Shown in pieces: positions 1 to 64,000 of a stretch of DNA of 64,000 nucleotides. The notes under the pieces are model-generated. The model did no database searches. It was not told where the DNA came from and saw only the letters and a program-made list of their open reading frames with translations. Numbering within the stretch: the first letter of the stretch is position 1; each line of letters starts with the position of its first letter. The position numbers and the translations under genes were made by a program. Source of the DNA: an uncultured Flavobacteriales bacterium (GTDB lineage Bacteria > Bacteroidota > Bacteroidia > Flavobacteriales_D > Parvicellaceae). The stretch covers positions 1 through 64,000 of the forward strand of contig CAJQPO010000055.1 in assembly GCA_905480225.1 (NCBI GenBank), given 5' to 3'.

Positions 1-119
1 CCTAATTCATGTGGACTCATCGCCCGGGGCATCAATATCAAATTGTTAACTGTCCCAACAATTACACCTATATAGAGAACGATGAAGTTCCAATACCCCT
101 GTTTGGCTATAATTCCCAT
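1..119 (-). CDS. Oligosaccharide flippase (Wzx/MOP type), N-terminal fragment
   Basis: A leftward reading frame starts with ATG at 119 and runs off the left edge, so only 39 codons are visible. The peptide begins MGIIAKQGYWNFIVLYIGVI and continues with VNNLILMPRAMSPHELG. This is the typical first helix and loop of Bacteroidota polysaccharide-export flippases of the MOP superfamily, which move lipid-linked glycans across the inner membrane. An AGGA-like sequence lies about 5 bases before the ATG. It is divergent from the pseudaminate operon, which supports a glycan-export role. The assignment rests on a short N-terminus only; a different multi-pass membrane protein is possible. Confidence 0.6.
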   Translation of the reverse strand, partial: MGIIAKQGYWNFIVLYIGVIVGTVNNLILMPRAMSPHEL

Positions 120-482
120 TATCCTATCTAAACTACGTATATGTTGTTGCTAAAACGCAATGCTTTCTCGCAATTATCACCAATCAAATCGTGATATTTT
201 TATTCCTATTACCAAAATGAACGAAAAACAATCATAAGTGTTGTGAAAATAATGTGAACCAACTGCCAATCATAGATGAAAAATTAAATTAAAGTGCAAG
301 TAGAATAAGTATATTTACCTTGTTTTTAACAAAAATGTAATTCAATCAATTATAACAACATTCAAAAATATTTGTCATTAATATAAGTCTAAGTTGATTT
401 TTAAAAACATTAGAACTTGTTAAGACTACATTAACAATTTAGTAATGTCGAATTGAACACATTGCTAAAGGAAAATAATTTT
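120..482. promoter_or_regulatory. Divergent intergenic region, flippase and pse operon
   Basis: This AT-rich stretch of 363 bases separates the leftward flippase from rightward pseB. I find no coding frame of useful length and no RNA gene. By position it must hold the two opposing promoters, but I could not point to a convincing TTTG / TAnnTTTG pair of the Bacteroidota type. An AAAGGAAAA purine run at 467-475 can act as ribosome binding site for the ATG at 483. Confidence 0.5.
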
Positions 483-1493
483 ATGCTAAATAATAAATCT
501 ATCTTAATTACTGGTGGCACAGGATCACTAGGTCAGGCTTTAGTAAAAATGATTTTGCAAAAGTGGCCAGATGTAAAACGACTGGTGGTTTATTCTCGTG
601 ATGAGCAAAAACAATTTCAAATGAACCAACAGTTTCCTGTTGCTCAGCATAAAGCGCTTCGATATTTTATTGGAGATGTGCGAGATTACGAGAGGCTCAA
701 AACTGCTCTTAAGGGGATTGATACCGTGATTCATGCAGCTGCCATGAAACACGTTGATATCGCTGAATACAACCCCATGGAATGTCTGAAAACCAATGTG
801 ATTGGAGCAGAAAATGTTATAAATGCGTGCTTAGAGCTAGATGTTGAAAATGTTGTTGCCTTATCTACTGACAAAGCCGCTGCGCCTATCAATTTATATG
901 GAGCAAGCAAACTTGCCTCTGACAAACTTTTCATAGCTGCTAATAATATTAAAGGATCGAAGAAAATAAAATTTTCAGTTGTGAGATATGGAAATGTTAT
1001 GTGCTCAAACGGTTCGGTGATTCCTTTCTTTCTGAACAAAAAGAAAGAAGGCGTATTGCCTATTACCGAGCCTAAGATGACCAGGTTTAACATCTCTTTG
1101 AATGAAGGTGCAGAATTGGTTTTACATGCCCTAGAGCATGCCTGGGGAGGCGAGCTTTTTGTCCCTAAAATTCCTTCTTACCGAATATCAGATGTCGCCC
1201 AAGCTATTGGTCCCGAATGCGAACACAAAATTATTGGGATACGACCTGGAGAAAAAATTCATGAAGAGATGATAACCGTGTCAGATTCATATTCGACTTA
1301 TGATGTTGGTTCATATTATGTTATTTTACCCCAAGTCGTTAGTTGGGACTTACAAAAGTTTCTTGCCAATTTTAAGGCTTCAAAAGTGCCCGATGGATTC
1401 AATTATAATTCCTTTAACAATAATCGTTTTCTAAGTGTGGATGAAATACGAGACTTGATTGTGAAAAATGTAGATGAAAATTTTGAGATATAA
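483..1493 (+). CDS. pseB: PseB: UDP-GlcNAc 4,6-dehydratase (5-inverting)
   Basis: First enzyme of pseudaminic acid synthesis: it converts UDP-GlcNAc to UDP-2-acetamido-2,6-dideoxy-L-arabino-hexos-4-ulose in the cytoplasm. It is a short-chain dehydrogenase of the FlaA1/PseB group. The NAD(P)-binding glycine motif TGGTGSLG is at residues 10-17, and the STDKAAAP...YGASK active-site block is around residues 128-142. The open frame extends upstream to a TTG at 453. I prefer the ATG at 483 because it places the glycine motif at the usual distance from the N-terminus and has a purine-rich site (467-475) just before it. The stop overlaps the pseC start as TAATG. With pseC, pseF, pseG and pseI following, this is PseB rather than a capsule dehydratase. 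Confidence 0.95.
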   Translation: MLNNKSILITGGTGSLGQALVKMILQKWPDVKRLVVYSRDEQKQFQMNQQFPVAQHKALRYFIGDVRDYERLKTALKGIDTVIHAAAMKHVDIAEYNPMECLKTNVIGAENVINACLELDVENVVALSTDKAAAPINLYGASKLASDKLFIAANNIKGSKKIKFSVVRYGNVMCSNGSVIPFFLNKKKEGVLPITEPKMTRFNISLNEGAELVLHALEHAWGGELFVPKIPSYRISDVAQAIGPECEHKIIGIRPGEKIHEEMITVSDSYSTYDVGSYYVILPQVVSWDLQKFLANFKASKVPDGFNYNSFNNNRFLSVDEIRDLIVKNVDENFEI

Positions 1494-2674
1494 TGAATCC
1501 TATTCCCTACGGTCGGCAATCGATAAGCGATGAAGATGTTCAAGCGGTTATTGATGTCCTTAGATCTGACTTCCTAACTCAAGGACCATGTGTTGCCTTA
1601 TTTGAAAAAGAGTTTGCTAATTATGTCGGATCTAAATATGCCGTTTCAGTTAGTAATGGTACTGCTGCGCTTCACTTAAGTTGTTTGGCACTAGATGTCG
1701 ACAATGGAACAAAAGTCATAACTACCCCCATTTCATTTTCAGCCACTGCCAATTGTATTAGATACTGCAATGGGGAAGTTGTTTTTGCAGACATCAATGA
1801 AGACACGTACACCATAGATATTGATAAAATTAAATCCGTATTAGAATCAGAAGAAAGAGGAACTTTCCAAGGTATAATACCGGTTGATTTTACAGGCAGA
1901 CCTGTTGATATGGAAGCTCTAAGAAAGCTTGCGGATGAATACGGTTTATGGATCATTGCAGATTCATGTCATTCTCCGGGTGGTTCATTTGTTGACTCAA
2001 AAAATCAAATACAGACATGTGGAAATGGCACGTATTCTGATTTATCGATTTTTTCTTTTCATCCTGTGAAGCACATTGCAGCAGGTGAAGGTGGCATGAT
2101 TACCACCAATAATGAAGCCTTGTATCAAAAACTTTTAAAACTTAGGTCACATGGCATTACTAAGGATAGTCAATTTTACCAAAATGACATCGAATTAGCG
2201 GGTGGTTTATCATCCTACCCAGAATGGTATATGGAAATGCAGACTTTAGGATTTAATTACAGATTGACAGACTTTCAGTCTGCATTAGGCATGAGCCAAT
2301 TGTCCAAAGCTAAAGAAGGTATCGCCAAAAGGCGAATGATAGCTGCAAATTATTATCATGCGCTGAAAGACTCCCAATTTTTAATCCGCCAATCTGGATT
2401 AATTGATGGTCATGCCTATCATCTTTACGTGATTGAGGTTAAAGACCGATTAGGGTTGTATAAGTTTCTTCGCAGCAATAATATTTATGCACAAATCCAT
2501 TACATACCCATTCATTTGATGCCTTATTACAAAGCCCGCGGTTGGAAAGATGGTGATTTTCCATATGCTGAAGCATATTATAAGAATTGCATAAGTTTAC
2601 CAATGTTTCCTACATTAACCGCTAAAGAACAAGATTTTGTAATTCAATGCATTAAAGACTATTACAATGAATAG
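1493..2674 (+). CDS. pseC: PseC: UDP-4-amino-4,6-dideoxy-AltNAc transaminase
   Basis: Second pseudaminate enzyme, a PLP-dependent sugar aminotransferase of the DegT/DnrJ/EryC1 family. It places an amino group at C4 of the PseB product using glutamate. Family blocks are visible: SNGTAALHL near residues 59-67, the ADSCHSPGG region near 157-165, and FSFHPVKHIAAGEGG near 187-201, whose lysine (about residue 193) should form the internal aldimine with PLP. Length (393 residues) is normal. The start overlaps pseB by one base and the end overlaps pseF by eight bases, indicating translational coupling. A generic DegT enzyme would look similar; the operon fixes the substrate. Confidence 0.95.
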   Translation: MNPIPYGRQSISDEDVQAVIDVLRSDFLTQGPCVALFEKEFANYVGSKYAVSVSNGTAALHLSCLALDVDNGTKVITTPISFSATANCIRYCNGEVVFADINEDTYTIDIDKIKSVLESEERGTFQGIIPVDFTGRPVDMEALRKLADEYGLWIIADSCHSPGGSFVDSKNQIQTCGNGTYSDLSIFSFHPVKHIAAGEGGMITTNNEALYQKLLKLRSHGITKDSQFYQNDIELAGGLSSYPEWYMEMQTLGFNYRLTDFQSALGMSQLSKAKEGIAKRRMIAANYYHALKDSQFLIRQSGLIDGHAYHLYVIEVKDRLGLYKFLRSNNIYAQIHYIPIHLMPYYKARGWKDGDFPYAEAYYKNCISLPMFPTLTAKEQDFVIQCIKDYYNE

Positions 2675-3362
2675 GCTTTGTATCATACCGGCCCGAGGTG
2701 GCAGCAAAAGAATTCCTCGTAAAAACATACGAGAATTTGCTGGAAAACCCATTATTGCTTTCTCCATTGAAGCTGCTCTGAATTGCGAATTATTTGACGA
2801 GGTAATGATTTCAACGGATGACGATGAAATAGCACAAATTGCCGAAAGTTATGGAGCAAGTGTACCTTTTCGTAGGAATCGCAAAGCTGCGAACGATACA
2901 GCAACGCTTTTAGATGTAATTGAAGATGTGCTTCTGAATTATAAAAACAAAGGCCAGCAGCCAAAAGAAATCTGCTGTTTGCTTGCAACAGCACCATTTG
3001 TGACTATAGAAATGCTTCGTAAAGCTTATAAACTTTTTCAAATTGAAAAATATGATTCCGTTTTTCCTATCGTCAAATTTGATAATCCAATTCAAAGGAG
3101 CTTAAAATTTGAAGGAAAAAAACTACAAATGAATTGGCCTAATAATATCCATCTTAGATCGCAAGACCTAGAAGATTGTTACTATGATTCTGGCTTATTT
3201 TATTGGTTAAATCAACAGCCATTGATTAAGAAAAAACTATGGACAGATAATTCTAGTGCAATTGTATTGAATTCTTTAGTTACACAAGACATTGATACTG
3301 AATCTGATTGGAAATTAGCAGAGTTAAAATATAATTATTTAAAGAATGAGCAGCGAATATAA
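2667..3362 (+). CDS. pseF: PseF: pseudaminic acid cytidylyltransferase
   Basis: Activates pseudaminic acid with CTP to give CMP-Pse, the donor for glycosyltransferases. The N-terminal nucleotide-binding motif IPARGGSKRIPRKN (residues 7-20) is diagnostic of CMP-sugar synthetases of the NeuA/PseF family. The STDDDEIA segment near residue 50 and the YDSGLFYW block near 172-179 also fit. At 231 residues it has the short PseF form without the extra C-terminal domain of some NeuA enzymes. It overlaps pseC by 8 bases and the following methylase by 17 bases. Its position ahead of pseG and pseI does not follow reaction order, as is common in these clusters. Confidence 0.93.
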   Translation: MNRLCIIPARGGSKRIPRKNIREFAGKPIIAFSIEAALNCELFDEVMISTDDDEIAQIAESYGASVPFRRNRKAANDTATLLDVIEDVLLNYKNKGQQPKEICCLLATAPFVTIEMLRKAYKLFQIEKYDSVFPIVKFDNPIQRSLKFEGKKLQMNWPNNIHLRSQDLEDCYYDSGLFYWLNQQPLIKKKLWTDNSSAIVLNSLVTQDIDTESDWKLAELKYNYLKNEQRI

Positions 3363-3978
3363 AACCGAACAAGAGGAATTTTGGGCAGGAACATTTGGTG
3401 ACAGCTATATTAATCGTAACATCAGCGAAGGATACCTAGCGTCTAATATCCATTTATTTTCGAATATATTTAAATCATGTAATAAACACACGTCTTTAAT
3501 TGAATTTGGAGCTAATGTAGGAATGAATCTAAAAGCAATAAAGACACTCCTCCCAACTTGTTCTTTGCATGGTGTTGAAATTAATGAACGGGCCTGCGAA
3601 GATCTTAAGAATGTAATTGGAGCACAAAATGTGTATCATGAATCCATTTTTGATTTCAATCCTACTGATCAGTTTGACATCGTCTTGATTAAGGGTGTGC
3701 TTATACATATCAATCCGGAAAAACTTGACTTAGTTTATGACAAACTTTATAATTCTTCGAAAAAATACATGCTGATTTGCGAGTATTACAACCCCTCTCC
3801 TGTTTCAATTGAATATCGAGGGCATTCAGATCGATTATTCAAAAGAGATTTTGCAGGAGAAATCATGGACCGTTTTACAGATGTCCAACTTGTTGACTAT
3901 GGGTTTGCATATCATCGGGACATTTCTTTTCCACAAGATGATTGCACCTGGTTCTTATTGGAAAAGAACATTGGTTAA
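3346..3978 (+). CDS. Pseudaminic acid biosynthesis-associated methylase
   Basis: A class I SAM-dependent methyltransferase of 210 residues. The N-terminal TEQEEFWAGTFGDSYINRN is characteristic of the family described as pseudaminic acid biosynthesis-associated methylases. SAM-binding motif I is LIEFGANVGMNL near residues 50-61, and the acidic motif II residue is in HGVEIN. The family is known by association with pse genes; its substrate is not settled, to my knowledge. Methylation of a Pse intermediate or of the finished glycan is an inference. It overlaps pseF by 17 bases and ends one base before the next start, so it is translated as part of the operon. Confidence 0.85.
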   Translation: MSSEYKTEQEEFWAGTFGDSYINRNISEGYLASNIHLFSNIFKSCNKHTSLIEFGANVGMNLKAIKTLLPTCSLHGVEINERACEDLKNVIGAQNVYHESIFDFNPTDQFDIVLIKGVLIHINPEKLDLVYDKLYNSSKKYMLICEYYNPSPVSIEYRGHSDRLFKRDFAGEIMDRFTDVQLVDYGFAYHRDISFPQDDCTWFLLEKNIG

Positions 3979-5427
3979 ATGAGTAAAAAAGCGACCATAA
4001 TATTAAGATGTGACGCTAATGCCGAAATAGGATATGGTCATTTATCAAGATCTATTGCGCTATACGAGTTATTGTGTGTTAATTTCAATTGCTTCATTGT
4101 AACCGGTAACAATAATGTAAATCACATCGTTCCAACTCATATTCAGGTAGCGCTTATCCCTATCAATCTAACACCAACTCAAGAAGGAAATTGGCTTCTG
4201 GAAAAATTTTCAAAAAATTGCATTCTTATTACCGATGGATACCAATACAATGAATTCTATCAGCAAGCAATAAAACAACTTTTGATTCCATTGGTCGCTG
4301 TCGATGATTTAGCTGTTCATCATCAATATGCTGATGTAGTTTTGAACCATGCTCCAAAAATAGCAGCAAAAAACTATTCGAAAGAAAGTTATACCCATTT
4401 ATCGCTAGGTTGCCGTTTTGCTATGCTCCGAAGTGTTTTTTACGATAACTTTTTAGAGGAAATTCCCAAAAACAAGTTCAAAAATATTTTCATTTCATTT
4501 GGCGGATCCGATCAAACAAAGATTTGTGTTAATGCAATAAAAGGTTTAGCTAATTACAGCAAGAATATTACCCTTAATATTTTAGTAGGTAATGAGCTGA
4601 TTTCAAATAACATTGCGAAAGATTGTGTAGATACAATTAAACCCAAATTTCACTACGGATTAACCTCCAATGAGGTTTTCGATTTGATTCGACAAGCAGA
4701 CCTTTGTATTGTTTCAGCGAGTACAATTATGCTCGAAGTCGCATCAATTGGTAAACCTTTGATTATTGGCTATTTTGTGAAAAATCAAGCATTCATGTAT
4801 ACAGGAGGTATTGAATCTGGATTAGCACATGGAATTGGTAATCTCAAGGATTTTGACTTCAATACTATACGCAATAAAATAGCCGAATTTGAATCAAAAA
4901 ATTTGCTTGGAGCTATGATGGAAAGACAACGAAAACATTTCCAAAGTCCTATTAGGAATAACATAACTACCCTAATTCAAAGTTTAATCGATCGGCTTAA
5001 CTTTGTGCCAGCAACTGCATCCGATGGTGCATTATTACTCCATTGGCGCAACGACCCAACAACCATTGAAAATAGCATTGTAACCCAAGCGGTTAATCCA
5101 GAAGATCATCACAATTGGTTATCAAAAATATTAAATGATGCCAGTGTACAATTATTTATCGTTCATGCTGACAAAGAAACAATAGGAACGGTTAGAATTA
5201 ATTCTACATTACGAGATAAAGAAATCTCTTGGACCATTGCACCGAATCATAGGGGGAAGGGATATGGAAAAACGATTGTAAATAAACTAGTGAACTCTCT
5301 TGAAGGTACTGTTATTGCACAAATTAAGAATAGCAATATCGCATCTAAAAAAATTGCCGAATACGCAGGTTTAAAAATGGTTTCTGAAACCAATGACCTC
5401 ATTAAATACCAGCTAAAAATATCGTAA
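3979..5427 (+). CDS. PseG-PseH fusion: UDP-sugar hydrolase plus N-acetyltransferase
   Basis: Two pathway steps in one chain. Residues 1 to about 335 are PseG, a GT-B-fold hydrolase that removes UDP from UDP-2,4-diacetamido-2,4,6-trideoxy-L-altropyranose. Its motif GYGHLSRS near residues 18-25 carries the catalytic histidine region, and FISFGGSDQT near 172-181 is the nucleotide-binding block. Residues about 340-480 are a GNAT acetyltransferase like PseH. They begin with WRNDP near residue 355 and contain the acetyl-CoA loop RGKGYGKTIV near 425-434. PseH acts before PseG in the pathway, so the fusion joins consecutive steps. No separate pseH is present in the cluster. The start follows the preceding stop directly, and the stop overlaps pseI as TAATG. 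Confidence 0.92.
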   Translation: MSKKATIILRCDANAEIGYGHLSRSIALYELLCVNFNCFIVTGNNNVNHIVPTHIQVALIPINLTPTQEGNWLLEKFSKNCILITDGYQYNEFYQQAIKQLLIPLVAVDDLAVHHQYADVVLNHAPKIAAKNYSKESYTHLSLGCRFAMLRSVFYDNFLEEIPKNKFKNIFISFGGSDQTKICVNAIKGLANYSKNITLNILVGNELISNNIAKDCVDTIKPKFHYGLTSNEVFDLIRQADLCIVSASTIMLEVASIGKPLIIGYFVKNQAFMYTGGIESGLAHGIGNLKDFDFNTIRNKIAEFESKNLLGAMMERQRKHFQSPIRNNITTLIQSLIDRLNFVPATASDGALLLHWRNDPTTIENSIVTQAVNPEDHHNWLSKILNDASVQLFIVHADKETIGTVRINSTLRDKEISWTIAPNHRGKGYGKTIVNKLVNSLEGTVIAQIKNSNIASKKIAEYAGLKMVSETNDLIKYQLKIS

Positions 5428-6467
5428 TGCAAATTGGGAATCAAAAAATAGGAAAATCGCAATCGGTTTTTATAATTGCGGAACTATCTGCTAATCATAA
5501 TGGATCCTTAGAGGTTGCCCTAGAAACAATTCGTGCGGCCAAACGAGCTGGTGCAGATGCTGTAAAACTGCAAACCTATACACCAGACACCATCACCATT
5601 GATAGCAAAAAACCTGATTTCAAACTAGACTCTGGAACCATCTGGGATGGACAGACGCTCTATGAACTGTATCAAAAAGCATACACTCCGTGGGAATGGC
5701 ACGAGCAATTATTTAAGGTTGCTGTGGACGAAGGAATTCTCTGTTTTTCATCGCCCTTTGACATTAGCGCAGTTGACTTTTTAGAACAATTTGATGTGCC
5801 AGCATATAAAATTGCATCATTTGAAATAACAGATATTCCGCTCATACAATACGTTGCAAGAAAGAAAAAGCCAATTATTATTTCAACCGGAATTGCTGAC
5901 CATACTGATATTCAACTTGCTCTAGATACCTGCTATGCTGAGGGTAATCAGGATGTTGTTCTATTAAAAACGACATCCGAATATCCTGCCAAGATAGCTG
6001 ATGCCAACTTGATTATGATGACTGACATGGCAAAAAAATACACTGTTTTAACAGGTTTATCCGATCACACGTTAGGTTCTGTTGTGCCCATCGTTGCAAC
6101 TGCTATGGGGGCTGCCGTAATTGAGAAACACATTGCCATTGATAAAAGCGAAGGTGTAGATGCTAGTTTTTCTTTAAACGAAAAAGAATTTTCAGAAATG
6201 GTACATGAGGTAAGACTTGCCGAGCAAGCAAGGGGGATTGTTAACTATGATTTAGATGACCGTAAAATAAAAGCAAGAAAATTCGCAAGGTCTTTATATG
6301 TAGTAATGGATGTGAAAAAAGGAGATGTTGTTTCCATGAAGAATGTCAAATCAATTCGTCCGGGATACGGTTTGCACCCTAAACATCTGCATGATATTAT
6401 GGGCAAACGTTTTATTCAAGACGTAAAAAAGGGTGAAAGAATGGAGCTAACAGCTATAGAAACTTAA
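5427..6467 (+). CDS. pseI: PseI: pseudaminic acid synthase
   Basis: Condenses the free diacetamido sugar from PseG with phosphoenolpyruvate to make pseudaminic acid. It is a NeuB-family enzyme with two parts: a TIM barrel, beginning IIAELSANHNGSLEVA near residues 14-29 and including GLSDHTLGSVVP, and a C-terminal SAF (antifreeze-like) domain from about residue 285 (FARSLYVVMDVKKGDVV ... IRPGYGLHP). EKHIAIDK and the DASFSL segment after it are typical of the family. At 346 residues it has the normal length. It starts on the last base of the PseG-PseH fusion. This is the last recognised Pse gene; the following 122 bases break the tight packing. Confidence 0.95.
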   Translation: MQIGNQKIGKSQSVFIIAELSANHNGSLEVALETIRAAKRAGADAVKLQTYTPDTITIDSKKPDFKLDSGTIWDGQTLYELYQKAYTPWEWHEQLFKVAVDEGILCFSSPFDISAVDFLEQFDVPAYKIASFEITDIPLIQYVARKKKPIIISTGIADHTDIQLALDTCYAEGNQDVVLLKTTSEYPAKIADANLIMMTDMAKKYTVLTGLSDHTLGSVVPIVATAMGAAVIEKHIAIDKSEGVDASFSLNEKEFSEMVHEVRLAEQARGIVNYDLDDRKIKARKFARSLYVVMDVKKGDVVSMKNVKSIRPGYGLHPKHLHDIMGKRFIQDVKKGERMELTAIET

Positions 6468-6589
6468 ATGAATTTTAAGGTCATTGATAATAGCTATTGT
6501 TTTATCTCTGAAGTGAGACAAGTGCATATAGATTGCACAAAACAGCAATAGTTTATACTTGAATTGAAAAATATATAAGATGCAACCGC

Positions 6590-7549
6590 ATGAAAAAAAT
6601 TAAGCAATTGCAAAAGATTAAAGAGGTTTATGCCAATGGTGGAAACATTATTCAATACCTAAAATCAATCAATGGTAACCAATCAACCAATACGATTGAG
6701 GATATCATGATTAGCTATGATTTTCAAGCCGGCTCGTACATTAAACAATTGTCAGAAAATCCAGAATTCAAAATAAAATATTGCGCGGCTATTGCAAGCA
6801 TTATTAATCAGCTAGGTAAAATCGAATCTATTATTGAAATTGGTGTAGGTGAAGGAACTACGCTTGGTGTCCTGGCAAAACAATGCAACAACAAATCTCA
6901 TAAATATTTAGGTTTTGACATTTCGTGGTCACGACTGAAATTTGGATTGGATTTCATTTCAGACCTCAACCTTTCAAATGTAGATCTTTTCGTTGCTAAT
7001 CTTTTTGAAATTCCACTTCAGGACAGTTCTATTGATGTTGTATACACATCACATTCCATTGAACCAAATGGAGGAAAAGAAGAAGAGGCATTGCAAGAAC
7101 TTTATCGAATTACCAAAAAATACCTGATCCTGTTAGAGCCCTCTTACGAATTTGCTAATGAAGAAGCTCGAAACAGAATGAAACAGCATGGATACGTAAC
7201 AAAACTATATAAAACAGCCATTGACTTAGGAATGAAAGTAGTTGAACATCGGTTATTTGATTACTCAGCAAACCCCTTAAATCCAACGGGCTTAATGATT
7301 ATCGAAAAAGAGAAATCATCTACTAACTCTTCGGAACTTGTTTGCCCTATCACCTTTCATTCCTTAGATAAAATAGACGATACAATACTGTATTCAAAGG
7401 AAAGTGGCCTTTCTTATCCCATAATGAGCAACATACCTGTTTTACTCAAAGAGAACTCCATGTTAGCCACACATTTACTCACGGATTACGAGTTATTTAA
7501 AATGGAAAATAGCCTCCATTTTGACGCAATCAAAAATATTGATCAATAA
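6590..7549 (+). CDS. SAM-dependent methyltransferase with Trm112-like C-terminal domain
   Basis: Residues about 80-210 form a class I methyltransferase fold with motif I IIEIGVGEGT and a Methyltransf_11-like core (VYTSHSIEPNGG, then LYRITKKYLILLEP). Residues about 245-290 (LVCPITFHSLDK ... YPIMSNIPVLL) resemble a Trm112p-like domain, although only one cysteine remains, so zinc binding is doubtful. It is separated from pseI by 122 bases that hold only a 27-codon frame at 6468. By location it probably acts on the same glycan or lipid carrier, but no substrate can be read from the sequence. Confidence 0.75.
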   Translation: MKKIKQLQKIKEVYANGGNIIQYLKSINGNQSTNTIEDIMISYDFQAGSYIKQLSENPEFKIKYCAAIASIINQLGKIESIIEIGVGEGTTLGVLAKQCNNKSHKYLGFDISWSRLKFGLDFISDLNLSNVDLFVANLFEIPLQDSSIDVVYTSHSIEPNGGKEEEALQELYRITKKYLILLEPSYEFANEEARNRMKQHGYVTKLYKTAIDLGMKVVEHRLFDYSANPLNPTGLMIIEKEKSSTNSSELVCPITFHSLDKIDDTILYSKESGLSYPIMSNIPVLLKENSMLATHLLTDYELFKMENSLHFDAIKNIDQ

Positions 7550-7736
7550 AAATTTCGACACAATCATTACTCATTGTCATTTTAATCCTAAATATTATTA
7601 GGAATACATGTTTACCAAAAACAGTCGAATCACATATTAGACTGAAAACCCAATAGCAACTACATATTTATTTTAACAACGCAATAATTTGAAGTTATTG
7701 CGTAATTTAGATTGTTCAACTACGATAACAAAACGC

Positions 7737-10490
7737 ATGATAAAGCTTTTTTTCAAGAACAATCTTAAAACCATTGTTGCTGTTGCCTTATTTCTACTAG
7801 TAGCCCTCATTTATTTCTATCCTGTATTCGGAGATAATACGCTTAAAATGAGTGATATTTCTAATTGGAAAGGCATGGCCAAAGAGCTCAACGACTACCG
7901 AGATGTCAATAATGAAGAAGCCGTTTGGACCAATTCGTCATTTAGCGGAATGCCCGGATATCAAATCAGCGTTCAATATTTAAACCCAGTTAAAAATGTA
8001 TATAATGCTGTAGTCGGATTTTTAAGTTTTCCGGTTTCTGCACTGTTTTTTTCCCTGCTGTGTTTCTTCATAATGTGCAGAACGTTTAAGGTAGGCTTTT
8101 ATGTGTCTTTTATTGGGGCTCTTGCCTATGGGTTTTCTACCTATAATTTTCTTATTATGGAAGCAGGTCACAGCTCAAAAATGATGGCCATTGCATTCAT
8201 TCCTGGGGTGATTGCCGGATTAATTATGGCCTATCGCCATAAAAACTGGATTTTCGCTTTCGTTGTATTGGCATTGTTTTTCTCTTTGGAGCTGCTGGTT
8301 AATCACATTCAGATGACTTATTACTTTAGCTCCGTGCTCATTGTAATAGGAATTGCCGAGTTTTTGAGATTGGCAAAAGCGAAAGAATACAAGTTTTTTG
8401 CGACTCGTACATTGGTGGTTATGGGAGCTTTAGTAGTTGCGCTACTTTCAAATTTTGGTAACTATTACAATACTTACGAGTTCGCCAAACAAACCATGCG
8501 CGGAAAATCAATGATTACCGTACAACCCAATGGAGAACAAATTTCCGCAGCAGAACAAACGACTGGACTAGATCCAGAATACATTGTCCAATGGTGTTAT
8601 GGTAAAGAAGAAACGCTAAACTTGTTGATTCCAACCGCAAAAGGTGACAGTAGAAACCTCACTGCAGAAGTTCTTGACCGACTTCGAGCGGAAGATCCGG
8701 TTTCGTACAATTATGTAGTTACCCAATACCAAGAAAACAAAGGTAAGATCTTTGGCGGGTACTGGGGAGATCAACCTTTTACCGGTGGCCCTAACTATAT
8801 CGGTGCTATCGTTGTTTTTCTGGCACTTCTTTATTTGATTTTTGTTAATTCTACGCTGAAATGGTCGCTTCTTGTGATTACCATCCTCACCATTTTACTG
8901 AGCTGGGGTAAGAATCTAGGTGGCTCCGTAGACGACATGTGGCTAACCAATTTCTTCTTAGAATACGTTCCGCTCTACAGTAAATTCCGAGCTGTTTCAT
9001 CCATATTGGTTGTTGTAAATCTCATCTTCCCATTAATGGCCGTATTGTTTTTAAAACACATCACGGACCATAGTGATTGGGCAAGAAAGAAGTTAGTTAC
9101 ACTGACTGCAACTGGCGGAGCCATTATTATCCTAATGATTATTGGAACTACAGTTAATGGAAACTGGATTGGGTTTTTAAGCAATATTGAAGAATCAAAA
9201 TTATTAGAGCTTAACGAAGCATATTACAAAACTCAGCAAGGACAAAATCCAACGGCTGTATTTGAAAAAGTTACCGAAATACGACAAGCTGTATTTGCCG
9301 AGGATGCATGGAGATCGATCGGCTTTATTTTATGTGGGTTTTTACTTTTATTAGCTTCCATTTGGAGGCCTAAATATACTACCTACACCACAGTAGGAAT
9401 AGGCCTCTTTTTATTAGTGGATCTCGTTACTGTCGATAAACGATATTTGAATAACGACTCTGAACCCAGTAATAGAAAAGAATCGCATTTTATTGATAGA
9501 GAAGGTAAACATCAAAAATACATAGCGTGGGAAAAAAATAAGAATTATAAATATGCTTTTGATGCGACCAATGGAGATCTTGCCATTTTCCAAATTGAAA
9601 CGGACACCATCAACCAACCAGCTACACAGCAAAAAAGAGCGATTATAAATGCTTTCGATAAAAGTCTAAAAGAATTTAAAAAAGACCATAAAGGAAGACC
9701 GAAATCTCAAGACCAGGAGAGTCTGATGTTCTCTAGTTTAAATTTAAACACCAATTACAAGGTAATGGATTTAGACAACCCCTTCAACAGTGCAAGGGTT
9801 AGCTACTTTCATAAATCTTCCGGTGGATACAGTCCCGCTAAACTAGGACGCTATCAAGATATGATTGATTTCTACATCTCCAATGAACTTCAATATCTAG
9901 GTAGCAATGAATTAGAAAAGACGAAAGTGTTGAATATGCTCAATACCAAATACTATCTATATCAAGGTGAATTGGCAATCCTTAACCGTTTCGCTTATGG
10001 CAACGCTTGGTTTGTTAAGAATGTAAAGTGGGTTGAAAACAATAACGAAGAAATTTTGGCGATTGACAACACCAATGTACTTGAAACAGCCATCATTCAT
10101 AATGAATTTAATCAGGCGGTAACCGGAAACTATGAGTTAGATAGCACAGCATCTATTCAAATGAACAGTTATTCACCCAATCACATTCGTTATTCTTCTG
10201 AATCCAAGACCAAACAATTGGCGGTATTTTCAGAAATATATTATCCTGGCGAATGGCAAGTGTACATAGACGAGAAACCTGTTCCATATGTTAGGGCTAA
10301 TTATATTTTAAGGGCACTTGAAATTCCTGAAGGTAAACATACCATTGATTTCAAATTTGAAGCACGTGCTTTATACTTTGCAAATAATATCAACTTATTA
10401 GGTTTTTTATTACTCCTTACTGGATTTGTACTATTAATTGTGAGAATAATTAAAAGATCCAAAGAAGAACCGTCAGCTAACAAGAAGTAA
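7737..10490 (+). CDS. YfhO-family multi-pass membrane protein
   Basis: A large protein with about a dozen predicted hydrophobic helices (for example TIVAVALFLLVALIYFYPVF at the N-terminus). A long soluble segment lies near residues 580-880, followed by a last helix and a charged tail. The layout and the opening YPVFGDNTLKMSDISNWKGM match Bacteroidota YfhO-like proteins, a GT-C-type superfamily linked in Firmicutes to glycosylation of lipoteichoic acid. The function in Bacteroidota is not established. The open frame starts at a TTG at 7689; I prefer the ATG at 7737 (917 residues), which begins directly before the first helix. It sits inside the glycan locus, so a role as membrane glycosyltransferase or glycan modifier is a reasonable guess only. 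Confidence 0.8.
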   Translation: MIKLFFKNNLKTIVAVALFLLVALIYFYPVFGDNTLKMSDISNWKGMAKELNDYRDVNNEEAVWTNSSFSGMPGYQISVQYLNPVKNVYNAVVGFLSFPVSALFFSLLCFFIMCRTFKVGFYVSFIGALAYGFSTYNFLIMEAGHSSKMMAIAFIPGVIAGLIMAYRHKNWIFAFVVLALFFSLELLVNHIQMTYYFSSVLIVIGIAEFLRLAKAKEYKFFATRTLVVMGALVVALLSNFGNYYNTYEFAKQTMRGKSMITVQPNGEQISAAEQTTGLDPEYIVQWCYGKEETLNLLIPTAKGDSRNLTAEVLDRLRAEDPVSYNYVVTQYQENKGKIFGGYWGDQPFTGGPNYIGAIVVFLALLYLIFVNSTLKWSLLVITILTILLSWGKNLGGSVDDMWLTNFFLEYVPLYSKFRAVSSILVVVNLIFPLMAVLFLKHITDHSDWARKKLVTLTATGGAIIILMIIGTTVNGNWIGFLSNIEESKLLELNEAYYKTQQGQNPTAVFEKVTEIRQAVFAEDAWRSIGFILCGFLLLLASIWRPKYTTYTTVGIGLFLLVDLVTVDKRYLNNDSEPSNRKESHFIDREGKHQKYIAWEKNKNYKYAFDATNGDLAIFQIETDTINQPATQQKRAIINAFDKSLKEFKKDHKGRPKSQDQESLMFSSLNLNTNYKVMDLDNPFNSARVSYFHKSSGGYSPAKLGRYQDMIDFYISNELQYLGSNELEKTKVLNMLNTKYYLYQGELAILNRFAYGNAWFVKNVKWVENNNEEILAIDNTNVLETAIIHNEFNQAVTGNYELDSTASIQMNSYSPNHIRYSSESKTKQLAVFSEIYYPGEWQVYIDEKPVPYVRANYILRALEIPEGKHTIDFKFEARALYFANNINLLGFLLLLTGFVLLIVRIIKRSKEEPSANKK

Positions 10491-10511
10491 GCGTAAAAAA
10501 TTGCAACCGAT

Positions 10512-11396
10512 ATGTTTACATCCGTTTTAATCAGTATTCAAACTTTTCTAAAAAGAATATCGAATGTGCTGATAGCATTCATTAAAGTTGCATTCTTATC
10601 TAAGTGGTTTGTAAAACTACCACCAATTGAAATGAATGAAATTGCGGTATTGGCCAATGGACCATCCCTCGACAAGGATTTAGAAAAATTGAGACAAAAA
10701 CCTTTTAATGGTGATTACATGTGTGTCAACCATTTCCCATCAACAACGAAATACCTAGAATTGCAACCCAAGTTTGTAGTCTTCTGTGATGCAGCATTAT
10801 TTACGACTTCGGCCGACCATCATCTTTATGATGGCAATAAAAAAGTATTCAATAATATATTTAATAAAACCACTTGGGACATTCACTTATTTGTACCACA
10901 TTCTTCCCGAAAGAACTTTCAAAAACTAATCAAGATTCACGGACTATCTAATGTCCATGTCAGTTACACGTTTTACAATACCACAAATTTCAATGGCAAT
11001 GGTGGAATTTTTCATTCGTTTTACCAGAGGCAGCTTGGAATGCCTGACCCAAGAACGGTTGTTACGCCTTGCGTTATGTTAAGCATTAATATGGGGTTTA
11101 AAAAAGTATTTCTAACTGGAGTTGATCACAATTTCCATGAAGGGATTAAAGTGAATCAGGATAATCAATTACTGGTTAGAATAGATCATTTTTACGACGA
11201 GCATAGAGAACAGAAATACACTCCATTTATAAATTCTGCTAACGGCAAAGTTTATACCATCGGAGAACTATTTGAAGTTCTACAAAAAATATTCCGTTCT
11301 TACGGATATATTGCGAAATTTGCTTCAAAAAAGAACGTACAGATAATTAATTGTACGGAATCCTCATTTATTGATGAATTTATTAAAATAAACTAA
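10512..11396 (+). CDS. DUF115/GT42-like protein, candidate glycan transferase
   Basis: A protein of 294 residues containing VLANGPSLDKD near residues 48-58 and TPCVMLSINMGFKKVFLTGV followed by DHNFHE near 190-215. The GPSL loop and the G(V/I)D...H motif are shared by DUF115 (MptE-like) proteins, by Maf proteins that attach nonulosonic acids to flagellin, and by GT42 sialyltransferases of the Cst-I type. The fold assignment rests on these motifs, not on an alignment. The N-terminal 40 residues are hydrophobic and could lie on the membrane. Being downstream of a complete CMP-Pse pathway, it is the best local candidate for a pseudaminate transferase. The stop overlaps the next start as TAATG. 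Confidence 0.6.
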   Translation: MFTSVLISIQTFLKRISNVLIAFIKVAFLSKWFVKLPPIEMNEIAVLANGPSLDKDLEKLRQKPFNGDYMCVNHFPSTTKYLELQPKFVVFCDAALFTTSADHHLYDGNKKVFNNIFNKTTWDIHLFVPHSSRKNFQKLIKIHGLSNVHVSYTFYNTTNFNGNGGIFHSFYQRQLGMPDPRTVVTPCVMLSINMGFKKVFLTGVDHNFHEGIKVNQDNQLLVRIDHFYDEHREQKYTPFINSANGKVYTIGELFEVLQKIFRSYGYIAKFASKKNVQIINCTESSFIDEFIKIN

Positions 11397-12064
11397 TGGG
11401 CGCTGTTCAATTTGGAATACCAAAAGAGCTAATCAAAAAAATAAAAGAAGTTTATCCGATAGATAATTTTGTAGAAACAGGTACCTACTTGGGTGAAACA
11501 TCATATTGGGCATCTACTCAATTCAAACATACGCATACTATTGAAATAAGTGACGAATTGCACCAAGAAGCGACTAAACGTTATTCAAAAATAGAAAATC
11601 TTCATTTTCATTTGGGTGACAGTAAAGATGTAATTCCAAAAATTGTTAAACAGCTTGACGGTCCTGCACTTTTCTGGTTAGATGGGCATTGGTGTGGAAG
11701 GAATACAGGTGGAAAAGGAAATTTATGTCCCGTTATGGATGAATTGCAAGCGGCTTCATCTGTAAAAGGATCCGTAATCCTTATTGATGATCTTCGATGT
11801 TTCTTGGGACCTATGCCTTTTGATAGTGAAGAAAATTACCCGTCAGTTCATGAAATCATTCTTTACCTGCATGAACGTTTACCTGATAATTATGTCACTT
11901 TTCATGATGACACCATAATCTGTGCCCCATCCGCTATTAAAGAAATCATTGACGCCGACTGGAAATTACACTTCCCGAAACGCTACCCCAATACCTTTAA
12001 AAATAAGATTTCCAAAATGGCTTGGCGTATCAAACGAATGAACTTCAATAATGAATACGAATAA
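11396..12064 (+). CDS. Class I SAM methyltransferase-like protein
   Basis: A protein of 222 residues with a Rossmann-like methyltransferase core. FVETGTYLGETSYWA near residues 24-38 is motif I, HTIEISDELHQEA carries the acidic ribose-binding residue, and LFWLDGHWCG near 93-102 and VILIDDLRC near 125-133 are later strands. These features resemble Methyltransf_24/FkbM-like enzymes that modify sugars or peptides. The start overlaps the preceding gene by one base. The stop lies only nine bases from the stop of the convergent FkbM gene. Substrate unknown. Confidence 0.65.
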   Translation: MGAVQFGIPKELIKKIKEVYPIDNFVETGTYLGETSYWASTQFKHTHTIEISDELHQEATKRYSKIENLHFHLGDSKDVIPKIVKQLDGPALFWLDGHWCGRNTGGKGNLCPVMDELQAASSVKGSVILIDDLRCFLGPMPFDSEENYPSVHEIILYLHERLPDNYVTFHDDTIICAPSAIKEIIDADWKLHFPKRYPNTFKNKISKMAWRIKRMNFNNEYE

Positions 12065-12073
12065 TCTGAAACG

Positions 12074-12793
12074 TTATTTCCTTGCAAAAATACCGTCAAT
12101 CTGGTACACCTGGCCCGTGTTATTATCAGTAAAAGCAGGTTGTATTCCATATAAGTAAAATCCATTATTCTCCATAAATTCCACTACCTCTTTCCACGAA
12201 ACATTGTTATTCTCATAAACCGGTACGAAAGACATTTCTACAGAAACTAATTTTGAATTTCTCAAGACTTTTGATGCCCCATTTAGTACTGCCATTTCGA
12301 ATCCTTGCACATCTATTTTTAATAATATGCTATTCGACTCTATGGGTAAATCAACGGCGTCTAATGGCATTACATTGACTTTCTCTTTTCCAATGTACTT
12401 GGAACTTGGTTCTCCTTGAACATGCGTATCCAAAATATTTAAAACAGAACTGCTAACCAAGTTCTCTGAAATATTAATTTCAATCTCGCCAACTTCTGAG
12501 CCAATGGCACATCTTTCGTAGATATCCCAATTACTTTTAGTTTTACTAATAGCCATTAAGGAATTGTGACACTCAGTTAGCGGTTCAAAAGAAATAATTT
12601 TTTCTTGAAAGCCATGATCCATTAACATACACGCATACTGCCCAACATTTGCGCCAACATCTAAGACCAAATCAATATTGAAATGTTTTAAAGCTGCAAT
12701 TAATCTCGCATCAGGATGAGTTGAAGGCTTATATGGCCTTACAATTAAACCCAATCTATGGGTATACTTTTGAAAGTATCGAATGAAACTCAT
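12074..12793 (-). CDS. FkbM family methyltransferase
   Basis: A SAM-dependent methyltransferase of 239 residues. It shows the FkbM order of motifs: LVLDVGANVGQYA near residues 39-51 (SAM loop), IISFEPL near 66-72, and LLKIDVQGFEMAVLNGA near 157-173. The family O-methylates sugars and polyketides and is frequent in glycan loci. Its start overlaps the end of the upstream glycosyltransferase by four bases (ATGA), so the two are coupled. Its target is probably the glycan built by that transferase, by inference from context. Confidence 0.82.
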   Translation of the reverse strand: MSFIRYFQKYTHRLGLIVRPYKPSTHPDARLIAALKHFNIDLVLDVGANVGQYACMLMDHGFQEKIISFEPLTECHNSLMAISKTKSNWDIYERCAIGSEVGEIEINISENLVSSSVLNILDTHVQGEPSSKYIGKEKVNVMPLDAVDLPIESNSILLKIDVQGFEMAVLNGASKVLRNSKLVSVEMSFVPVYENNNVSWKEVVEFMENNGFYLYGIQPAFTDNNTGQVYQIDGIFARK

Positions 12794-13983
12794 AGTTTTA
12801 TTTCTTTTTCATCTGCACACTGATTAGCATACGCAGCAACCATTTGATAGCTATTTAAGACCATTTCCTGAAGTTCCACTAATAGTCCCGGTGTTTTTTG
12901 TTTTCTTTTTTCTAAAGCTGTCTGGTTTAACGTATTCATGAAATTCGTCACTTGATTTTTCAGGTTTCCTTCCTCTTCAATTAACCAGCCTGAATCCTGC
13001 AGCATGTGCCAATTATCACTTTCCTTTGAACCAGCAAAAAGTAAAGCACCATTCATGGTAACGGCACTAATCGCTTTTGAAGGCACCGCAATGTGCGTCC
13101 ACTTCTTATACAAGCTAACCAAATGAATGTCTATAAAATGAAGTTGGTCACGCGGAACAGTTTCGACCAAGATAATTCCATCTTGATTAGCCAATGATTC
13201 TTTTAATTTAGGGGCCTTATGCCCATATAATGCCAACACCATTTGCTGTGTTTCAGGATTAATTTGATTGGCAACCTCTTGTATAAATGCTGGATTGTGT
13301 GCATCACCGATATTTCCACAATAACCGAAAGTTGTTTTAGAAGAATCGAACCAAGCTGGTTTTTGATCTGATTTATCCTGATAAAAAAATACACCGCATG
13401 GGAGAATTGCTGCAGGTAGTTCTTTTTGAAATTTGCGCTGTAAATGTTCGTGTTGTTTTGGACCTAGTGCAATCAAGAAACTTGGATTAGAATTGTAGGT
13501 CTTTTTAACTACCCATTTATAGAACCTATTGCTTTCACTAATGATATTTGTGGCACTAAATCCTTCCGGAAAAAGATCTAAAGACCAGAATGCCCATTTG
13601 TACTTTTTACCATACATCATTGAGGCCCAAAAAGGCAATAATGGAGGGCTTGAAGTAGTTACAATTAAAGTGTCTTTGAATCTTTTAGACTTTCGAGTTA
13701 ACACCCAGCCATCATATAAGAAAGTAATAAATCGTAATATCTTGTTATTACTTTGAGACAATGATTTTAACTTGATCACATTTCCAACAGGTTCTCTTCT
13801 TCTTCCGCCACCTTCAAAACTTCGATCCATGCAAATAATATTACTCTCAATATTGCATTGCTCTTTTAAATAAGTTACCATGTCACAAATGGCTTCACCA
13901 TTAATATTCGGTGTAGGTGGGTAATAACGAGCTACAAAAGTGATTTTAGGTTTCCGATTATTGTATTCTAAGTTGTCTTTCAT
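12790..13983 (-). CDS. Glycosyltransferase family 4 (WbuB-like)
   Basis: A retaining GT-B glycosyltransferase of about 397 residues. The N-terminal domain starts FVARYYPPTPNINGEAICDM near residues 16-35, the usual donor-side loop with a YPP motif. The C-terminal domain contains FGYCGNIGDAHNPAFI near 217-232 and VETVPRDQLHF near 273-283. The final SKAISAVTMNGALLFAG segment is the region that usually carries the conserved nucleotide-sugar contact. It resembles WbuB-type transferases of O-antigen loci. The sugar transferred cannot be deduced. It lies 18 bases after the epimerase gene, in one leftward operon. Confidence 0.8.
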   Translation of the reverse strand: MKDNLEYNNRKPKITFVARYYPPTPNINGEAICDMVTYLKEQCNIESNIICMDRSFEGGGRRREPVGNVIKLKSLSQSNNKILRFITFLYDGWVLTRKSKRFKDTLIVTTSSPPLLPFWASMMYGKKYKWAFWSLDLFPEGFSATNIISESNRFYKWVVKKTYNSNPSFLIALGPKQHEHLQRKFQKELPAAILPCGVFFYQDKSDQKPAWFDSSKTTFGYCGNIGDAHNPAFIQEVANQINPETQQMVLALYGHKAPKLKESLANQDGIILVETVPRDQLHFIDIHLVSLYKKWTHIAVPSKAISAVTMNGALLFAGSKESDNWHMLQDSGWLIEEEGNLKNQVTNFMNTLNQTALEKRKQKTPGLLVELQEMVLNSYQMVAAYANQCADEKEIKL

Positions 13984-14001
13984 AAGACTATAAAGTCTAG
14001 G

Positions 14002-15063
14002 TTAGATTCTTACAATCATGGCGTCATAAATCTCAGTTAGAATATCATCTACCCCAAACCTATACTCCCAAGACGGATAATGCAATTTGAATTTAGAGAC
14101 ATCACTAATGTACCAAATATGATCTCCTACTCGATTGGTTTCAGAATACTTATAATTCATCTTGTTGCCAGAGATTAATTCGCATTGATCTATCGCTTCA
14201 ATCATAGAACAATTTGAAAAGCGACTTCCCCCAGCGTTGTACACCTCACCAAAGCGAGGATTTTGATAAAAATGCCAAAACATATTCACTAAATCATAGC
14301 TATGAATATTATCTCTGACCTGCTTACCCTGATATCCGAAAATAGTATATTCTTGTTTTGTAATACAGCATTTCATTAAATAGGATAAGAAACCATGCAA
14401 TTGAGCACCGGAATGATTAGGACCAGATAAACATCCTCCGCGAAAAACTCCTGTCTTAATCCCAAAATAATTGCCGTATTCTTGAACCAAAACATCTGCT
14501 GCTACTTTTGATGCTCCAAATACTGAATGAGTGGTATGGTCTAAACTCATCTGCTCATCAATCCCTTCCTTAAAATAAGCATGAGACTGATCAATTTCCC
14601 ATCTTTTATCCAGCTCAACTAAAGGCAACTTATTAGGATTGTCGCCATAAACCTTATTCGTAGAAGTGAAAATGAATACTGCTTCTGAAGCTAATTGCCT
14701 CGTAAGCTCTAACAGGTTCAGAGTACCGTTTGCATTAATTGTAAAATCTGTAATAGGTTCTTTTGCTGCCCAATCGTGACTCGGTTGTGCCGCAGCATGT
14801 ATGATTAAAGAAATATCCGAATTGTACTTCTGGAAGATTGTTTCTAAATCGTTGTAATTCCTAATATCTATATTGTGATGTTCATAGTTGGAATAATTTC
14901 CACTCAATTTATTTTGGTTCCATGCTGTTGATGCCTCTTCGCCAAAGAAATAAGACCTCATGTCATTATCAATACCAATTATTTTATCGAATTTATCAGC
15001 TAGAAATAATACTGCTTCGCTACCTATTAAACCTCCAGAACCGGTTATAATTGCAACACTCAT
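14002..15063 (-). CDS. NAD-dependent sugar epimerase, CDP-paratose 2-epimerase-like
   Basis: An extended SDR of 353 residues. The NAD loop is [11 protein letters not shown] near residues 7-17, the active-site block [10 protein letters not shown] is near 131-140, and a later [11 protein letters not shown] block supplies lysine. The phrases [22 protein letters not shown] and [13 protein letters not shown] are close to Tyv-type CDP-paratose 2-epimerases and related CDP- or GDP-sugar enzymes. In place of the usual YxxxK, the local sequence reads FGASK, with Phe where Tyr is expected; the catalytic Tyr may instead be the one in KVYGD or elsewhere. It is the first gene of a three-gene leftward glycan operon. 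Substrate uncertain. Confidence 0.72.
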
Positions 15064-15193
15064 AAATCTTCGTTTTATCCCGTGATTATTGGGATTTCAA
15101 AACTAACTGAATAATCTCTAAAAAAACAATGTGACAGCAGAAAATCGACACAATTGACTTCCCTACTATCCTATTGATAAAATAGATCGCACA

Positions 15194-18010
15194 TTACTTA
15201 CTGAGATAAAGATTTCTTTCGCTGTAAATTTCTCTAAAAAATGGATCTCTTAAATTATCAATAAAGCGAATTGCTTCACCCGTAGATTTCATTTCAGGGC
15301 CAAGCTCCTTGTTAACATTTGGAAATTTATCAAAAGAAAAGACAGGAATTTTAACCGCATACCCCTTTTTTCTTGGGCTGAATTTAAAATCACTTACTTT
15401 TTTCTCACCAAGCATCACTTTTACCGCATAATTTACATAAGGTTCATCATAAGCTTTCGCAATAAATGGAACTGTCCTTGACGCTCTTGGATTGGCTTCA
15501 ATGATGTACACTTTATCATCTTTCACAGCAAATTGAATATTAATTAGACCTACGGTTTCTAAGGCAACTGCAATGCGATTTGTATATTCTTTTATTTGCT
15601 CAATAACTAAATCTCCCAAGTTATATGGAGGTAATACCGCGTAGGAATCTCCAGAATGAATTCCTGCAGGCTCGATGTGCTGCATTATTCCAATGATGTA
15701 TACATTTTCTCCATCACAAATTGCATCTGCTTCACACTCTATAGCACCACCTAAGAAATGATCTAATAAAATTTGATTAAAAGGCATGTCTCGCAAAATA
15801 TCCACAACATGGTGTTCCAAATCCTGATCATTAATGACAATTTTCATTTTCTGTCCGCCCAATACGTACGATGGTCTTACTAATAATGGATACCCTAATT
15901 CTTTCGCTAATTCTAATGCTTGTTCCGCACTTTCCACAACTCCAAATTCGGGATAAGGAATATCAAGATCTTTCAAAAGGTTGGAGAACCTACCTCTATC
16001 TTCAGCTAAATCCAGTGCCTGATAGCTCGTTCCCATAATTTTAATTCCATACCGTTCCAACTTTTCAGCTAATTTAAGTGCCGTTTGGCCTCCTAGCTGA
16101 ACAATGACACCTTCTGGTTTTTCATGTAGAATAATGTCGTAAATATGTTCCCAAAATACCGGTTCGAAATAAAGTTTATCCGCAGTATCAAAATCCGTTG
16201 AGACTGTTTCCGGATTGCAATTAATCATTATGGTTTCATAGCCGCATTCTTCTGCTGCTAAAACACCATGGACACAAGAATAATCAAATTCGATTCCCTG
16301 CCCAATTCTATTCGGACCCGATCCTAAAACTATTATTTTCTTTTTATCCGTTACAATTGATTCGGATTCATCCTCAAAAGTAGAATAGTAATACGGTGTT
16401 TTGGCTTCAAATTCAGCAGCACAAGTATCAACAAGTTTGTAAGAACGCTTAATATTCAAATCGTGACGTTTCTTAAAAACCTCACTTTCTAAGCATTTTA
16501 ATAAATGTGCTATTTGCCGATCAGCATACCCTTTCTGTTTTGCTTCAAACATCAATTCGAACGGTATAGACTGAACGGTAAATTGTTGGATTCGTCTTTC
16601 AACATGAATCAAATCTTCTATTTGATGTAAAAACCATTTATCGATTTTTGTTTTTTCACGAATTGTTTTAAATGGTATTCCAAGTTTAATTGCATCGTAG
16701 ATATGGAATAATCTATTCCAACTTGGGAACTCCAAACTATGCAAAATTTCATTTTGATTTCTCAACTCTCGGCCATCAGCACCTAAACCGTTTCTTCCAA
16801 TTTCCAGAGATTGACAAGCTTTTTGCAAAGCTTCCTGAAATGACCTGCCGATTCCCATAACTTCACCAACAGATTTCATTTGCAAACCGAGTGTGCGATC
16901 TGAGCCTTTGAACTTATCAAAATTCCACCTAGGTATTTTAACAATAACGTAATCTAAAGTTGGTTCAAAATACGCTGAAGTAGATTTGGTAATTTGATTG
17001 TCCAGCTCATCTAAGTGGTATCCAATGGCTAATTTAGATGCTATTTTGGCAATTGGATAACCAGTTGCCTTAGAAGCCAAAGCAGATGATCTTGAAACCC
17101 TCGGGTTTATCTCAATGGCTATAATTTCCTCTCGTTCATCGTCACTAACCGCGAATTGCACATTACAACCCCCTGCAAAATCACCGATTGATCTCATCAT
17201 ATCAATCGCCATATCTCTCATCTTTTGATACGTTTTATCAGATAAGGTCATGGCGGGTGCAACGGTAATGGAATCACCCGTATGAATACCCATAGGATCA
17301 AAATTCTCTATCGAACAAATGATGACCACATTGTCATTTTTATCTCGCAGTAATTCCAATTCAAACTCTTTCCACCCCAACAATGCCTTATCAATCATAA
17401 CTTCATGAATCGGAGACTTGTGCAGCCCATCATTCAATGCTTGATCAAAATCTTCCTCATTTCGAACAAATGAAGCACCAGCTCCTCCTAAAGTAAAAGA
17501 AGCCCTAATGCACATTGGGTAACCAAATTCCTGAGCAATTTCTTTACCTTCTAGAAAAGATTTGGCGGTTTTTTGAGGTGCCATCGGAATGCCCATTTGC
17601 AGCATTAAATTTCTAAAGGCTTCCCTATTCTCTGTGATTTCAATGGCTGCAATATCGACACCAATCATTTTGACATCAAATTCCTCCCAGATACCCATCT
17701 CATCACATTTCATTGCCAAGTTTAATCCTGTCTGACCACCCATCGTTGGCAAAACAGCATCTATCTTATGCTTCTCGAGTATTTCTATTATCGAGTTAGG
17801 CTCTAGCGGTTTCAAATAGACATTATCTGCTACCACTTTATCCGTCATGATAGTAGCTGGATTAGAATTAATTAAAGTAACCTCAATTCCCTCATCTCGA
17901 AGAGATCTTGAGGCCTGTGAACCCGCATAATCAAATTCACAAGCCTGACCAATCACAATTGGTCCGCTTCCTATTATCAATACCGATTGGATACTGTTAT
18001 CTCTAGGCAT
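15194..18010 (-). CDS. carB: Carbamoyl-phosphate synthase large subunit (short form)
   Basis: Makes carbamoyl phosphate from bicarbonate, ammonia and two ATP for pyrimidine and arginine synthesis. Two homologous ATP-grasp halves are clear. The first begins VLIIGSGPIVIGQACEFDYA near residues 10-29; the second begins IIVLGSGPNRIGQGIEFDYS near 559-578. The chain stops at 938 residues, just after PFFREIYSERNLYLSK, whereas E. coli CarB is 1073 residues long. It therefore lacks the C-terminal MGS-like allosteric domain that binds UMP, IMP and ornithine. Shorter CarB proteins are known in Bacteroidota, so this is probably native rather than a truncation. carA is not in the window. The gene stands alone in its transcription unit. 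Confidence 0.95.
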   Translation of the reverse strand: MPRDNSIQSVLIIGSGPIVIGQACEFDYAGSQASRSLRDEGIEVTLINSNPATIMTDKVVADNVYLKPLEPNSIIEILEKHKIDAVLPTMGGQTGLNLAMKCDEMGIWEEFDVKMIGVDIAAIEITENREAFRNLMLQMGIPMAPQKTAKSFLEGKEIAQEFGYPMCIRASFTLGGAGASFVRNEEDFDQALNDGLHKSPIHEVMIDKALLGWKEFELELLRDKNDNVVIICSIENFDPMGIHTGDSITVAPAMTLSDKTYQKMRDMAIDMMRSIGDFAGGCNVQFAVSDDEREEIIAIEINPRVSRSSALASKATGYPIAKIASKLAIGYHLDELDNQITKSTSAYFEPTLDYVIVKIPRWNFDKFKGSDRTLGLQMKSVGEVMGIGRSFQEALQKACQSLEIGRNGLGADGRELRNQNEILHSLEFPSWNRLFHIYDAIKLGIPFKTIREKTKIDKWFLHQIEDLIHVERRIQQFTVQSIPFELMFEAKQKGYADRQIAHLLKCLESEVFKKRHDLNIKRSYKLVDTCAAEFEAKTPYYYSTFEDESESIVTDKKKIIVLGSGPNRIGQGIEFDYSCVHGVLAAEECGYETIMINCNPETVSTDFDTADKLYFEPVFWEHIYDIILHEKPEGVIVQLGGQTALKLAEKLERYGIKIMGTSYQALDLAEDRGRFSNLLKDLDIPYPEFGVVESAEQALELAKELGYPLLVRPSYVLGGQKMKIVINDQDLEHHVVDILRDMPFNQILLDHFLGGAIECEADAICDGENVYIIGIMQHIEPAGIHSGDSYAVLPPYNLGDLVIEQIKEYTNRIAVALETVGLINIQFAVKDDKVYIIEANPRASRTVPFIAKAYDEPYVNYAVKVMLGEKKVSDFKFSPRKKGYAVKIPVFSFDKFPNVNKELGPEMKSTGEAIRFIDNLRDPFFREIYSERNLYLSK

Positions 18011-18067
18011 AACACGAAATATTTAAAGGATGTCGCACTCGATTTAAATTAAACCGAATTAGATTAA

Positions 18068-18095
18068 CTAATGAAATAGTGCTTAAATTCATTAG
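18068..18095. repeat. 8-bp inverted repeat between carB and a methyltransferase gene
   Basis: CTAATGAA at 18068-18075 and TTCATTAG at 18088-18095 form a perfect inverted repeat with a 12-base spacer. It lies 58-85 bases upstream of the carB start in the divergent intergenic region. The spacing would suit a dimeric regulator on one face of the helix, but no regulator is known for it. Confidence 0.3.
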
Positions 18096-18202
18096 GCCAC
18101 AAAGTTAAGTTACCTTTCGTTTAATGCCCTATTTTCTCACAATAAAATGTGTATGATTTATCAACAATTCAGCCGATTGATTAACCAATTAAAGAAATTT
18201 TA

Positions 18203-19054
18203 TTGCTTCAAAAAGAAGAACGCAATATTAATTCTACATTTAAAGTCTTAAAAAATGTAATAATGGCGCTGCTAAGCTCTGATAAATCAAGGTATTTCGA
18301 AATTCAGTACCTCAATTCGAAAAATTCTATTATCCCTTTTATTGGGTCTTTTGATAAAGACCTGAAACAGATAAGAATATTAGAAATTGGCAGTGCAGAA
18401 GGTGGAGTCTTAAAAGCATTTACCGAAATAGGCTGTACGTGTCTCGGCATTGAATTAAATCCAACTAGGGTAGATTCAGCGAATGAATTTCTAAAAGATG
18501 AAATAGCTGCAGGACTCATTCATTTCAGTGCAAAGAACATCTATGATATTGGAAAAAATGAAGTCTCTGAAAAGTTCGACTTAATCATATTAAAAGATGT
18601 AATTGAACACATACACGATCAAGATAGATTTATGACAGAGGTGGAGCGGTTTTTAAATCCAACTGGCCAAATTTTCTTTGGCTTTCCGTCTTGGAGAATG
18701 CCATTTGGCGGTCATCAGCAAATTGCTAAATCAAAATTAGCTTCAAAAATGCCCTACTATCATATTCTACCCAGATTTATCTACAAAGGAATTCTAAAGG
18801 CATGTCGGGAAACGGAACCGATTATTAATGAATTAATGGAAATTAAAACGACGCGAATTTCAACCCTGCGTTTTGAGCGCTTGTGCAAAAAAAACAACTA
18901 CGAAATTTCAAAGAGAGTGAAATACTTTATTGCTCCCATTTATGAATATAAATTCGGATATAAATCTAAAAAACTTTGGAATTGGATTAGTATTATTCCT
19001 TGGTTTAACGATTTTTTCACCTTCCAATCGTATTATTTAATTAAAAAAAAGTAA
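18203..19054 (+). CDS. Class I SAM-dependent methyltransferase
   Basis: A Methyltransf_23/11-type enzyme of up to 283 residues. Motif I is ILEIGSAEGGVLKAF near residues 59-73, the acidic residue is in CLGIELNP near 81-88, and FDLIILKDVIEHIHDQDRF near 126-144 is the motif IV/post-I region typical of UbiG/Coq5-like and surface-glycan methyltransferases. The open frame begins at a TTG at 18203; an ATG at 18263 would drop 20 residues without touching the fold. I keep the longer form because RYFEIQYL, just downstream of the ATG, normally has residues before it. Monocistronic and convergent with DUF3467. Substrate unknown. Confidence 0.72.
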   Translation: MLQKEERNINSTFKVLKNVIMALLSSDKSRYFEIQYLNSKNSIIPFIGSFDKDLKQIRILEIGSAEGGVLKAFTEIGCTCLGIELNPTRVDSANEFLKDEIAAGLIHFSAKNIYDIGKNEVSEKFDLIILKDVIEHIHDQDRFMTEVERFLNPTGQIFFGFPSWRMPFGGHQQIAKSKLASKMPYYHILPRFIYKGILKACRETEPIINELMEIKTTRISTLRFERLCKKNNYEISKRVKYFIAPIYEYKFGYKSKKLWNWISIIPWFNDFFTFQSYYLIKKK

Positions 19055-19135
19055 GTGGACATACACCATAGCCAAGCTCATTTTTAATTAACAATTTAGC
19101 TGAATTTAAATACAATACTGAATTCCTCAGATTGC

Positions 19136-19450
19136 TTAGGCTTGTGTTGTTGGACCTCCAAAATTTAACGGAATGGCAGTTCCTCTTGGATCATCATCTT
19201 TGATTGAGCCGTGTGCGCTTTCGTATTTTTGGATATTATCTTGTAAAGCCCTCATCATTCTTTTAGCATGTTGAGGCGTCATAATTATTCTTGAATGAAC
19301 TCGCGCTTTCGGCATGCCCGGCATGATTCGAATAAAATCACTTACAAATTCACTAGGTGAATGTGTGATAATTGCAAGATTAGAATACGTTCCCTCCGCA
19401 ATTTCTTCAGAAAGCTCAATATTCAATTGATTTTTATTCTCTTCACTCAT
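19136..19450 (-). CDS. DUF3467 domain protein
   Basis: A small protein of 104 residues with the DUF3467 pattern: a strand with GTYSNLAIITHSPSEFVSDF near residues 20-39, then PGMPKARVHSRIIMTP near 43-58 and HAKRMMRALQDNI near 60-72. The family is found in Bacteroidota and some other bacteria and has no established function. It lies directly downstream of rpoC, a position it often holds in Bacteroidota, but a strong hairpin separates the two genes. A transcription-related role is only suggested by that linkage. Confidence 0.8.
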   Translation of the reverse strand: MSEENKNQLNIELSEEIAEGTYSNLAIITHSPSEFVSDFIRIMPGMPKARVHSRIIMTPQHAKRMMRALQDNIQKYESAHGSIKDDDPRGTAIPLNFGGPTTQA

Positions 19451-19468
19451 ACTTATTATTTAATAGAT

Positions 19469-19505
19469 AGGCTCTCCAATTAGTCCGAAGACTGTTGGAG
19501 AGCCT
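19469..19505 (-). terminator. Hairpin after rpoC with cUUCGg tetraloop
   Basis: An 11-bp perfect outer stem (19469-19479 with 19495-19505) encloses a 4-bp inner stem. Read leftward, the inner stem is closed by CTTCGG, an extra-stable tetraloop. It sits between the rpoC stop and the DUF3467 start. There is no strong U-tract after it, so termination could be partial. Confidence 0.65.
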
Positions 19506-19516
19506 TTGAATATTTA

Positions 19517-22500
19517 TTATCCTTCTACAACAGTAGCTTCGGAAGCTCCTACAAGCTGCTCATATTCAGCACGAGAGCCAACTATAACATCTTGCCAGAT
19601 TCTCATTCCAGTACCAGCAGGAATCTTATGTCCAACAATAACGTTTTCTTTTAAGCCTCTTAAACCATCTACCTTACCAGCAATTGCTGCCTCATTAAGC
19701 ACCTTAGTCGTTTCTTGGAAGGACGCCGCTGAAATGAAACTGTCTGTTTGAAGTGAAGCACGAGTTATACCTTGCAAAATCGGTTTCGAAGTTGCAGGAA
19801 TTGCATCTCTAGCATCTACTAGCGCTTTATCCTTTCTTTTCAAGACAGAGTTTTCATCTCTTAGCTTTCTAGCCGAAATTATTTGACCTGATTTTAAATT
19901 TTCAGAATCCCCTGATTCAATGACTACTTTTTTACCCCATAACTCATCGTTTTCTTCCATGAAATCGAATTTGTTAACCGCTTGCTTTTCTAGGAATTTA
20001 GTATCACCTGGATCAACAATTTCAACTTTCCGCATCATTTGTCGAACAATTACCTCAAAATGCTTATCGTTAATTTTAACACCTTGCAAACGGTAAACTT
20101 CCTGGATTTCATTTACTAGATATTCTTGAACCGCTGTAGGACCTTTAATTTCTAATATATCCTGTGGAGTAGTTGCACCATCTGAAAGTGGCTGTCCTGC
20201 TCTTACAAAATCATTTTCTTGAACTAATATGTGTTTTGCTAAGGACACCAAGTATTTCTTAACATCTCCATTTTTAGATTCAATAATAATTTCTCTATTA
20301 CCTCTTTTAATTTTACCGAACGAAACAATTCCTTCGACAGCTGCAACTACAGCTGGATTGGAAGGATTTCTAGCTTCAAAAAGCTCTGTAACTCTTGGTA
20401 GACCCCCAGTAATATCACCCGTTTTACCGGCAACACGAGGAATCTTTACAAGAATATCTCCTTGTCCAATTTTGTCTCCTTCATTAATCATGATATGCGC
20501 AGAAACTGGTAAATTATAAGTCCTCAACGTTTCGTCTTTACCAGTGGTAATTCGAATCATTGGATTCTTTTTCTTGTCCTTAGTTTCAATAATTACTTTT
20601 TCGTGGAAACCAGTTTGTTCATCTATCTCTTCACGATAAGTAATCCCTTCTTCAACGTTATCGAAAGCAACTTTACCATCTACTTCAGATAAAATAACAG
20701 CGTTATATGGATCCCATTTACAAACAACGTCTCCTTTTTTAATTTTTCTTTTCCCTTTAACTAGGATTTCAGAACCGTAAGGAATGTTATTCGTTGTGAT
20801 AATTGCGCCCGTTTTTTCGTCGATGATACGCATTTCAGCAGCTCTACCAATTACGGCTTCTTTCACCGTGCCATCTGCCTCTTTCTTAGTAACCGTTCTT
20901 AATTCATCAATTTCAATCTTACCATCATATTTGGCAACGATACTACTATCATCTGCAATATTTGAAGCCGTACCACCTACGTGGAACGTTCTCAAGGTTA
21001 ACTGAGTTCCCGGTTCACCAATGGATTGTGCTGCAATTACACCCACTGTTTCTCCAATATCAACCATTCGACCTGACGCAAGGTTCCTACCATAACATTT
21101 AGCACAAACACCTCGTCGTTGTTCACAAGTTAATACGGATCGGATTTCAACTTCTTCAATTCGCGCATTTTCAACCTTACTTGCGTGAGTTTCATTGAAT
21201 TCATCACCTGCTGCAATAATTAATTCATCCGTTTCTGGATCAAAAACATCGTGAACAGATGTTCTACCAAGAATTCTTTCGAATAATGGTTCAACAATTT
21301 CCTCATTTTTCTTGAGCGGAACTGCTATTAAACCTCTTAAAGTAGCACAATCAGAACCCGTGATAATAACGTCTTGAGAAACATCAACAAGTCTTCTGGT
21401 TAAATACCCAGCATCAGCCGTTTTAAGCGCAGTATCCGCAAGTCCTTTACGCGCACCGTGTGTCGAAATAAAATATTCTAAAACCGACAATCCCTCCTTA
21501 AAATTCGCAAGAATTGGATTTTCAATAATTTCTTGACCTCCAGATGAACCAGACTTTCTTGGCTTTGCCATCAAACCCCTCATTCCTGAAAGTTGTCGAA
21601 TTTGCTCTTTAGAACCCCTAGCACCCGAATCAAACATCATATAAATAGAGTTGAAACCTTGCTGGTCATTTTGTAATTGAGTCATCAAATCATGAGTCAA
21701 TCTAGAATTTGTATGTGTCCAGATATCAATTATTTGATTATACCTTTCATTGTTAGTGATGAGTCCCATATTGTAATTCATCATCACTTCATCCACCTCG
21801 CCAGTTGCTTTAGAAACCATCAGGTCCTTCTTCTCTGGGATGATAATATCATCTAAATTGAAAGATAAACCACCTTTAAAAGCGTTGTAATAACCCAACT
21901 CTTTAATATCATCTAGGAAACTTGCCGTTCTGGCTACACCAGAAACTTTTAGAATCTGTCCAATAATGTCTCTCAGTGCCTTTTTGGTTAATACCTCATT
22001 GATAAAGCCAGCTTCTGCTGGTACAACCTCATTGAATAATACTCTTCCACAAGTTGTTTCCACAAATGCGTCCACCAATTCGCCCGCTTCATTGAGGTCT
22101 TTGGTCTTTACCTTAATTCCTGCATGCAAATCAAGAACGCCCTCATTGTAGGCAATATTAACTTCACTCGGAGAATAAAAAGTCATTCCTTCACCGTTCA
22201 CCTTGTGATTTTTGTCGCTTGTTCTAAGCTTTGTAATGTAATACAAGCCCAATACCATATCCTGAGAAGGCACTGCAATTGGTGCTCCATTCGCCGGATT
22301 TAAAATATTATGAGAAGCAAGCATCAAAATTTGAGCTTCTAAAACAGCTGCATGTCCAAGTGGCAAATGCACCGCCATCTGATCCCCATCAAAATCCGCG
22401 TTAAACGCAGTACAAACAAGCGGATGTAATTGTATTGCTTTCCCCTCAATCAATTTAGGCTGGAAAGACTGAATTCCAAGTCTGTGAAGTGTTGGAGCCC

Positions 22501-23824
22501 TGTTTAGTAATACAGGATGTCCTTTTAAAACATTTTCCAAAATGTCCCAAACAACAGGCTCTTTTCTGTCTACTATCTTCTTCGCAGATTTAACTGTTTT
22601 TACAATTCCCCTTTCAATCATTTTTCGAATGATGAATGGTTTGTATAACTCTGCAGCCATTCCTTTGGGAAGTCCGCATTCATGCAATTTCAATGTTGGT
22701 CCAACAACAATAACCGAACGAGCAGAATAATCTACCCTTTTCCCCAATAAATTTTGTCTGAATCGACCTTGTTTTCCCTTTAAAGAATCTGATAAAGACT
22801 TAAGTGGTCTATTTGCCTCTGTTTTTACTGCAGATGATTTTCTGGAATTATCAAAAAGTGAATCAACAGCTTCCTGCAACATTCTCTTTTCATTTCTCAG
22901 AATTACCTCAGGTGCCTTAATTTCAATCAATCGTTTCAAACGATTATTTCTAATAATCACTCTTCTGTAGAGGTCATTCAAATCAGAAGTCGCAAATCTT
23001 CCTCCATCCAATGGAACTAATGGTCGAAGTTCTGGTGGAATAACAGGAACCACCTTTATAATCATCCATTCCGGATTGTTTTGAATCCTTTTTTGAGAAT
23101 CTCTCATTGCCTCAACAACCTGCAAACGCTTAAGCGCTTCGTTTTTTCTTTGTTGAGAAGTTTCTGTATGCGCTTTATGTCTTAAATCGTAAGATAAAGT
23201 ATCTAAATCTAAACGCTTTAATAAATCATGAAGGGCTTCTGCACCCATTTTCGCGATGAACTTTTCAGGATCCGTATCATCTAAATACTGATTCTCTTTA
23301 GGAAGCGCATCCAAAATGTCTAAATATTCATCTTCTGTTAAATAATCTAAAACCAAATGTGGTTCACCTTCAGCATTTACAGCTGGTCCAGGTTGTATAA
23401 CCACATATCTTTCATAATAAATTATTTGATCTAATTTCTTTGTAGGAAGACCTAATAAATAACCAATCTTATTAGGGAGAGACCTGAAATACCAAATATG
23501 AGCAACAGGGACGACAAGCGAAATGTGCCCAATTCTTTCTCTTCTTACTTTCTTTTCAGTTACCTCAACACCACATCGATCACACACAATGCCTTTGTAT
23601 CGAATTCTTTTGTATTTACCACAATGGCATTCGTAATCTTTAACAGGCCCGAAAATTCTCTCACAGAACAAACCATCTCTTTCCGGCTTATATGTTCGGT
23701 AATTTATTGTTTCAGGTTTAAGCACTTCACCGTGTGATTTTTCCAAAATCATCTCTGGAGAAGACAATGAAATAGTAATTGTTTTGAAGTTACTATTCTG
23801 CTTTTTTTCTTTAATGTAAGCCAT
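19517..23824 (-). CDS. rpoC: RNA polymerase beta' subunit
   Basis: Catalytic subunit of RNA polymerase, 1435 residues. The N-terminal zinc-binding cysteines are in [20 protein letters not shown] near residues 66-85. The Mg2+-binding active-site motif [15 protein letters not shown] is near 478-492, with the three aspartates intact. The second cysteine cluster [13 protein letters not shown] lies near 900-912. The trigger-loop/bridge region shows the GSSGGQEI and [20 protein letters not shown] blocks. The length is typical for Bacteroidota. It follows rpoB by 69 bases, the last gene of the secE-to-rpoC operon before the hairpin at 19469-19505. Confidence 0.99.
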
Positions 23825-23893
23825 ATTTTTAACTATTGCGAGTATTATATCATCCGAATCCGGTTACCCCGGATTCGGAATAAAAATGATCTA

Positions 23894-26800
23894 TTATTCT
23901 AATGTTACGTTCAATCCTAAGCCATTCAATTCATGTAACAATACATTGAATGATTCCGGAATTCCTGGAGTTGGAAGATTGTCTCCCTTTACAATTGCTT
24001 CATAAGCTTTTGCTCTTCCAAGAACGTCATCCGATTTTATAGTCAGGATTTCCTGAAGAATATTGGCTGCACCAAAAGCTTCAAGTGCCCAAACTTCCAT
24101 CTCACCGAAACGCTGACCACCAAATTGAGCTTTACCACCCAATGGTTGCTGTGTTATCAATGAATATGGTCCAATTGACCTTGCGTGCATTTTGTCGTCA
24201 ACCATGTGACTTAATTTGATCATATAGATCACCCCAACTGTTGCAGGCTGATCAAATCGTTGACCCGTCCCACCATCGTACAAATAGGTTTTTCCATATC
24301 TAGGCAGTCCTGCATCATCAGTTTCCTTATTGATGCTATCAATCGAAGCCCCATCGAAAATAGGTGTTGCATAAGTCTTACCTAAGTTCAAACCTGCCCA
24401 ACCAAGAACCGTTTCATAAATTTGTCCTAAATTCATTCTAGAAGGAACTCCAAGTGGATTGAGAACAATGTCAACTGGCGTACCATCTTCTAGGAAAGGC
24501 ATATCTTCAGCCCTAACAATCTTGGCTACAATACCTTTATTCCCATGACGCCCAGCCATTTTATCACCCACTTTTAATTTACGCTTTTTAGCTATGTATA
24601 CTTTAGCCAATTTCACTATTCCGTTTGGAAGTTCATCGCCTACCGTAATGTGGAATTTCTTTCTTTTATAGATACCAAGGACATCCTGATACTTGATGTT
24701 ATAGTTATGTAAAAGTCTGCTTATTAGACCATTCACATCATCATTCTTAGTCCAGGAATTTGGAGAAACAATGGTATAATCCAATGCCATTAAATTCTTG
24801 TTTGAGAATTTAATTCCTTTCTTAATAATTTCTTCTTTGAAATTATTATTAACTCCTGCAGACTTCTCTGCACCCAACACTTCCAAGAGCTTTTCAACAA
24901 GAACACCTTTTAGAGCTAACGCTTCTTTTTCGTATTCCTTATCCAATAACTCAAGTGCAGGCTTATCCTGTGCCTTTGCTTTTCTATCCTTAATTGCTCT
25001 TGAGAACAACTTTTTATTAATGACAACTCCTCTCAATGAAGGTGAAGCCTTCAAGGATGCATCTTTCACATCACCCGCTTTATCGCCAAAAATAGCTCTT
25101 AGCAATTTTTCTTCAGGTGAAGGATCAGTTTCTCCTTTCGGTGTTATTTTACCAATAAGAATATCGCCTTCTTTAATCTCCGCACCAACTCTGATGATTC
25201 CATTTTCATCAAGGTCTTTCGTTGCTTCTTCAGAAACATTAGGAATATCAGCAGTCAATTCTTCTAATCCTCTTTTCGTATCTCTTACTTCCAACGTGTA
25301 CTCATCGATATGTATCGAAGTATAGATGTCTTCCTTAACTACTTTTTCAGAAATTACAATCGCATCTTCAAAGTTATATCCCTTCCAAGGCATAAACGCA
25401 ACCTTCAGGTTTTGACCTAATGCTAGCTCGCCCCTGTCTGTTGCATAACCTTCACAAAGCACTTGTCCTTTGGTTACCTTATCACCTAATTTCACAATTG
25501 GTTTTAGGTTGATACAAGTACCTTGATTCGTTTTCTGAAACTTGGTTAGACCATATGATTTAGAATCTCCTGTGAAAGAAACCAATTTGTCATTATTCGA
25601 CCTGTTGTACTTAATGATAATTTCCTGTGCATCCACGTACTCTACAACACCTTCTCCTTCTGCATTTATCAACACACGTGAATCTCGGGCAATTAACTCT
25701 TCAATTCCAGTTCCGACTATCGGTGCACTTGGCTTAAGCAAAGGTACTGCTTGACGTTGCATGTTAGACCCCATCAATGCCCTGTTAGCATCATCATGTT
25801 CCAAAAAGGGAATACAAGACGCCGCAATTGAAGCAATTTGATTGGTTCCAACATCCATCAAGTTAATGTCCTTAGGAGGAACAACTGGGAAATCTCCTTC
25901 TAGTCTGGCTTTAACCTTGTCTGTTAAAAAGTTTCCTTTCTCATCAACCTGTGCATTAGCTTGTGCAATGGTTCTTTCATCCTCCTCTTCTGCACTTAAA
26001 TAAATCGGTGCATCCTTTATGTTTACTTTACCATTATTAACCTCACGGTAAGGAGTTTCAATAAATCCTAATCTATTGATTTTAGCAAAAACACACAAAG
26101 AAGATATTAGTCCAATATTAGGCCCTTCCGGTGTTTCAATTGTACACAATCGACCGTAATGAGTATAATGGACATCCCTTACTTCAAAACCTGCTCTTTC
26201 TCTTGATAGACCACCTGGTCCTAGAGCTGAAAGCCTTCTTTTATGGGTAACTTCAGCCAATGGATTGGTTTGATCCATGAACTGAGACAATTGATTCGTT
26301 CCAAAGAATGAATTGATAACTGATGATAACGTTTTAGCGTTAATCAAGTCAATAGGAGTAAAAACTTCATTATCCCTAACATTCATCCTTTCTCTAATTG
26401 TTCTGGCCATTCTTGCCAATCCAACCGAAAATTGACTGTGCAACTGCTCGCCAACTGTTCTTACTCTCCTGTTCGATAAGTGATCAATATCATCAATATC
26501 TGCCTTAGAATTTACCAATTCTATCAGGTACTTTATAATTGAAATGATATCCACTCTGGTTAGTACTCTAGACTCCTCATTCTCATCCAGGCCTAATTTC
26601 CTACTCAGTCTATATCTTCCAACTTCACCCAGGTCATAACGTTGCTCTGAGAAGAATAACTTATCAATTACACCTCTTGCTGTCTCAATGTCTGGCGGTT
26701 CAGCATTTCTTAGTTGACGGTAAATGTGTTCTACCGCTTCTTTTTCAGAGTTGGAAGTATCTTTTTGTAACGTATTGTAAATAATTGCAAAATCTGCTGA

Positions 26801-27706
26801 ATTGACATCTTCTTTGTGAAGGATGATGGTTTTAACACCCGCATCAATAATTTCTTCTATATGAGATTCTTCAAGAACAACTTCTCTATCAATAATTACA
26901 TCCGTTCTTTCTATGGAAACAACTTCTCCTGTATCTTCATCAACAAAATCCTCAACCCAAGATTTAAGAACTCTTGCAGCTAAAACCCTTCCTAAGGATT
27001 TTTTAAGATTGGTTTTCGTCACTTTAAGTTCATCAGCAAGATCAAATATTTCCAAAATATCTTTATCGCTTTCATAACCAATTGCTCTGAAAAGCGTGGT
27101 AACAGGAAGTTTTTTCTTTCGATCAATGTACGCATACATGACGCTATTAATGTCCGTTGCAAATTCAATCCAAGACCCTTTGAAAGGAATTACCCTAGCT
27201 GAATAAAGCTTCGTACCATTAGCATGCCGGCTTTGCCCAAAGAAAACTCCTGGTGATCTGTGCAATTGAGAAACAATTACTCTTTCAGCACCATTGACAA
27301 CAAAAGATCCTTTTGGTGTCAAATATGGAATAGTTCCCAGATAAACATCTTGAACAATAGTTTCAAAATCTTCGTGCTCGGGATCTGTACAATACAGCTT
27401 TAATTTAGCTTTGAGTGGTACAGAATATGTTAAGCCCCTTTCTATACACTCTTCGATTGTATATCTAGGAGGATCAACAAAATAATCCATAAACTCCAGA
27501 ACGAACTGATTTCTTGTATCCGTAATCGGAAAGTTCTCGTTAAAAACTCTAAAAAGACCCTCGGTCTGTCTGTTCTCAGGAGTAGTTTCCAATTGGAAAA
27601 ATTCCTGGAAAGACTTCAATTGAACTTCGAGAAAATCCGGATACGGAAACTGATGTTTACTCGCTGCGAAATTGATTCTCCCTGTAATACTATTTGTGTT
27701 TGCCAA
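23894..27706 (-). CDS. rpoB: RNA polymerase beta subunit
   Basis: Beta subunit of RNA polymerase, 1270 residues. The rifampicin-binding cluster reads [20 protein letters not shown] followed by LSALGPGGL. The residues equivalent to E. coli D516, H526 and S531 are the unmutated Asp, His and Ser, so nothing here indicates rifampicin resistance. Further landmarks are [25 protein letters not shown] and the C-terminal [19 protein letters not shown]. It lies between rplL and rpoC. A long hairpin at 27765-27814 precedes it and probably sets its expression relative to the ribosomal proteins. Confidence 0.99.
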
Positions 27707-27764
27707 TGTAAATTAGTTTAAATAAGAAGTTCGAAAAAAAATGAATTGTCTAAAAACGACAAAG

Positions 27765-27814
27765 GGTATAGACTTCCAATTCAGTCATTTGAGACTGAAT
27801 TGGTAGTTTATACC
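27765..27814 (-). promoter_or_regulatory. Long hairpin between rplL and rpoB, likely attenuator or processing site
   Basis: CCAATTCAGTC at 27776-27786 pairs perfectly with GACTGAATTGG at 27793-27803 around a 6-base loop. Pairing continues outward (27765-27774 with 27805-27814), giving a stem of about 21 paired positions with one mismatch and one G-U. In the leftward transcript it lies about 20 bases after the rplL stop and 60 bases before rpoB. In E. coli the same interval contains an attenuator and an RNase III site; a like role here is inferred. Confidence 0.7.
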
Positions 27815-27834
27815 TAATACTAGTGTAGGAAAAA

Positions 27835-28212
27835 TTATTTCAACTCTACCTCAGCACCTGCTTCTTCAAGAGCACTTTTAATACCCTCTGCTTCGTCTTT
27901 AGTTACACCTTCTTTCAGTGTACTCGGAGCGTTATCTACCATCTCCTTAGCTTCCTTAAGACCAAGACCAGTTAATTCTTTAACAGCTTTAACTACCTGA
28001 AGTTTAGCACCTCCAGCAGCATTAAGAACTACATCGAATTCTGTTTTTTCTTCGCCTCCAGCATCTCCTCCGCCTGCTCCAGGAGCAGCAACAGCTACAG
28101 CAGCAGCTGCAGGTTCGATACCGTATTCTTCTTTAAGGATTTCAGCAAGCTCATTAACTTCTTTAACAGTAAGGTTTACTAACTCTTCTGCTAAGTTTTT
28201 CACGTCTGCCAT
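27835..28212 (-). CDS. rplL: Ribosomal protein L7/L12
   Basis: Stalk protein that recruits GTPase factors to the ribosome, 125 residues. The N-terminal dimerisation helix (residues about 1-35) leads into an Ala/Gly-rich hinge ([20 protein letters not shown] near 33-52). The globular C-terminal domain follows, with [18 protein letters not shown]-like [20 protein letters not shown] and [11 protein letters not shown]. It follows rplJ after 36 bases, the usual order. Confidence 0.98.
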
Positions 28213-28248
28213 TTTATTTGATTTTGTGTGTTGTGTTTAATTTGTTAA

Positions 28249-28770
28249 TTATTCTCTTTCAGCTAAAGTTTTTACTAAGCCAGCGATTGTTTGTTTTCCA
28301 GACTGCAATGCAGAAATAACATTTTTCGCAGGTGACTGAAGAAGTCCAATAACTTCCCCTATAAGCTCTTCTTTAGATTTAATATCACAAAGTGCTTTTA
28401 AATTGTCATCTCCGATATATATCGATTCCTCCACATATGCCGCCTTCAGGACTGGTTTATCATGCTTTTTTCTAAACTCATTAATAATTTTCGCAGGTGA
28501 ATTTCCTACTTCAGAGTACATGATAGCCGTTGGTCCAGCTAAAACATCAAAAAGCTGACTAAAGTCTTTTCCTTCAACTTTTTCCATTGCTTTTTGAAGC
28601 AATGTATTTTTAACGATTTTGAGAGAAACATCTTGTTTGAAACAGCTTCTTCTTAATTTCGAAGTTGAATCTGCATCCAATTCAGACGTATCAGCTAAAT
28701 AGAAAATGTTAGCAGCTGCTAACTCTTCTGTTAACTGACCAATCGCATCGTTTTTTTGTTCTTTAGTCAT
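28249..28770 (-). CDS. rplJ: Ribosomal protein L10
   Basis: Base of the ribosomal stalk, 173 residues, on which L7/L12 dimers assemble. The N-terminal domain contains FYLADTSELDADSTSKLRR near residues 23-41 and VKNTLLQKAME near 53-63. The C-terminal helix ending LVKTLAERE is the L7/L12 docking segment. The L10-L12 complex represses its own operon in other bacteria through the rplJ leader; the gap to rplA here is only 10 bases, so any such site would have to overlap rplA. Confidence 0.98.
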   Translation of the reverse strand: MTKEQKNDAIGQLTEELAAANIFYLADTSELDADSTSKLRRSCFKQDVSLKIVKNTLLQKAMEKVEGKDFSQLFDVLAGPTAIMYSEVGNSPAKIINEFRKKHDKPVLKAAYVEESIYIGDDNLKALCDIKSKEELIGEVIGLLQSPAKNVISALQSGKQTIAGLVKTLAERE

Positions 28771-28780
28771 ACTACGCTAT

Positions 28781-29473
28781 TTATGCAGTTACAGATTTTG
28801 TATCCACTTGAATACCAGGGCTCATTGTAGTAGATATGTAGATGCTCTTGACATAAGTGCCTTTAGAAGAAGATGGTTTCATTTTGATCAATGTTTGAAT
28901 CAATTCATCTGCATTTTCTTTGATTTTATCTGCATCAAAAGATGCCTTTCCAACCGCTGCATGAACAATTCCGTATTTATCTACTTTGAAATCAATCTTT
29001 CCTGCTTTCACATCTGTCACTGCTTTCGCAACATCCATTGTTACCGTACCTGTTTTGGGATTAGGCATTAATCCACGTGGTCCTAAAATTCTACCTAAAG
29101 AACCTACTTTACCCATAACAGATGGCATTGTAACAATTACATCCACATCAGTCCAACCTTGTTTGATCTTATTGATGTATTCATCCAAACCGACGTAATC
29201 AGCCCCAGCAGCTTTTGCTTCTTCCTCTTTGTCCGGAGTACACAATACCAAAACGCTTACATCTTTACCAGTTCCGTGAGGTAAAGAGACTGTCCCTCTA
29301 ACCATTTGGTTAGCTTTTCTAGGGTCAACTCCTAATCTCACTGCAACATCAATAGATGCATCGAAATTTACATTAGATACTTCCTTTAAAATAGAAGACG
29401 CCTCAGCTAAGCTGTACGCTTTGTCCTGATCAAATTTGGACAACACTTCTTTTCTTTTTTTACTCAGTGCCAT
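28781..29473 (-). CDS. rplA: Ribosomal protein L1
   Basis: L1-stalk protein involved in release of E-site tRNA, 230 residues. Characteristic blocks are [20 protein letters not shown] near residues 34-53, the [13 protein letters not shown] segment, and [10 protein letters not shown] near 134-143. The C-terminal [18 protein letters not shown] is also typical. It follows rplK by 18 bases. L1 represses the L11-L1 message in E. coli; whether this occurs here cannot be read from the sequence. Confidence 0.98.
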
Positions 29474-29491
29474 TATAATTCAATTTGAATA

Positions 29492-29932
29492 TTAAGCGGG
29501 TGCGTTCCCTCCTCTGACATTAATGCCCATTGAACGTGCCGTACCAGCTACCATTTTCATGGCAGAGTCTACAGTAAAACAGTTCAAATCTTGCATTTTG
29601 TCTTCGGCAATTGTCTTTACTTGATCCCAATTAACCGTAGCTACTTTAACTCGGTTAGATTCAGGCGAACCTTTTTTAACTTTTGCAGCTTCCAATAATT
29701 GGACTGCCGCTGGCGGAGTTTTAATTACAAACTCAAAAGATTTGTCTGCGAAAACAGTAATGACGCATGGGAGAACTTTACCTGGCTTATCCTGAGTTCT
29801 AGCATTAAATTGCTTACAAAACTCCATAATATTCACCCCTTTTGCACCTAAAGCAGGTCCAACAGGAGGCGACGGATTCGCGGCACCACCCCTAATCTGT
29901 AACTTTATTAATCCAGCTACTTCTTTTGCCAT
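29492..29932 (-). CDS. rplK: Ribosomal protein L11
   Basis: GTPase-centre protein that binds the L11 arm of 23S rRNA, 146 residues. The N-terminal domain contains [20 protein letters not shown] near residues 11-30 and [15 protein letters not shown] near 33-47. The C-terminal RNA-binding domain ends [11 protein letters not shown]. Normal length. It is 65 bases downstream of nusG. Confidence 0.98.
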
Positions 29933-29997
29933 TTTATATATAATTATGGTAACTCAGTTTTAATGGGAAGCATTAATCATCTCCACCTCATTACCTA

Positions 29998-30558
29998 TTA
30001 GCCTTCTTTTTCTACTTGCATGTAACTTAGCTCAAGCGGCGTTTTTCTTCCGAAAATCTTCACCATCACTTTTAACTTCTTCTTTTCTTCATTAATCTCC
30101 TCAACAACTCCGTTAAAGTTGTTAAAAGGACCATCAATTACTTTAACCGTTTCACCTAAAACAAACGGTATTGTTATTTCTTCATCGGTCTCAGCTAACT
30201 CATCAACTTTACCTAATATTCTGTTTACTTCAGTCTGTCTTAAGGCCATCGGTTCCCCCCCTTTTTTAGCCCCTAAAAAACCAATCACGTTAGTAATTCC
30301 TTTAATTACATGAGGCACCTCTCCAACCATAGCTGCTTCTACAAGCACATAACCAGGGAAAAAATTACGCTCTTTAGAAACTTTTTTTCCGCTTCTAATT
30401 TGGTAAACCTTTTCCGTCGGAATCAATACTTGCTTTACATAATCAGAAAGTCCCAACCTATCGATTTCAAGTTCGATATAATCTTTCACCTTCTTTTCCT
30501 TGCCACTAATTGCACGAACTACATACCACTTTAAATCAATATCAGCCATTTTCATCAT
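29998..30558 (-). CDS. nusG: Transcription termination/antitermination factor NusG
   Basis: Processivity factor that binds RNA polymerase and couples it to the ribosome or Rho, 186 residues. The NGN domain starts LKWYVVRAISGKEKKVKDYI near residue 9 and includes KVSKERNFFPGYVLVEAAM, contacting the polymerase clamp. The KOW domain shows VKVIDGPFNNFNGVVEEI near 135-152. Three closely spaced ATG codons occur at the N-terminus; MADIDLKWYVV (30549) is an equally possible start. It follows secE by 28 bases. Confidence 0.97.
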   Translation of the reverse strand: MMKMADIDLKWYVVRAISGKEKKVKDYIELEIDRLGLSDYVKQVLIPTEKVYQIRSGKKVSKERNFFPGYVLVEAAMVGEVPHVIKGITNVIGFLGAKKGGEPMALRQTEVNRILGKVDELAETDEEITIPFVLGETVKVIDGPFNNFNGVVEEINEEKKKLKVMVKIFGRKTPLELSYMQVEKEG

Positions 30559-30586
30559 AGGTTACAAACCAAATCGATTAGGTTCA

Positions 30587-30823
30587 TTATAATTTGGGAG
30601 GATTAACAAAATCATAATAGAATCCAAGAATTCCTTTCCAAACAACTTCTTTACCATCCCTGATACCAAATGTGAAATCCATAACCCACACCAGTAAGGC
30701 AATAATAATCGAAGCGACTAAAACTATAATTGCGCTCGTTTGCAACTCTTTCCAAGTTGGCCAAGACACCTTATTGACTAATTCGTCAATAGTTTCCTCA
30801 ATATATGTTATAACTTTTGCCAC
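30587..30823 (-). CDS. secE: Preprotein translocase subunit SecE
   Basis: A short single-helix SecE of 78 residues. The amphipathic segment with ELVNKVSWPTWKELQTSAII near residues 13-32 contains the conserved WPT motif. It is followed by one membrane helix (IVLVASIIIALLVWVMDFTF). SecE stabilises SecY in the SecYEG channel. It is the first protein gene after tRNA-Trp and precedes nusG in the standard secE-nusG order. Confidence 0.97.
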   Translation of the reverse strand: MAKVITYIEETIDELVNKVSWPTWKELQTSAIIVLVASIIIALLVWVMDFTFGIRDGKEVVWKGILGFYYDFVNPPKL

Positions 30824-30864
30824 TTTATTTTTTTTTTAGTTCAATCGTCTTCAGAACCTTTTTG

Positions 30865-30937
30865 CACGGGCGGAAAGATTCGAACTCTCGACCTTTGGTG
30901 TTGGAGACCACTGCTCTACCAGCTGAGCTACGCCCGT
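30865..30937 (-). tRNA. tRNA-Trp (anticodon CCA)
   Basis: A 73-base cloverleaf on the minus strand: acceptor stem ACGGGCG with CGCCCGT, D stem GCTC/GAGC, anticodon loop CTCCAAC with CCA at 34-36, T loop TTCGAAT, discriminator G. The 3' CCA is not encoded. Position 27-43 is a G-A mismatch at the base of the anticodon stem. It lies between tuf and secE. Confidence 0.95.
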
Positions 30938-30943
30938 AAAAAC

Positions 30944-30985
30944 GACAAGAAAGGTGGTTACTTAAAGCACCACCTTAATCTTGTC
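30944..30985 (-). terminator. Terminator after tuf
   Basis: Inner stem AAGGTGGT/ACCACCTT (30951-30958 with 30969-30976) plus outer stem GACAAG/CTTGTC (30944-30949 with 30980-30985). Read leftward it is followed at once by GTTTTT, which abuts the tRNA-Trp gene. It should end most tuf transcripts. Confidence 0.8.
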
Positions 30986-31004
30986 AAATTTTAATCAATT
31001 ATTG

Positions 31005-32186
31005 TTACTCAATAATTTCAGTAACCTGTCCAGCTCCTACTGTTCTGCCACCTTCTCTGATCGCAAACCTTAGTCCCTTGTCCATAGCTACAGGAGTAAT
31101 CAACTCAACTGTAATTGTTACGTTATCTCCAGGCATTACCATTTCTCTACCTGACTCTAATTCAATCGTACCAGTCACATCCAATGTTCTCAAATAAAAC
31201 TGAGGTCTATACTTATTATGGAAAGGAGTATGACGACCGCCTTCTTCTTTCTTCAAAATATATACTTCTGCTTTAAACTTTTTATGCGGAGTAATTGATC
31301 CCGGAGCAGCAATTACCATTCCTCTTTTAATGTCTGCTTTTTCAATACCTCTCAACAAAAGACCACAGTTTTCACCTGCTCTACCTTCATCAAGAATCTT
31401 TCTAAACATCTCAACACCCGTAACCGTAGAAGTCATTTTCTCCTCTTGAAGACCAACAATATCAACAGTATCTCCTGTTTTGATAATTCCAGTTTCGATT
31501 GCACCAGTTGCTACTGTTCCTCGACCTGTTATGGAGAAGACATCTTCAACCGACATTAAAAATGGCTTCGCAGTATCTCTTTCTGGAGTTTCAATCCAAG
31601 TATCTACACTATTCATCAATTCCATTACAGAATCAACCCATTTTTGTTCACCGTTAAGTGCACCAAGCGCTGAACCAGCAAGAATTGGTGTATCGTTATA
31701 ACCGTATGACTCCAATAATTCACCAAGCTCCATTTCAACAAGCTCTATCAACTCAGGATCATCAACCATGTCTACCTTGTTCATAAACACAACAACTCTA
31801 GGGACATTTACTTGTCTTGACAACAAGATGTGCTCCCTTGTTTGTGGCATAGGACCATCAGTTGCAGCACAAACCAAAATTGCACCGTCCATTTGAGCAG
31901 CACCAGTAACCATGTTCTTAACGTAATCTGCGTGACCTGGACAATCTACGTGAGCGTAGTGTCTAGCTGCAGTTTCGTATTCAATGTGTGCAGTATTAAT
32001 TGTAATACCTCTTTCTTTTTCCTCAGGTGCATTGTCGATTTGATCGAAATCTTGCTTTTCAGCAAGTCCCGCATCAGACAATACCTTTGAAATTGCCGCA
32101 GTAAGGGTAGTTTTACCGTGGTCAACGTGACCAATAGTACCGATATTTACGTGCGGTTTTGTTCTTTCGAAATTCGCCTTAGCCAT
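31005..32186 (-). CDS. tuf: Elongation factor Tu
   Basis: Delivers aminoacyl-tRNA to the ribosome with GTP, 393 residues. G1 is [10 protein letters not shown] near residues 19-28, the [10 protein letters not shown]3 motif is near 81-89, and the NKVDMVDD G4 motif is near 136-143. The switch I region RGITINTAH is near 59-67. Domains II and III end with [15 protein letters not shown]. It lies downstream of four tRNA genes, as E. coli tufB does. Confidence 0.99.
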
Positions 32187-32241
32187 ATCTTTAGATGTTT
32201 AAATTTATTTTTAATTAACTTTTTATAATACTTTTTCACAA

Positions 32242-32255
32242 GAGTCCGAAGACTC
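32242..32255 (-). promoter_or_regulatory. cUUCGg hairpin in the tuf leader
   Basis: GAGTC and GACTC (5 bp) flank a tetraloop that reads TTCG in the leftward transcript, closed by C-G. It lies about 55 bases upstream of tuf and 90 bases after the tRNA-Thr(GGT) gene. It may mark processing between tRNAs and tuf. No poly-U follows, so it is probably not a full terminator. Confidence 0.45.
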
Positions 32256-32347
32256 ACTTTCTTGCTTTATCTCTCATTGTTAAAATGACAAGACTTACAA
32301 TTCTTTTGGCAAAACACGCAAACCACGTTCAACCATATTCTTTCTTT

Positions 32348-32421
32348 AGAGCCAATGACGGGAATTGAACCCGTGACCTCTTCCTTACCAAGGAAGCGCT
32401 CTACCCCTGAGCTACATCGGC
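32348..32421 (-). tRNA. tRNA-Thr (anticodon GGT)
   Basis: Acceptor GCCGATG pairs with CATTGGC (one G-U). The anticodon stem CTTCC/GGAAG holds loop TTGGTAA with GGT. The T arm is ACGGG TTCAATT CCCGT. It is the last of four leftward tRNA genes before tuf. Confidence 0.96.
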
Positions 32422-32476
32422 TAAAAACCGTGCCTCTGTAACAACCAAAAGAAGAAAATTCTTCCTTCAGCTTTTA

Positions 32477-32550
<74 letters not shown>

Positions 32551-32588
32551 AATTTCCTCAAAAACGCTGACAAAGATAATAAAAAATG

Positions 32589-32671
32589 TGGGGAGAGCAG
32601 GATTCGAACCTACGAAGTCGAAAGACAGCAGAGTTACAGTCTGCCCCAGTTGGCCGCTTTGGTATCTCCCC
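32589..32671 (-). tRNA. tRNA-Tyr (anticodon GTA)
   Basis: Acceptor GGGGAGA pairs perfectly with TCTCCCC. The anticodon loop TGTAACT contains GTA. The total of 83 bases reflects the long variable arm expected for bacterial tRNA-Tyr. Second in the array. Confidence 0.96.
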
Positions 32672-32695
32672 CAATCCCTTTCAGCGAAAGAAATG

Positions 32696-32769
32696 AGCCT
32701 CTAGAGGGACTCGAACCCACGACCTGCTGACTACAAATCAGCTGCTCTAGCCAACTGAGCTATAGAGGC
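32696..32769 (-). tRNA. tRNA-Thr (anticodon TGT)
   Basis: Acceptor GCCTCTA pairs with TAGAGGC. The anticodon stem GCTGA/TCAGC holds loop TTTGTAG with TGT. The T arm is GTGGG TTCGAGT CCCTC. First in the array, preceded by the terminator of hpf. Confidence 0.96.
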
Positions 32770-32820
32770 GAAATAATATGTCAAATGCTGTTTTTGGTGA
32801 TTTATTTACCCAAACAAAAA

Positions 32821-32844
32821 CAGACCTTTCCGTGAAAAGGTCTG
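32821..32844 (-). terminator. Terminator after hpf
   Basis: Stem CAGACCTTT/AAAGGTCTG (32821-32829 with 32836-32844), 9 bp with a 6-base loop, followed in the leftward transcript by TTTTTGTTTG. It insulates the tRNA-tuf unit from xerC-hpf. Confidence 0.85.
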
Positions 32845-32928
32845 CAAATGTATAAACAATATCGTTTTATACAAACGTGGGTTGTATTTTTTTCTGAATT
32901 TAGGCGGGATATTTTCTATTCTGTTTAA

Positions 32929-33225
32929 TTATACGGCCACCTTGCCTTTATGCTTGCTTATCTGACGCCTTAATGCTTCAACTGCAAGGTCAGTTGCTTC
33001 TTCAAAAGTTTTACATTGTTTTTTCGCGAAAAGCTCCTTTCCAGGAAGAGCTAATCTAATCTCTGCTATTTTATTTTCATTGGTTGCATTCTTATCGACT
33101 TTTAAATAAACTTCCGAATCGATGATCCTATCATAGAATTGATTCAGTTTACTCACTTTTGATTCTATAAAGTTAACTAAGTCTTGATCTGCATCAAAAT
33201 GAATGGATTGAACTATTGTACTCAT
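32929..33225 (-). CDS. hpf: Ribosome hibernation promoting factor, short form
   Basis: An HPF/RaiA-family protein of 98 residues that binds the 30S decoding region to inactivate ribosomes in stationary phase. The fold pattern IHFDADQDLVNFIESKVSKL near residues 8-27 and the basic C-terminal helix ALRRQISKHKGK are typical. It lacks the extra dimerisation domain of long HPF. The start overlaps the xerC stop as ATGA, and a perfect AGGAGG sits inside the last xerC codons, eight bases before the ATG. Such a strong Shine-Dalgarno is rare in this window. Confidence 0.9.
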   Translation of the reverse strand: MSTIVQSIHFDADQDLVNFIESKVSKLNQFYDRIIDSEVYLKVDKNATNENKIAEIRLALPGKELFAKKQCKTFEEATDLAVEALRRQISKHKGKVAV

Positions 33226-34118
33226 GGTGATTTCCTCCTATTTTTTTGTGCTCTGGGATGAGCTTGTGTATGGATATTTTTCAGCTTTTCTATCGTATTG
33301 TGTGTATATACTTGGGTAGCTGATAAATTTGCGTGTCCTAAAAGTTCTTTAATTGCATTTAATTCTGCTCCGTTATTCAACATGTGAGTCGCAAATGTAT
33401 GCCGTAGTACATGTGGGCTCTTTTTATTAGATGTTGTAACTAACCCAAGATAATAATTTACTTTCCTGTAAACAAATTTCTCATACATTTTATCACCTTT
33501 ATCAGTGACTAGCAAGTACTTACAGTTTACATTACCCAATACGCTCTTCTCTTCTAAATACCTTCCTATTAATACTGATAATGACTGACTCAGCGGTATA
33601 ATTCGTTCTTTATTTCGCTTGCCCAGCACTTTAAATTCTTCTTTAGAAACATTTACTTCCAGTAAACCAATCAATTCAGATAATCGAATTCCTGTTGCAT
33701 ATAATATCTCAAGAATCAGCTGATCCCTTAATGAATAAAAATCATTTGAAAATTCACCTTCATCAAAAAGCATCTCCATTTTATCCTGTTCAATAAATTC
33801 AGGCAATCTTTTTGACATTTTCGGCGCAACGACTTTGGTCATAGGATTCGACTCTATTTGACCGTGTTTCATTGAAAATTTATAAAATGACTTTAAGGAA
33901 GATAATTTTCGATTAACAGATCTAGAAGAAATGCCAGCTTCCATCAAGCTAACTATCCATGACCTGACAAACTGATGATCCACCTCCAACATATTCTTGA
34001 TATCAAAAGTCTCACTTATGAATTCTTTGAATTGCTTCAAGTCTCTAGAATACGAGCTTATCGTATGCATTGAATACCTTTTCTCAAACTGAATATAATC
34101 TAGAAATTTCTGTTGCAA
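33222..34118 (-). CDS. xerC: Tyrosine recombinase XerC/XerD
   Basis: Chromosome-dimer resolvase of 298 residues. The N-terminal SAM-like DNA-binding domain begins FLDYIQFEKRYSMHTISSYS. The catalytic residues are visible: Arg in ATGIRLSELIGL near 143-154, His-x-x-Arg in HVLRHTFATHML near 238-249, His in LLGHANLSATQVYTH near 263-277, with the nucleophilic Tyr in QVYTH. The start appears to be TTG at 34118, because the family N-terminus (FLxYxxxEKRYSxHT) begins only a few residues later and no ATG lies before it. It overlaps hpf by four bases. Confidence 0.93.
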   Translation of the reverse strand: MQQKFLDYIQFEKRYSMHTISSYSRDLKQFKEFISETFDIKNMLEVDHQFVRSWIVSLMEAGISSRSVNRKLSSLKSFYKFSMKHGQIESNPMTKVVAPKMSKRLPEFIEQDKMEMLFDEGEFSNDFYSLRDQLILEILYATGIRLSELIGLLEVNVSKEEFKVLGKRNKERIIPLSQSLSVLIGRYLEEKSVLGNVNCKYLLVTDKGDKMYEKFVYRKVNYYLGLVTTSNKKSPHVLRHTFATHMLNNGAELNAIKELLGHANLSATQVYTHNTIEKLKNIHTQAHPRAQKNRRKSP

Positions 34119-34202
34119 TAATGTAAATTTAAACCCTAATACCTACTTCCCTTTCAGACAATGAAATGAATAAGAGTGCTACGCATTTTTATTCATAAAA
34201 AA

Positions 34203-34222
34203 AGGGAAGCTAATGCTCCCCT
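34203..34222 (-). terminator. Terminator after rpsU
   Basis: Read leftward: AGGGGAGC, loop ATTA, GCTTCCCT (8 bp including one G-U), then a run of T. It lies 31 bases past the rpsU stop and before xerC. Confidence 0.85.
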
Positions 34223-34252
34223 TGGAATACGTATTTTAATAGGAAATGTTAC

Positions 34253-34444
34253 CTAAGCCTCTTCTTCTTGCATTCTTTGCTTGTAAGCTGCTTTCAAGAC
34301 TTCTTCTCTCCTTGCTACAGATGGTTTTTCAAAGTACTGTCTTGCTCTTAGCTCTTTAACAGTGCCTACTTTTTCGAATTTTTTCTTGTACTTTTTAAGT
34401 GCTCTCTCTATAGAATCTCCTTCTTTAACTGGAATGATTAACAT
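34253..34444 (-). CDS. rpsU: Ribosomal protein S21
   Basis: A basic 30S protein of 63 residues near the 3' end of 16S rRNA. IPVKEGDSIERALKKYKKKF near residues 4-23 and the RARQYFEKPSVARR block near 34-47 are the S21 signature. It is a single-gene unit ended by its own terminator. S21 acts close to the anti-Shine-Dalgarno sequence, a relevant point in Bacteroidota, where most starts lack one. Confidence 0.95.
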   Translation of the reverse strand: MLIIPVKEGDSIERALKKYKKKFEKVGTVKELRARQYFEKPSVARREEVLKAAYKQRMQEEEA

Positions 34445-34523
34445 AGTCTTTTAATTAAATCTTTAAATTTCAGGACTGCAAATGTAGCTTATTTTTCAAT
34501 TATACAAAAGCATTCCATTTTTT

Positions 34524-35666
34524 TTATTCTTTCATAACCTCTCTGGATATGACTAATTTTTGTATTTCGCTTGTTCCTTCGCCAATAGTGCACAATTTTG
34601 CATCACGATAAAACTTTTCGACCGGAAATTCTTTCGTGTAACCATAACCTCCAAATATTTGCACGCCCTCGTTTGCTGCGCGAACCGCCACTTCGGAGGT
34701 GAGGTATTTCGCCATAGCAGAAATTTTTGTGCAATTTTGGTTATTATTTTTCAAATTTGCAGCTTGATAAAGTAAAAGCTCAGCAGCTTGAATTTCAGTA
34801 GCCATGTCTGCCAGTTTGAAAGAAATTCCTTGAAATTGAGAAATGGGCTTTCCAAATTGCTCCCGCTCCTTAGAATATTTAACAGCCGCATTAAATGCTC
34901 CTCTTGCTATTCCCAACCCTAATGCACCAATTGAAATTCTACCTCCGTCCAAAACTTTCATGGCCTGCACGAAGCCCTCGCCTTCTATACCTAAAAGTTG
35001 ATCTTTATGAACCCTACAGTTATCAAAAAACAACCCCCCAGTTTCAGAAGCCCGCATACCTAATTTATCTTCTTTTTTACCCGAAGAAAATCCGTCCAGT
35101 CCTTTTTCAATAATGAATGCACTCATACCGCGTGAATCACCTTTTTCCCCGGTCCGAACAATTACAACAGCAACATCACCAGAAATGGCATGCGTAATAA
35201 AGTTCTTGCTCCCATTGATTAGGTAGTAATCACCGTCTTTTACCGCCGTTGTATGCATACCACCAGCATCTGAGCCTGTTCCAGTCTCTGTTAGCCCCCA
35301 AGCTCCAATGTATTCTGCAGAAGCTAGTTTTGGTAAGTACTTCATTTTTTGTTCTTCATTGCCAAAATACAAGATATGTCCGGTGCACAAAGAATTGTGT
35401 GCAGCTACGGAAAGGCCAATCGACCCACAAACTTGAGCTATCTCATCGATAACTGTGATGTACTCATCATAACCGAATCCTGAACCACCATATTCTGTAG
35501 GAACTAGAACACCCATTAAGCCCAACTCTCCAAGTTTCTTAAAAAGTGATACCGGAAATTCTTGTGATTCATCCCATTTCATGAAATGAGGTCTGATTTC
35601 TTTTTCTGAAAAATCTCGCACCATTTGCGCGATCATTTTTTGATTTTCACTGTACGAAAAATCCAT
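34524..35666 (-). CDS. Acyl-CoA dehydrogenase
   Basis: An FAD-dependent enzyme of 380 residues introducing a trans-2 double bond into acyl-CoA. The N-terminal helical domain leads to the FAD/substrate segment [20 protein letters not shown]. The middle strands include [15 protein letters not shown] near residues 124-138, and the C-terminal helices contain [20 protein letters not shown] near 343-362. The catalytic glutamate is expected in the GEGTSEIQK segment just after. Chain-length specificity (short-chain or butyryl-type) cannot be read with certainty. It lies 15 bases after apt. Confidence 0.93.
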
Positions 35667-35681
35667 TGTCCTTTATTTACG

Positions 35682-36212
35682 TTAATATTCTTTTATCGAA
35701 ATAATATTCGTGCTGTAGGCACGTAATGCCTCTTTTCCACCTAAGAAATCAAGTCCTATAAGGAAACTGAAACCAGCAATATTTCCACCTTCCATTTTTA
35801 CTAATTCTGCAGCAGCCTTTGCTGTTCCACCTGTTGCCAGAAGATCATCATGAATCAAAACATTCCAATTATTTTGTATTGTATTCTGATGCATTTCTAT
35901 AGTAGCACTACCATATTCCAAATCGTATGAGTAGCTGACTGTTTTATAAGGCAATTTCCCTTTTTTTCTTAGCGTAATAAATGGCACATTCAATGCCATC
36001 GCTAAAGGCAAACCAAATAAGAAACCCCTGCTTTCTATGCCAACGACCGCATCTATATTCAATTTTGAAGCACTATCACAAAGCGCCTCCACCAAATCTC
36101 TACACAATGCAGGGTTTTCAAGAACTGGGGTAATGTCTTTAAACATGATACCAGGTTTTGGAAAATCAGCAATGGTGCGCAACTCTTTATTTAAACGGTC
36201 TCCTATATTCAT
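35682..36212 (-). CDS. apt: Adenine phosphoribosyltransferase
   Basis: Salvages adenine with PRPP to AMP, 176 residues. The N-terminal FPKPGIMFKDITPVLENP near residues 18-35 is highly conserved in Apt. The PRPP loop VLIHDDLLATGGTAKAA is near 118-134, with the acidic pair present. GIESRGFLFGLPLA near 59-72 shapes the adenine site. The start overlaps the helix-hairpin-helix gene by four bases. Confidence 0.96.
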   Translation of the reverse strand: MNIGDRLNKELRTIADFPKPGIMFKDITPVLENPALCRDLVEALCDSASKLNIDAVVGIESRGFLFGLPLAMALNVPFITLRKKGKLPYKTVSYSYDLEYGSATIEMHQNTIQNNWNVLIHDDLLATGGTAKAAAELVKMEGGNIAGFSFLIGLDFLGGKEALRAYSTNIISIKEY

Positions 36213-37042
36213 TCAACAGGCCTTAAATAGGGCTGCAATTTTACATATAAATTTACTGAAATCAAATCCATGCTTACTAAGTCTTCTGTTAAAAGATAGG
36301 AACCGACAGTTTCTCTTATAAAAACAATCGATTCAGCGGTTTGTTCTGAAATATACGGATGTCTTGCCAGTCTTTTTTGAGAATCTGTATTGATATCAAT
36401 CAGCTGCCATGATCCCGATTTTATAAAAATGAGGTTTTTAATCTTATCAAATATTTCCTCATTTAATCCGTAAGTTTCTGCTATCTGTTCCTTGGAACAA
36501 AAACCTCCAAGAGCTTTTCTGAATTTTAAAATTTTACTCGCCCTGTATGACCCGATACCAGGAAGTTTCACGAGCTCAATAGAATCACACGAATTAATTT
36601 CTAACATTTTCAATGAATGATTCTTGTTCTGATGCTTAGCAATTTGAATGAAATCTTTGATTTGATCATATTTGATTGAATCCACTGCGTACAGCTTTAG
36701 TAGATCCTCCGGTTTATTGAATCGTCCTGCTTTCGATTTATAGTTAATGATAGAAACGGCTTGTTTCTGGGTAAATCCGAGCGCTTTCCAACCACTCTCA
36801 TCCAATTCATTGGGATCAAAATTTTGCACTAATAAATCTGAAGTAGGATCCGTTAAAATTGAATCCCTGGAAGGTTCGAGAATCGAATTGAGGTCTAACA
36901 ATTTGAACTCATCGGTATTATTTGAAAAATAACTTCTGTAACCCAGAAATACCATTAACACCAAAATCAAAAGCAATAGAACGATTAGGCCGTTTCTCTC
37001 GAATGACGAATATGTGAGATAGTTTCGAATTCTATCAAGCAT
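36209..37042 (-). CDS. Membrane-anchored helix-hairpin-helix protein (ComEA-like)
   Basis: A protein of 277 residues with one N-terminal membrane helix (GLIVLLLLILVLMVFLGY near residues 18-35) and several helix-hairpin-helix motifs. The clearest is LVKLPGIGSYRASKILKFRK near 152-171; weaker ones are at LDESGWKALGFTQKQAVSII, the RLARHPYISEQTAESIVFIR segment, and LVSMDLISVNLYVKLQPY. ComEA binds incoming DNA during natural transformation and usually has one such motif pair. This longer Bacteroidota form is often annotated only as helix-hairpin-helix protein, so the transformation role is not secure. Confidence 0.75.
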   Translation of the reverse strand: MLDRIRNYLTYSSFERNGLIVLLLLILVLMVFLGYRSYFSNNTDEFKLLDLNSILEPSRDSILTDPTSDLLVQNFDPNELDESGWKALGFTQKQAVSIINYKSKAGRFNKPEDLLKLYAVDSIKYDQIKDFIQIAKHQNKNHSLKMLEINSCDSIELVKLPGIGSYRASKILKFRKALGGFCSKEQIAETYGLNEEIFDKIKNLIFIKSGSWQLIDINTDSQKRLARHPYISEQTAESIVFIRETVGSYLLTEDLVSMDLISVNLYVKLQPYLRPVE

Positions 37043-37091
37043 CTCAATGATTTGAGCAAATTGATTACAAAGTTATCTAATCAAAGTGCTA

Positions 37092-39344
37092 TTATTTCGC
37101 AGATTTCATGGCCTTTATCTTGTCTTTATAAGTTTTGAGTTCTTTTTTAACGACAGGCGCTAATACAAACAGTCCAATCATATTTGGAACAAGCATTGCA
37201 AAGATCATTGCATCTGAAAATCCAATTACCGATCCAAGGCTAATTGCCGACCCGATTACCACAAAACAACAAAACAATCCTTTATATAAATATTCTGCCC
37301 ATTTGTTTCTCCCGAACAGAAAAGTCCAAGCCTGAAACCCGTAATAAGACCATGAAATCATAGTCGAAAAAGCAAACAAAACTACCGCTCCGGTAAGTAT
37401 TATCGGGAACCACGATATAGACTGTTCAAACGCAGCTGACGTAATTTCAACTCCTCCCGACACTTCCTGTCCATAGGGAAACAATCCACCGTCTAAATTC
37501 GAAATAACCAGTACCAAAGCTGTCATCGTGCACACCAATACCGTATCAATAAATGGCTCTAACAATGCAACGAGTCCCTCACTTGCAGGGTTTTTAGTCT
37601 TAACTGCAGCATGGGCAATAGATGCAGAACCAACTCCAGCTTCGTTCGAGAATGCTGCCCGTCTGAATCCTTGGATTAACACCCCAATAAACCCTCCTGT
37701 AATTCCTGCACCTGTAAATGCACCGCTGAATATCTCACCGAAAGCCGTTGGAATATCGGAAATGTGCATACCCAAAATTATTAAAGCCGCACCAACATAT
37801 ATCACAACCATGAAAGGAACAATTTTATCGGTCACTTTGGCGATTTTCTTAATCCCCCCAATAATAACAATGCCGACTAAAAACATCATTATAAATCCAA
37901 ACCAAACACCCATCCCTGACATGGGCGACACTTTTGCCGTTTGTATAAACTCTGATTTGGCCAGGGTTTTTTCGTTCCCAGAATTGACAGAAGTTAGTAC
38001 TACACTATCTCCTTCGATGGAATCAACAATGTATGGAGAAGTCAACCCGGCTACAATAACTTGAGCGTCAACGGTCGTTTGAACATCCATATCCACCAAA
38101 GAAGCAACATCGGTTGATGCTACAAATCGGCCTTTATCCATTGTTTTATCAATTCCATCGACTTCAGTGAGAACTGCCTCAGTCTCCGTAAATGACTTTA
38201 CTACATAGCTTGTAGTATCAACCTTTACTGTTTTACCAATAACTTGTGCTTCGTCAAATTCGGCTATGGCGGCTACATTGGTTTGACTAAATGCCTCAAC
38301 CTGCATGAATGCCTGATTAGCCTGAAACATATTTCCTCCACCAAAAGAACCACCAATACACATGATAGCAAAAACAACAGCCAAGACTTTACCGAGTCCT
38401 GCCATTTTCTTACTAGCTAGGCCTTTTTTCAAGTAATACATGGGACCGCCATATATGATTCCGTTCTCATCAACCTCTCTGTACTTAACACCAAGAGTAC
38501 ACTCTACAAATTTTGTAGCCATACCAATTAGGCCCGCAATGATCATCCAAAAAGTAGCTCCAGGTCCACCTACCGATATTGCTACAGCAACTCCAGCAAT
38601 GTTACCCAGGCCTACTGTTGCCGAGAGAGCGGCGGTTAAAGCTTGGAAGTGCGAGACCTCTCCTTCACCTTCTACTTCCTTTTCTACACGGATCGTATCT
38701 GGGTTATCGCCATCTACAGTATGAACCGCATCCGATACTGAAGGAGTATCTCCATGCTCTTCTAAATCATCATATTTCCCTCTTACAACTGATATTGCTG
38801 TAAAGAATCCTGTGAAATTGATTAGTTTAAAATAAAATGTAAAATACAATGCTGCTAAAACAAGTACTATCAGAACCCACGGAATTCGATATGCAGGAGC
38901 AGAGATCGTAATTTTAGTCTTCTTTGAATTAGAAGCATCCTGTTTAGATATCATAAACATTCCATCTTCTACCCGCGCTATACCTGGATCATCAACAATG
39001 AGCTCTTCTCCAACTCTTCCTTCAACTATAAATCTTGAGAACTTTAATGAATCCTCCTCTATCTCTCTTTCATAACCTTTTACTTCTGTATCTGAAAAAT
39101 TCAACTCCAGCTCAGATTCTACACTGCCAATTGGAATAGTAGCGAAAACACCGTTCACAAACCATCCTGTATATTTCCCGAATTGCTCGTCTATTTTTTC
39201 CCCAAGCCCTTTTTCGGATGGTTCACTGTCTTGCGCAAATGAATTAATTGAGACTGACACGGCCAAAACCACGCTCAAAGCTAATAGCTTGATGAGGTTA
39301 GACTTAACCCTGGTTTTAAATAATGGTTGATTGATTAATTTCAT
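37092..39344 (-). CDS. Sodium:alanine symporter (AgcS) with extra domains
   Basis: An amino-acid/Na+ symporter of the AGCS family. Core motifs are [20 protein letters not shown] near residues 239-258, [19 protein letters not shown] just after, and [20 protein letters not shown] near 569-588. The family is usually about 450-550 residues; this protein has 750. The excess is an N-terminal region of about 150 residues starting with a secretion-signal-like segment ([18 protein letters not shown]), and an insertion at about residues 355-468 between transmembrane segments. That insertion holds two similar units of about 40 residues (near 367-409 and 428-467). Both extra regions are probably extracytoplasmic. 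The gene follows an RmlD-like reductase by two bases. Confidence 0.85.
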
Positions 39345-39346
39345 GG

Positions 39347-40264
39347 TTATTTTTTCAATTCAATCTGTTTGCTTAAAAGTTCAAGCCCCTTATTGAATGA
39401 TGTTGGTTTATATCCTAATTGATTGATTGCTTTACTAATATCAAAACCTGTCCTTGGTGGTCGTTTCGCTGCTTGTCCAAGTGCGTTCGATTTTATTGGA
39501 TTTATCATTGAAGTGTCTAATTTAAAGAATTCTCCGACTTTAAAAACCAATTCTAAAATACTCATCGTTTCTTGACCGGACAAATGATAAATACCTAATG
39601 CGTTTTGTGCAGCAATTTTGATGCAGCCGTCAGCAAGGTCATCAACCCAAGTAGGAGATCTAAATTGATCGTCAACTACGTTTATTGGCTCTCCCTTTTC
39701 CAACGCTTCTTTCGCCCATAGCACAACGTTACTCCTACTCATCTCATCTGTACATCCGTACAATATTATTGTTCTAGCAATTGACCATTTGTTTATTTCA
39801 CTTTCTTGAATAATTTTTTCAGCAGCCCATTTGGATTCTCCATAATAGCTAATTGGATTAGGCTCTGCATTTTCATCATAGGGACCATCTTCACCATCAA
39901 AAACAAAATCAGTGGATAGTTGAATAAAATGTGCATTGATATCCGTACATGCTTCAACTAAGTACTTAACTGCCATCACATTCAATTCCCAGCATCCTTC
40001 TTTATTTGATTCACAGGCGTCGACATTAGTCATGGCCGCTGTATTAATTACGACATCTGGTTTTAAATAATTAAACAATTTTTTGATCTCAAGAGCACTG
40101 GTAATATCAAGTGAGTGATAATCTCGATCAAGTACACTCTTGTTGCGATTAGCACCCACCGAAGTTGCTATTACATTAAATTTTTCGTTGTCTTTGAGCT
40201 GGGAAACCAACTTTTGACCTAAGAGCCCATTGGAGCCTGTAATTAGGATACTTTTTCTGCTCAT
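39347..40264 (-). CDS. RmlD-like SDR oxidoreductase (dTDP-4-dehydrorhamnose reductase family)
   Basis: A protein of 305 residues with the NAD(P) loop [12 protein letters not shown] near residues 7-18, [14 protein letters not shown] near 71-84, [16 protein letters not shown] near 116-131 and active-site [10 protein letters not shown] near 139-148. These are the RmlD pattern. No rmlA, rmlB or rmlC lies nearby, and the neighbours are a K+ channel and a symporter, so rhamnose synthesis is not supported by context. It might reduce another sugar or act like MAT2B-type relatives. It starts directly after the channel stop. Confidence 0.75.
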
Positions 40265-41290
40265 TTAAGTAGAAATGCCAAAAACACTGTTAAGCTCCAT
40301 AATTTGCTCAGGCTTTCCAAGTACAATTAAAATACTGCCGGGCACAATTTCCGTGTCGCCATCCGGATTAATTATATAGTTAGCTGATGGATCTTTGAAC
40401 CCAATAATATTGCAACCCGTTTTATATTTTGCATTTAAATCAGCAATCGTATTAAATTTTGACTCTGCAGGTAAATTATCAAATGAAACTGCTTCTAAGG
40501 TTACATCAGACTCCCCTTGAATGCTAATATTATCTAGAAATTCAATTACATCCGGTGTTACAACGAGCGACGCCATATGAGAACCACCAAGGGAATCCGG
40601 CATAATTACATTGTTGGCTCCCGCTATCTTCAATTTTCTGACTGAAGATGCGTTTGATGCTCTTGAAATTATGGTCAACTTTTTATTGGTTTCACGCGCT
40701 GTTAGCACTACAAATAAATTATCAGAATCAGAAGGCAGTGTAGTTATAATGGCACTGGCCCGGTCGATACCAGCTTGTATTAAATCTTCGTCTTTTATTG
40801 CATTACCACTTAAATATGGAAATTTTTTCTCCCGCTCAAACTTTTCTATAATCGCTTCGTCCTTTTCAATAACAACAAATTTCATGTTGTAAGCAAGTAA
40901 TTGAGACACCGCTTGGGTTCCCACTCGACCATAACCACAAACGACGACGTGACCATTCAATTTATCCAGACTTTTTATCATTCTATAATCTTTAAAATAC
41001 TTCTTATATTCTCCGCCAACCAGATAAGAAGTTATTGATGTCAACGCGTAAGCAAATGTACCAAAACTTGTTATGATAAGGAAGGCCGTAAAAATTCTAC
41101 CAACATCAGACAATTCTCCAACTTCATTAAACCCAACTGTTGATACGGTAAGTATCGTCATGTAGAAGGCATCTAAGAGTGTAAAATCATCTTCAATTAT
41201 TAGAAATCCTACAGTGCCAATCACTAAAATTAGCACCAATAGAAATAAGGCGTAAAAAATTTTATTAAATAATCGAAAATTAAAAAGCAT
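40265..41290 (-). CDS. Two-TM potassium channel with RCK (TrkA-N/TrkA-C) domains
   Basis: The N-terminal pore unit has helix 1 (IFYALFLLVLILVIGTVGFL), a pore loop TILTVSTVGFNEVG and helix 2 (RIFTAFLIITSFGTFAYALT). A cytoplasmic RCK domain follows with HVVVCGYGRVGTQAVSQLL (GxGxxG nucleotide loop), and a TrkA-C-like tail. The selectivity filter reads TVGFNEV in place of canonical TVGYG. The open frame starts at 41311, but I choose ATG 41290: the upstream PspC stop is at 41299, and GGTGGCGGA directly before this ATG can serve as ribosome binding site. Confidence 0.85.
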   Translation of the reverse strand: MLFNFRLFNKIFYALFLLVLILVIGTVGFLIIEDDFTLLDAFYMTILTVSTVGFNEVGELSDVGRIFTAFLIITSFGTFAYALTSITSYLVGGEYKKYFKDYRMIKSLDKLNGHVVVCGYGRVGTQAVSQLLAYNMKFVVIEKDEAIIEKFEREKKFPYLSGNAIKDEDLIQAGIDRASAIITTLPSDSDNLFVVLTARETNKKLTIISRASNASSVRKLKIAGANNVIMPDSLGGSHMASLVVTPDVIEFLDNISIQGESDVTLEAVSFDNLPAESKFNTIADLNAKYKTGCNIIGFKDPSANYIINPDGDTEIVPGSILIVLGKPEQIMELNSVFGIST

Positions 41291-41298
41291 TCCGCCAC

Positions 41299-41526
41299 CT
41301 ATAGATCCCAAATGCTTTTCCTCCGTCGTTTAAATTTGAAGAACTTTTTATGATCCAAAATAAATGCCATAATCAAGTAAATTACAATTGGTGAACCCAA
41401 TGTAAGAAAAGACAGATAAATGAAAAATATTCTGATGTTACCAACATTTATACCCAACTTTTTTCCCCACCATTCGCAAACTCCGAAGGCTCGTTTTTCA
41501 AAATAGGATAGAATATTTCTAATCAT
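41299..41526 (-). CDS. PspC domain membrane protein
   Basis: A protein of 75 residues carrying a PspC domain: FEKRAFGVCEWWGKKLGINV near residues 9-28, then a hydrophobic helix pair (IFFIYLSFLTLGSPIVIYLI) and a basic tail. PspC proteins sense envelope stress with PspA/PspB in Gammaproteobacteria; elsewhere the domain occurs in many small membrane proteins. No pspA lies nearby. It heads the leftward group PspC-channel-RmlD-AgcS. Confidence 0.85.
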   Translation of the reverse strand: MIRNILSYFEKRAFGVCEWWGKKLGINVGNIRIFFIYLSFLTLGSPIVIYLIMAFILDHKKFFKFKRRRKSIWDL

Positions 41527-41577
41527 TTAGCATGCAATTTAAGCATTTTTTAGATGAATAGCGGTTACTAAAATCGT

Positions 41578-42399
41578 CTATATCAGATTAAAACTTCTTA
41601 GTTCCTGCTCCATTTGAGTCTGCATGGTCAGTGCGCTTTTACGAGCAGCCTGTTCAAAATTTTGGTCATTAGAAGCATATAAAATACCACGAGATGAATT
41701 CACAAGCAATCCACACGTATCATTCATCCCGTATTTAACAACTTCAGATAAATTTCCACCCTGTGCACCCACACCAGGAATTAATAAGAAAGAGTCTGGT
41801 ACAATCTCGCGCACTCGGCTTAAAGAATCCGCCTTTGTTGCACCAATCACGTACATCAAATTATCGGCGTCTCCCCAATCCTTCGATTTTTCTAACACTT
41901 TTTCAAAAAGTCTTTGGCCTTCAGTATTTTCAAACAATTGAAAGTCCTTACTACCGTCATTAGATGTTAACGCAAGAAGAATAGCCCACTTACCTCTAAA
42001 TTTTAAAAAAGGTTCTACAGAATCAACACCCATATAGGGCGCGATGGTTACCGAATCAAATTTGTAGGTATCAAAAAATGTCTTCGCGTAATAGCTAGAA
42101 GTATTCCCAATATCGCCTCTTTTGGCATCCGCTATTGTAAATACATTGGAAGGGATGTAGTTCAAAGTTTGTTCTAATGTGTCCCAACCTTTTGATCCCA
42201 GCATCTCATAAAAAGCAATATTGGGTTTATAAGCAACACAAAGATCTTTAGTTGCATCAATAATTCGCTTGTTGAATTCTAAAACTGGGTCATCAAACTC
42301 CATCAAATGAGTAGGAATTTTTGATAAATCCGGATCCAATCCAACGCATAAAAATGAGCGCTTCTTTTTTATTTCTTGAAATAATTGCTCTTTCGTCAT
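41578..42399 (-). CDS. pyrF: Orotidine 5'-phosphate decarboxylase, type 2
   Basis: Last step of UMP synthesis, 273 residues. [14 protein letters not shown] near residues 16-29 and [20 protein letters not shown] near 91-110 (with the catalytic Asp/Lys) identify the longer type 2 Pyr[12 protein letters not shown] near 205-215 and [13 protein letters not shown] near 231-243 bind phosphate. It follows prfA by three bases in the purM-prfA-pyrF unit. Confidence 0.95.
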
Positions 42400-42402
42400 T
42401 GA

Positions 42403-43482
42403 TTATTCCTCTTCGCCTTTTAGTTTTTCAGCATTTTCTGCCATTTTGAGTGCATCAATCATTTCTTGTACATCCCCATTCATAAAATTGGCCAAATTAT
42501 AAATGGTTTTATTAATTCTATGATCAGTAATCCTTCCCTGCGGATAATTGTAGGTTCTGATTTTTGCTGACCTATCGCCCGATGAAACAAGAGACCTTCT
42601 GTGTTCAGCTCTTGCTTGCTGTGCCTTTTCAAGTTCTACTTGATACATTTTCGAACGAAGCATAGTAAGTGCCTTTTCAAAATTTTTATGCTGAGATCTA
42701 CCGTCTTGACATTCAGAAACAATCCCCGTTGGAATATGTGTTAAACGAACAGCTGACTCGGTTTTGTTTACATGTTGCCCACCAGCTCCAGACGCACGAT
42801 AAGTATCTCTTCGAACATCAGCCATATTAATATCTATATCAACATCCTCCGCCTCTGGCATAACAGCTACTGTAATTGCAGAAGTATGCACTCGACCTTG
42901 AGATTCTGTTTCAGGGACACGTTGCACCCGATGAACTCCCGATTCAAACTTTAGAATACCAAAAACTCCTTCACCCTTGATAGACAGCACGATCTCTTTA
43001 TATCCTTTTACACTTCCTTCATTAGAATTGATTAATTCAATACTCCAACCAATATTTTTAAAATACATGGTGTACATGCGGTAAATATCTTCAACAAAGA
43101 TACACGCCTCATCACCACCTGTTCCTGCACGTATTTCAATGATGACATCTTTATCGTCTTCGGGAGACTTCGGAATTAAGAGCAGCTTAATCTCTTCATC
43201 CATATCACTTTTACGGATTTCTAGATCCTCCAATTCACTTTTAGCCATGTCCTTAAACTCATTATCCGACTCTGTTTTAAGAATTTCTTTGGATGACTCA
43301 ATATTTTCAATAATATTTTTGTACTCATTGTAAGCCTCAACAATCGGCTCCAACTCTTTATATTCCTTATTTAACTTTACATAACGCTTCATTTCAGCAA
43401 TTACAGCAGGATCGACAATCAGTTTTCCAACCTCTTCACGTCGCATTTTGATGGCTTCTAATTTATCTAATAAACCACTCAT
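42403..43482 (-). CDS. prfA: Peptide chain release factor 1
   Basis: Recognises UAA/UAG, 359 residues. The GGQ motif is in RASGAGGQHVNKTESAVRL near residues 226-244. The codon-recognition region reads RVQRVPETESQGRVHTSA, where the PxT tripeptide marks RF1 rather than RF2 (which has SPF). It lies one base after purM and three before pyrF. Confidence 0.97.
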   Translation of the reverse strand: MSGLLDKLEAIKMRREEVGKLIVDPAVIAEMKRYVKLNKEYKELEPIVEAYNEYKNIIENIESSKEILKTESDNEFKDMAKSELEDLEIRKSDMDEEIKLLLIPKSPEDDKDVIIEIRAGTGGDEACIFVEDIYRMYTMYFKNIGWSIELINSNEGSVKGYKEIVLSIKGEGVFGILKFESGVHRVQRVPETESQGRVHTSAITVAVMPEAEDVDIDINMADVRRDTYRASGAGGQHVNKTESAVRLTHIPTGIVSECQDGRSQHKNFEKALTMLRSKMYQVELEKAQQARAEHRRSLVSSGDRSAKIRTYNYPQGRITDHRINKTIYNLANFMNGDVQEMIDALKMAENAEKLKGEEE

Positions 43483-43483
43483 T

Positions 43484-44653
43484 CTATTCGTAAATAAATT
43501 CGCCGTATTCTGATTGAATTGTCAGCTTCTTTGGCCCACTTTCAACCCTTCCTATAATTTGAGCATCTACATTATATTCGTTGGAAATCGCAATTATTTC
43601 TGACGCTTTTTCCTCTGGCACATACAATTCCATTCTATGTCCCATATTAAATACTTTATACATCTCTTTCCATTCTGTATTTGATTCTTCCTGAATTAAT
43701 TTAAATAATGGTGGAGTTGGGAATAAGTTATCTTTAACAATGTGCCCATCATCTATAAAATGCAATACTTTAGTTTGTGCTCCTCCACTGCAATGCACCA
43801 TTCCATGAATGGATTCTCGATGTGACTTCAGCACTCTTGCAATTATCGGTGCATATGTGCGTGTCGGCGAAAGCACTAACTTACCAATATTCAAATCAAT
43901 ATCTTTCAGTTTATCGGTTAACAATTTGGAACCTGAGTAAATCAGTTCTTCTGGTACCGAAGGATCGAAACTCTCAGGATACTTTGTCTTCAAGATCTTT
44001 GAAAAAACATCGTGTCTTGCTGAGGTCAATCCATTACTACCCATACCTCCATTATATTCTTTTTCATAAGTAGCAATACCGCATGAACTTAGGCCCACTA
44101 TCACATCACCTGGCTGAATCGTATGGTTAGAGATCACCTCAGATCGTTTCATTCGAGCCACGACAGTACTATCCACAATAATTGTCCTCACCAGGTCACC
44201 CACATCAGCCGTTTCACCACCTGTGGATTTAATTTCAACACCGTGTTTAGATAACTCACTTAATATTTCTTCTGTACCATTTATAATAGCTGAAATAACC
44301 TCGCCTGTAATTAAATTTTTATTTCTTCCAATTGTGCTAGAAAGCAATATGTTGTCAACTGCTCCTACGCACAGTAAGTCATCAACATTCATGATTAAGG
44401 CATCCTGAGCGATGCCCTTCCAAACACTTAAATCACCTGTTTCTTTCCAGTACATGTACGCAAGAGAGGATTTTGTTCCTGCACCATCCGCATGCATCAC
44501 AACACAATAATCTTGATCACCCGTTAATTCATCTGGAACAATTTTACAAAATGCATTTGGATAAAGACCTTTATCTACATTTTGAATAGCCGCATGAACA
44601 TCTTCTTTACCAGCAGAGACTCCTCGCGCGTTGTATCTAGTTTCTATTACCAT
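43484..44653 (-). CDS. purM: Phosphoribosylformylglycinamidine cyclo-ligase
   Basis: Forms aminoimidazole ribonucleotide in purine synthesis, about 389 residues. RYNARGVSAGKEDVHAAI near residues 5-22 is the start of the AIRS fold. The ATP/metal blocks include VVMHADGAGTKSSLAYMYW and MNVDDLLCVGAVDNILLSST. The frame is open to 44683, but I choose the ATG at 44653. The extra residues would be translated from the terminator of the upstream gene (44674-44693), and the family N-terminus begins right after this methionine. Confidence 0.93.
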   Translation of the reverse strand: MVIETRYNARGVSAGKEDVHAAIQNVDKGLYPNAFCKIVPDELTGDQDYCVVMHADGAGTKSSLAYMYWKETGDLSVWKGIAQDALIMNVDDLLCVGAVDNILLSSTIGRNKNLITGEVISAIINGTEEILSELSKHGVEIKSTGGETADVGDLVRTIIVDSTVVARMKRSEVISNHTIQPGDVIVGLSSCGIATYEKEYNGGMGSNGLTSARHDVFSKILKTKYPESFDPSVPEELIYSGSKLLTDKLKDIDLNIGKLVLSPTRTYAPIIARVLKSHRESIHGMVHCSGGAQTKVLHFIDDGHIVKDNLFPTPPLFKLIQEESNTEWKEMYKVFNMGHRMELYVPEEKASEIIAISNEYNVDAQIIGRVESGPKKLTIQSEYGEFIYE

Positions 44654-44673
44654 AAATGCTACAAAAATAAAAA

Positions 44674-44693
44674 AGCCCCACAATCGTGAGGCT
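44674..44693 (-). terminator. Terminator after the PorE-like gene
   Basis: Read leftward: AGCCTCAC, loop GATT, GTGGGGCT (8 bp with one G-U), then TTTTTATTTTTG. It lies 26 bases past the stop at 44719 and just before purM. Confidence 0.8.
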
Positions 44694-44718
44694 CAATACG
44701 TCAATAAGTTATAAACTT

Positions 44719-46737
44719 TTATTCTGTTCCACCAGAAGGTTTGTAATCAAAACTCAATACTCTAAATTGGGTTCTTCTATTCTTTTGGTGCGCGGCTTCT
44801 TGTTCTTCTTCGGTCGGAAGTTTATCAATTTCACCACATTCAAACTTAGGGCCACGAGGTTGTTTCTCGCCGTATCCTACGGGCACCATTCTATCTGCAG
44901 GAATATTTTTGGAAACCAAATAATCTACACATGACTGTGCTCTTTTCTGAGACAATTTTTGATTGTATGAATCAGAACCCCTGCAGTCAGTATGCGATTG
45001 CAGTTCGATAACAATAGATGGATTTTCATTAAGTGTTCGAAACAAATAATCCAACGAATCTTCTGAATTTATCGATTCATTTATCTGCAAAGCCCACTTA
45101 TCTAAATCATATCGTACCTCAGGAAAATCAATAACTACATCTTTGGTTGCAGGCTGAATTTCATATCGAGAGTAAAAATTTTTACCCGTTGTTCGGCCTA
45201 CTGTCGAGACACTTCCGTTACCAATGAGGAAGTCTGTTTTGGAAATTTCAATCGTATAATTAGTCTCCTTTTTGATCAATCTATTGCCATTTTCCTCTTT
45301 AAATTTGAACTTACCAGTTGCATCTGTCGTTTTTGTAACACTGGTTCCATCCGAGCCAACCAACGTAATGCTTGCATCTGGCACAGGCTCTAAAGTTGCT
45401 TTATTAACAATTTCTATTTCCCAAGTAAACATAATTTCAGGAACTTTAAAGCTGTAAATATCGTCATGACCTTTTGTTTTCAGCTTACCTACTGTTCTAG
45501 ATGAAGTGAAAAATCCTTTTTCCGAAGTGCCTCTATCGAAAATAATTCCAAAATCATGTTCAGATGAGTTCAAAGGGTATCCTAAATTTTCAATCTCACC
45601 CCACTGGCTTTCTCCCGTGGATGCCGCCTTAAACATATCAAGACCACCCATTCCTATATGCCCATTAGAAGAAAAATACAAAGTACCGTCCGGTTTTAAA
45701 TGCGGAAACATTTCGTCTCCTTCAGTATTGATTCCTTCACCTAAATTGGTTGGAGGTCCAAACTTCTTTTCTTTTCTTTCCCACTTCGACATCCATAAAT
45801 CTTTTCCACCAAATCCACCTGGCATGTCAGATGCAAAAATCAGAACCTGATCATTAGAAGAAAGACAAGGATGCCCTATCGTAATGGTATCTCCTCCATC
45901 TGGTTTTAATCCAATACTTTCCGCAGTTTTCCAATTAGAACCTTGCTTCGATGAAACCATTATATCACATCCAATATTATGCTTCTTTTCTCTTGGACAT
46001 CGTGTAAAATACATGGTGTTTTTTTTCCTATTGAACGTTGCAGCCCCCTCATTATCCGCAGTGTTAATGGTTGTAGCCATCGGCTTAGGCTCACTCCATT
46101 TACCGTTATTATCTCTAGTCGTAATCCACAGATCCATGAAACTTTCTCCTGTCCTGTCATCCACATCAGCTCCTGTAGAGCCAGGTCTTGAAGAAGAAAA
46201 AATTAATTGCTTGTACTTTGGATCCGAGAAAACTGGAGAGAAATCATACTTATCTGTATTTAACTGAAGTTCAGAAGCAATTATGTGTCTAGTCTTGTTA
46301 TTCATCCATTCTTGAGCTTGAGTACAAGCTTTCAGACCATCTTCTGCTAATTTAAATCCGGGTTTAATTTTTAGGAATTTCTCATACTCATCCGCTGCAT
46401 CCTTATACTCCCCCTCTTCTTTAATAACCTCTGCTAACTGATAAATGACCAGTGGGTTGGTCTTATCGAATTTTAGTTTGATTGCTCTTCGATAGAAAGT
46501 TTCCGCCTGTGTTGGTTCAACCAACATTCTGTAGCATTCTCCAATTTGGAAATTAATCCGTGCTTTTTCAGCTGGTTTGGCTTTCGTTTCAGCTTTCTTA
46601 TAGGCATCTATAGCTGAAAAGAATTGTTCATTTTTAAATTTCGCATCTGCTTCTTTAGTGAAATTCTTTTGGGAATAAGCTCCCACACACACTACGGAAA
46701 CAATCAACACTGCAGCAAGTTTTCTAAATAATCTCAT
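44719..46737 (-). CDS. PorE-like outer-membrane-associated protein (TPR, WD40-like, CRD, OmpA)
   Basis: A protein of 672 residues with an N-terminal signal peptide (LAAVLIVSVVCVGAYSQ). TPR-like helices follow (about 25-140), then PD40/WD40-like beta-propeller repeats (about 160-430, for example KQLIFSSSRPGSTG, TLYFSSNGHIGMGGLD), then a carboxypeptidase-regulatory-like fold (about 445-520). The C-terminus is an OmpA peptidoglycan-binding domain, with SHTDCRGSDSYNQKLSQKRA near residues 585-605. This order is that of PorE, a component of the type IX secretion system. Bacteroidota carry several such paralogues, so PorE itself is not proven. T9SS cargo genes lie in the same window. Single-gene unit with its own terminator. 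Confidence 0.75.
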   Translation of the reverse strand: MRLFRKLAAVLIVSVVCVGAYSQKNFTKEADAKFKNEQFFSAIDAYKKAETKAKPAEKARINFQIGECYRMLVEPTQAETFYRRAIKLKFDKTNPLVIYQLAEVIKEEGEYKDAADEYEKFLKIKPGFKLAEDGLKACTQAQEWMNNKTRHIIASELQLNTDKYDFSPVFSDPKYKQLIFSSSRPGSTGADVDDRTGESFMDLWITTRDNNGKWSEPKPMATTINTADNEGAATFNRKKNTMYFTRCPREKKHNIGCDIMVSSKQGSNWKTAESIGLKPDGGDTITIGHPCLSSNDQVLIFASDMPGGFGGKDLWMSKWERKEKKFGPPTNLGEGINTEGDEMFPHLKPDGTLYFSSNGHIGMGGLDMFKAASTGESQWGEIENLGYPLNSSEHDFGIIFDRGTSEKGFFTSSRTVGKLKTKGHDDIYSFKVPEIMFTWEIEIVNKATLEPVPDASITLVGSDGTSVTKTTDATGKFKFKEENGNRLIKKETNYTIEISKTDFLIGNGSVSTVGRTTGKNFYSRYEIQPATKDVVIDFPEVRYDLDKWALQINESINSEDSLDYLFRTLNENPSIVIELQSHTDCRGSDSYNQKLSQKRAQSCVDYLVSKNIPADRMVPVGYGEKQPRGPKFECGEIDKLPTEEEQEAAHQKNRRTQFRVLSFDYKPSGGTE

Positions 46738-46924
46738 GTTTTAGTTTCTTATGCTTTCCTTAAAATCGTTCATCGAAGAAACGAAAATAAGTAAATATTT
46801 TAATTCATCAACCAAAACTATACCACATTTGACACTCTTAGAACTTCAAGAAACAGCAAAAGTTGGAATTTTGTTTTGTATTAGGTACAAATACATCAAA
46901 TTTTAGCCTAAAATTATTTTCATT

Positions 46925-49111
46925 TTAATTGGCAAATAACATTTCTCGCAATTTAGGCAAAGGCCAATATTCATCAGCCACTAGCATCTCCAATTTATCT
47001 GTATCGTATTTAATTTTATCAAAAAAGGGTTTTACTTTGTCGCAGTAGGTCTCCGCTCTTTTTTCCAGATCCTCAATTTTATTTGCCTTTTTTCTCGCAG
47101 TTATCATGTCTTCAACGTTCTTTTTAATGGCCGAAAATTTCTTAGAAATCTCTTTAATCATATCCATTTGAGTTTCAGTATAGGTATCTGCATCATCACG
47201 CATAATATCCATAATTCCCTCTACATTTTCTACAAGTAGTTTTTGATATTTAATTGCGGCAGGAATAACATAATTGTAGGAAATATCACCTAAAATTCGA
47301 GCCTCTATTTGAAGTTTCATCACGTAATTTTCCAATTCAATTTCATGACGAGCATGCAATTCGACCGAAGAAAGCACATTCATTTCTTCAAAAAGCGCAA
47401 TCGTTTTTTTGTTTACCATGGCGGCAAGAGCACGAGGCGTATTTTTAAAATTCGAAAGGCCTCTCTTTTTCGCTTCCTTTACCCATTCATCTCCATAGCC
47501 ATTCCCCTCGAAACGAATATTTTTGGATTCAATAATTAATTTTTGAAGTTCCTTTAAAATTGCTTCGTCTTTCTTCTCTCCACTAACAATTCGAGCATCA
47601 ACAGAAACTTTAAACAACTGCAACTGTTTCGCAACAATTGTATTTAGCGCAATCATTGAAGAAGAGCAATTTGCGGTTGAACCTACTGCCCTAAACTCAA
47701 ATTTATTACCCGTAAATGCAAATGGAGATGTTCTATTCCGGTCTGTGTTATCCAACAAAATTTGTGGAATTTTACCGATTTTCATTTTTAGCTCCGTCTT
47801 GTCTTCCGGAGTCATTTTACCAGACTTGATATTCTTCTCCAGTTTATCTAACATTTCTGTTAGCTGCGAACCAATAAATACAGAAATAATAGCCGGTGGC
47901 GCCTCATTAGCACCAAGTCTATGATCATTCGAAGCAGAAGCAATAGAGGCACGTAATATATCCGCATTATCATAAATAGCCTTAATTGTATTAACAAGAA
48001 AAGTTAAGAACTGCAGATTCGATTTTGGATTCTTTCCTGGACTTAATAAATTGATACCCGTGTCCGTTGCAAGTGACCAATTGTTATGTTTCCCTGATCC
48101 GTTTAATCCAGCAAAAGGTTTTTCATGAAACAAAACTCTAAAATTGTGTTTTCTGGCTACTTTTTCAAGTACATCCATTAACAAGAGATTATGATCATTG
48201 GCTAAGTTTGTTTCTTCAAAAACAGGAGCACACTCAAACTGATTTGGAGCAACCTCGTTGTGTCTAGTAGTAACCGGAATTCCTAATTTCAATGACTCCT
48301 GCTCATAATCTCGCATAAAAGCCAATGCTCTATCTGGAATAGACCCAAAATAATGGTCATCCAACTGCTGTCCCTTTGCTGGATAATGACCTACCAATAC
48401 TCTTCCTGTGGTTGCAAGATCAGGCCTAGCATGATAAAGAGATTTATCAACCAAAAAATACTCCTGCTCCCAACCTAATGTCGCATTTACCTTGGTTACA
48501 TTCTTATCAAAGTATTGGCATACTTTTGTTGCCGCATCATCTATGGCAGACAGGGCTTTTAAAAGCGGCATTTTGTAGTCTAAGGCTTCCCCAGTGTAAG
48601 CAATAAATATAGTTGGTATGCATAAAGTAGTGCCCATTACAAAAGCTGGTGAGGATGGATCCCAAGCGGTATAACCTCTAGCTTCAAAGGTGTTTCTAAT
48701 TCCTCCATTAGGAAAACTTGATGCGTCAGGCTCTTGCTGGACTAATAGACTACCTTCAAATTGCTCTATCGCTCTTCCTCCTTCAATTGGTTGAAAAAAA
48801 GCATCGTGCTTTTCAGCAGTAGCTCCGGTGAGCGGTTGAAACCAATGCGTATAATGAGTCGCGCCTTTAGCCAGAGCCCAATCCTTCATAGCCGAAGCGA
48901 CTTGATCAGCGACAGATCTATCAATTCTTTTTCCTTCGTTAGTAGCTTCTTGAACACTTTTGTAAGCCTGATCAGTAAGGTATTCCCGCATAGAGTCCTG
49001 GTTAAAAACATTCTCACCATACAACTCAGAGATTCTCGCTGGCAAAACTGGGACTTGCACTGCTGCTCTTTTTTGTGCTTCTTCTATTGCGTTAAATCTA
49101 ATTCGACTCAT
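46925..49111 (-). CDS. glnN: Glutamine synthetase type III
   Basis: Assimilates ammonia into glutamine, 728 residues, much longer than GSI (about 470). Type III landmarks are WFQPLTGATAEKHDAFF near residues 91-107, the active-site RHNEVAPNQFECAPVFEETN near 281-300, then FAGLNGSGKHNNWSLATDTG near 331-350, and NRTSPFAFTGNKFEFRAVGS near 447-466. GSIII is common in Bacteroidota. It stands alone with long flanking intergenic regions. Confidence 0.97.
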   Translation of the reverse strand: MSRIRFNAIEEAQKRAAVQVPVLPARISELYGENVFNQDSMREYLTDQAYKSVQEATNEGKRIDRSVADQVASAMKDWALAKGATHYTHWFQPLTGATAEKHDAFFQPIEGGRAIEQFEGSLLVQQEPDASSFPNGGIRNTFEARGYTAWDPSSPAFVMGTTLCIPTIFIAYTGEALDYKMPLLKALSAIDDAATKVCQYFDKNVTKVNATLGWEQEYFLVDKSLYHARPDLATTGRVLVGHYPAKGQQLDDHYFGSIPDRALAFMRDYEQESLKLGIPVTTRHNEVAPNQFECAPVFEETNLANDHNLLLMDVLEKVARKHNFRVLFHEKPFAGLNGSGKHNNWSLATDTGINLLSPGKNPKSNLQFLTFLVNTIKAIYDNADILRASIASASNDHRLGANEAPPAIISVFIGSQLTEMLDKLEKNIKSGKMTPEDKTELKMKIGKIPQILLDNTDRNRTSPFAFTGNKFEFRAVGSTANCSSSMIALNTIVAKQLQLFKVSVDARIVSGEKKDEAILKELQKLIIESKNIRFEGNGYGDEWVKEAKKRGLSNFKNTPRALAAMVNKKTIALFEEMNVLSSVELHARHEIELENYVMKLQIEARILGDISYNYVIPAAIKYQKLLVENVEGIMDIMRDDADTYTETQMDMIKEISKKFSAIKKNVEDMITARKKANKIEDLEKRAETYCDKVKPFFDKIKYDTDKLEMLVADEYWPLPKLREMLFAN

Positions 49112-49234
49112 TTGCTACTTTTTTAAAATTGTAGAGCAAATGTATGTTATTAAGGGGGCTTAAACATATAATTATCCGTTTTTTATCAACGCACCCCCTT
49201 ATTTTTTAACGTATTTATAAAAATTTTATTAAAA

Positions 49235-50191
49235 TTAAGCCGTGTGCCCCTCTCTGTAAATGAGCAAAGCAATGTAAACAAGATAGGTTAGAAACAAAAC
49301 GAATCCCTTAATTCTGCCTATTCGAGACCCAACAAACAACATCACTCCTAAACCAATAGCGACACCCAACATCCACCAAAAATCAAAAGAAAGAACAGAT
49401 TTCTTCACTGCTATTGGGTGCGCCATTGCCGTGATTCCAATGACTGCCATTATGTTAAATATATTAGAACCTACCAAATTCCCTAATGAAATGTCTGTCT
49501 GTTTACGATATGCAGCAACTGCAGAAGTAACCAATTCAGGTGCAGATGTGCCAAATGCTACAATTGTTAGACCTATAACATGCTCCTCCATCTCTAAAGA
49601 TTTAGCAACATTAACAGCCCCTTCAATGAGCCATTCTGCACCAAAATAAAGTGCCACAAAACCACATAAAATATAAATAGTTGCAACCCAAACAGAAGAA
49701 TTTTTAATCTCTTGATTTTCTTCTTTCTGGGGCAATTCAAAATCTCTTCTTGATTTGACCACTAAAACAATAGTAAATATGACCAGTATCACAAAGAGTA
49801 ATATCCCCTCCCAAGATTGAATTTGACCGTCTAATGCAAATACGATAAACAAGAGCGTAGCTACTAATAACATTGGCCAATCCACTCGTTTCGTCTGCCG
49901 ACCAGGAACCACTGGAAATATGATTACTGTTAACCCTAAAACCAACGCTATATTGGCAATATTAGATCCTACTACATTGCCTATTGCAATCCCAGGACTA
50001 CCATTCAGTGCAGACTGTAAACTAACCAATAACTCAGGAGCTGATGTGCCGAAGGAAACAATAGTCATCCCAATTACCAATGGAGAAATGAGCAATGCCC
50101 GCGCAACAACCACCGATCCTTTAACCAAGAATTCCCCACCCAAAGCCAGGACTAATAAACCAATAACTAATAGTCCTACATCTACAATCAT
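49235..50191 (-). CDS. Calcium/sodium antiporter (YrbG family)
   Basis: A CaCA-superfamily exchanger of 318 residues and about ten helices, made of two inverted repeats. The alpha motifs are IVSFGTSAPELLVSL near residues 44-58 with GNVVGSNIANIALVLGL, and the matching IVAFGTSAPELVTSA near 202-216 with GNLVGSNIFNIMAVIG. Acidic residues in both GTSAPE motifs bind the cation. A soluble loop with FELPQKEENQEIKN separates the halves. The start overlaps the tatA stop by four bases. Confidence 0.93.
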   Translation of the reverse strand: MIVDVGLLVIGLLVLALGGEFLVKGSVVVARALLISPLVIGMTIVSFGTSAPELLVSLQSALNGSPGIAIGNVVGSNIANIALVLGLTVIIFPVVPGRQTKRVDWPMLLVATLLFIVFALDGQIQSWEGILLFVILVIFTIVLVVKSRRDFELPQKEENQEIKNSSVWVATIYILCGFVALYFGAEWLIEGAVNVAKSLEMEEHVIGLTIVAFGTSAPELVTSAVAAYRKQTDISLGNLVGSNIFNIMAVIGITAMAHPIAVKKSVLSFDFWWMLGVAIGLGVMLFVGSRIGRIKGFVLFLTYLVYIALLIYREGHTA

Positions 50192-50463
50192 TTCTCGAGA
50201 TCCTTGAATGGCTTTGATAGCTCTTGTATTGGTTTTTCCAAATCTTCAAAAGGCTGTTTTATGTCTTTAGCAACTGAGCCCGCTCCAGATTCGGTATCAC
50301 GCACTGAACTTTGAATGTCACGTTGAATGTCTTGCGTAGCGTCTTTGATTTGACGCATACCCCTACCCAAGGTGCGAGCAATTTTAGGCATACTTTTAGA
50401 ACCAAAAAACATCAATACGATTAGGAGAATTATAATGATTTCTCCACCACTCATTCCGAACAT
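50188..50463 (-). CDS. tatA: Sec-independent translocase protein TatA
   Basis: A protein of 91 residues with one short membrane helix (GGEIIIILLIVLMFFG), the FGSKSMPKIARTLGRGMRQI hinge and amphipathic helix near residues 20-39, and a charged tail. TatA oligomers form the variable part of the Tat pathway for folded proteins. TatB would be longer; tatC is not in the window. The gene lies after the secDF terminator, so both export systems are neighbours but are not co-transcribed. Confidence 0.9.
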   Translation of the reverse strand: MFGMSGGEIIIILLIVLMFFGSKSMPKIARTLGRGMRQIKDATQDIQRDIQSSVRDTESGAGSVAKDIKQPFEDLEKPIQELSKPFKDLEK

Positions 50464-50491
50464 AACTATTTAGTATAATTACAAAAGTAAA

Positions 50492-50516
50492 AAAGCCTCT
50501 CCAATGGAGAGGCTTT
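50492..50516. terminator. Terminator after secDF
   Basis: AAAGCCTCTCC/GGAGAGGCTTT (50492-50502 with 50506-50516), an 11-bp perfect stem with a 3-base loop. Read leftward it is followed by more T residues. It lies 22 bases past the secDF stop and before tatA. Confidence 0.9.
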
Positions 50517-50537
50517 CAAACAAGTATTTATAAATTT

Positions 50538-53500
50538 TTATGCTTTTTTCTTAGTCGTGTTTGCATCAAAATTCTTTGATAAATCCACTACTGCTGGCGT
50601 AGCGATGCACAAAGACGAGTACGTTCCAACGATAACACCAATCATTAATGCGAATGTAAACCCTTTAATACTATCGGCAAAAATGAAAATTACAAGCAAT
50701 ACAATAAATGTACTTAAGGAAGTATTAATTGTTCTACTTAGGGTACTATTCAATGCTTTATTGATCACTTCCTTGTGATCTTGCTTTCTGTGAACACCCA
50801 AATACTCTCGAATCCTATCAAATACAACAACCGTATCGTTTATGGAGTAACCCACAACGGTTAAGATTGCAGCAATAAAGGCTTGATCAATTTCCATTGT
50901 AAATGGAAGAATACCCCAAAATATTGAAAACAGAGACAGCACAACCAATACATCATGGAACATCGCAAGCAATGCACCTAAACCATATTGCCACTTTTTA
51001 AATCTGAAAGCGATATAGACAAAAATAACTATCAACGACAGAATTATTGCAATAAATGATGACTTCATAAGTGTTTCTGTGATTGTCGCATCAACCTGTC
51101 TAAACTCTTGAATTCTGTAAGTCCCATTTAAAGTCGCTAACTCTTTAGCTTTTGCACTTTCAAGTGCTTGGCTATTAGAAGATTGGTCATCAGCAAAAAC
51201 AAAACCTAATCCGTTCATAGCTGTTTCCACGGCTGCATCAACCATTTTGTTACCATCTAAAGACTTATCAGTGTACTTGTATTTTGTTGTAATCTCATAC
51301 TGGTACTCATTGCCTCTACTTTTAACTTCAGGAGGCATATTATCAAAAGCAACTGTTAAAGCACTCTTCAAATCTTCTTGATTCACCGTACTCTGAACTT
51401 TAATATGGTATTTTCTACCTCCACTAAATTCTACTCCAATATCTAATCCTTTAGTTACGATAGAAGTAACTCCTCCAGCAATAATTAAAGCTGAAATAAC
51501 ATAAAATATTTTTCGCTTTTTAATAAACTTATAACTCGCATTAACAAAAACATTTTCAGTCAATCTAGTTGAAAAAGAAATTTCCTTTTTTCTTTCCAAC
51601 ATCAATGTGAAAATCAATCTCGTAATAAAGATTGCAGAGAACAATGAAGTAAAAATACCAATGATCAGTGTTATAGCAAAGCCTTGAATTGGACCAGAAC
51701 CAAAATAGGCAAGAACAATAGCCGTAAACAATGTTGTCAGGTTGGCATCAATGATTGCCGAATAGGCATGTTTGTATCCATCCGTGATGGCTAATCTTTT
51801 TCCTTTACCAGCACGCACTTCTTCCCTTATTCTTTCATAAATAAGGACGTTCGCATCAACAGACATACCTATTGTTAGCACAATACCAGCTATACCAGGC
51901 AATGTAAGTGCTGCTCCAAGAGAAGCAAGTGTCCCGATTATAAAGAAGATATTAGCAACCAATGCAACATCTGCAACTATCCCAGCCTTGGAATAATAAA
52001 ATATCATATACATCAACACCAAGACAATGGCTATCATAAAAGACAACATACCACTGTCAATATTTTCCTGACCCAGCGTTGGACCAACTTTAGACTCATC
52101 TACAATTTTAGCTGGAGCGTCTAACGAACCTCCCTCTAGAACAGTAACTACATCTTTCACCTCGTCCAAGGTAAACTGCCCCGTTATACGAGAATTACCG
52201 CCCGTAATTGCTACTTGAATATTAGGCGCTGAGTAAACCAAATCATCTAAAACTATTGCAATTGGCTTACCTATTCTTTCAGCTGTCCAAATACCCCATT
52301 CATCAGCACCTTCATTGGTCATTTGCATATTAATTTGCCAACCTGTTCCTCGCTCCATATCCACAGAATAAGATGCAACATCAATATCCTCACCAGTTAA
52401 TCGAGCTCTACCATCGGATTCTAATTTGATGATATATAATTCCAATCTTTTTTCATCTTCATCAGCGTTACTTGGTTTATATGCCCACATAAAAGTAACG
52501 TATGCTGGAAGGCTAGAAATCACCTCTGGATCATTGATAATTGCGTTAACATAAGCTGTATCCGCAATTTTAACATCACCTATAATACCTCTTGCAGCTA
52601 ATCCCGTATTTCTAATGTATCTATCCCAAGGATTATCTCCTGAGAGCCTATTATCTAGAATTGAATCCTTTTCTATTTTAGTATAAGCTCTGGGGATTGA
52701 GTCAAACAACACAGAATTAATTATTCGATTGTTGTTAGAATCTAAAATAGCGACACCAGATATAGTATCTGTTTCCCAAATGGTATCAGAAACAACCAAG
52801 TCGAAAGTGGAATCAAGTTCCATTACCTCATTACCTAGAGCTTTTTTCTCTTGATCATATAAGTATGATTTAATCACGCGAATGCTCGCAACAAAATTCT
52901 CATCTACCTCCGGTGTTTCCCAGAATTCCAATTTAGCCGTACTTTGAATCAAGTTTCTTGCTCGCTCTACATCCTTAACACCAGGAAGCTCTAAATGAAT
53001 TCTTCCCGAAGCAGGTTGCTTTGAAACCGAAGGTTGTGAAACACCGAACTTGTTAATCCTGGTCATGATTACTTCTTCAGTCTTGTCAAGAGCCTTATCC
53101 GCTTCTTCACGTAAAATGGCGATCACCGCATCATTGGTTAAGTCGTCGTCAAATTTCTCTTTAGAACCAACTGAAAAGAAACGCGTCATTTTTTCATCTG
53201 GACTAATGTTGGCCCAGTTTTTCTCGAATAAATCAATGAAATTCTCATTTGATTCTGAAAATTCTTTGTAAGCTGCATCATACGGATCTTTAAACACCGA
53301 TTGATATTCAGCTTGCGGCCCTGCGAGGTTTTTGACTAAATCTGGTACAGAAACTTCTAACGTTACAGACATGCCTCCTTGAAGGTCAAGCCCTAAGTTC
53401 AACTGATGATTTTTACAGTATTGATATGTATGCCCAAAAAGGGGATATACCGGTTGGGTTGACACACCTATTAAATACTGCTGCTCAAAGAAATCTTTTA

Positions 53501-53750
53501 AATCCGATAGGCCCGAGCTATCAATAACACCGGCATCATCAGCAAAAACAATTGATTTTTTACCGACATTGTAGACGTATTGCGCAGGATTTAACCTAGT
53601 CAAAGAATCCTGAACAACCATCTGTCGGAGCTCCGCGTGATTTTTAGCTTCTGATTCAACACTACTAACAACCCATCCAAACGACAGCTGATACAAGCAG
53701 GCTAAAGCCAATAATATTGTAAATAACCAAATGGCAGTTTTGTTCTGCAT
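50538..53750 (-). CDS. secDF: SecD-SecF fusion, protein translocase accessory subunit
   Basis: A single chain of 1070 residues. The SecD half has the signature NLGLDLQGGMSVTLEVSV near residues 119-136 and the pore-lining TIGMSVDANVLIYERIREE near 621-639. The SecF half starts near residue 735 with FYVISALIIAGGVTSIV and carries the matching TVVGYSINDTVVVFDRIREY near 955-974. SecDF uses the proton gradient to pull exported chains through SecYEG. The periplasmic P1 region between about 150 and 500 is larger than in E. coli SecD. Fusion of both subunits is common in Bacteroidota. Confidence 0.97.
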   Translation of the reverse strand: MQNKTAIWLFTILLALACLYQLSFGWVVSSVESEAKNHAELRQMVVQDSLTRLNPAQYVYNVGKKSIVFADDAGVIDSSGLSDLKDFFEQQYLIGVSTQPVYPLFGHTYQYCKNHQLNLGLDLQGGMSVTLEVSVPDLVKNLAGPQAEYQSVFKDPYDAAYKEFSESNENFIDLFEKNWANISPDEKMTRFFSVGSKEKFDDDLTNDAVIAILREEADKALDKTEEVIMTRINKFGVSQPSVSKQPASGRIHLELPGVKDVERARNLIQSTAKLEFWETPEVDENFVASIRVIKSYLYDQEKKALGNEVMELDSTFDLVVSDTIWETDTISGVAILDSNNNRIINSVLFDSIPRAYTKIEKDSILDNRLSGDNPWDRYIRNTGLAARGIIGDVKIADTAYVNAIINDPEVISSLPAYVTFMWAYKPSNADEDEKRLELYIIKLESDGRARLTGEDIDVASYSVDMERGTGWQINMQMTNEGADEWGIWTAERIGKPIAIVLDDLVYSAPNIQVAITGGNSRITGQFTLDEVKDVVTVLEGGSLDAPAKIVDESKVGPTLGQENIDSGMLSFMIAIVLVLMYMIFYYSKAGIVADVALVANIFFIIGTLASLGAALTLPGIAGIVLTIGMSVDANVLIYERIREEVRAGKGKRLAITDGYKHAYSAIIDANLTTLFTAIVLAYFGSGPIQGFAITLIIGIFTSLFSAIFITRLIFTLMLERKKEISFSTRLTENVFVNASYKFIKKRKIFYVISALIIAGGVTSIVTKGLDIGVEFSGGRKYHIKVQSTVNQEDLKSALTVAFDNMPPEVKSRGNEYQYEITTKYKYTDKSLDGNKMVDAAVETAMNGLGFVFADDQSSNSQALESAKAKELATLNGTYRIQEFRQVDATITETLMKSSFIAIILSLIVIFVYIAFRFKKWQYGLGALLAMFHDVLVVLSLFSIFWGILPFTMEIDQAFIAAILTVVGYSINDTVVVFDRIREYLGVHRKQDHKEVINKALNSTLSRTINTSLSTFIVLLVIFIFADSIKGFTFALMIGVIVGTYSSLCIATPAVVDLSKNFDANTTKKKA

Positions 53751-53869
53751 TTTTTTAAATTTTATTTATAAAAATCCTAAATTAAACACAAGGGTTCGTC
53801 ATTAGGGCTGCAAATATAGAATTTCAATTGATTATTAACAACATTAATTTTAACCAAGCCCAAAGGTAT

Positions 53870-53901
53870 TTTGGGTTTCCAATTTGTTTCTTTTAATTTT
53901 A
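53870..53901 (+). promoter_or_regulatory. Candidate Bacteroidota promoter upstream of the T9SS cargo gene
   Basis: TTTG at 53870-53873 and TAATTTTA at 53894-53901 are separated by 20 bases, close to the -33 TTTG / -7 TAnnTTTG pattern known for the primary sigma factor of Bacteroidota (the last -7 base differs). The gene start is about 50 bases downstream. AT-rich DNA makes chance matches likely. Confidence 0.3.
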
Positions 53902-53952
53902 GCCTAAAATGCAATTTAATTGCCCATCTTGACGTCGTAAAATAAACAACAG

Positions 53953-56193
53953 ATGAATTACGCATTTTTTTTCCTTTGCTTTATTTCCTTTTTTCAGGGA
54001 TACGCTCAACTCTATCATTTTAATGCGATTGACTCAATAGAAGTTTTAGAGTCTTCTACCTCACTTTCATACCCATGGGCAAGCGGCATAAACTCCGGAC
54101 AAGTATCGACCATTGAATTAAATAATGATGGGTTGATTGATTTATTTGTTTTTGACAGAACAGATAATTCCGTGTTGACGTTTTTAAATACAGGAACTGC
54201 AGGGTCTCCAAATTACGTGCATGCTCCTGAGTTCGAGGACAAGTTTCCATCAGAAATGAGAAGTTGGTGTTTACTTCGCGACTACAACTGCGATGGCAAA
54301 AAAGACATTTGGTGCTATGCTACTGGCGGAATTGCTGTTTATAAGAACATTAGCACTGGAGGTAATCTAGAATTTGTACTCACCACTAATCTGGTAATGT
54401 CCTATTACAACACAAGCTATCTTAATCTTTATGTAAGCTCGATAGATATTCCTTCAATAGACGACATCGATGGCGATGGAGATTTAGATGTCGTTACATT
54501 TAGCATTTTCGGTACTAATCTGGAATACCATCGTAACCTTTCAATGGAAAACCACGGCACGTGCGATAGTTTAGAATTTCAAATTAGAAATAATTGTTGG
54601 GGACACTTTTCCGAGTCATTCACAAGCAGTGCACTTCAATTGTTCGACACTTGTGACAATTCTAACTTAGGCGTGGCTGCAGAGTATATCCCTGATCCCA
54701 CCTTGCTGGTTAATAAATCAGCCCCACGACACAGTGGATCCACAGTACTTACTATTGATGAAAACGGTGACGGTGTGAAAGATGTATTAATTGGAGATGT
54801 TAGCTACACAAAAATGTCAATGCTAATCAATGGTGGTGCATCTCCAAACAACAATAGCTCAATGATATTTCAAGACACGACATTTCCAAGCTATGACAAC
54901 CCCATTAATTTAAAAATATTTCCTGCAGCCTTTTATGAAGACGTTACGAGCGACGGCAATAGGGATTTAATCGTTGGCACAAATACAGCAAATCAAAGTG
55001 CAGACAAAAGCAGTATGCACTATTACTTAAATACTGGCACAGACATTAATCCTACTTTTTCGTTTCAACAGGACAATCTTTTACAAGACCAAATGATCGA
55101 TGTTGGTACCGGCTCAATACCCACTTTTTTTGATCACAATTCTGATGGAATGATGGATATATTACTATCCAATTTTGGAACGTTTAAAATTTCTAGCGAT
55201 TCATATGAGTCTTCAATTAGCTTGTATGAAAATACGGGCTCGAGTACACAACCAATTTACAGTCTAATTACAGATGATTATATGAACTTATCTAGTTCGG
55301 GAATCGAAAAAAACATGATTCCGACATTTGCCGATGTAGATGGGGATGGGGATGAAGACATGATTATTGGTGATTACAACGGGGTTTTGCATTTCTTTAC
55401 CAACACAGCGGGCCCTGGAAATACGGCAAATTTTGTCCTTACGGCACCGCAATTAACAGACATTGATGGAATAACAATTGATGTTGGTCTACATGCAGCA
55501 CCAACGTTTATTGACTTAGATGAGGACGGCGATTTTGATTTAGTTATTGGCGAACGAAATGGAAATCTGAATTATTATGAAAGTAAAAGCTCCGTTGCAC
55601 CTTCATATACTCTTGTATCAGATAGCTTGGGCTTTGTGAAAGTTAATTATGGAGGTACCAGCATTGGAATGTCAATCCCCCGTTTTTTTGATAATGCAAA
55701 TGGAGCTACTCAGCTGTTTGTTGGATCAATGCATGGAGAAATCGAACACTTCAACAACATTGATGGCAACCTATCGGGTTATTTCAATCAGGTCACAAGT
55801 CAAGTATCCGATATCTCTGTTGGATTGCAATCAGCACCAGCTGTAACAGATGTAAATGGGGATAATTATCCCGATTTACTTGTCGGAAATAAAAGAGGAG
55901 GACTTCAAATTTCGATAGGAGACCCCTCAATAACATCGGTTTCGGATAATTTTAAATCGATTGATTTTGAGTTATTTCCTAACCCAGCAAGAGAAACCAT
56001 GTTCATTCGATTGAGCCAATCAGCTGGTTTTTCTTATCAGTTGTTTGATGTAGCTGGAAAAGTGATAATCTCTGGCACTAAAACAGCTAACCACACTCAT
56101 TCCATTAACACACAACATTTAAATCCTGGAATCTATTTTATACAAATATTCAACCATCAAGGTAGGGGAACACGTCCCATTGTTATAGAATAA
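53953..56193 (+). CDS. Secreted FG-GAP/VCBS repeat protein with T9SS type A sorting domain
   Basis: A protein of 746 residues with a signal peptide (MNYAFFFLCFISFFQGYAQ). It carries repeated calcium-binding FG-GAP/VCBS-type motifs: DIDGDGDLDVVTF, DENGDGVKDVLIGD, DHNSDGMMDILLSN, DVDGDGDEDMIIGD, DLDEDGDFDLVIGE and DVNGDNYPDLLVGN. These suggest a beta-propeller. The last 80 residues (FELFPNPARETMFIRL ... YQLFDVAGKVI ... LNPGIYFIQI) are a type A T9SS sorting domain, which directs passage through the outer membrane by the type IX machinery. It is probably surface-attached or released; the ligand is unknown. Monocistronic, between divergent secDF and convergent mdh. Confidence 0.9.
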   Translation: MNYAFFFLCFISFFQGYAQLYHFNAIDSIEVLESSTSLSYPWASGINSGQVSTIELNNDGLIDLFVFDRTDNSVLTFLNTGTAGSPNYVHAPEFEDKFPSEMRSWCLLRDYNCDGKKDIWCYATGGIAVYKNISTGGNLEFVLTTNLVMSYYNTSYLNLYVSSIDIPSIDDIDGDGDLDVVTFSIFGTNLEYHRNLSMENHGTCDSLEFQIRNNCWGHFSESFTSSALQLFDTCDNSNLGVAAEYIPDPTLLVNKSAPRHSGSTVLTIDENGDGVKDVLIGDVSYTKMSMLINGGASPNNNSSMIFQDTTFPSYDNPINLKIFPAAFYEDVTSDGNRDLIVGTNTANQSADKSSMHYYLNTGTDINPTFSFQQDNLLQDQMIDVGTGSIPTFFDHNSDGMMDILLSNFGTFKISSDSYESSISLYENTGSSTQPIYSLITDDYMNLSSSGIEKNMIPTFADVDGDGDEDMIIGDYNGVLHFFTNTAGPGNTANFVLTAPQLTDIDGITIDVGLHAAPTFIDLDEDGDFDLVIGERNGNLNYYESKSSVAPSYTLVSDSLGFVKVNYGGTSIGMSIPRFFDNANGATQLFVGSMHGEIEHFNNIDGNLSGYFNQVTSQVSDISVGLQSAPAVTDVNGDNYPDLLVGNKRGGLQISIGDPSITSVSDNFKSIDFELFPNPARETMFIRLSQSAGFSYQLFDVAGKVIISGTKTANHTHSINTQHLNPGIYFIQIFNHQGRGTRPIVIE

Positions 56194-56196
56194 AAA

Positions 56197-56218
56197 AGGG
56201 CAATCTTTCGATTGCCCT
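56197..56218. terminator. Shared terminator between the T9SS cargo gene and mdh
   Basis: AGGGCAATC/GATTGCCCT (56197-56205 with 56210-56218), 9 bp with loop TTTC. Read leftward it ends in TTTTTT and so terminates mdh well. The rightward side has little U-tract but may still stop the cargo gene. Confidence 0.85.
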
Positions 56219-56246
56219 GCATTGATCTAATTTTAAAAAATGGAAG

Positions 56247-57185
56247 TTAGATGACTACATCCATATCGTCTAGAACTTGCATTACTCCCCTAACTGCAAC
56301 AGCAGAGTCTTCTAATAATGCTTTTTCATCACTATTTAATTCCAATTCGATAATCTCTTCAATACCATTGCGACCTAGTTTTACCGGCACTCCAAGATAG
56401 ATGTCACTCATTCCATATTCTCCTTGCAACCAAGCACAAACTGGAAAAATTCTTTTTTGATCTTTACAAATCGCCTCTACCATTTGTGCAGCTGCTGCAC
56501 CAGGCGCATAATATCCAGACGTTCCAAGAAGATTAACTATTTCGCCACCTCCTTTTTTCGTTCTTTCTACAATTGCATTTAACCGTTCTTCTGAAACCAA
56601 TTCAGTAACAGGAATTCCTCCAACGGTTGTATATCTTGGTAGTGGAACCATGGTATCTCCATGTCCTCCCATAAGGACAGCTTGGATATCCTTAGGTGAA
56701 CAGTCCAACTCCAACGCTAAGAATGATCGGTACCTCGCAGTATCTAATATTCCCGCCATTCCCATGACTTTCCTGGAATCCTTTTTTGCTGTTAAATACG
56801 TTGCATAAGTCATTACATCTAACGGGTTAGAAACACAAATCAAAATTGCTTCTGGCGAATTAGCTATTACGTTTTCCGTAACCGATTTTACAATGCCCGC
56901 GTTAGTCGCAATCAAATCATCTCTGCTCATTCCTGGCTTTCTCGGAATGCCAGAAGTAATGACAACGACATCAGAATTTGCAGTTTTAGCATAATCATTT
57001 GTTGAACCTACCAATCTTGTATCAAAAGAATTAATTGGAGAGGTTTCCCACATATCAAGGGCTTTACCTTCGGCATACCCCTCTTTAATATCCAATAAGA
57101 CTACTTCATTGCACACTTCATTATGTGCTAAAACATTGGCGCAGGTCGCTCCAACATTTCCTGCTCCTACAACTGTTACTTTCAT
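56247..57185 (-). CDS. mdh: Malate dehydrogenase
   Basis: An LDH-like NAD-dependent malate dehydrogenase of the TCA cycle, 312 residues. The NAD loop is VVGAGNVGATCA near residues 5-16, with acidic LLDIKEG after strand 2. The substrate arginines lie in GIPRKPGMSRDDL near 79-91, where Arg in the PRKPGMSR loop favours malate over lactate. The catalytic LMGGHGDTMVPL is near 171-182. Convergent with the T9SS cargo gene. Confidence 0.96.
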   Translation of the reverse strand: MKVTVVGAGNVGATCANVLAHNEVCNEVVLLDIKEGYAEGKALDMWETSPINSFDTRLVGSTNDYAKTANSDVVVITSGIPRKPGMSRDDLIATNAGIVKSVTENVIANSPEAILICVSNPLDVMTYATYLTAKKDSRKVMGMAGILDTARYRSFLALELDCSPKDIQAVLMGGHGDTMVPLPRYTTVGGIPVTELVSEERLNAIVERTKKGGGEIVNLLGTSGYYAPGAAAAQMVEAICKDQKRIFPVCAWLQGEYGMSDIYLGVPVKLGRNGIEEIIELELNSDEKALLEDSAVAVRGVMQVLDDMDVVI

Positions 57186-57249
57186 TTATTTTTTATTTGT
57201 TTCGTTCTACTTTTCGGTATGCGAAAATAATAAACTATCTGTAGATACC

Positions 57250-57280
57250 TATAATTAGGTAAAAAGTTAATCTTTGCAAA
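57250..57280 (-). promoter_or_regulatory. Candidate Bacteroidota promoter upstream of mdh
   Basis: Read leftward: TTTG (57280-57277), a 19-base spacer, then TAATTATA (57257-57250), about 65 bases before the mdh ATG. The spacing agrees with the TTTG-N19-TAnnTTTG model, but the -7 element matches only in part. Confidence 0.3.
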
Positions 57281-57367
57281 ATAATTTCAGTTTGTCATAA
57301 AGTTTCAAATTTTTTAAATCAATAGGCAACCATAACGAGCCCCCATCGTCAACTACATGAATTCGTA

Positions 57368-57934
57368 ATGAATTTAACAGAAAAGCAGCTTCAAAATACG
57401 ATAAAGAAGAGCATTAAGAAAGACCGAAAAAGTCAAGAATTACTCTTTAAAACGTACTACAGTAAAATGATGGCTGTGTGTATGCGATATAGTCGTGACC
57501 ACGATACTGCTCAAGATGTTTGTCAAAGCGGATTCATAAAGGTCTTTGAAAAATTGGAACATTACAATTTTGGAGGTTCTTTTGAAGGATGGTTAAGAAG
57601 AATTATGGTGAATACCTCCATTGATTACATCCGAAAATCAAAAAAAGAACTAAAAATAATTGAAGATGAAAGCAGAATTGAAACGGATGTATTTCATGAA
57701 GATGAAAATGACAATAATTTCGTAGGGTTACCTGTAGCTGATGTTATTGAAGCGATTCAACAACTCAGCCCCGCTTACAAAGCTGTATTCAATTTATATG
57801 TAATGGAAGATTATTCTCATCAGGAAGTAGCTGACGCACTCGGCATTTCTCAGGGAACATCAAAATCCAATTTGGCAAAAGCCAAAAAGAAATTAAGAAC
57901 CCTACTCAAAAATAAAATTAAATACGATGTCTAA
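57368..57934 (+). CDS. ECF-type RNA polymerase sigma factor
   Basis: A two-domain sigma-70 family protein of 188 residues. Sigma region 2 includes MAVCMRYSRDHDTAQDVCQS near residues 34-53 and FGGSFEGWLRRIMVNTSIDY near 71-90. Region 4 has LSPAYKAVFNLYVMEDYSHQ followed by EVADALGISQGTSKSNLAKAKKKL, the helix-turn-helix that reads the -35 element. There is no region 1.1 or 3, so it belongs to the ECF group. It overlaps the next gene by eight bases, which argues that the membrane protein encoded there controls it. Target promoters are unknown. Confidence 0.93.
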   Translation: MNLTEKQLQNTIKKSIKKDRKSQELLFKTYYSKMMAVCMRYSRDHDTAQDVCQSGFIKVFEKLEHYNFGGSFEGWLRRIMVNTSIDYIRKSKKELKIIEDESRIETDVFHEDENDNNFVGLPVADVIEAIQQLSPAYKAVFNLYVMEDYSHQEVADALGISQGTSKSNLAKAKKKLRTLLKNKIKYDV

Positions 57935-59222
57935 TTTAGACGGATTTGAAAAAATAGTAAAAGATAAGTTGCAGCAGCAGCAATACGATTACGACTCTTC
58001 TCAATGGAACGCCATTGAGAAGCGGCTCCCTCCACCTAAAAAGGGATTTCCTTGGAAATATATTGCTGCTGCTTCGACCTTTACTATTGCAAGTATTCTT
58101 TTGTGGCAACTCCAGAATACAGAAAATCAACCGGTTAAAACAAGTGACATTAGCATTTCAGCCTTGACCGACTCATTAAAAATCACATCAAAAGAGAGTT
58201 ATATCAGTAATTCTACCAAACAAATAGATGAAGGAATCGAGTCTGCGATTATTGTTGATGACCATGCTTTGATTGAAATGAATCAAACTGCTGGTCAGAT
58301 TGACGAACCAAAAAATGTTGACAATACTTTAGAACAGGTAGTTATAAGTCAGGTACCAGTTGAGCCGCTCCTAAAGGATGAAACCCAAGAATATTCAAAT
58401 TTATCTGAAATAGATAAGGTTGATCCTCAGTCGTCTAAAATTGCACGACCTAGTGCTCAGTTTACCATTACAGCTAAAGAGGCTTGTGTGGGGGAAAAGC
58501 TTACCTTTAATTCTTTAAATAAGTTGGAAGATACTCGGTATAATTGGGATTTTGGTAACGGCGAAACCTCAGAAAATAGATTCCCTGTTTACAGCTACAA
58601 AGTGCCTGGCATCTATTACGTTCAATTGAAGGCAACTAGTACAAAGCATGAAGAGATAATCAATGTTTCTGATAAGATTGCAATACAAATTAATCCGACA
58701 CCAAGTGTTGATTTTAGCTGGGTTGAAAATACCTACAACGCTGTACCAACTGTAGAATTTACAAACCTTTCTGAACATGCTGATTCCTGGAGTTGGAACT
58801 TTCAGAATGGCATTATTTCAGACGAAAAAAATCCGATAATTACTTTCAAAAAGAAAGGATTTTATCAAATTACGCTTACTGCCTCTAACGTTCATGGATG
58901 TGTTAAAATTTCACAGCAAGAGCTAGAAGTTGTAACCGATTATAACCTTTTAGCGCCTAATTCCTTTACACCCAATGCCGACGGAATAAACGATGATTTC
59001 ATTCCTGAAGCTCTTAAAATTCTGAATGTTGGTTTTGAGATGACAATTTTCGACAAGCGAGGTTTAATATACCAGTCCCGTAGTCTAAGTAATCCATGGA
59101 CTGGAGAAAACCAACGTGACGGAGGATTTTGTACGCAAGGAGCCTATGTTTGGATAGTAAAATATAAAAATCAACAAGGAATTGATCAAATCTATAAAGG
59201 AACCATAAATTTACTCCATTGA
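57927..59222 (+). CDS. Membrane PKD/CHU_C protein in anti-sigma position
   Basis: A protein of 431 residues with no cleavable signal peptide. A cytoplasmic part (residues 1-44) has the pattern FEKIVKDKLQQQQYDYDSSQ-WNAIEKRLP seen at the N-terminus of Bacteroidota anti-sigma-like proteins. One membrane helix (YIAAASTFTIASILLWQL) follows near 45-62, then a disordered acidic linker to about 170. Two PKD domains follow (about 175-255 with YNWDFGNGETS; about 260-335 with WSWNFQNGIIS). The C-terminus is a CHU_C gliding-motility domain (NSFTPNADGINDDFIP ... GAYVWIVKY). CHU_C usually ends secreted proteins as a type B T9SS signal; here it hangs from the inner membrane into the periplasm. The overlap with the sigma gene suggests control of that sigma factor. 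Confidence 0.8.
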   Translation: MSNLDGFEKIVKDKLQQQQYDYDSSQWNAIEKRLPPPKKGFPWKYIAAASTFTIASILLWQLQNTENQPVKTSDISISALTDSLKITSKESYISNSTKQIDEGIESAIIVDDHALIEMNQTAGQIDEPKNVDNTLEQVVISQVPVEPLLKDETQEYSNLSEIDKVDPQSSKIARPSAQFTITAKEACVGEKLTFNSLNKLEDTRYNWDFGNGETSENRFPVYSYKVPGIYYVQLKATSTKHEEIINVSDKIAIQINPTPSVDFSWVENTYNAVPTVEFTNLSEHADSWSWNFQNGIISDEKNPIITFKKKGFYQITLTASNVHGCVKISQQELEVVTDYNLLAPNSFTPNADGINDDFIPEALKILNVGFEMTIFDKRGLIYQSRSLSNPWTGENQRDGGFCTQGAYVWIVKYKNQQGIDQIYKGTINLLH

Positions 59223-59282
59223 AAAATGGATTGATTTCCTTAAAAGTATAGTTTGACCATTTCAAATAATGGGTGCTTAATT

Positions 59283-62200
59283 ATGAAGAACTTTTTACTC
59301 GTTCTGACTATAATTCTTTTGAACCATTTATCGGTGTTCTCACAGTCAGATAATTGTGTTACAGCAACAACATTCCCCTTAATCGGAGGTTCTGGTTGCC
59401 AATCAGGAACCACTACTGGTTCGACTTCCGAAAGCATAATTTTTGGAGCCTGTAATGCAGCTCCAGTTAATGAAGTCTGGTATACATATGTCGCGACTGG
59501 TTCTCAAAATGACTTGACAATAATCCCTTCAGGTTTAACTGAAACTGAAATTGTTCTTTACACGGGTGGTTGTCCATCAAATGGAGGTGCCTTAGTTACC
59601 TGCCAAACTGTTACTGGAACTAATACGCTCAATCAAAATTGGGGATTTACCGCCGGAACGCAGATTTGGGTCGGAATCATGTCAAATGCTGGAACAGATG
59701 GTGATTTCGACCTCTGCATTGATTCTTACGATCCACCAGCTGGAGGTGGCAACGGTTGTGCTGGAGCAATCCCACTTTGTGATGCGTCACAAACCTATAA
59801 TATACCGGACATGAGCATATTTACAGCATCAGGAGCTTCTCCACCTTGTTTTCCAGGAGGAGGAAATCAAGATGTTTGGTTCCAATTTACGGTTACTCAA
59901 ACCGGGCAGCTTGCATGGGACATTTCAGCTACATCTGGGTCTGGAATTGAATGGGATTGGTCTATTTACGACATAACGGGTGGATGTCCAACAAACCCTG
60001 CTCAGTGGTCAGCAACTAATGTTGCTTGTAATTATAACTATTCAACCGGAAGCGGTGTGTCAGGAATGAATTGCACTTCTGCAACAGCTTGTCCAATAAA
60101 TACTTTAGGAGGCACAGCCGAAGAATACTGTCCTTGTATTACAGTGACTGCTGGAAATACCTATGTCATTCAAATTGATAACTATACCAATACCGTGGCT
60201 ACTGGACTGGATTTTACATTTGGGCCAGATATGACCGCACTAATTGCGCCAGATGTTGATTTTACTATCGCAACTCCAGTCATTACATGTGGCAACTCTG
60301 TAACTGTTAATATTTCAGATATGTCTATTGGCGTTCCGACATGGGACTTTGGAGATGGGACCACATTTATCGGAAATAATCCGCCTGACCATACATATAC
60401 AACTCCAGGCACTTATGCAATAACAGCAACAATTGGCGGAGCTTGTCCAGACATTCAAACAGAATTTATTCAATTATTTGGTCCCTTAGTTACTGTTTCT
60501 TCTCAAACGGACGAAACATGCGTTGGCGATTGCGATGGAAGTGCTGCAGTAGTAACTACAGGAGGTAGTGGAACTTACACCTATTTATGGTCTCCTGGAG
60601 GAGAAACGACTCCATCCATTAGTAATTTATGTAGTGGTAATTATTCAGTCGCCGTAACTGACAATATATGTGCCACAAATAATGTTGAAAATATCACTAT
60701 TACTGGGCCACCTTGCGTGAATTGCGTTATTGATTCTATACCCATTTCTTTAACCAACTGTTATGTAAGTGGTGCTGGATTTTTAGTCTATGATGTTGCA
60801 GGTACGATGTACTACACAGACCCCCCTGCCACAGGAACCTTAACCATTACTGCCTGTGATGGACAACAAGTAATTGTAAGTGCTCCATTTGGAACGTCTA
60901 GTGCTTTTACGTTCTCTGGATTACCTCAAGGATCTGGCATCTGCGACTTCTCAGCAGTATTTAGTGATGAGCCAGCGTGTACGTTTACTCAAGGATTTCA
61001 ATCACCACCGCCTATTCTAGGGTTTAATGTCTTTTGTACTGTGGGGGGAGGATTTGTTAATGGTGACATCACTTTTGATGACTCATACGCTTCTGGCACC
61101 TTAGTAATATCCGTTTTTGATGGATCATCCACTTTTGATACCATTATTAACCTCCCAACTACTAGTCCTCAAAACTGGTCTATCTCAGGACTCGACCCAA
61201 CTGCAAACCCGTACATTGTGGACTACTTCTTCTCTGATTATCAGTCATGTGGAAGTCAGCTAGCTATTAACTGTGGTTGTGCAGCTGATGCTGGAACTGT
61301 AACAACTACTCTAACTGGTAACGGATTGAATAATTACATCCTCTGTGATGGAGATCAAATTGACATTACAACTAATGGTGATTATGTCCATCCTGATGAT
61401 ATTGGACCTATTGGTTCGGGTCCAACCTATGCATACCAACCTGAATTAGTCTATTTGGCTTATTCCTGCCCTCCAACTCCTGGGCTATTTCCTACTTCAG
61501 ACCCGTGCTTTGTTGGACTAATTCCTAGCCCTCAAGACCTTACAGATATTAACAACCCGGCATCATATGCAGCAACATTGCCTGGTGGGCCCTATACCGA
61601 ACTTTGGTTTGCACAAACAAATCTATACCATTACGACCCTGTACTGGGTAATTACATTTACAACGCAAACTGTTGGGATATTGGGCCAGGTATTCAAGTA
61701 ACCTACCTCAATCCTATTGCTACTCCCGCAGTGCCCGATTGTCAAAATAGCGATGTAACCGTCACCCTAACCGGAGGGTATCCTCAAGCTTTCGGAGGAG
61801 ACTTCACTGCAAGTAATTTACTACCTGCAACAGCTGGATTTGTCAATACAACATGTCCACATGGAGGAACCATTGTTATTAATGGATTACAAAATGGAGA
61901 CTTGTGGTCCTTTGATGTGGTAGATGATAACGGGTGCCCTATTTCCGTGTCGGGAGGACCATTTGTAGGTTTACCTGATGCTCAGGCTGGAATAGACGAT
62001 ACCATATGTGGAACACTAACCTACAACCTAGCAGCAACTCCATCAATCGGAATAGGAACATGGACCGGACCAGCAGGAATTACTTTTAGCAATGTTAATT
62101 CAGCAACTTCATCAATTACAGCAGTAACTGCAGGCTCCTATACCCTTACATGGACGGAAGATAATGGTGGTGGATGTATCTCTATAGATCAGGTAACCAT

Positions 62201-64000
62201 CTCTTTATCAAACCCCAGCTTTACAGACATCGTAACACCTGCTATCTGTGGATTAGCTAATGGGCAAATAGACATTACTGCTTCAGGAGGTATAACACCA
62301 TACTCCTATAGCATTGACAACGGGGCAACTACTCAGGGAACAGGAACTTTCCCGGCTCTATCTGCAAATACTTATCAAGGATGGATTCAAGACAACGTGG
62401 GATGCCAGTTCGCACAAAACATCATCGTAAATAATACCGGATCCCCGGCAATTGACAGTGTGGTTGCTACCGACCCTCTGTGTAATGGAGATTGTAATGG
62501 CCAACTCATTATATATGGATCTGGTGGATCTCCCCCATACGAATACAGCCTAGATGGTATTACTTTTGTGCTCGGACAAGATACTTGGACCGGCCTGTGT
62601 GCTGGTACACAAGACGTATACGTACAAGATGCTGCCGGATGTCCCAATTCCTCCTCTGTAACATTAGCAGATCCTCCCGCCCTTAATCTAGTCCTTGATC
62701 TTATTAATCATGTGGATTGTAATGGAGATGCGACAGGTGAAATCCGTATCACTGTATCGGGAGGTACTTTCCCTTATTCTTATTTATGGACAGGACCAGG
62801 AGGTCCTTATACTGCGGATGATATTGACCTGCTAACAGCTGGAACATATGATTTAACTGTTACTGACGCTAATGGATGTGTCATCACATATTCAGAAACA
62901 ATTAATGAACCAGCTCCGCTAACCATTACTTTTTCTACATTCGACGCCTCCTGTGCAGGTGTATGTGACGGATCTGCAATTGTTATACCAGCCGGAGGTA
63001 CAGTTGCAGCTGGATACACTTATACTTGGTCTGGTGGTATTGCTGGAAATGTCCCTAATGCTGCTGGCTTGTGTCAAGGAACCTATGACTTAAACGTCCA
63101 GGATGATAATGGGTGCTCCGTAGACACGTTAGCATGGGATATTATTAGCCCTCCATCTGTTACTTTCTCAAGTGTTGTAACTGTTGACGAGACTTGTAAT
63201 GGATCTTGTGATGGATCAGTAACAGTGGCCTCCGCTACTGCTACACAATATAGTCTTAATGGTGCCGCATTCTCTCCTGTTTCTACATTCAACGGGATGT
63301 GTGCAGGAACAAATACCATTACAGCTCAAGATGCTAATGGATGCGCTGTGGACACCACAATCAACATTGCATCTCCCCCACCTGTATTCTTGAATGTATC
63401 AATAGATACAACAATATGTATTGGAGGAACAGCAACCATTACAGCAACTGGAAGTGGTGGAATGGGTGGATACACATATAGCTGGGATAGTGGAGATTTA
63501 ACCCAAACAATTAATGTTTCTCCTGTGGCTAACCAAACCTACTGTGCAACAGTAACTGACATCAATGGGTGCCCTGCACTTGCTCCCGCTTGTGTCAACA
63601 TAAACATATATGACCAGTTGCAAGTAACTGCCCTGTCCAGCCAAGGAATTTGCCCAGGTGATTTGGCCAACATCTCAGCCATTGCTTCAGGTGGTGACGG
63701 AAACTATAATTATAGCTGGGACAATGGAATTGGACCAGGACAAGCGCAAAATGTAGCACCAGGAGCAACAACCATATACACCGTTACTGTAACGGATGGG
63801 TGTGAAACTCCAGCGGCAACAGACAACCTAACCATTACCGTAAACCCGACACCTATAGTAGACTTTAATCCTGACGTAAATGACGGATGTCTACCCGTAA
63901 CAGTCAACTTTACTGAAAGTGGACAACCAACAGGATCGCAATGCTTTTGGGATTTTGGCGATGGAAATGCAGATGTAAATTGTGGCGTAGTAACCAACAC
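59283..64000 (+). CDS. Giant secreted adhesin with PKD and SprB-like repeats (3' end outside window)
   Basis: An open frame from ATG 59283 continues without stop to the window end, giving at least 1572 residues. A signal peptide (MKNFLLVLTIILLNHLSVFS) is followed by two Cys-containing beta-sandwich modules to about residue 310. A PKD domain (PTWDFGDGTTF) lies near 325-400. Six SprB-like repeats start near 405, 983, 1065, 1145, 1222 and 1304 (pattern CNGDCDG ... SGG..PY.Y.W ... AGTY.V.V.D.NGC). Ig-like units follow, and a second PKD (CFWDFGDGN) near 1526 continues past the edge. SprB is the mobile cell-surface adhesin of gliding Flavobacterium. A T9SS C-terminal signal is expected beyond 64000 but not seen. 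It lies 60 bases after the CHU_C gene, same strand. Confidence 0.9.
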   Translation, partial: MKNFLLVLTIILLNHLSVFSQSDNCVTATTFPLIGGSGCQSGTTTGSTSESIIFGACNAAPVNEVWYTYVATGSQNDLTIIPSGLTETEIVLYTGGCPSNGGALVTCQTVTGTNTLNQNWGFTAGTQIWVGIMSNAGTDGDFDLCIDSYDPPAGGGNGCAGAIPLCDASQTYNIPDMSIFTASGASPPCFPGGGNQDVWFQFTVTQTGQLAWDISATSGSGIEWDWSIYDITGGCPTNPAQWSATNVACNYNYSTGSGVSGMNCTSATACPINTLGGTAEEYCPCITVTAGNTYVIQIDNYTNTVATGLDFTFGPDMTALIAPDVDFTIATPVITCGNSVTVNISDMSIGVPTWDFGDGTTFIGNNPPDHTYTTPGTYAITATIGGACPDIQTEFIQLFGPLVTVSSQTDETCVGDCDGSAAVVTTGGSGTYTYLWSPGGETTPSISNLCSGNYSVAVTDNICATNNVENITITGPPCVNCVIDSIPISLTNCYVSGAGFLVYDVAGTMYYTDPPATGTLTITACDGQQVIVSAPFGTSSAFTFSGLPQGSGICDFSAVFSDEPACTFTQGFQSPPPILGFNVFCTVGGGFVNGDITFDDSYASGTLVISVFDGSSTFDTIINLPTTSPQNWSISGLDPTANPYIVDYFFSDYQSCGSQLAINCGCAADAGTVTTTLTGNGLNNYILCDGDQIDITTNGDYVHPDDIGPIGSGPTYAYQPELVYLAYSCPPTPGLFPTSDPCFVGLIPSPQDLTDINNPASYAATLPGGPYTELWFAQTNLYHYDPVLGNYIYNANCWDIGPGIQVTYLNPIATPAVPDCQNSDVTVTLTGGYPQAFGGDFTASNLLPATAGFVNTTCPHGGTIVINGLQNGDLWSFDVVDDNGCPISVSGGPFVGLPDAQAGIDDTICGTLTYNLAATPSIGIGTWTGPAGITFSNVNSATSSITAVTAGSYTLTWTEDNGGGCISIDQVTISLSNPSFTDIVTPAICGLANGQIDITASGGITPYSYSIDNGATTQGTGTFPALSANTYQGWIQDNVGCQFAQNIIVNNTGSPAIDSVVATDPLCNGDCNGQLIIYGSGGSPPYEYSLDGITFVLGQDTWTGLCAGTQDVYVQDAAGCPNSSSVTLADPPALNLVLDLINHVDCNGDATGEIRITVSGGTFPYSYLWTGPGGPYTADDIDLLTAGTYDLTVTDANGCVITYSETINEPAPLTITFSTFDASCAGVCDGSAIVIPAGGTVAAGYTYTWSGGIAGNVPNAAGLCQGTYDLNVQDDNGCSVDTLAWDIISPPSVTFSSVVTVDETCNGSCDGSVTVASATATQYSLNGAAFSPVSTFNGMCAGTNTITAQDANGCAVDTTINIASPPPVFLNVSIDTTICIGGTATITATGSGGMGGYTYSWDSGDLTQTINVSPVANQTYCATVTDINGCPALAPACVNINIYDQLQVTALSSQGICPGDLANISAIASGGDGNYNYSWDNGIGPGQAQNVAPGATTIYTVTVTDGCETPAATDNLTITVNPTPIVDFNPDVNDGCLPVTVNFTESGQPTGSQCFWDFGDGNADVNCGVVTN

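Follow-up and report, generated by a model that had tools for sequence, protein, structure and literature searches.

A conserved pair of ECF sigma factor and PKD-PKD-CHU_C membrane protein, a putative regulator of T9SS type B surface proteins in Bacteroidia

The window analyzed here, a stretch of 64,000 nucleotides, closes with three consecutive genes on the forward strand that encode an ECF sigma factor of 188 amino acids, a membrane protein of 431 amino acids, and a giant adhesin. The features of this locus are as follows:

57325 to 57350, forward strand: putative ECF-type promoter of the sigma gene, GGCAACC-N15-CGTC
57368 to 57934, forward strand: ECF sigma gene
57927 to 59222, forward strand: gene of the membrane protein, a probable anti-sigma factor with PKD-PKD-CHU_C
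57927 to 58055, forward strand: cytoplasmic domain (residues 1 to 43), the probable sigma-binding part
58056 to 58115, forward strand: predicted transmembrane helix (residues 44 to 63)
58116 to 58442, forward strand: predicted disordered periplasmic linker (residues 64 to 172)
58443 to 58946, forward strand: two PKD domains, each with one invariant cysteine (C187, codon 58485 to 58487; C325, codon 58899 to 58901)
58947 to 59219, forward strand: CHU_C-like domain, divergent from that of cargo
59049 to 59063, forward strand: FDKRG, at the position occupied by RWG in cargo
59283 to 64000, forward strand: giant adhesin with SprB repeats, its reading frame still open where the window and the contig end

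Coordinates and domain matches agree with the three-gene arrangement reported in a preliminary description of this DNA, from which the promoter was absent: the sigma and membrane-protein genes share 8 bases (57927 to 57934), and the ATG of the adhesin lies exactly 60 bases past the stop of the membrane-protein gene. The adhesin matches SprB repeats in seven stretches (142 bits) and, since its reading frame is still open where the contig ends, at 64474, its C-terminal signal is out of view here; in a relative of the same genus (L033), its place is taken by a complete protein of 1,785 amino acids with a type B-like C-terminus. A terminator scan found none between the membrane-protein gene and the adhesin, which is a weak hint at their co-transcription. 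Another gene of the window, at 53953 to 56193 and upstream of mdh, encodes a protein that combines FG-GAP repeats with a T9SS signal of type A (Por_Secre_tail).

The first protein is an ECF factor by its regions 2 and 4 only (Pfam Sigma70_r2, 3.8e-16; Sigma70_r4_2, 1.3e-15; both over cut-off), by its match to the sigma70-ECF profile TIGR02937 (102.7 bits), and by its own promoter with a CGT-type -10. Its nearest paralogue in the same genome (contig C11; L209/L148) overlaps the gene for a 370-amino-acid protein whose N-terminus is weakly similar to that of the membrane protein and whose C-terminus is different, and has beside it a small secreted gene and a 691-amino-acid secreted gene with a GGCAACC element.

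In the second protein, PKD_4 is matched in two stretches, PKD is matched as well, and CHU_C is matched at residues 343 to 427 with 48 bits, for a cut-off of 27 bits. Hydropathy points to one clear transmembrane segment near the N-terminus across the family, and the charge bias around it (mean net charge of +2.0 before and -1.1 after) argues for an N-terminus lying inside. The predicted model comprises two short helices (residues 6 to 17 and 24 to 33, pLDDT about 60), a transmembrane helix that begins, as by hydropathy, after about 43 residues, a disordered stretch (64 to 170, pLDDT below 50) whose sequence is not conserved, and then well-predicted PKD-PKD-CHU_C domains. Domain matches, model, and charge bias thus concur with the topology proposed beforehand, namely a cytoplasmic N-terminus and a periplasmic PKD-PKD-CHU_C part. 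The nearest Foldseek matches include, at low TM-scores, segments of GhpA, the grappling-hook protein of Aureispira, a likeness that is consistent with PKD-like folds and silent on function.

Five residues are invariant in 91/91 membrane proteins: W27, C187, W290, C325, and G393. C187 and C325, one per PKD domain, may form an inter-domain disulfide or have a redox role. As for W27, it lies within residues 1 to 43, which are probably the sigma-binding part, and in two relatives (L044 and L051, family code f10) the W-containing cytoplasmic motif is duplicated in tandem, as would be expected of a discrete binding domain. This cytoplasmic domain matched no anti-sigma family in Pfam or NCBIfam, a PDB search with it returned no significant match, and the covariation between sigma factor and membrane protein over 76 pairs, in which the top pair and three of the top eight fall within the N-domain, is too weak to count. 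The overall configuration resembles that of a membrane anti-sigma factor, with linkage to a sigma gene and a predicted cytoplasmic domain, one transmembrane segment, and a periplasmic part. In one genome (G024), the membrane protein is present as two broken copies (L092 and L093), through either decay or assembly error.

Full-length relatives of the membrane protein are present in at least 46 of the 296 sampled Bacteroidia genomes, in at least 14 family codes, and also within the family and the order of the window; Crocinitomix catalasitica and Taishania pollutisoli are among the hosts that have a name, and the closest such relative in the set, a Crocinitomicaceae MAG (L059), shows 82% identity over the membrane protein. 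A sigma gene was detected directly upstream in 88 of 91 distinct loci and, on inspection, in two more, hence in 90/90 testable loci, the remaining one being cut by the contig start and left out of the count. Such constancy indicates that the adjacency is not due to chance. The view of one regulatory unit, in which the membrane protein takes the place of an anti-sigma factor, is supported. Overlaps of 4, 8, 14, or 17 bases between the two genes are common among the loci, and mdh often lies divergently upstream. As for the trio, its conservation is partial: a type B or SprB-like gene is one of the first two downstream genes in the same direction in at least 43 of the 85 loci with enough downstream sequence, a lower bound that is well above random-neighbor expectation given the 42 CHU_C matches of the window's own genome. 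The adhesin as an obligatory third gene is therefore rejected, as other genes follow elsewhere, gyrB in many of the adhesin-less loci.

Aligned DNA upstream of the sigma genes revealed a shared element, GGCAACC followed by a spacer of 14 or 15 bases and then by CGTC or CGTT, which usually ends 15 to 20 bases ahead of the sigma start codon. Its exact form is present in 70/88 sigma loci (shuffle mean 0.02), and most of the remaining loci carry AGCAACC or GGCAACT variants. Because the element stands upstream of the sigma gene and is lost together with the sigma factor, we infer that this factor reads it. A weight matrix, trained solely on these self promoters and run on the fetched stretches, gave a score of at least 14 for 81/92 sigma genes, 0/91 membrane-protein genes, 2/64 of the type B genes in the vicinity of the pair, and 8/691 other genes, when reversed sequence gave 0/938. 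Control of the type B gene that adjoins the pair, which so rarely has an element of its own, thus rests on assumed co-transcription. At a score of at least 16, the hits outside sigma genes were one type B gene, one contig-cut, cargo-like ORF of 846 amino acids, and four small secreted genes beside type B or SprB-like genes.

Where else the element occurs is informative only with regard to gene positions. Indeed, a plain count of a loose pattern in the window's own genome says nothing by itself (27 matches vs. 43 for the reversed control); most of these matches lie inside genes, and five are intergenic, 11 to 20 bases before an ORF. These ORFs are the sigma gene, genes with CHU_C on contigs C3 and C67, one gene for a small secreted protein, and one that resembles HigB. 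In 12 relatives, a stricter pattern gave 46 matches, of which 9 are self promoters; among the 37 others, type B cargo operons are the commonest neighbors, as one of the next three ORFs downstream is a type B CTD gene in 15 cases, when one match stands at the head of porP-gldKLM and a few are followed by other secreted giants. By comparison, 28 of 30 examined matches of the reversed control fall within ORFs and not one is followed by a type B gene (15/37 vs. 0/30, Fisher p 4e-5). The matrix points the same way in the own genome, where 5/26 type B genes have a score of at least 14 within 100 bases, against the 8/691 other genes (Fisher p 4e-5). In three relatives that hold the pair with no adjacent adhesin, the element stands before an SHVPGGN gene, with type B counterparts elsewhere. 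Conversely, in nine relatives of the g4 group, which have neither a close relative of the sigma factor nor the membrane protein, the seven element matches are all inside genes. On the basis of this promoter conservation, the type B neighbors, the clean reversed control, and the gene-internal matches in sigma-less relatives, it is very probable that the sigma factor drives its own operon together with a number of operons for type B cargo. The link to adhesins is thus stronger than had been proposed, since the promoter motif also marks type B operons away from the pair. Several element-bearing genes are not type B, and 21 of the 26 type B genes of the own genome are without the element, which implies that other factors control these. 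A regulon made of the T9SS core operon, as for SigP, was rejected outside G007, given that the element is found before porP-gldKL in 1/18 genomes, that of G007.

From a cargo perspective, the PKD-CHU_C C-terminus and the CHU_C match over its cut-off support a kinship of the putative sensor with type B T9SS cargo; the TIGR04131 profile reaches 25.7 bits, below its 35-bit cut-off. The membrane-protein CHU_C has kept the fold, WDG, GxYxW, and the final G/hydrophobic strand. However, RWG, present in 58/58 neighboring cargo CHU_C domains, is found in 0/90 membrane proteins, and position 343 is Ala in 86/90 membrane proteins, when it is Val or Ile in 51/58 cargo. A single branch separates the membrane-protein CHU_C from the 58 cargo domains (support 98/88; 99% of bootstrap trees), in a tree built on few columns, those of RWG included, with a cargo set collected with the membrane-protein profile. 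In Flavobacterium johnsoniae, an SprB fusion was no longer secreted once any of five conserved type B motifs had been mutated (PMC12618676), and RWG is, on our reading of the motif order, part of one of these five. A normal secretion signal is on these grounds disfavored, and the domain is probably a cargo-derived sensor, which fits a regulator of adhesin export.

Taken together, these observations lead us to a reading that we consider somewhat better founded than an even bet, in which an autoregulated pair of ECF sigma factor and membrane anti-sigma factor serves mainly the type B surface proteins of T9SS, with a sensor tracking type B export. The sigma factor would recognize GGCAACC-N14/15-CGTC/T and transcribe its own operon, here probably with the adjacent adhesin, as well as operons for type B cargo at scattered sites. 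Its cognate anti-sigma factor would be the membrane protein, whose cytoplasmic W27 domain holds the sigma factor and whose periplasmic PKD-PKD-CHU_C part would monitor the type B export route, for instance through free shuttle or unexported cargo, and then release the sigma factor by proteolysis or conformational change. Comparison between genomes supports the conserved pair, the promoter, the cargo-centered regulon, and the divergent CHU_C; we infer the sequestration of the sigma factor, the sensed signal and its sign, and the release step. Export-route sensing is suggested by domain ancestry and regulon content, which point the same way. Tentatively, and at slightly less than even chances, the membrane protein may more precisely be a cargo-mimic anti-sigma factor, that is, a relative of the type B export signal, probably inactive in secretion, that is tethered in the inner membrane, reads the type B branch (shuttle or cargo), and sets type B adhesin transcription. 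The export-coupled feedback of such a loop would be comparable in logic to that of FlgM in flagella.

Alternatively, the PKD-CHU_C part of the anti-sigma factor might sense a signal foreign to export, such as a glycan, the periplasmic redox state via its cysteines, or general envelope stress, its cargo-like fold reflecting only ancestry. The two invariant cysteines, the lost secretion motif, and the fact that PKD folds are common in binding proteins would all suit this possibility, yet we find it rather unlikely, for the regulon is the very class of proteins from which the sensor derives, which favors an export-related signal. Less probable still is the model put forward in the preliminary description, in which CHU_C, though tethered, still functions as a type B signal and would compete with cargo for the shuttle or translocon, so that sigma activity reports secretion load. 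The retained fold and motifs and a regulon made of cargo speak for such a competition, which is nevertheless weakened by the absence of RWG from every membrane protein, by their separate clade, and by the need for each conserved motif in F. johnsoniae (PMC12618676). Finally, a membrane protein that is no anti-sigma factor, being either a co-transcribed surface or periplasmic effector or a protein that is cut and secreted, would agree with its cargo-like domains and with an N-domain outside the Pfam and NCBIfam anti-sigma families but is very improbable, as it adjoins the sigma gene in every testable genome while other neighbors vary, has a conserved cytoplasmic domain and transmembrane segment with a motif duplicated in two relatives, and finds an echo in the own-genome paralogous ECF gene, which is followed by the gene of a protein that is weakly similar at its N-terminus and different at its C-terminus.

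With regard to known systems, the favored export-tracking pair resembles the RpoE-RseA and SigV-RsiV type in its overlapping genes, its autoregulated ECF-type promoter with a CGTC -10, and its succession of cytoplasmic domain, one transmembrane segment, and extracytoplasmic sensor; it differs in that this sensor is a PKD-PKD-CHU_C of T9SS cargo type, the cytoplasmic domain falls outside catalogued families, and the regulon is centered on type B cargo. The nearest precedent in logic, though different in architecture and targets, would be PorA-PorXY-SigP of Porphyromonas gingivalis, which shares a T9SS-tied ECF sigma factor and a CTD-bearing protein upstream in signaling (PMC4800418, PMC7712824). 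SigP is controlled by PorX with no linked anti-sigma factor, and its reported targets are the T9SS components porT, porV, and porP, with a different suggested motif (PMC4800418, PMC7712824), whereas the sensor described here is tethered in the inner membrane and the core operon is preceded by the element in one genome only. In Flavobacterium psychrophilum, SM6 promoters have the same CGT box at -10, T9SS-related targets, and an ECF/anti-sigma pair among these targets, but they drive core T9SS genes, the sprB operon being transcribed from sigma-54 and SM5 promoters (PMC9723704). Type B CTD proteins (CHU_C PF13585/TIGR04131, e.g., SprB) share the PKD-CHU_C C-terminus and supply members of the regulon; unlike them, the membrane protein appears to keep a transmembrane segment instead of a signal peptide and is without RWG. 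In line with the initial impression of novelty, no description of such a pair or arrangement was found in the open-access literature searched.

Type B cargo, including gliding and attachment adhesins, relies on scarce matched shuttles (PMC12618676). An ECF switch apparently serving largely this cargo, with a sensor akin to the export domain of the cargo itself, would be a concrete and testable answer to how production is balanced with export, and the promoter motif may serve regulon mapping in many uncultured marine Bacteroidia. Among its individual occurrences, the element precedes the porP-gldK-gldL-gldM operon of G007 (L249, positions 603 to 628) in this one genome only; on contig C41 of the own genome (L213), GGCAAC-N-CGTT lies 19 bases before the HigB-like toxin gene, possibly by chance; and in G011 and G003 (L244 and L248), the element is found 217 to 218 bases before the gene of a conserved 342-amino-acid membrane protein of unassigned role.
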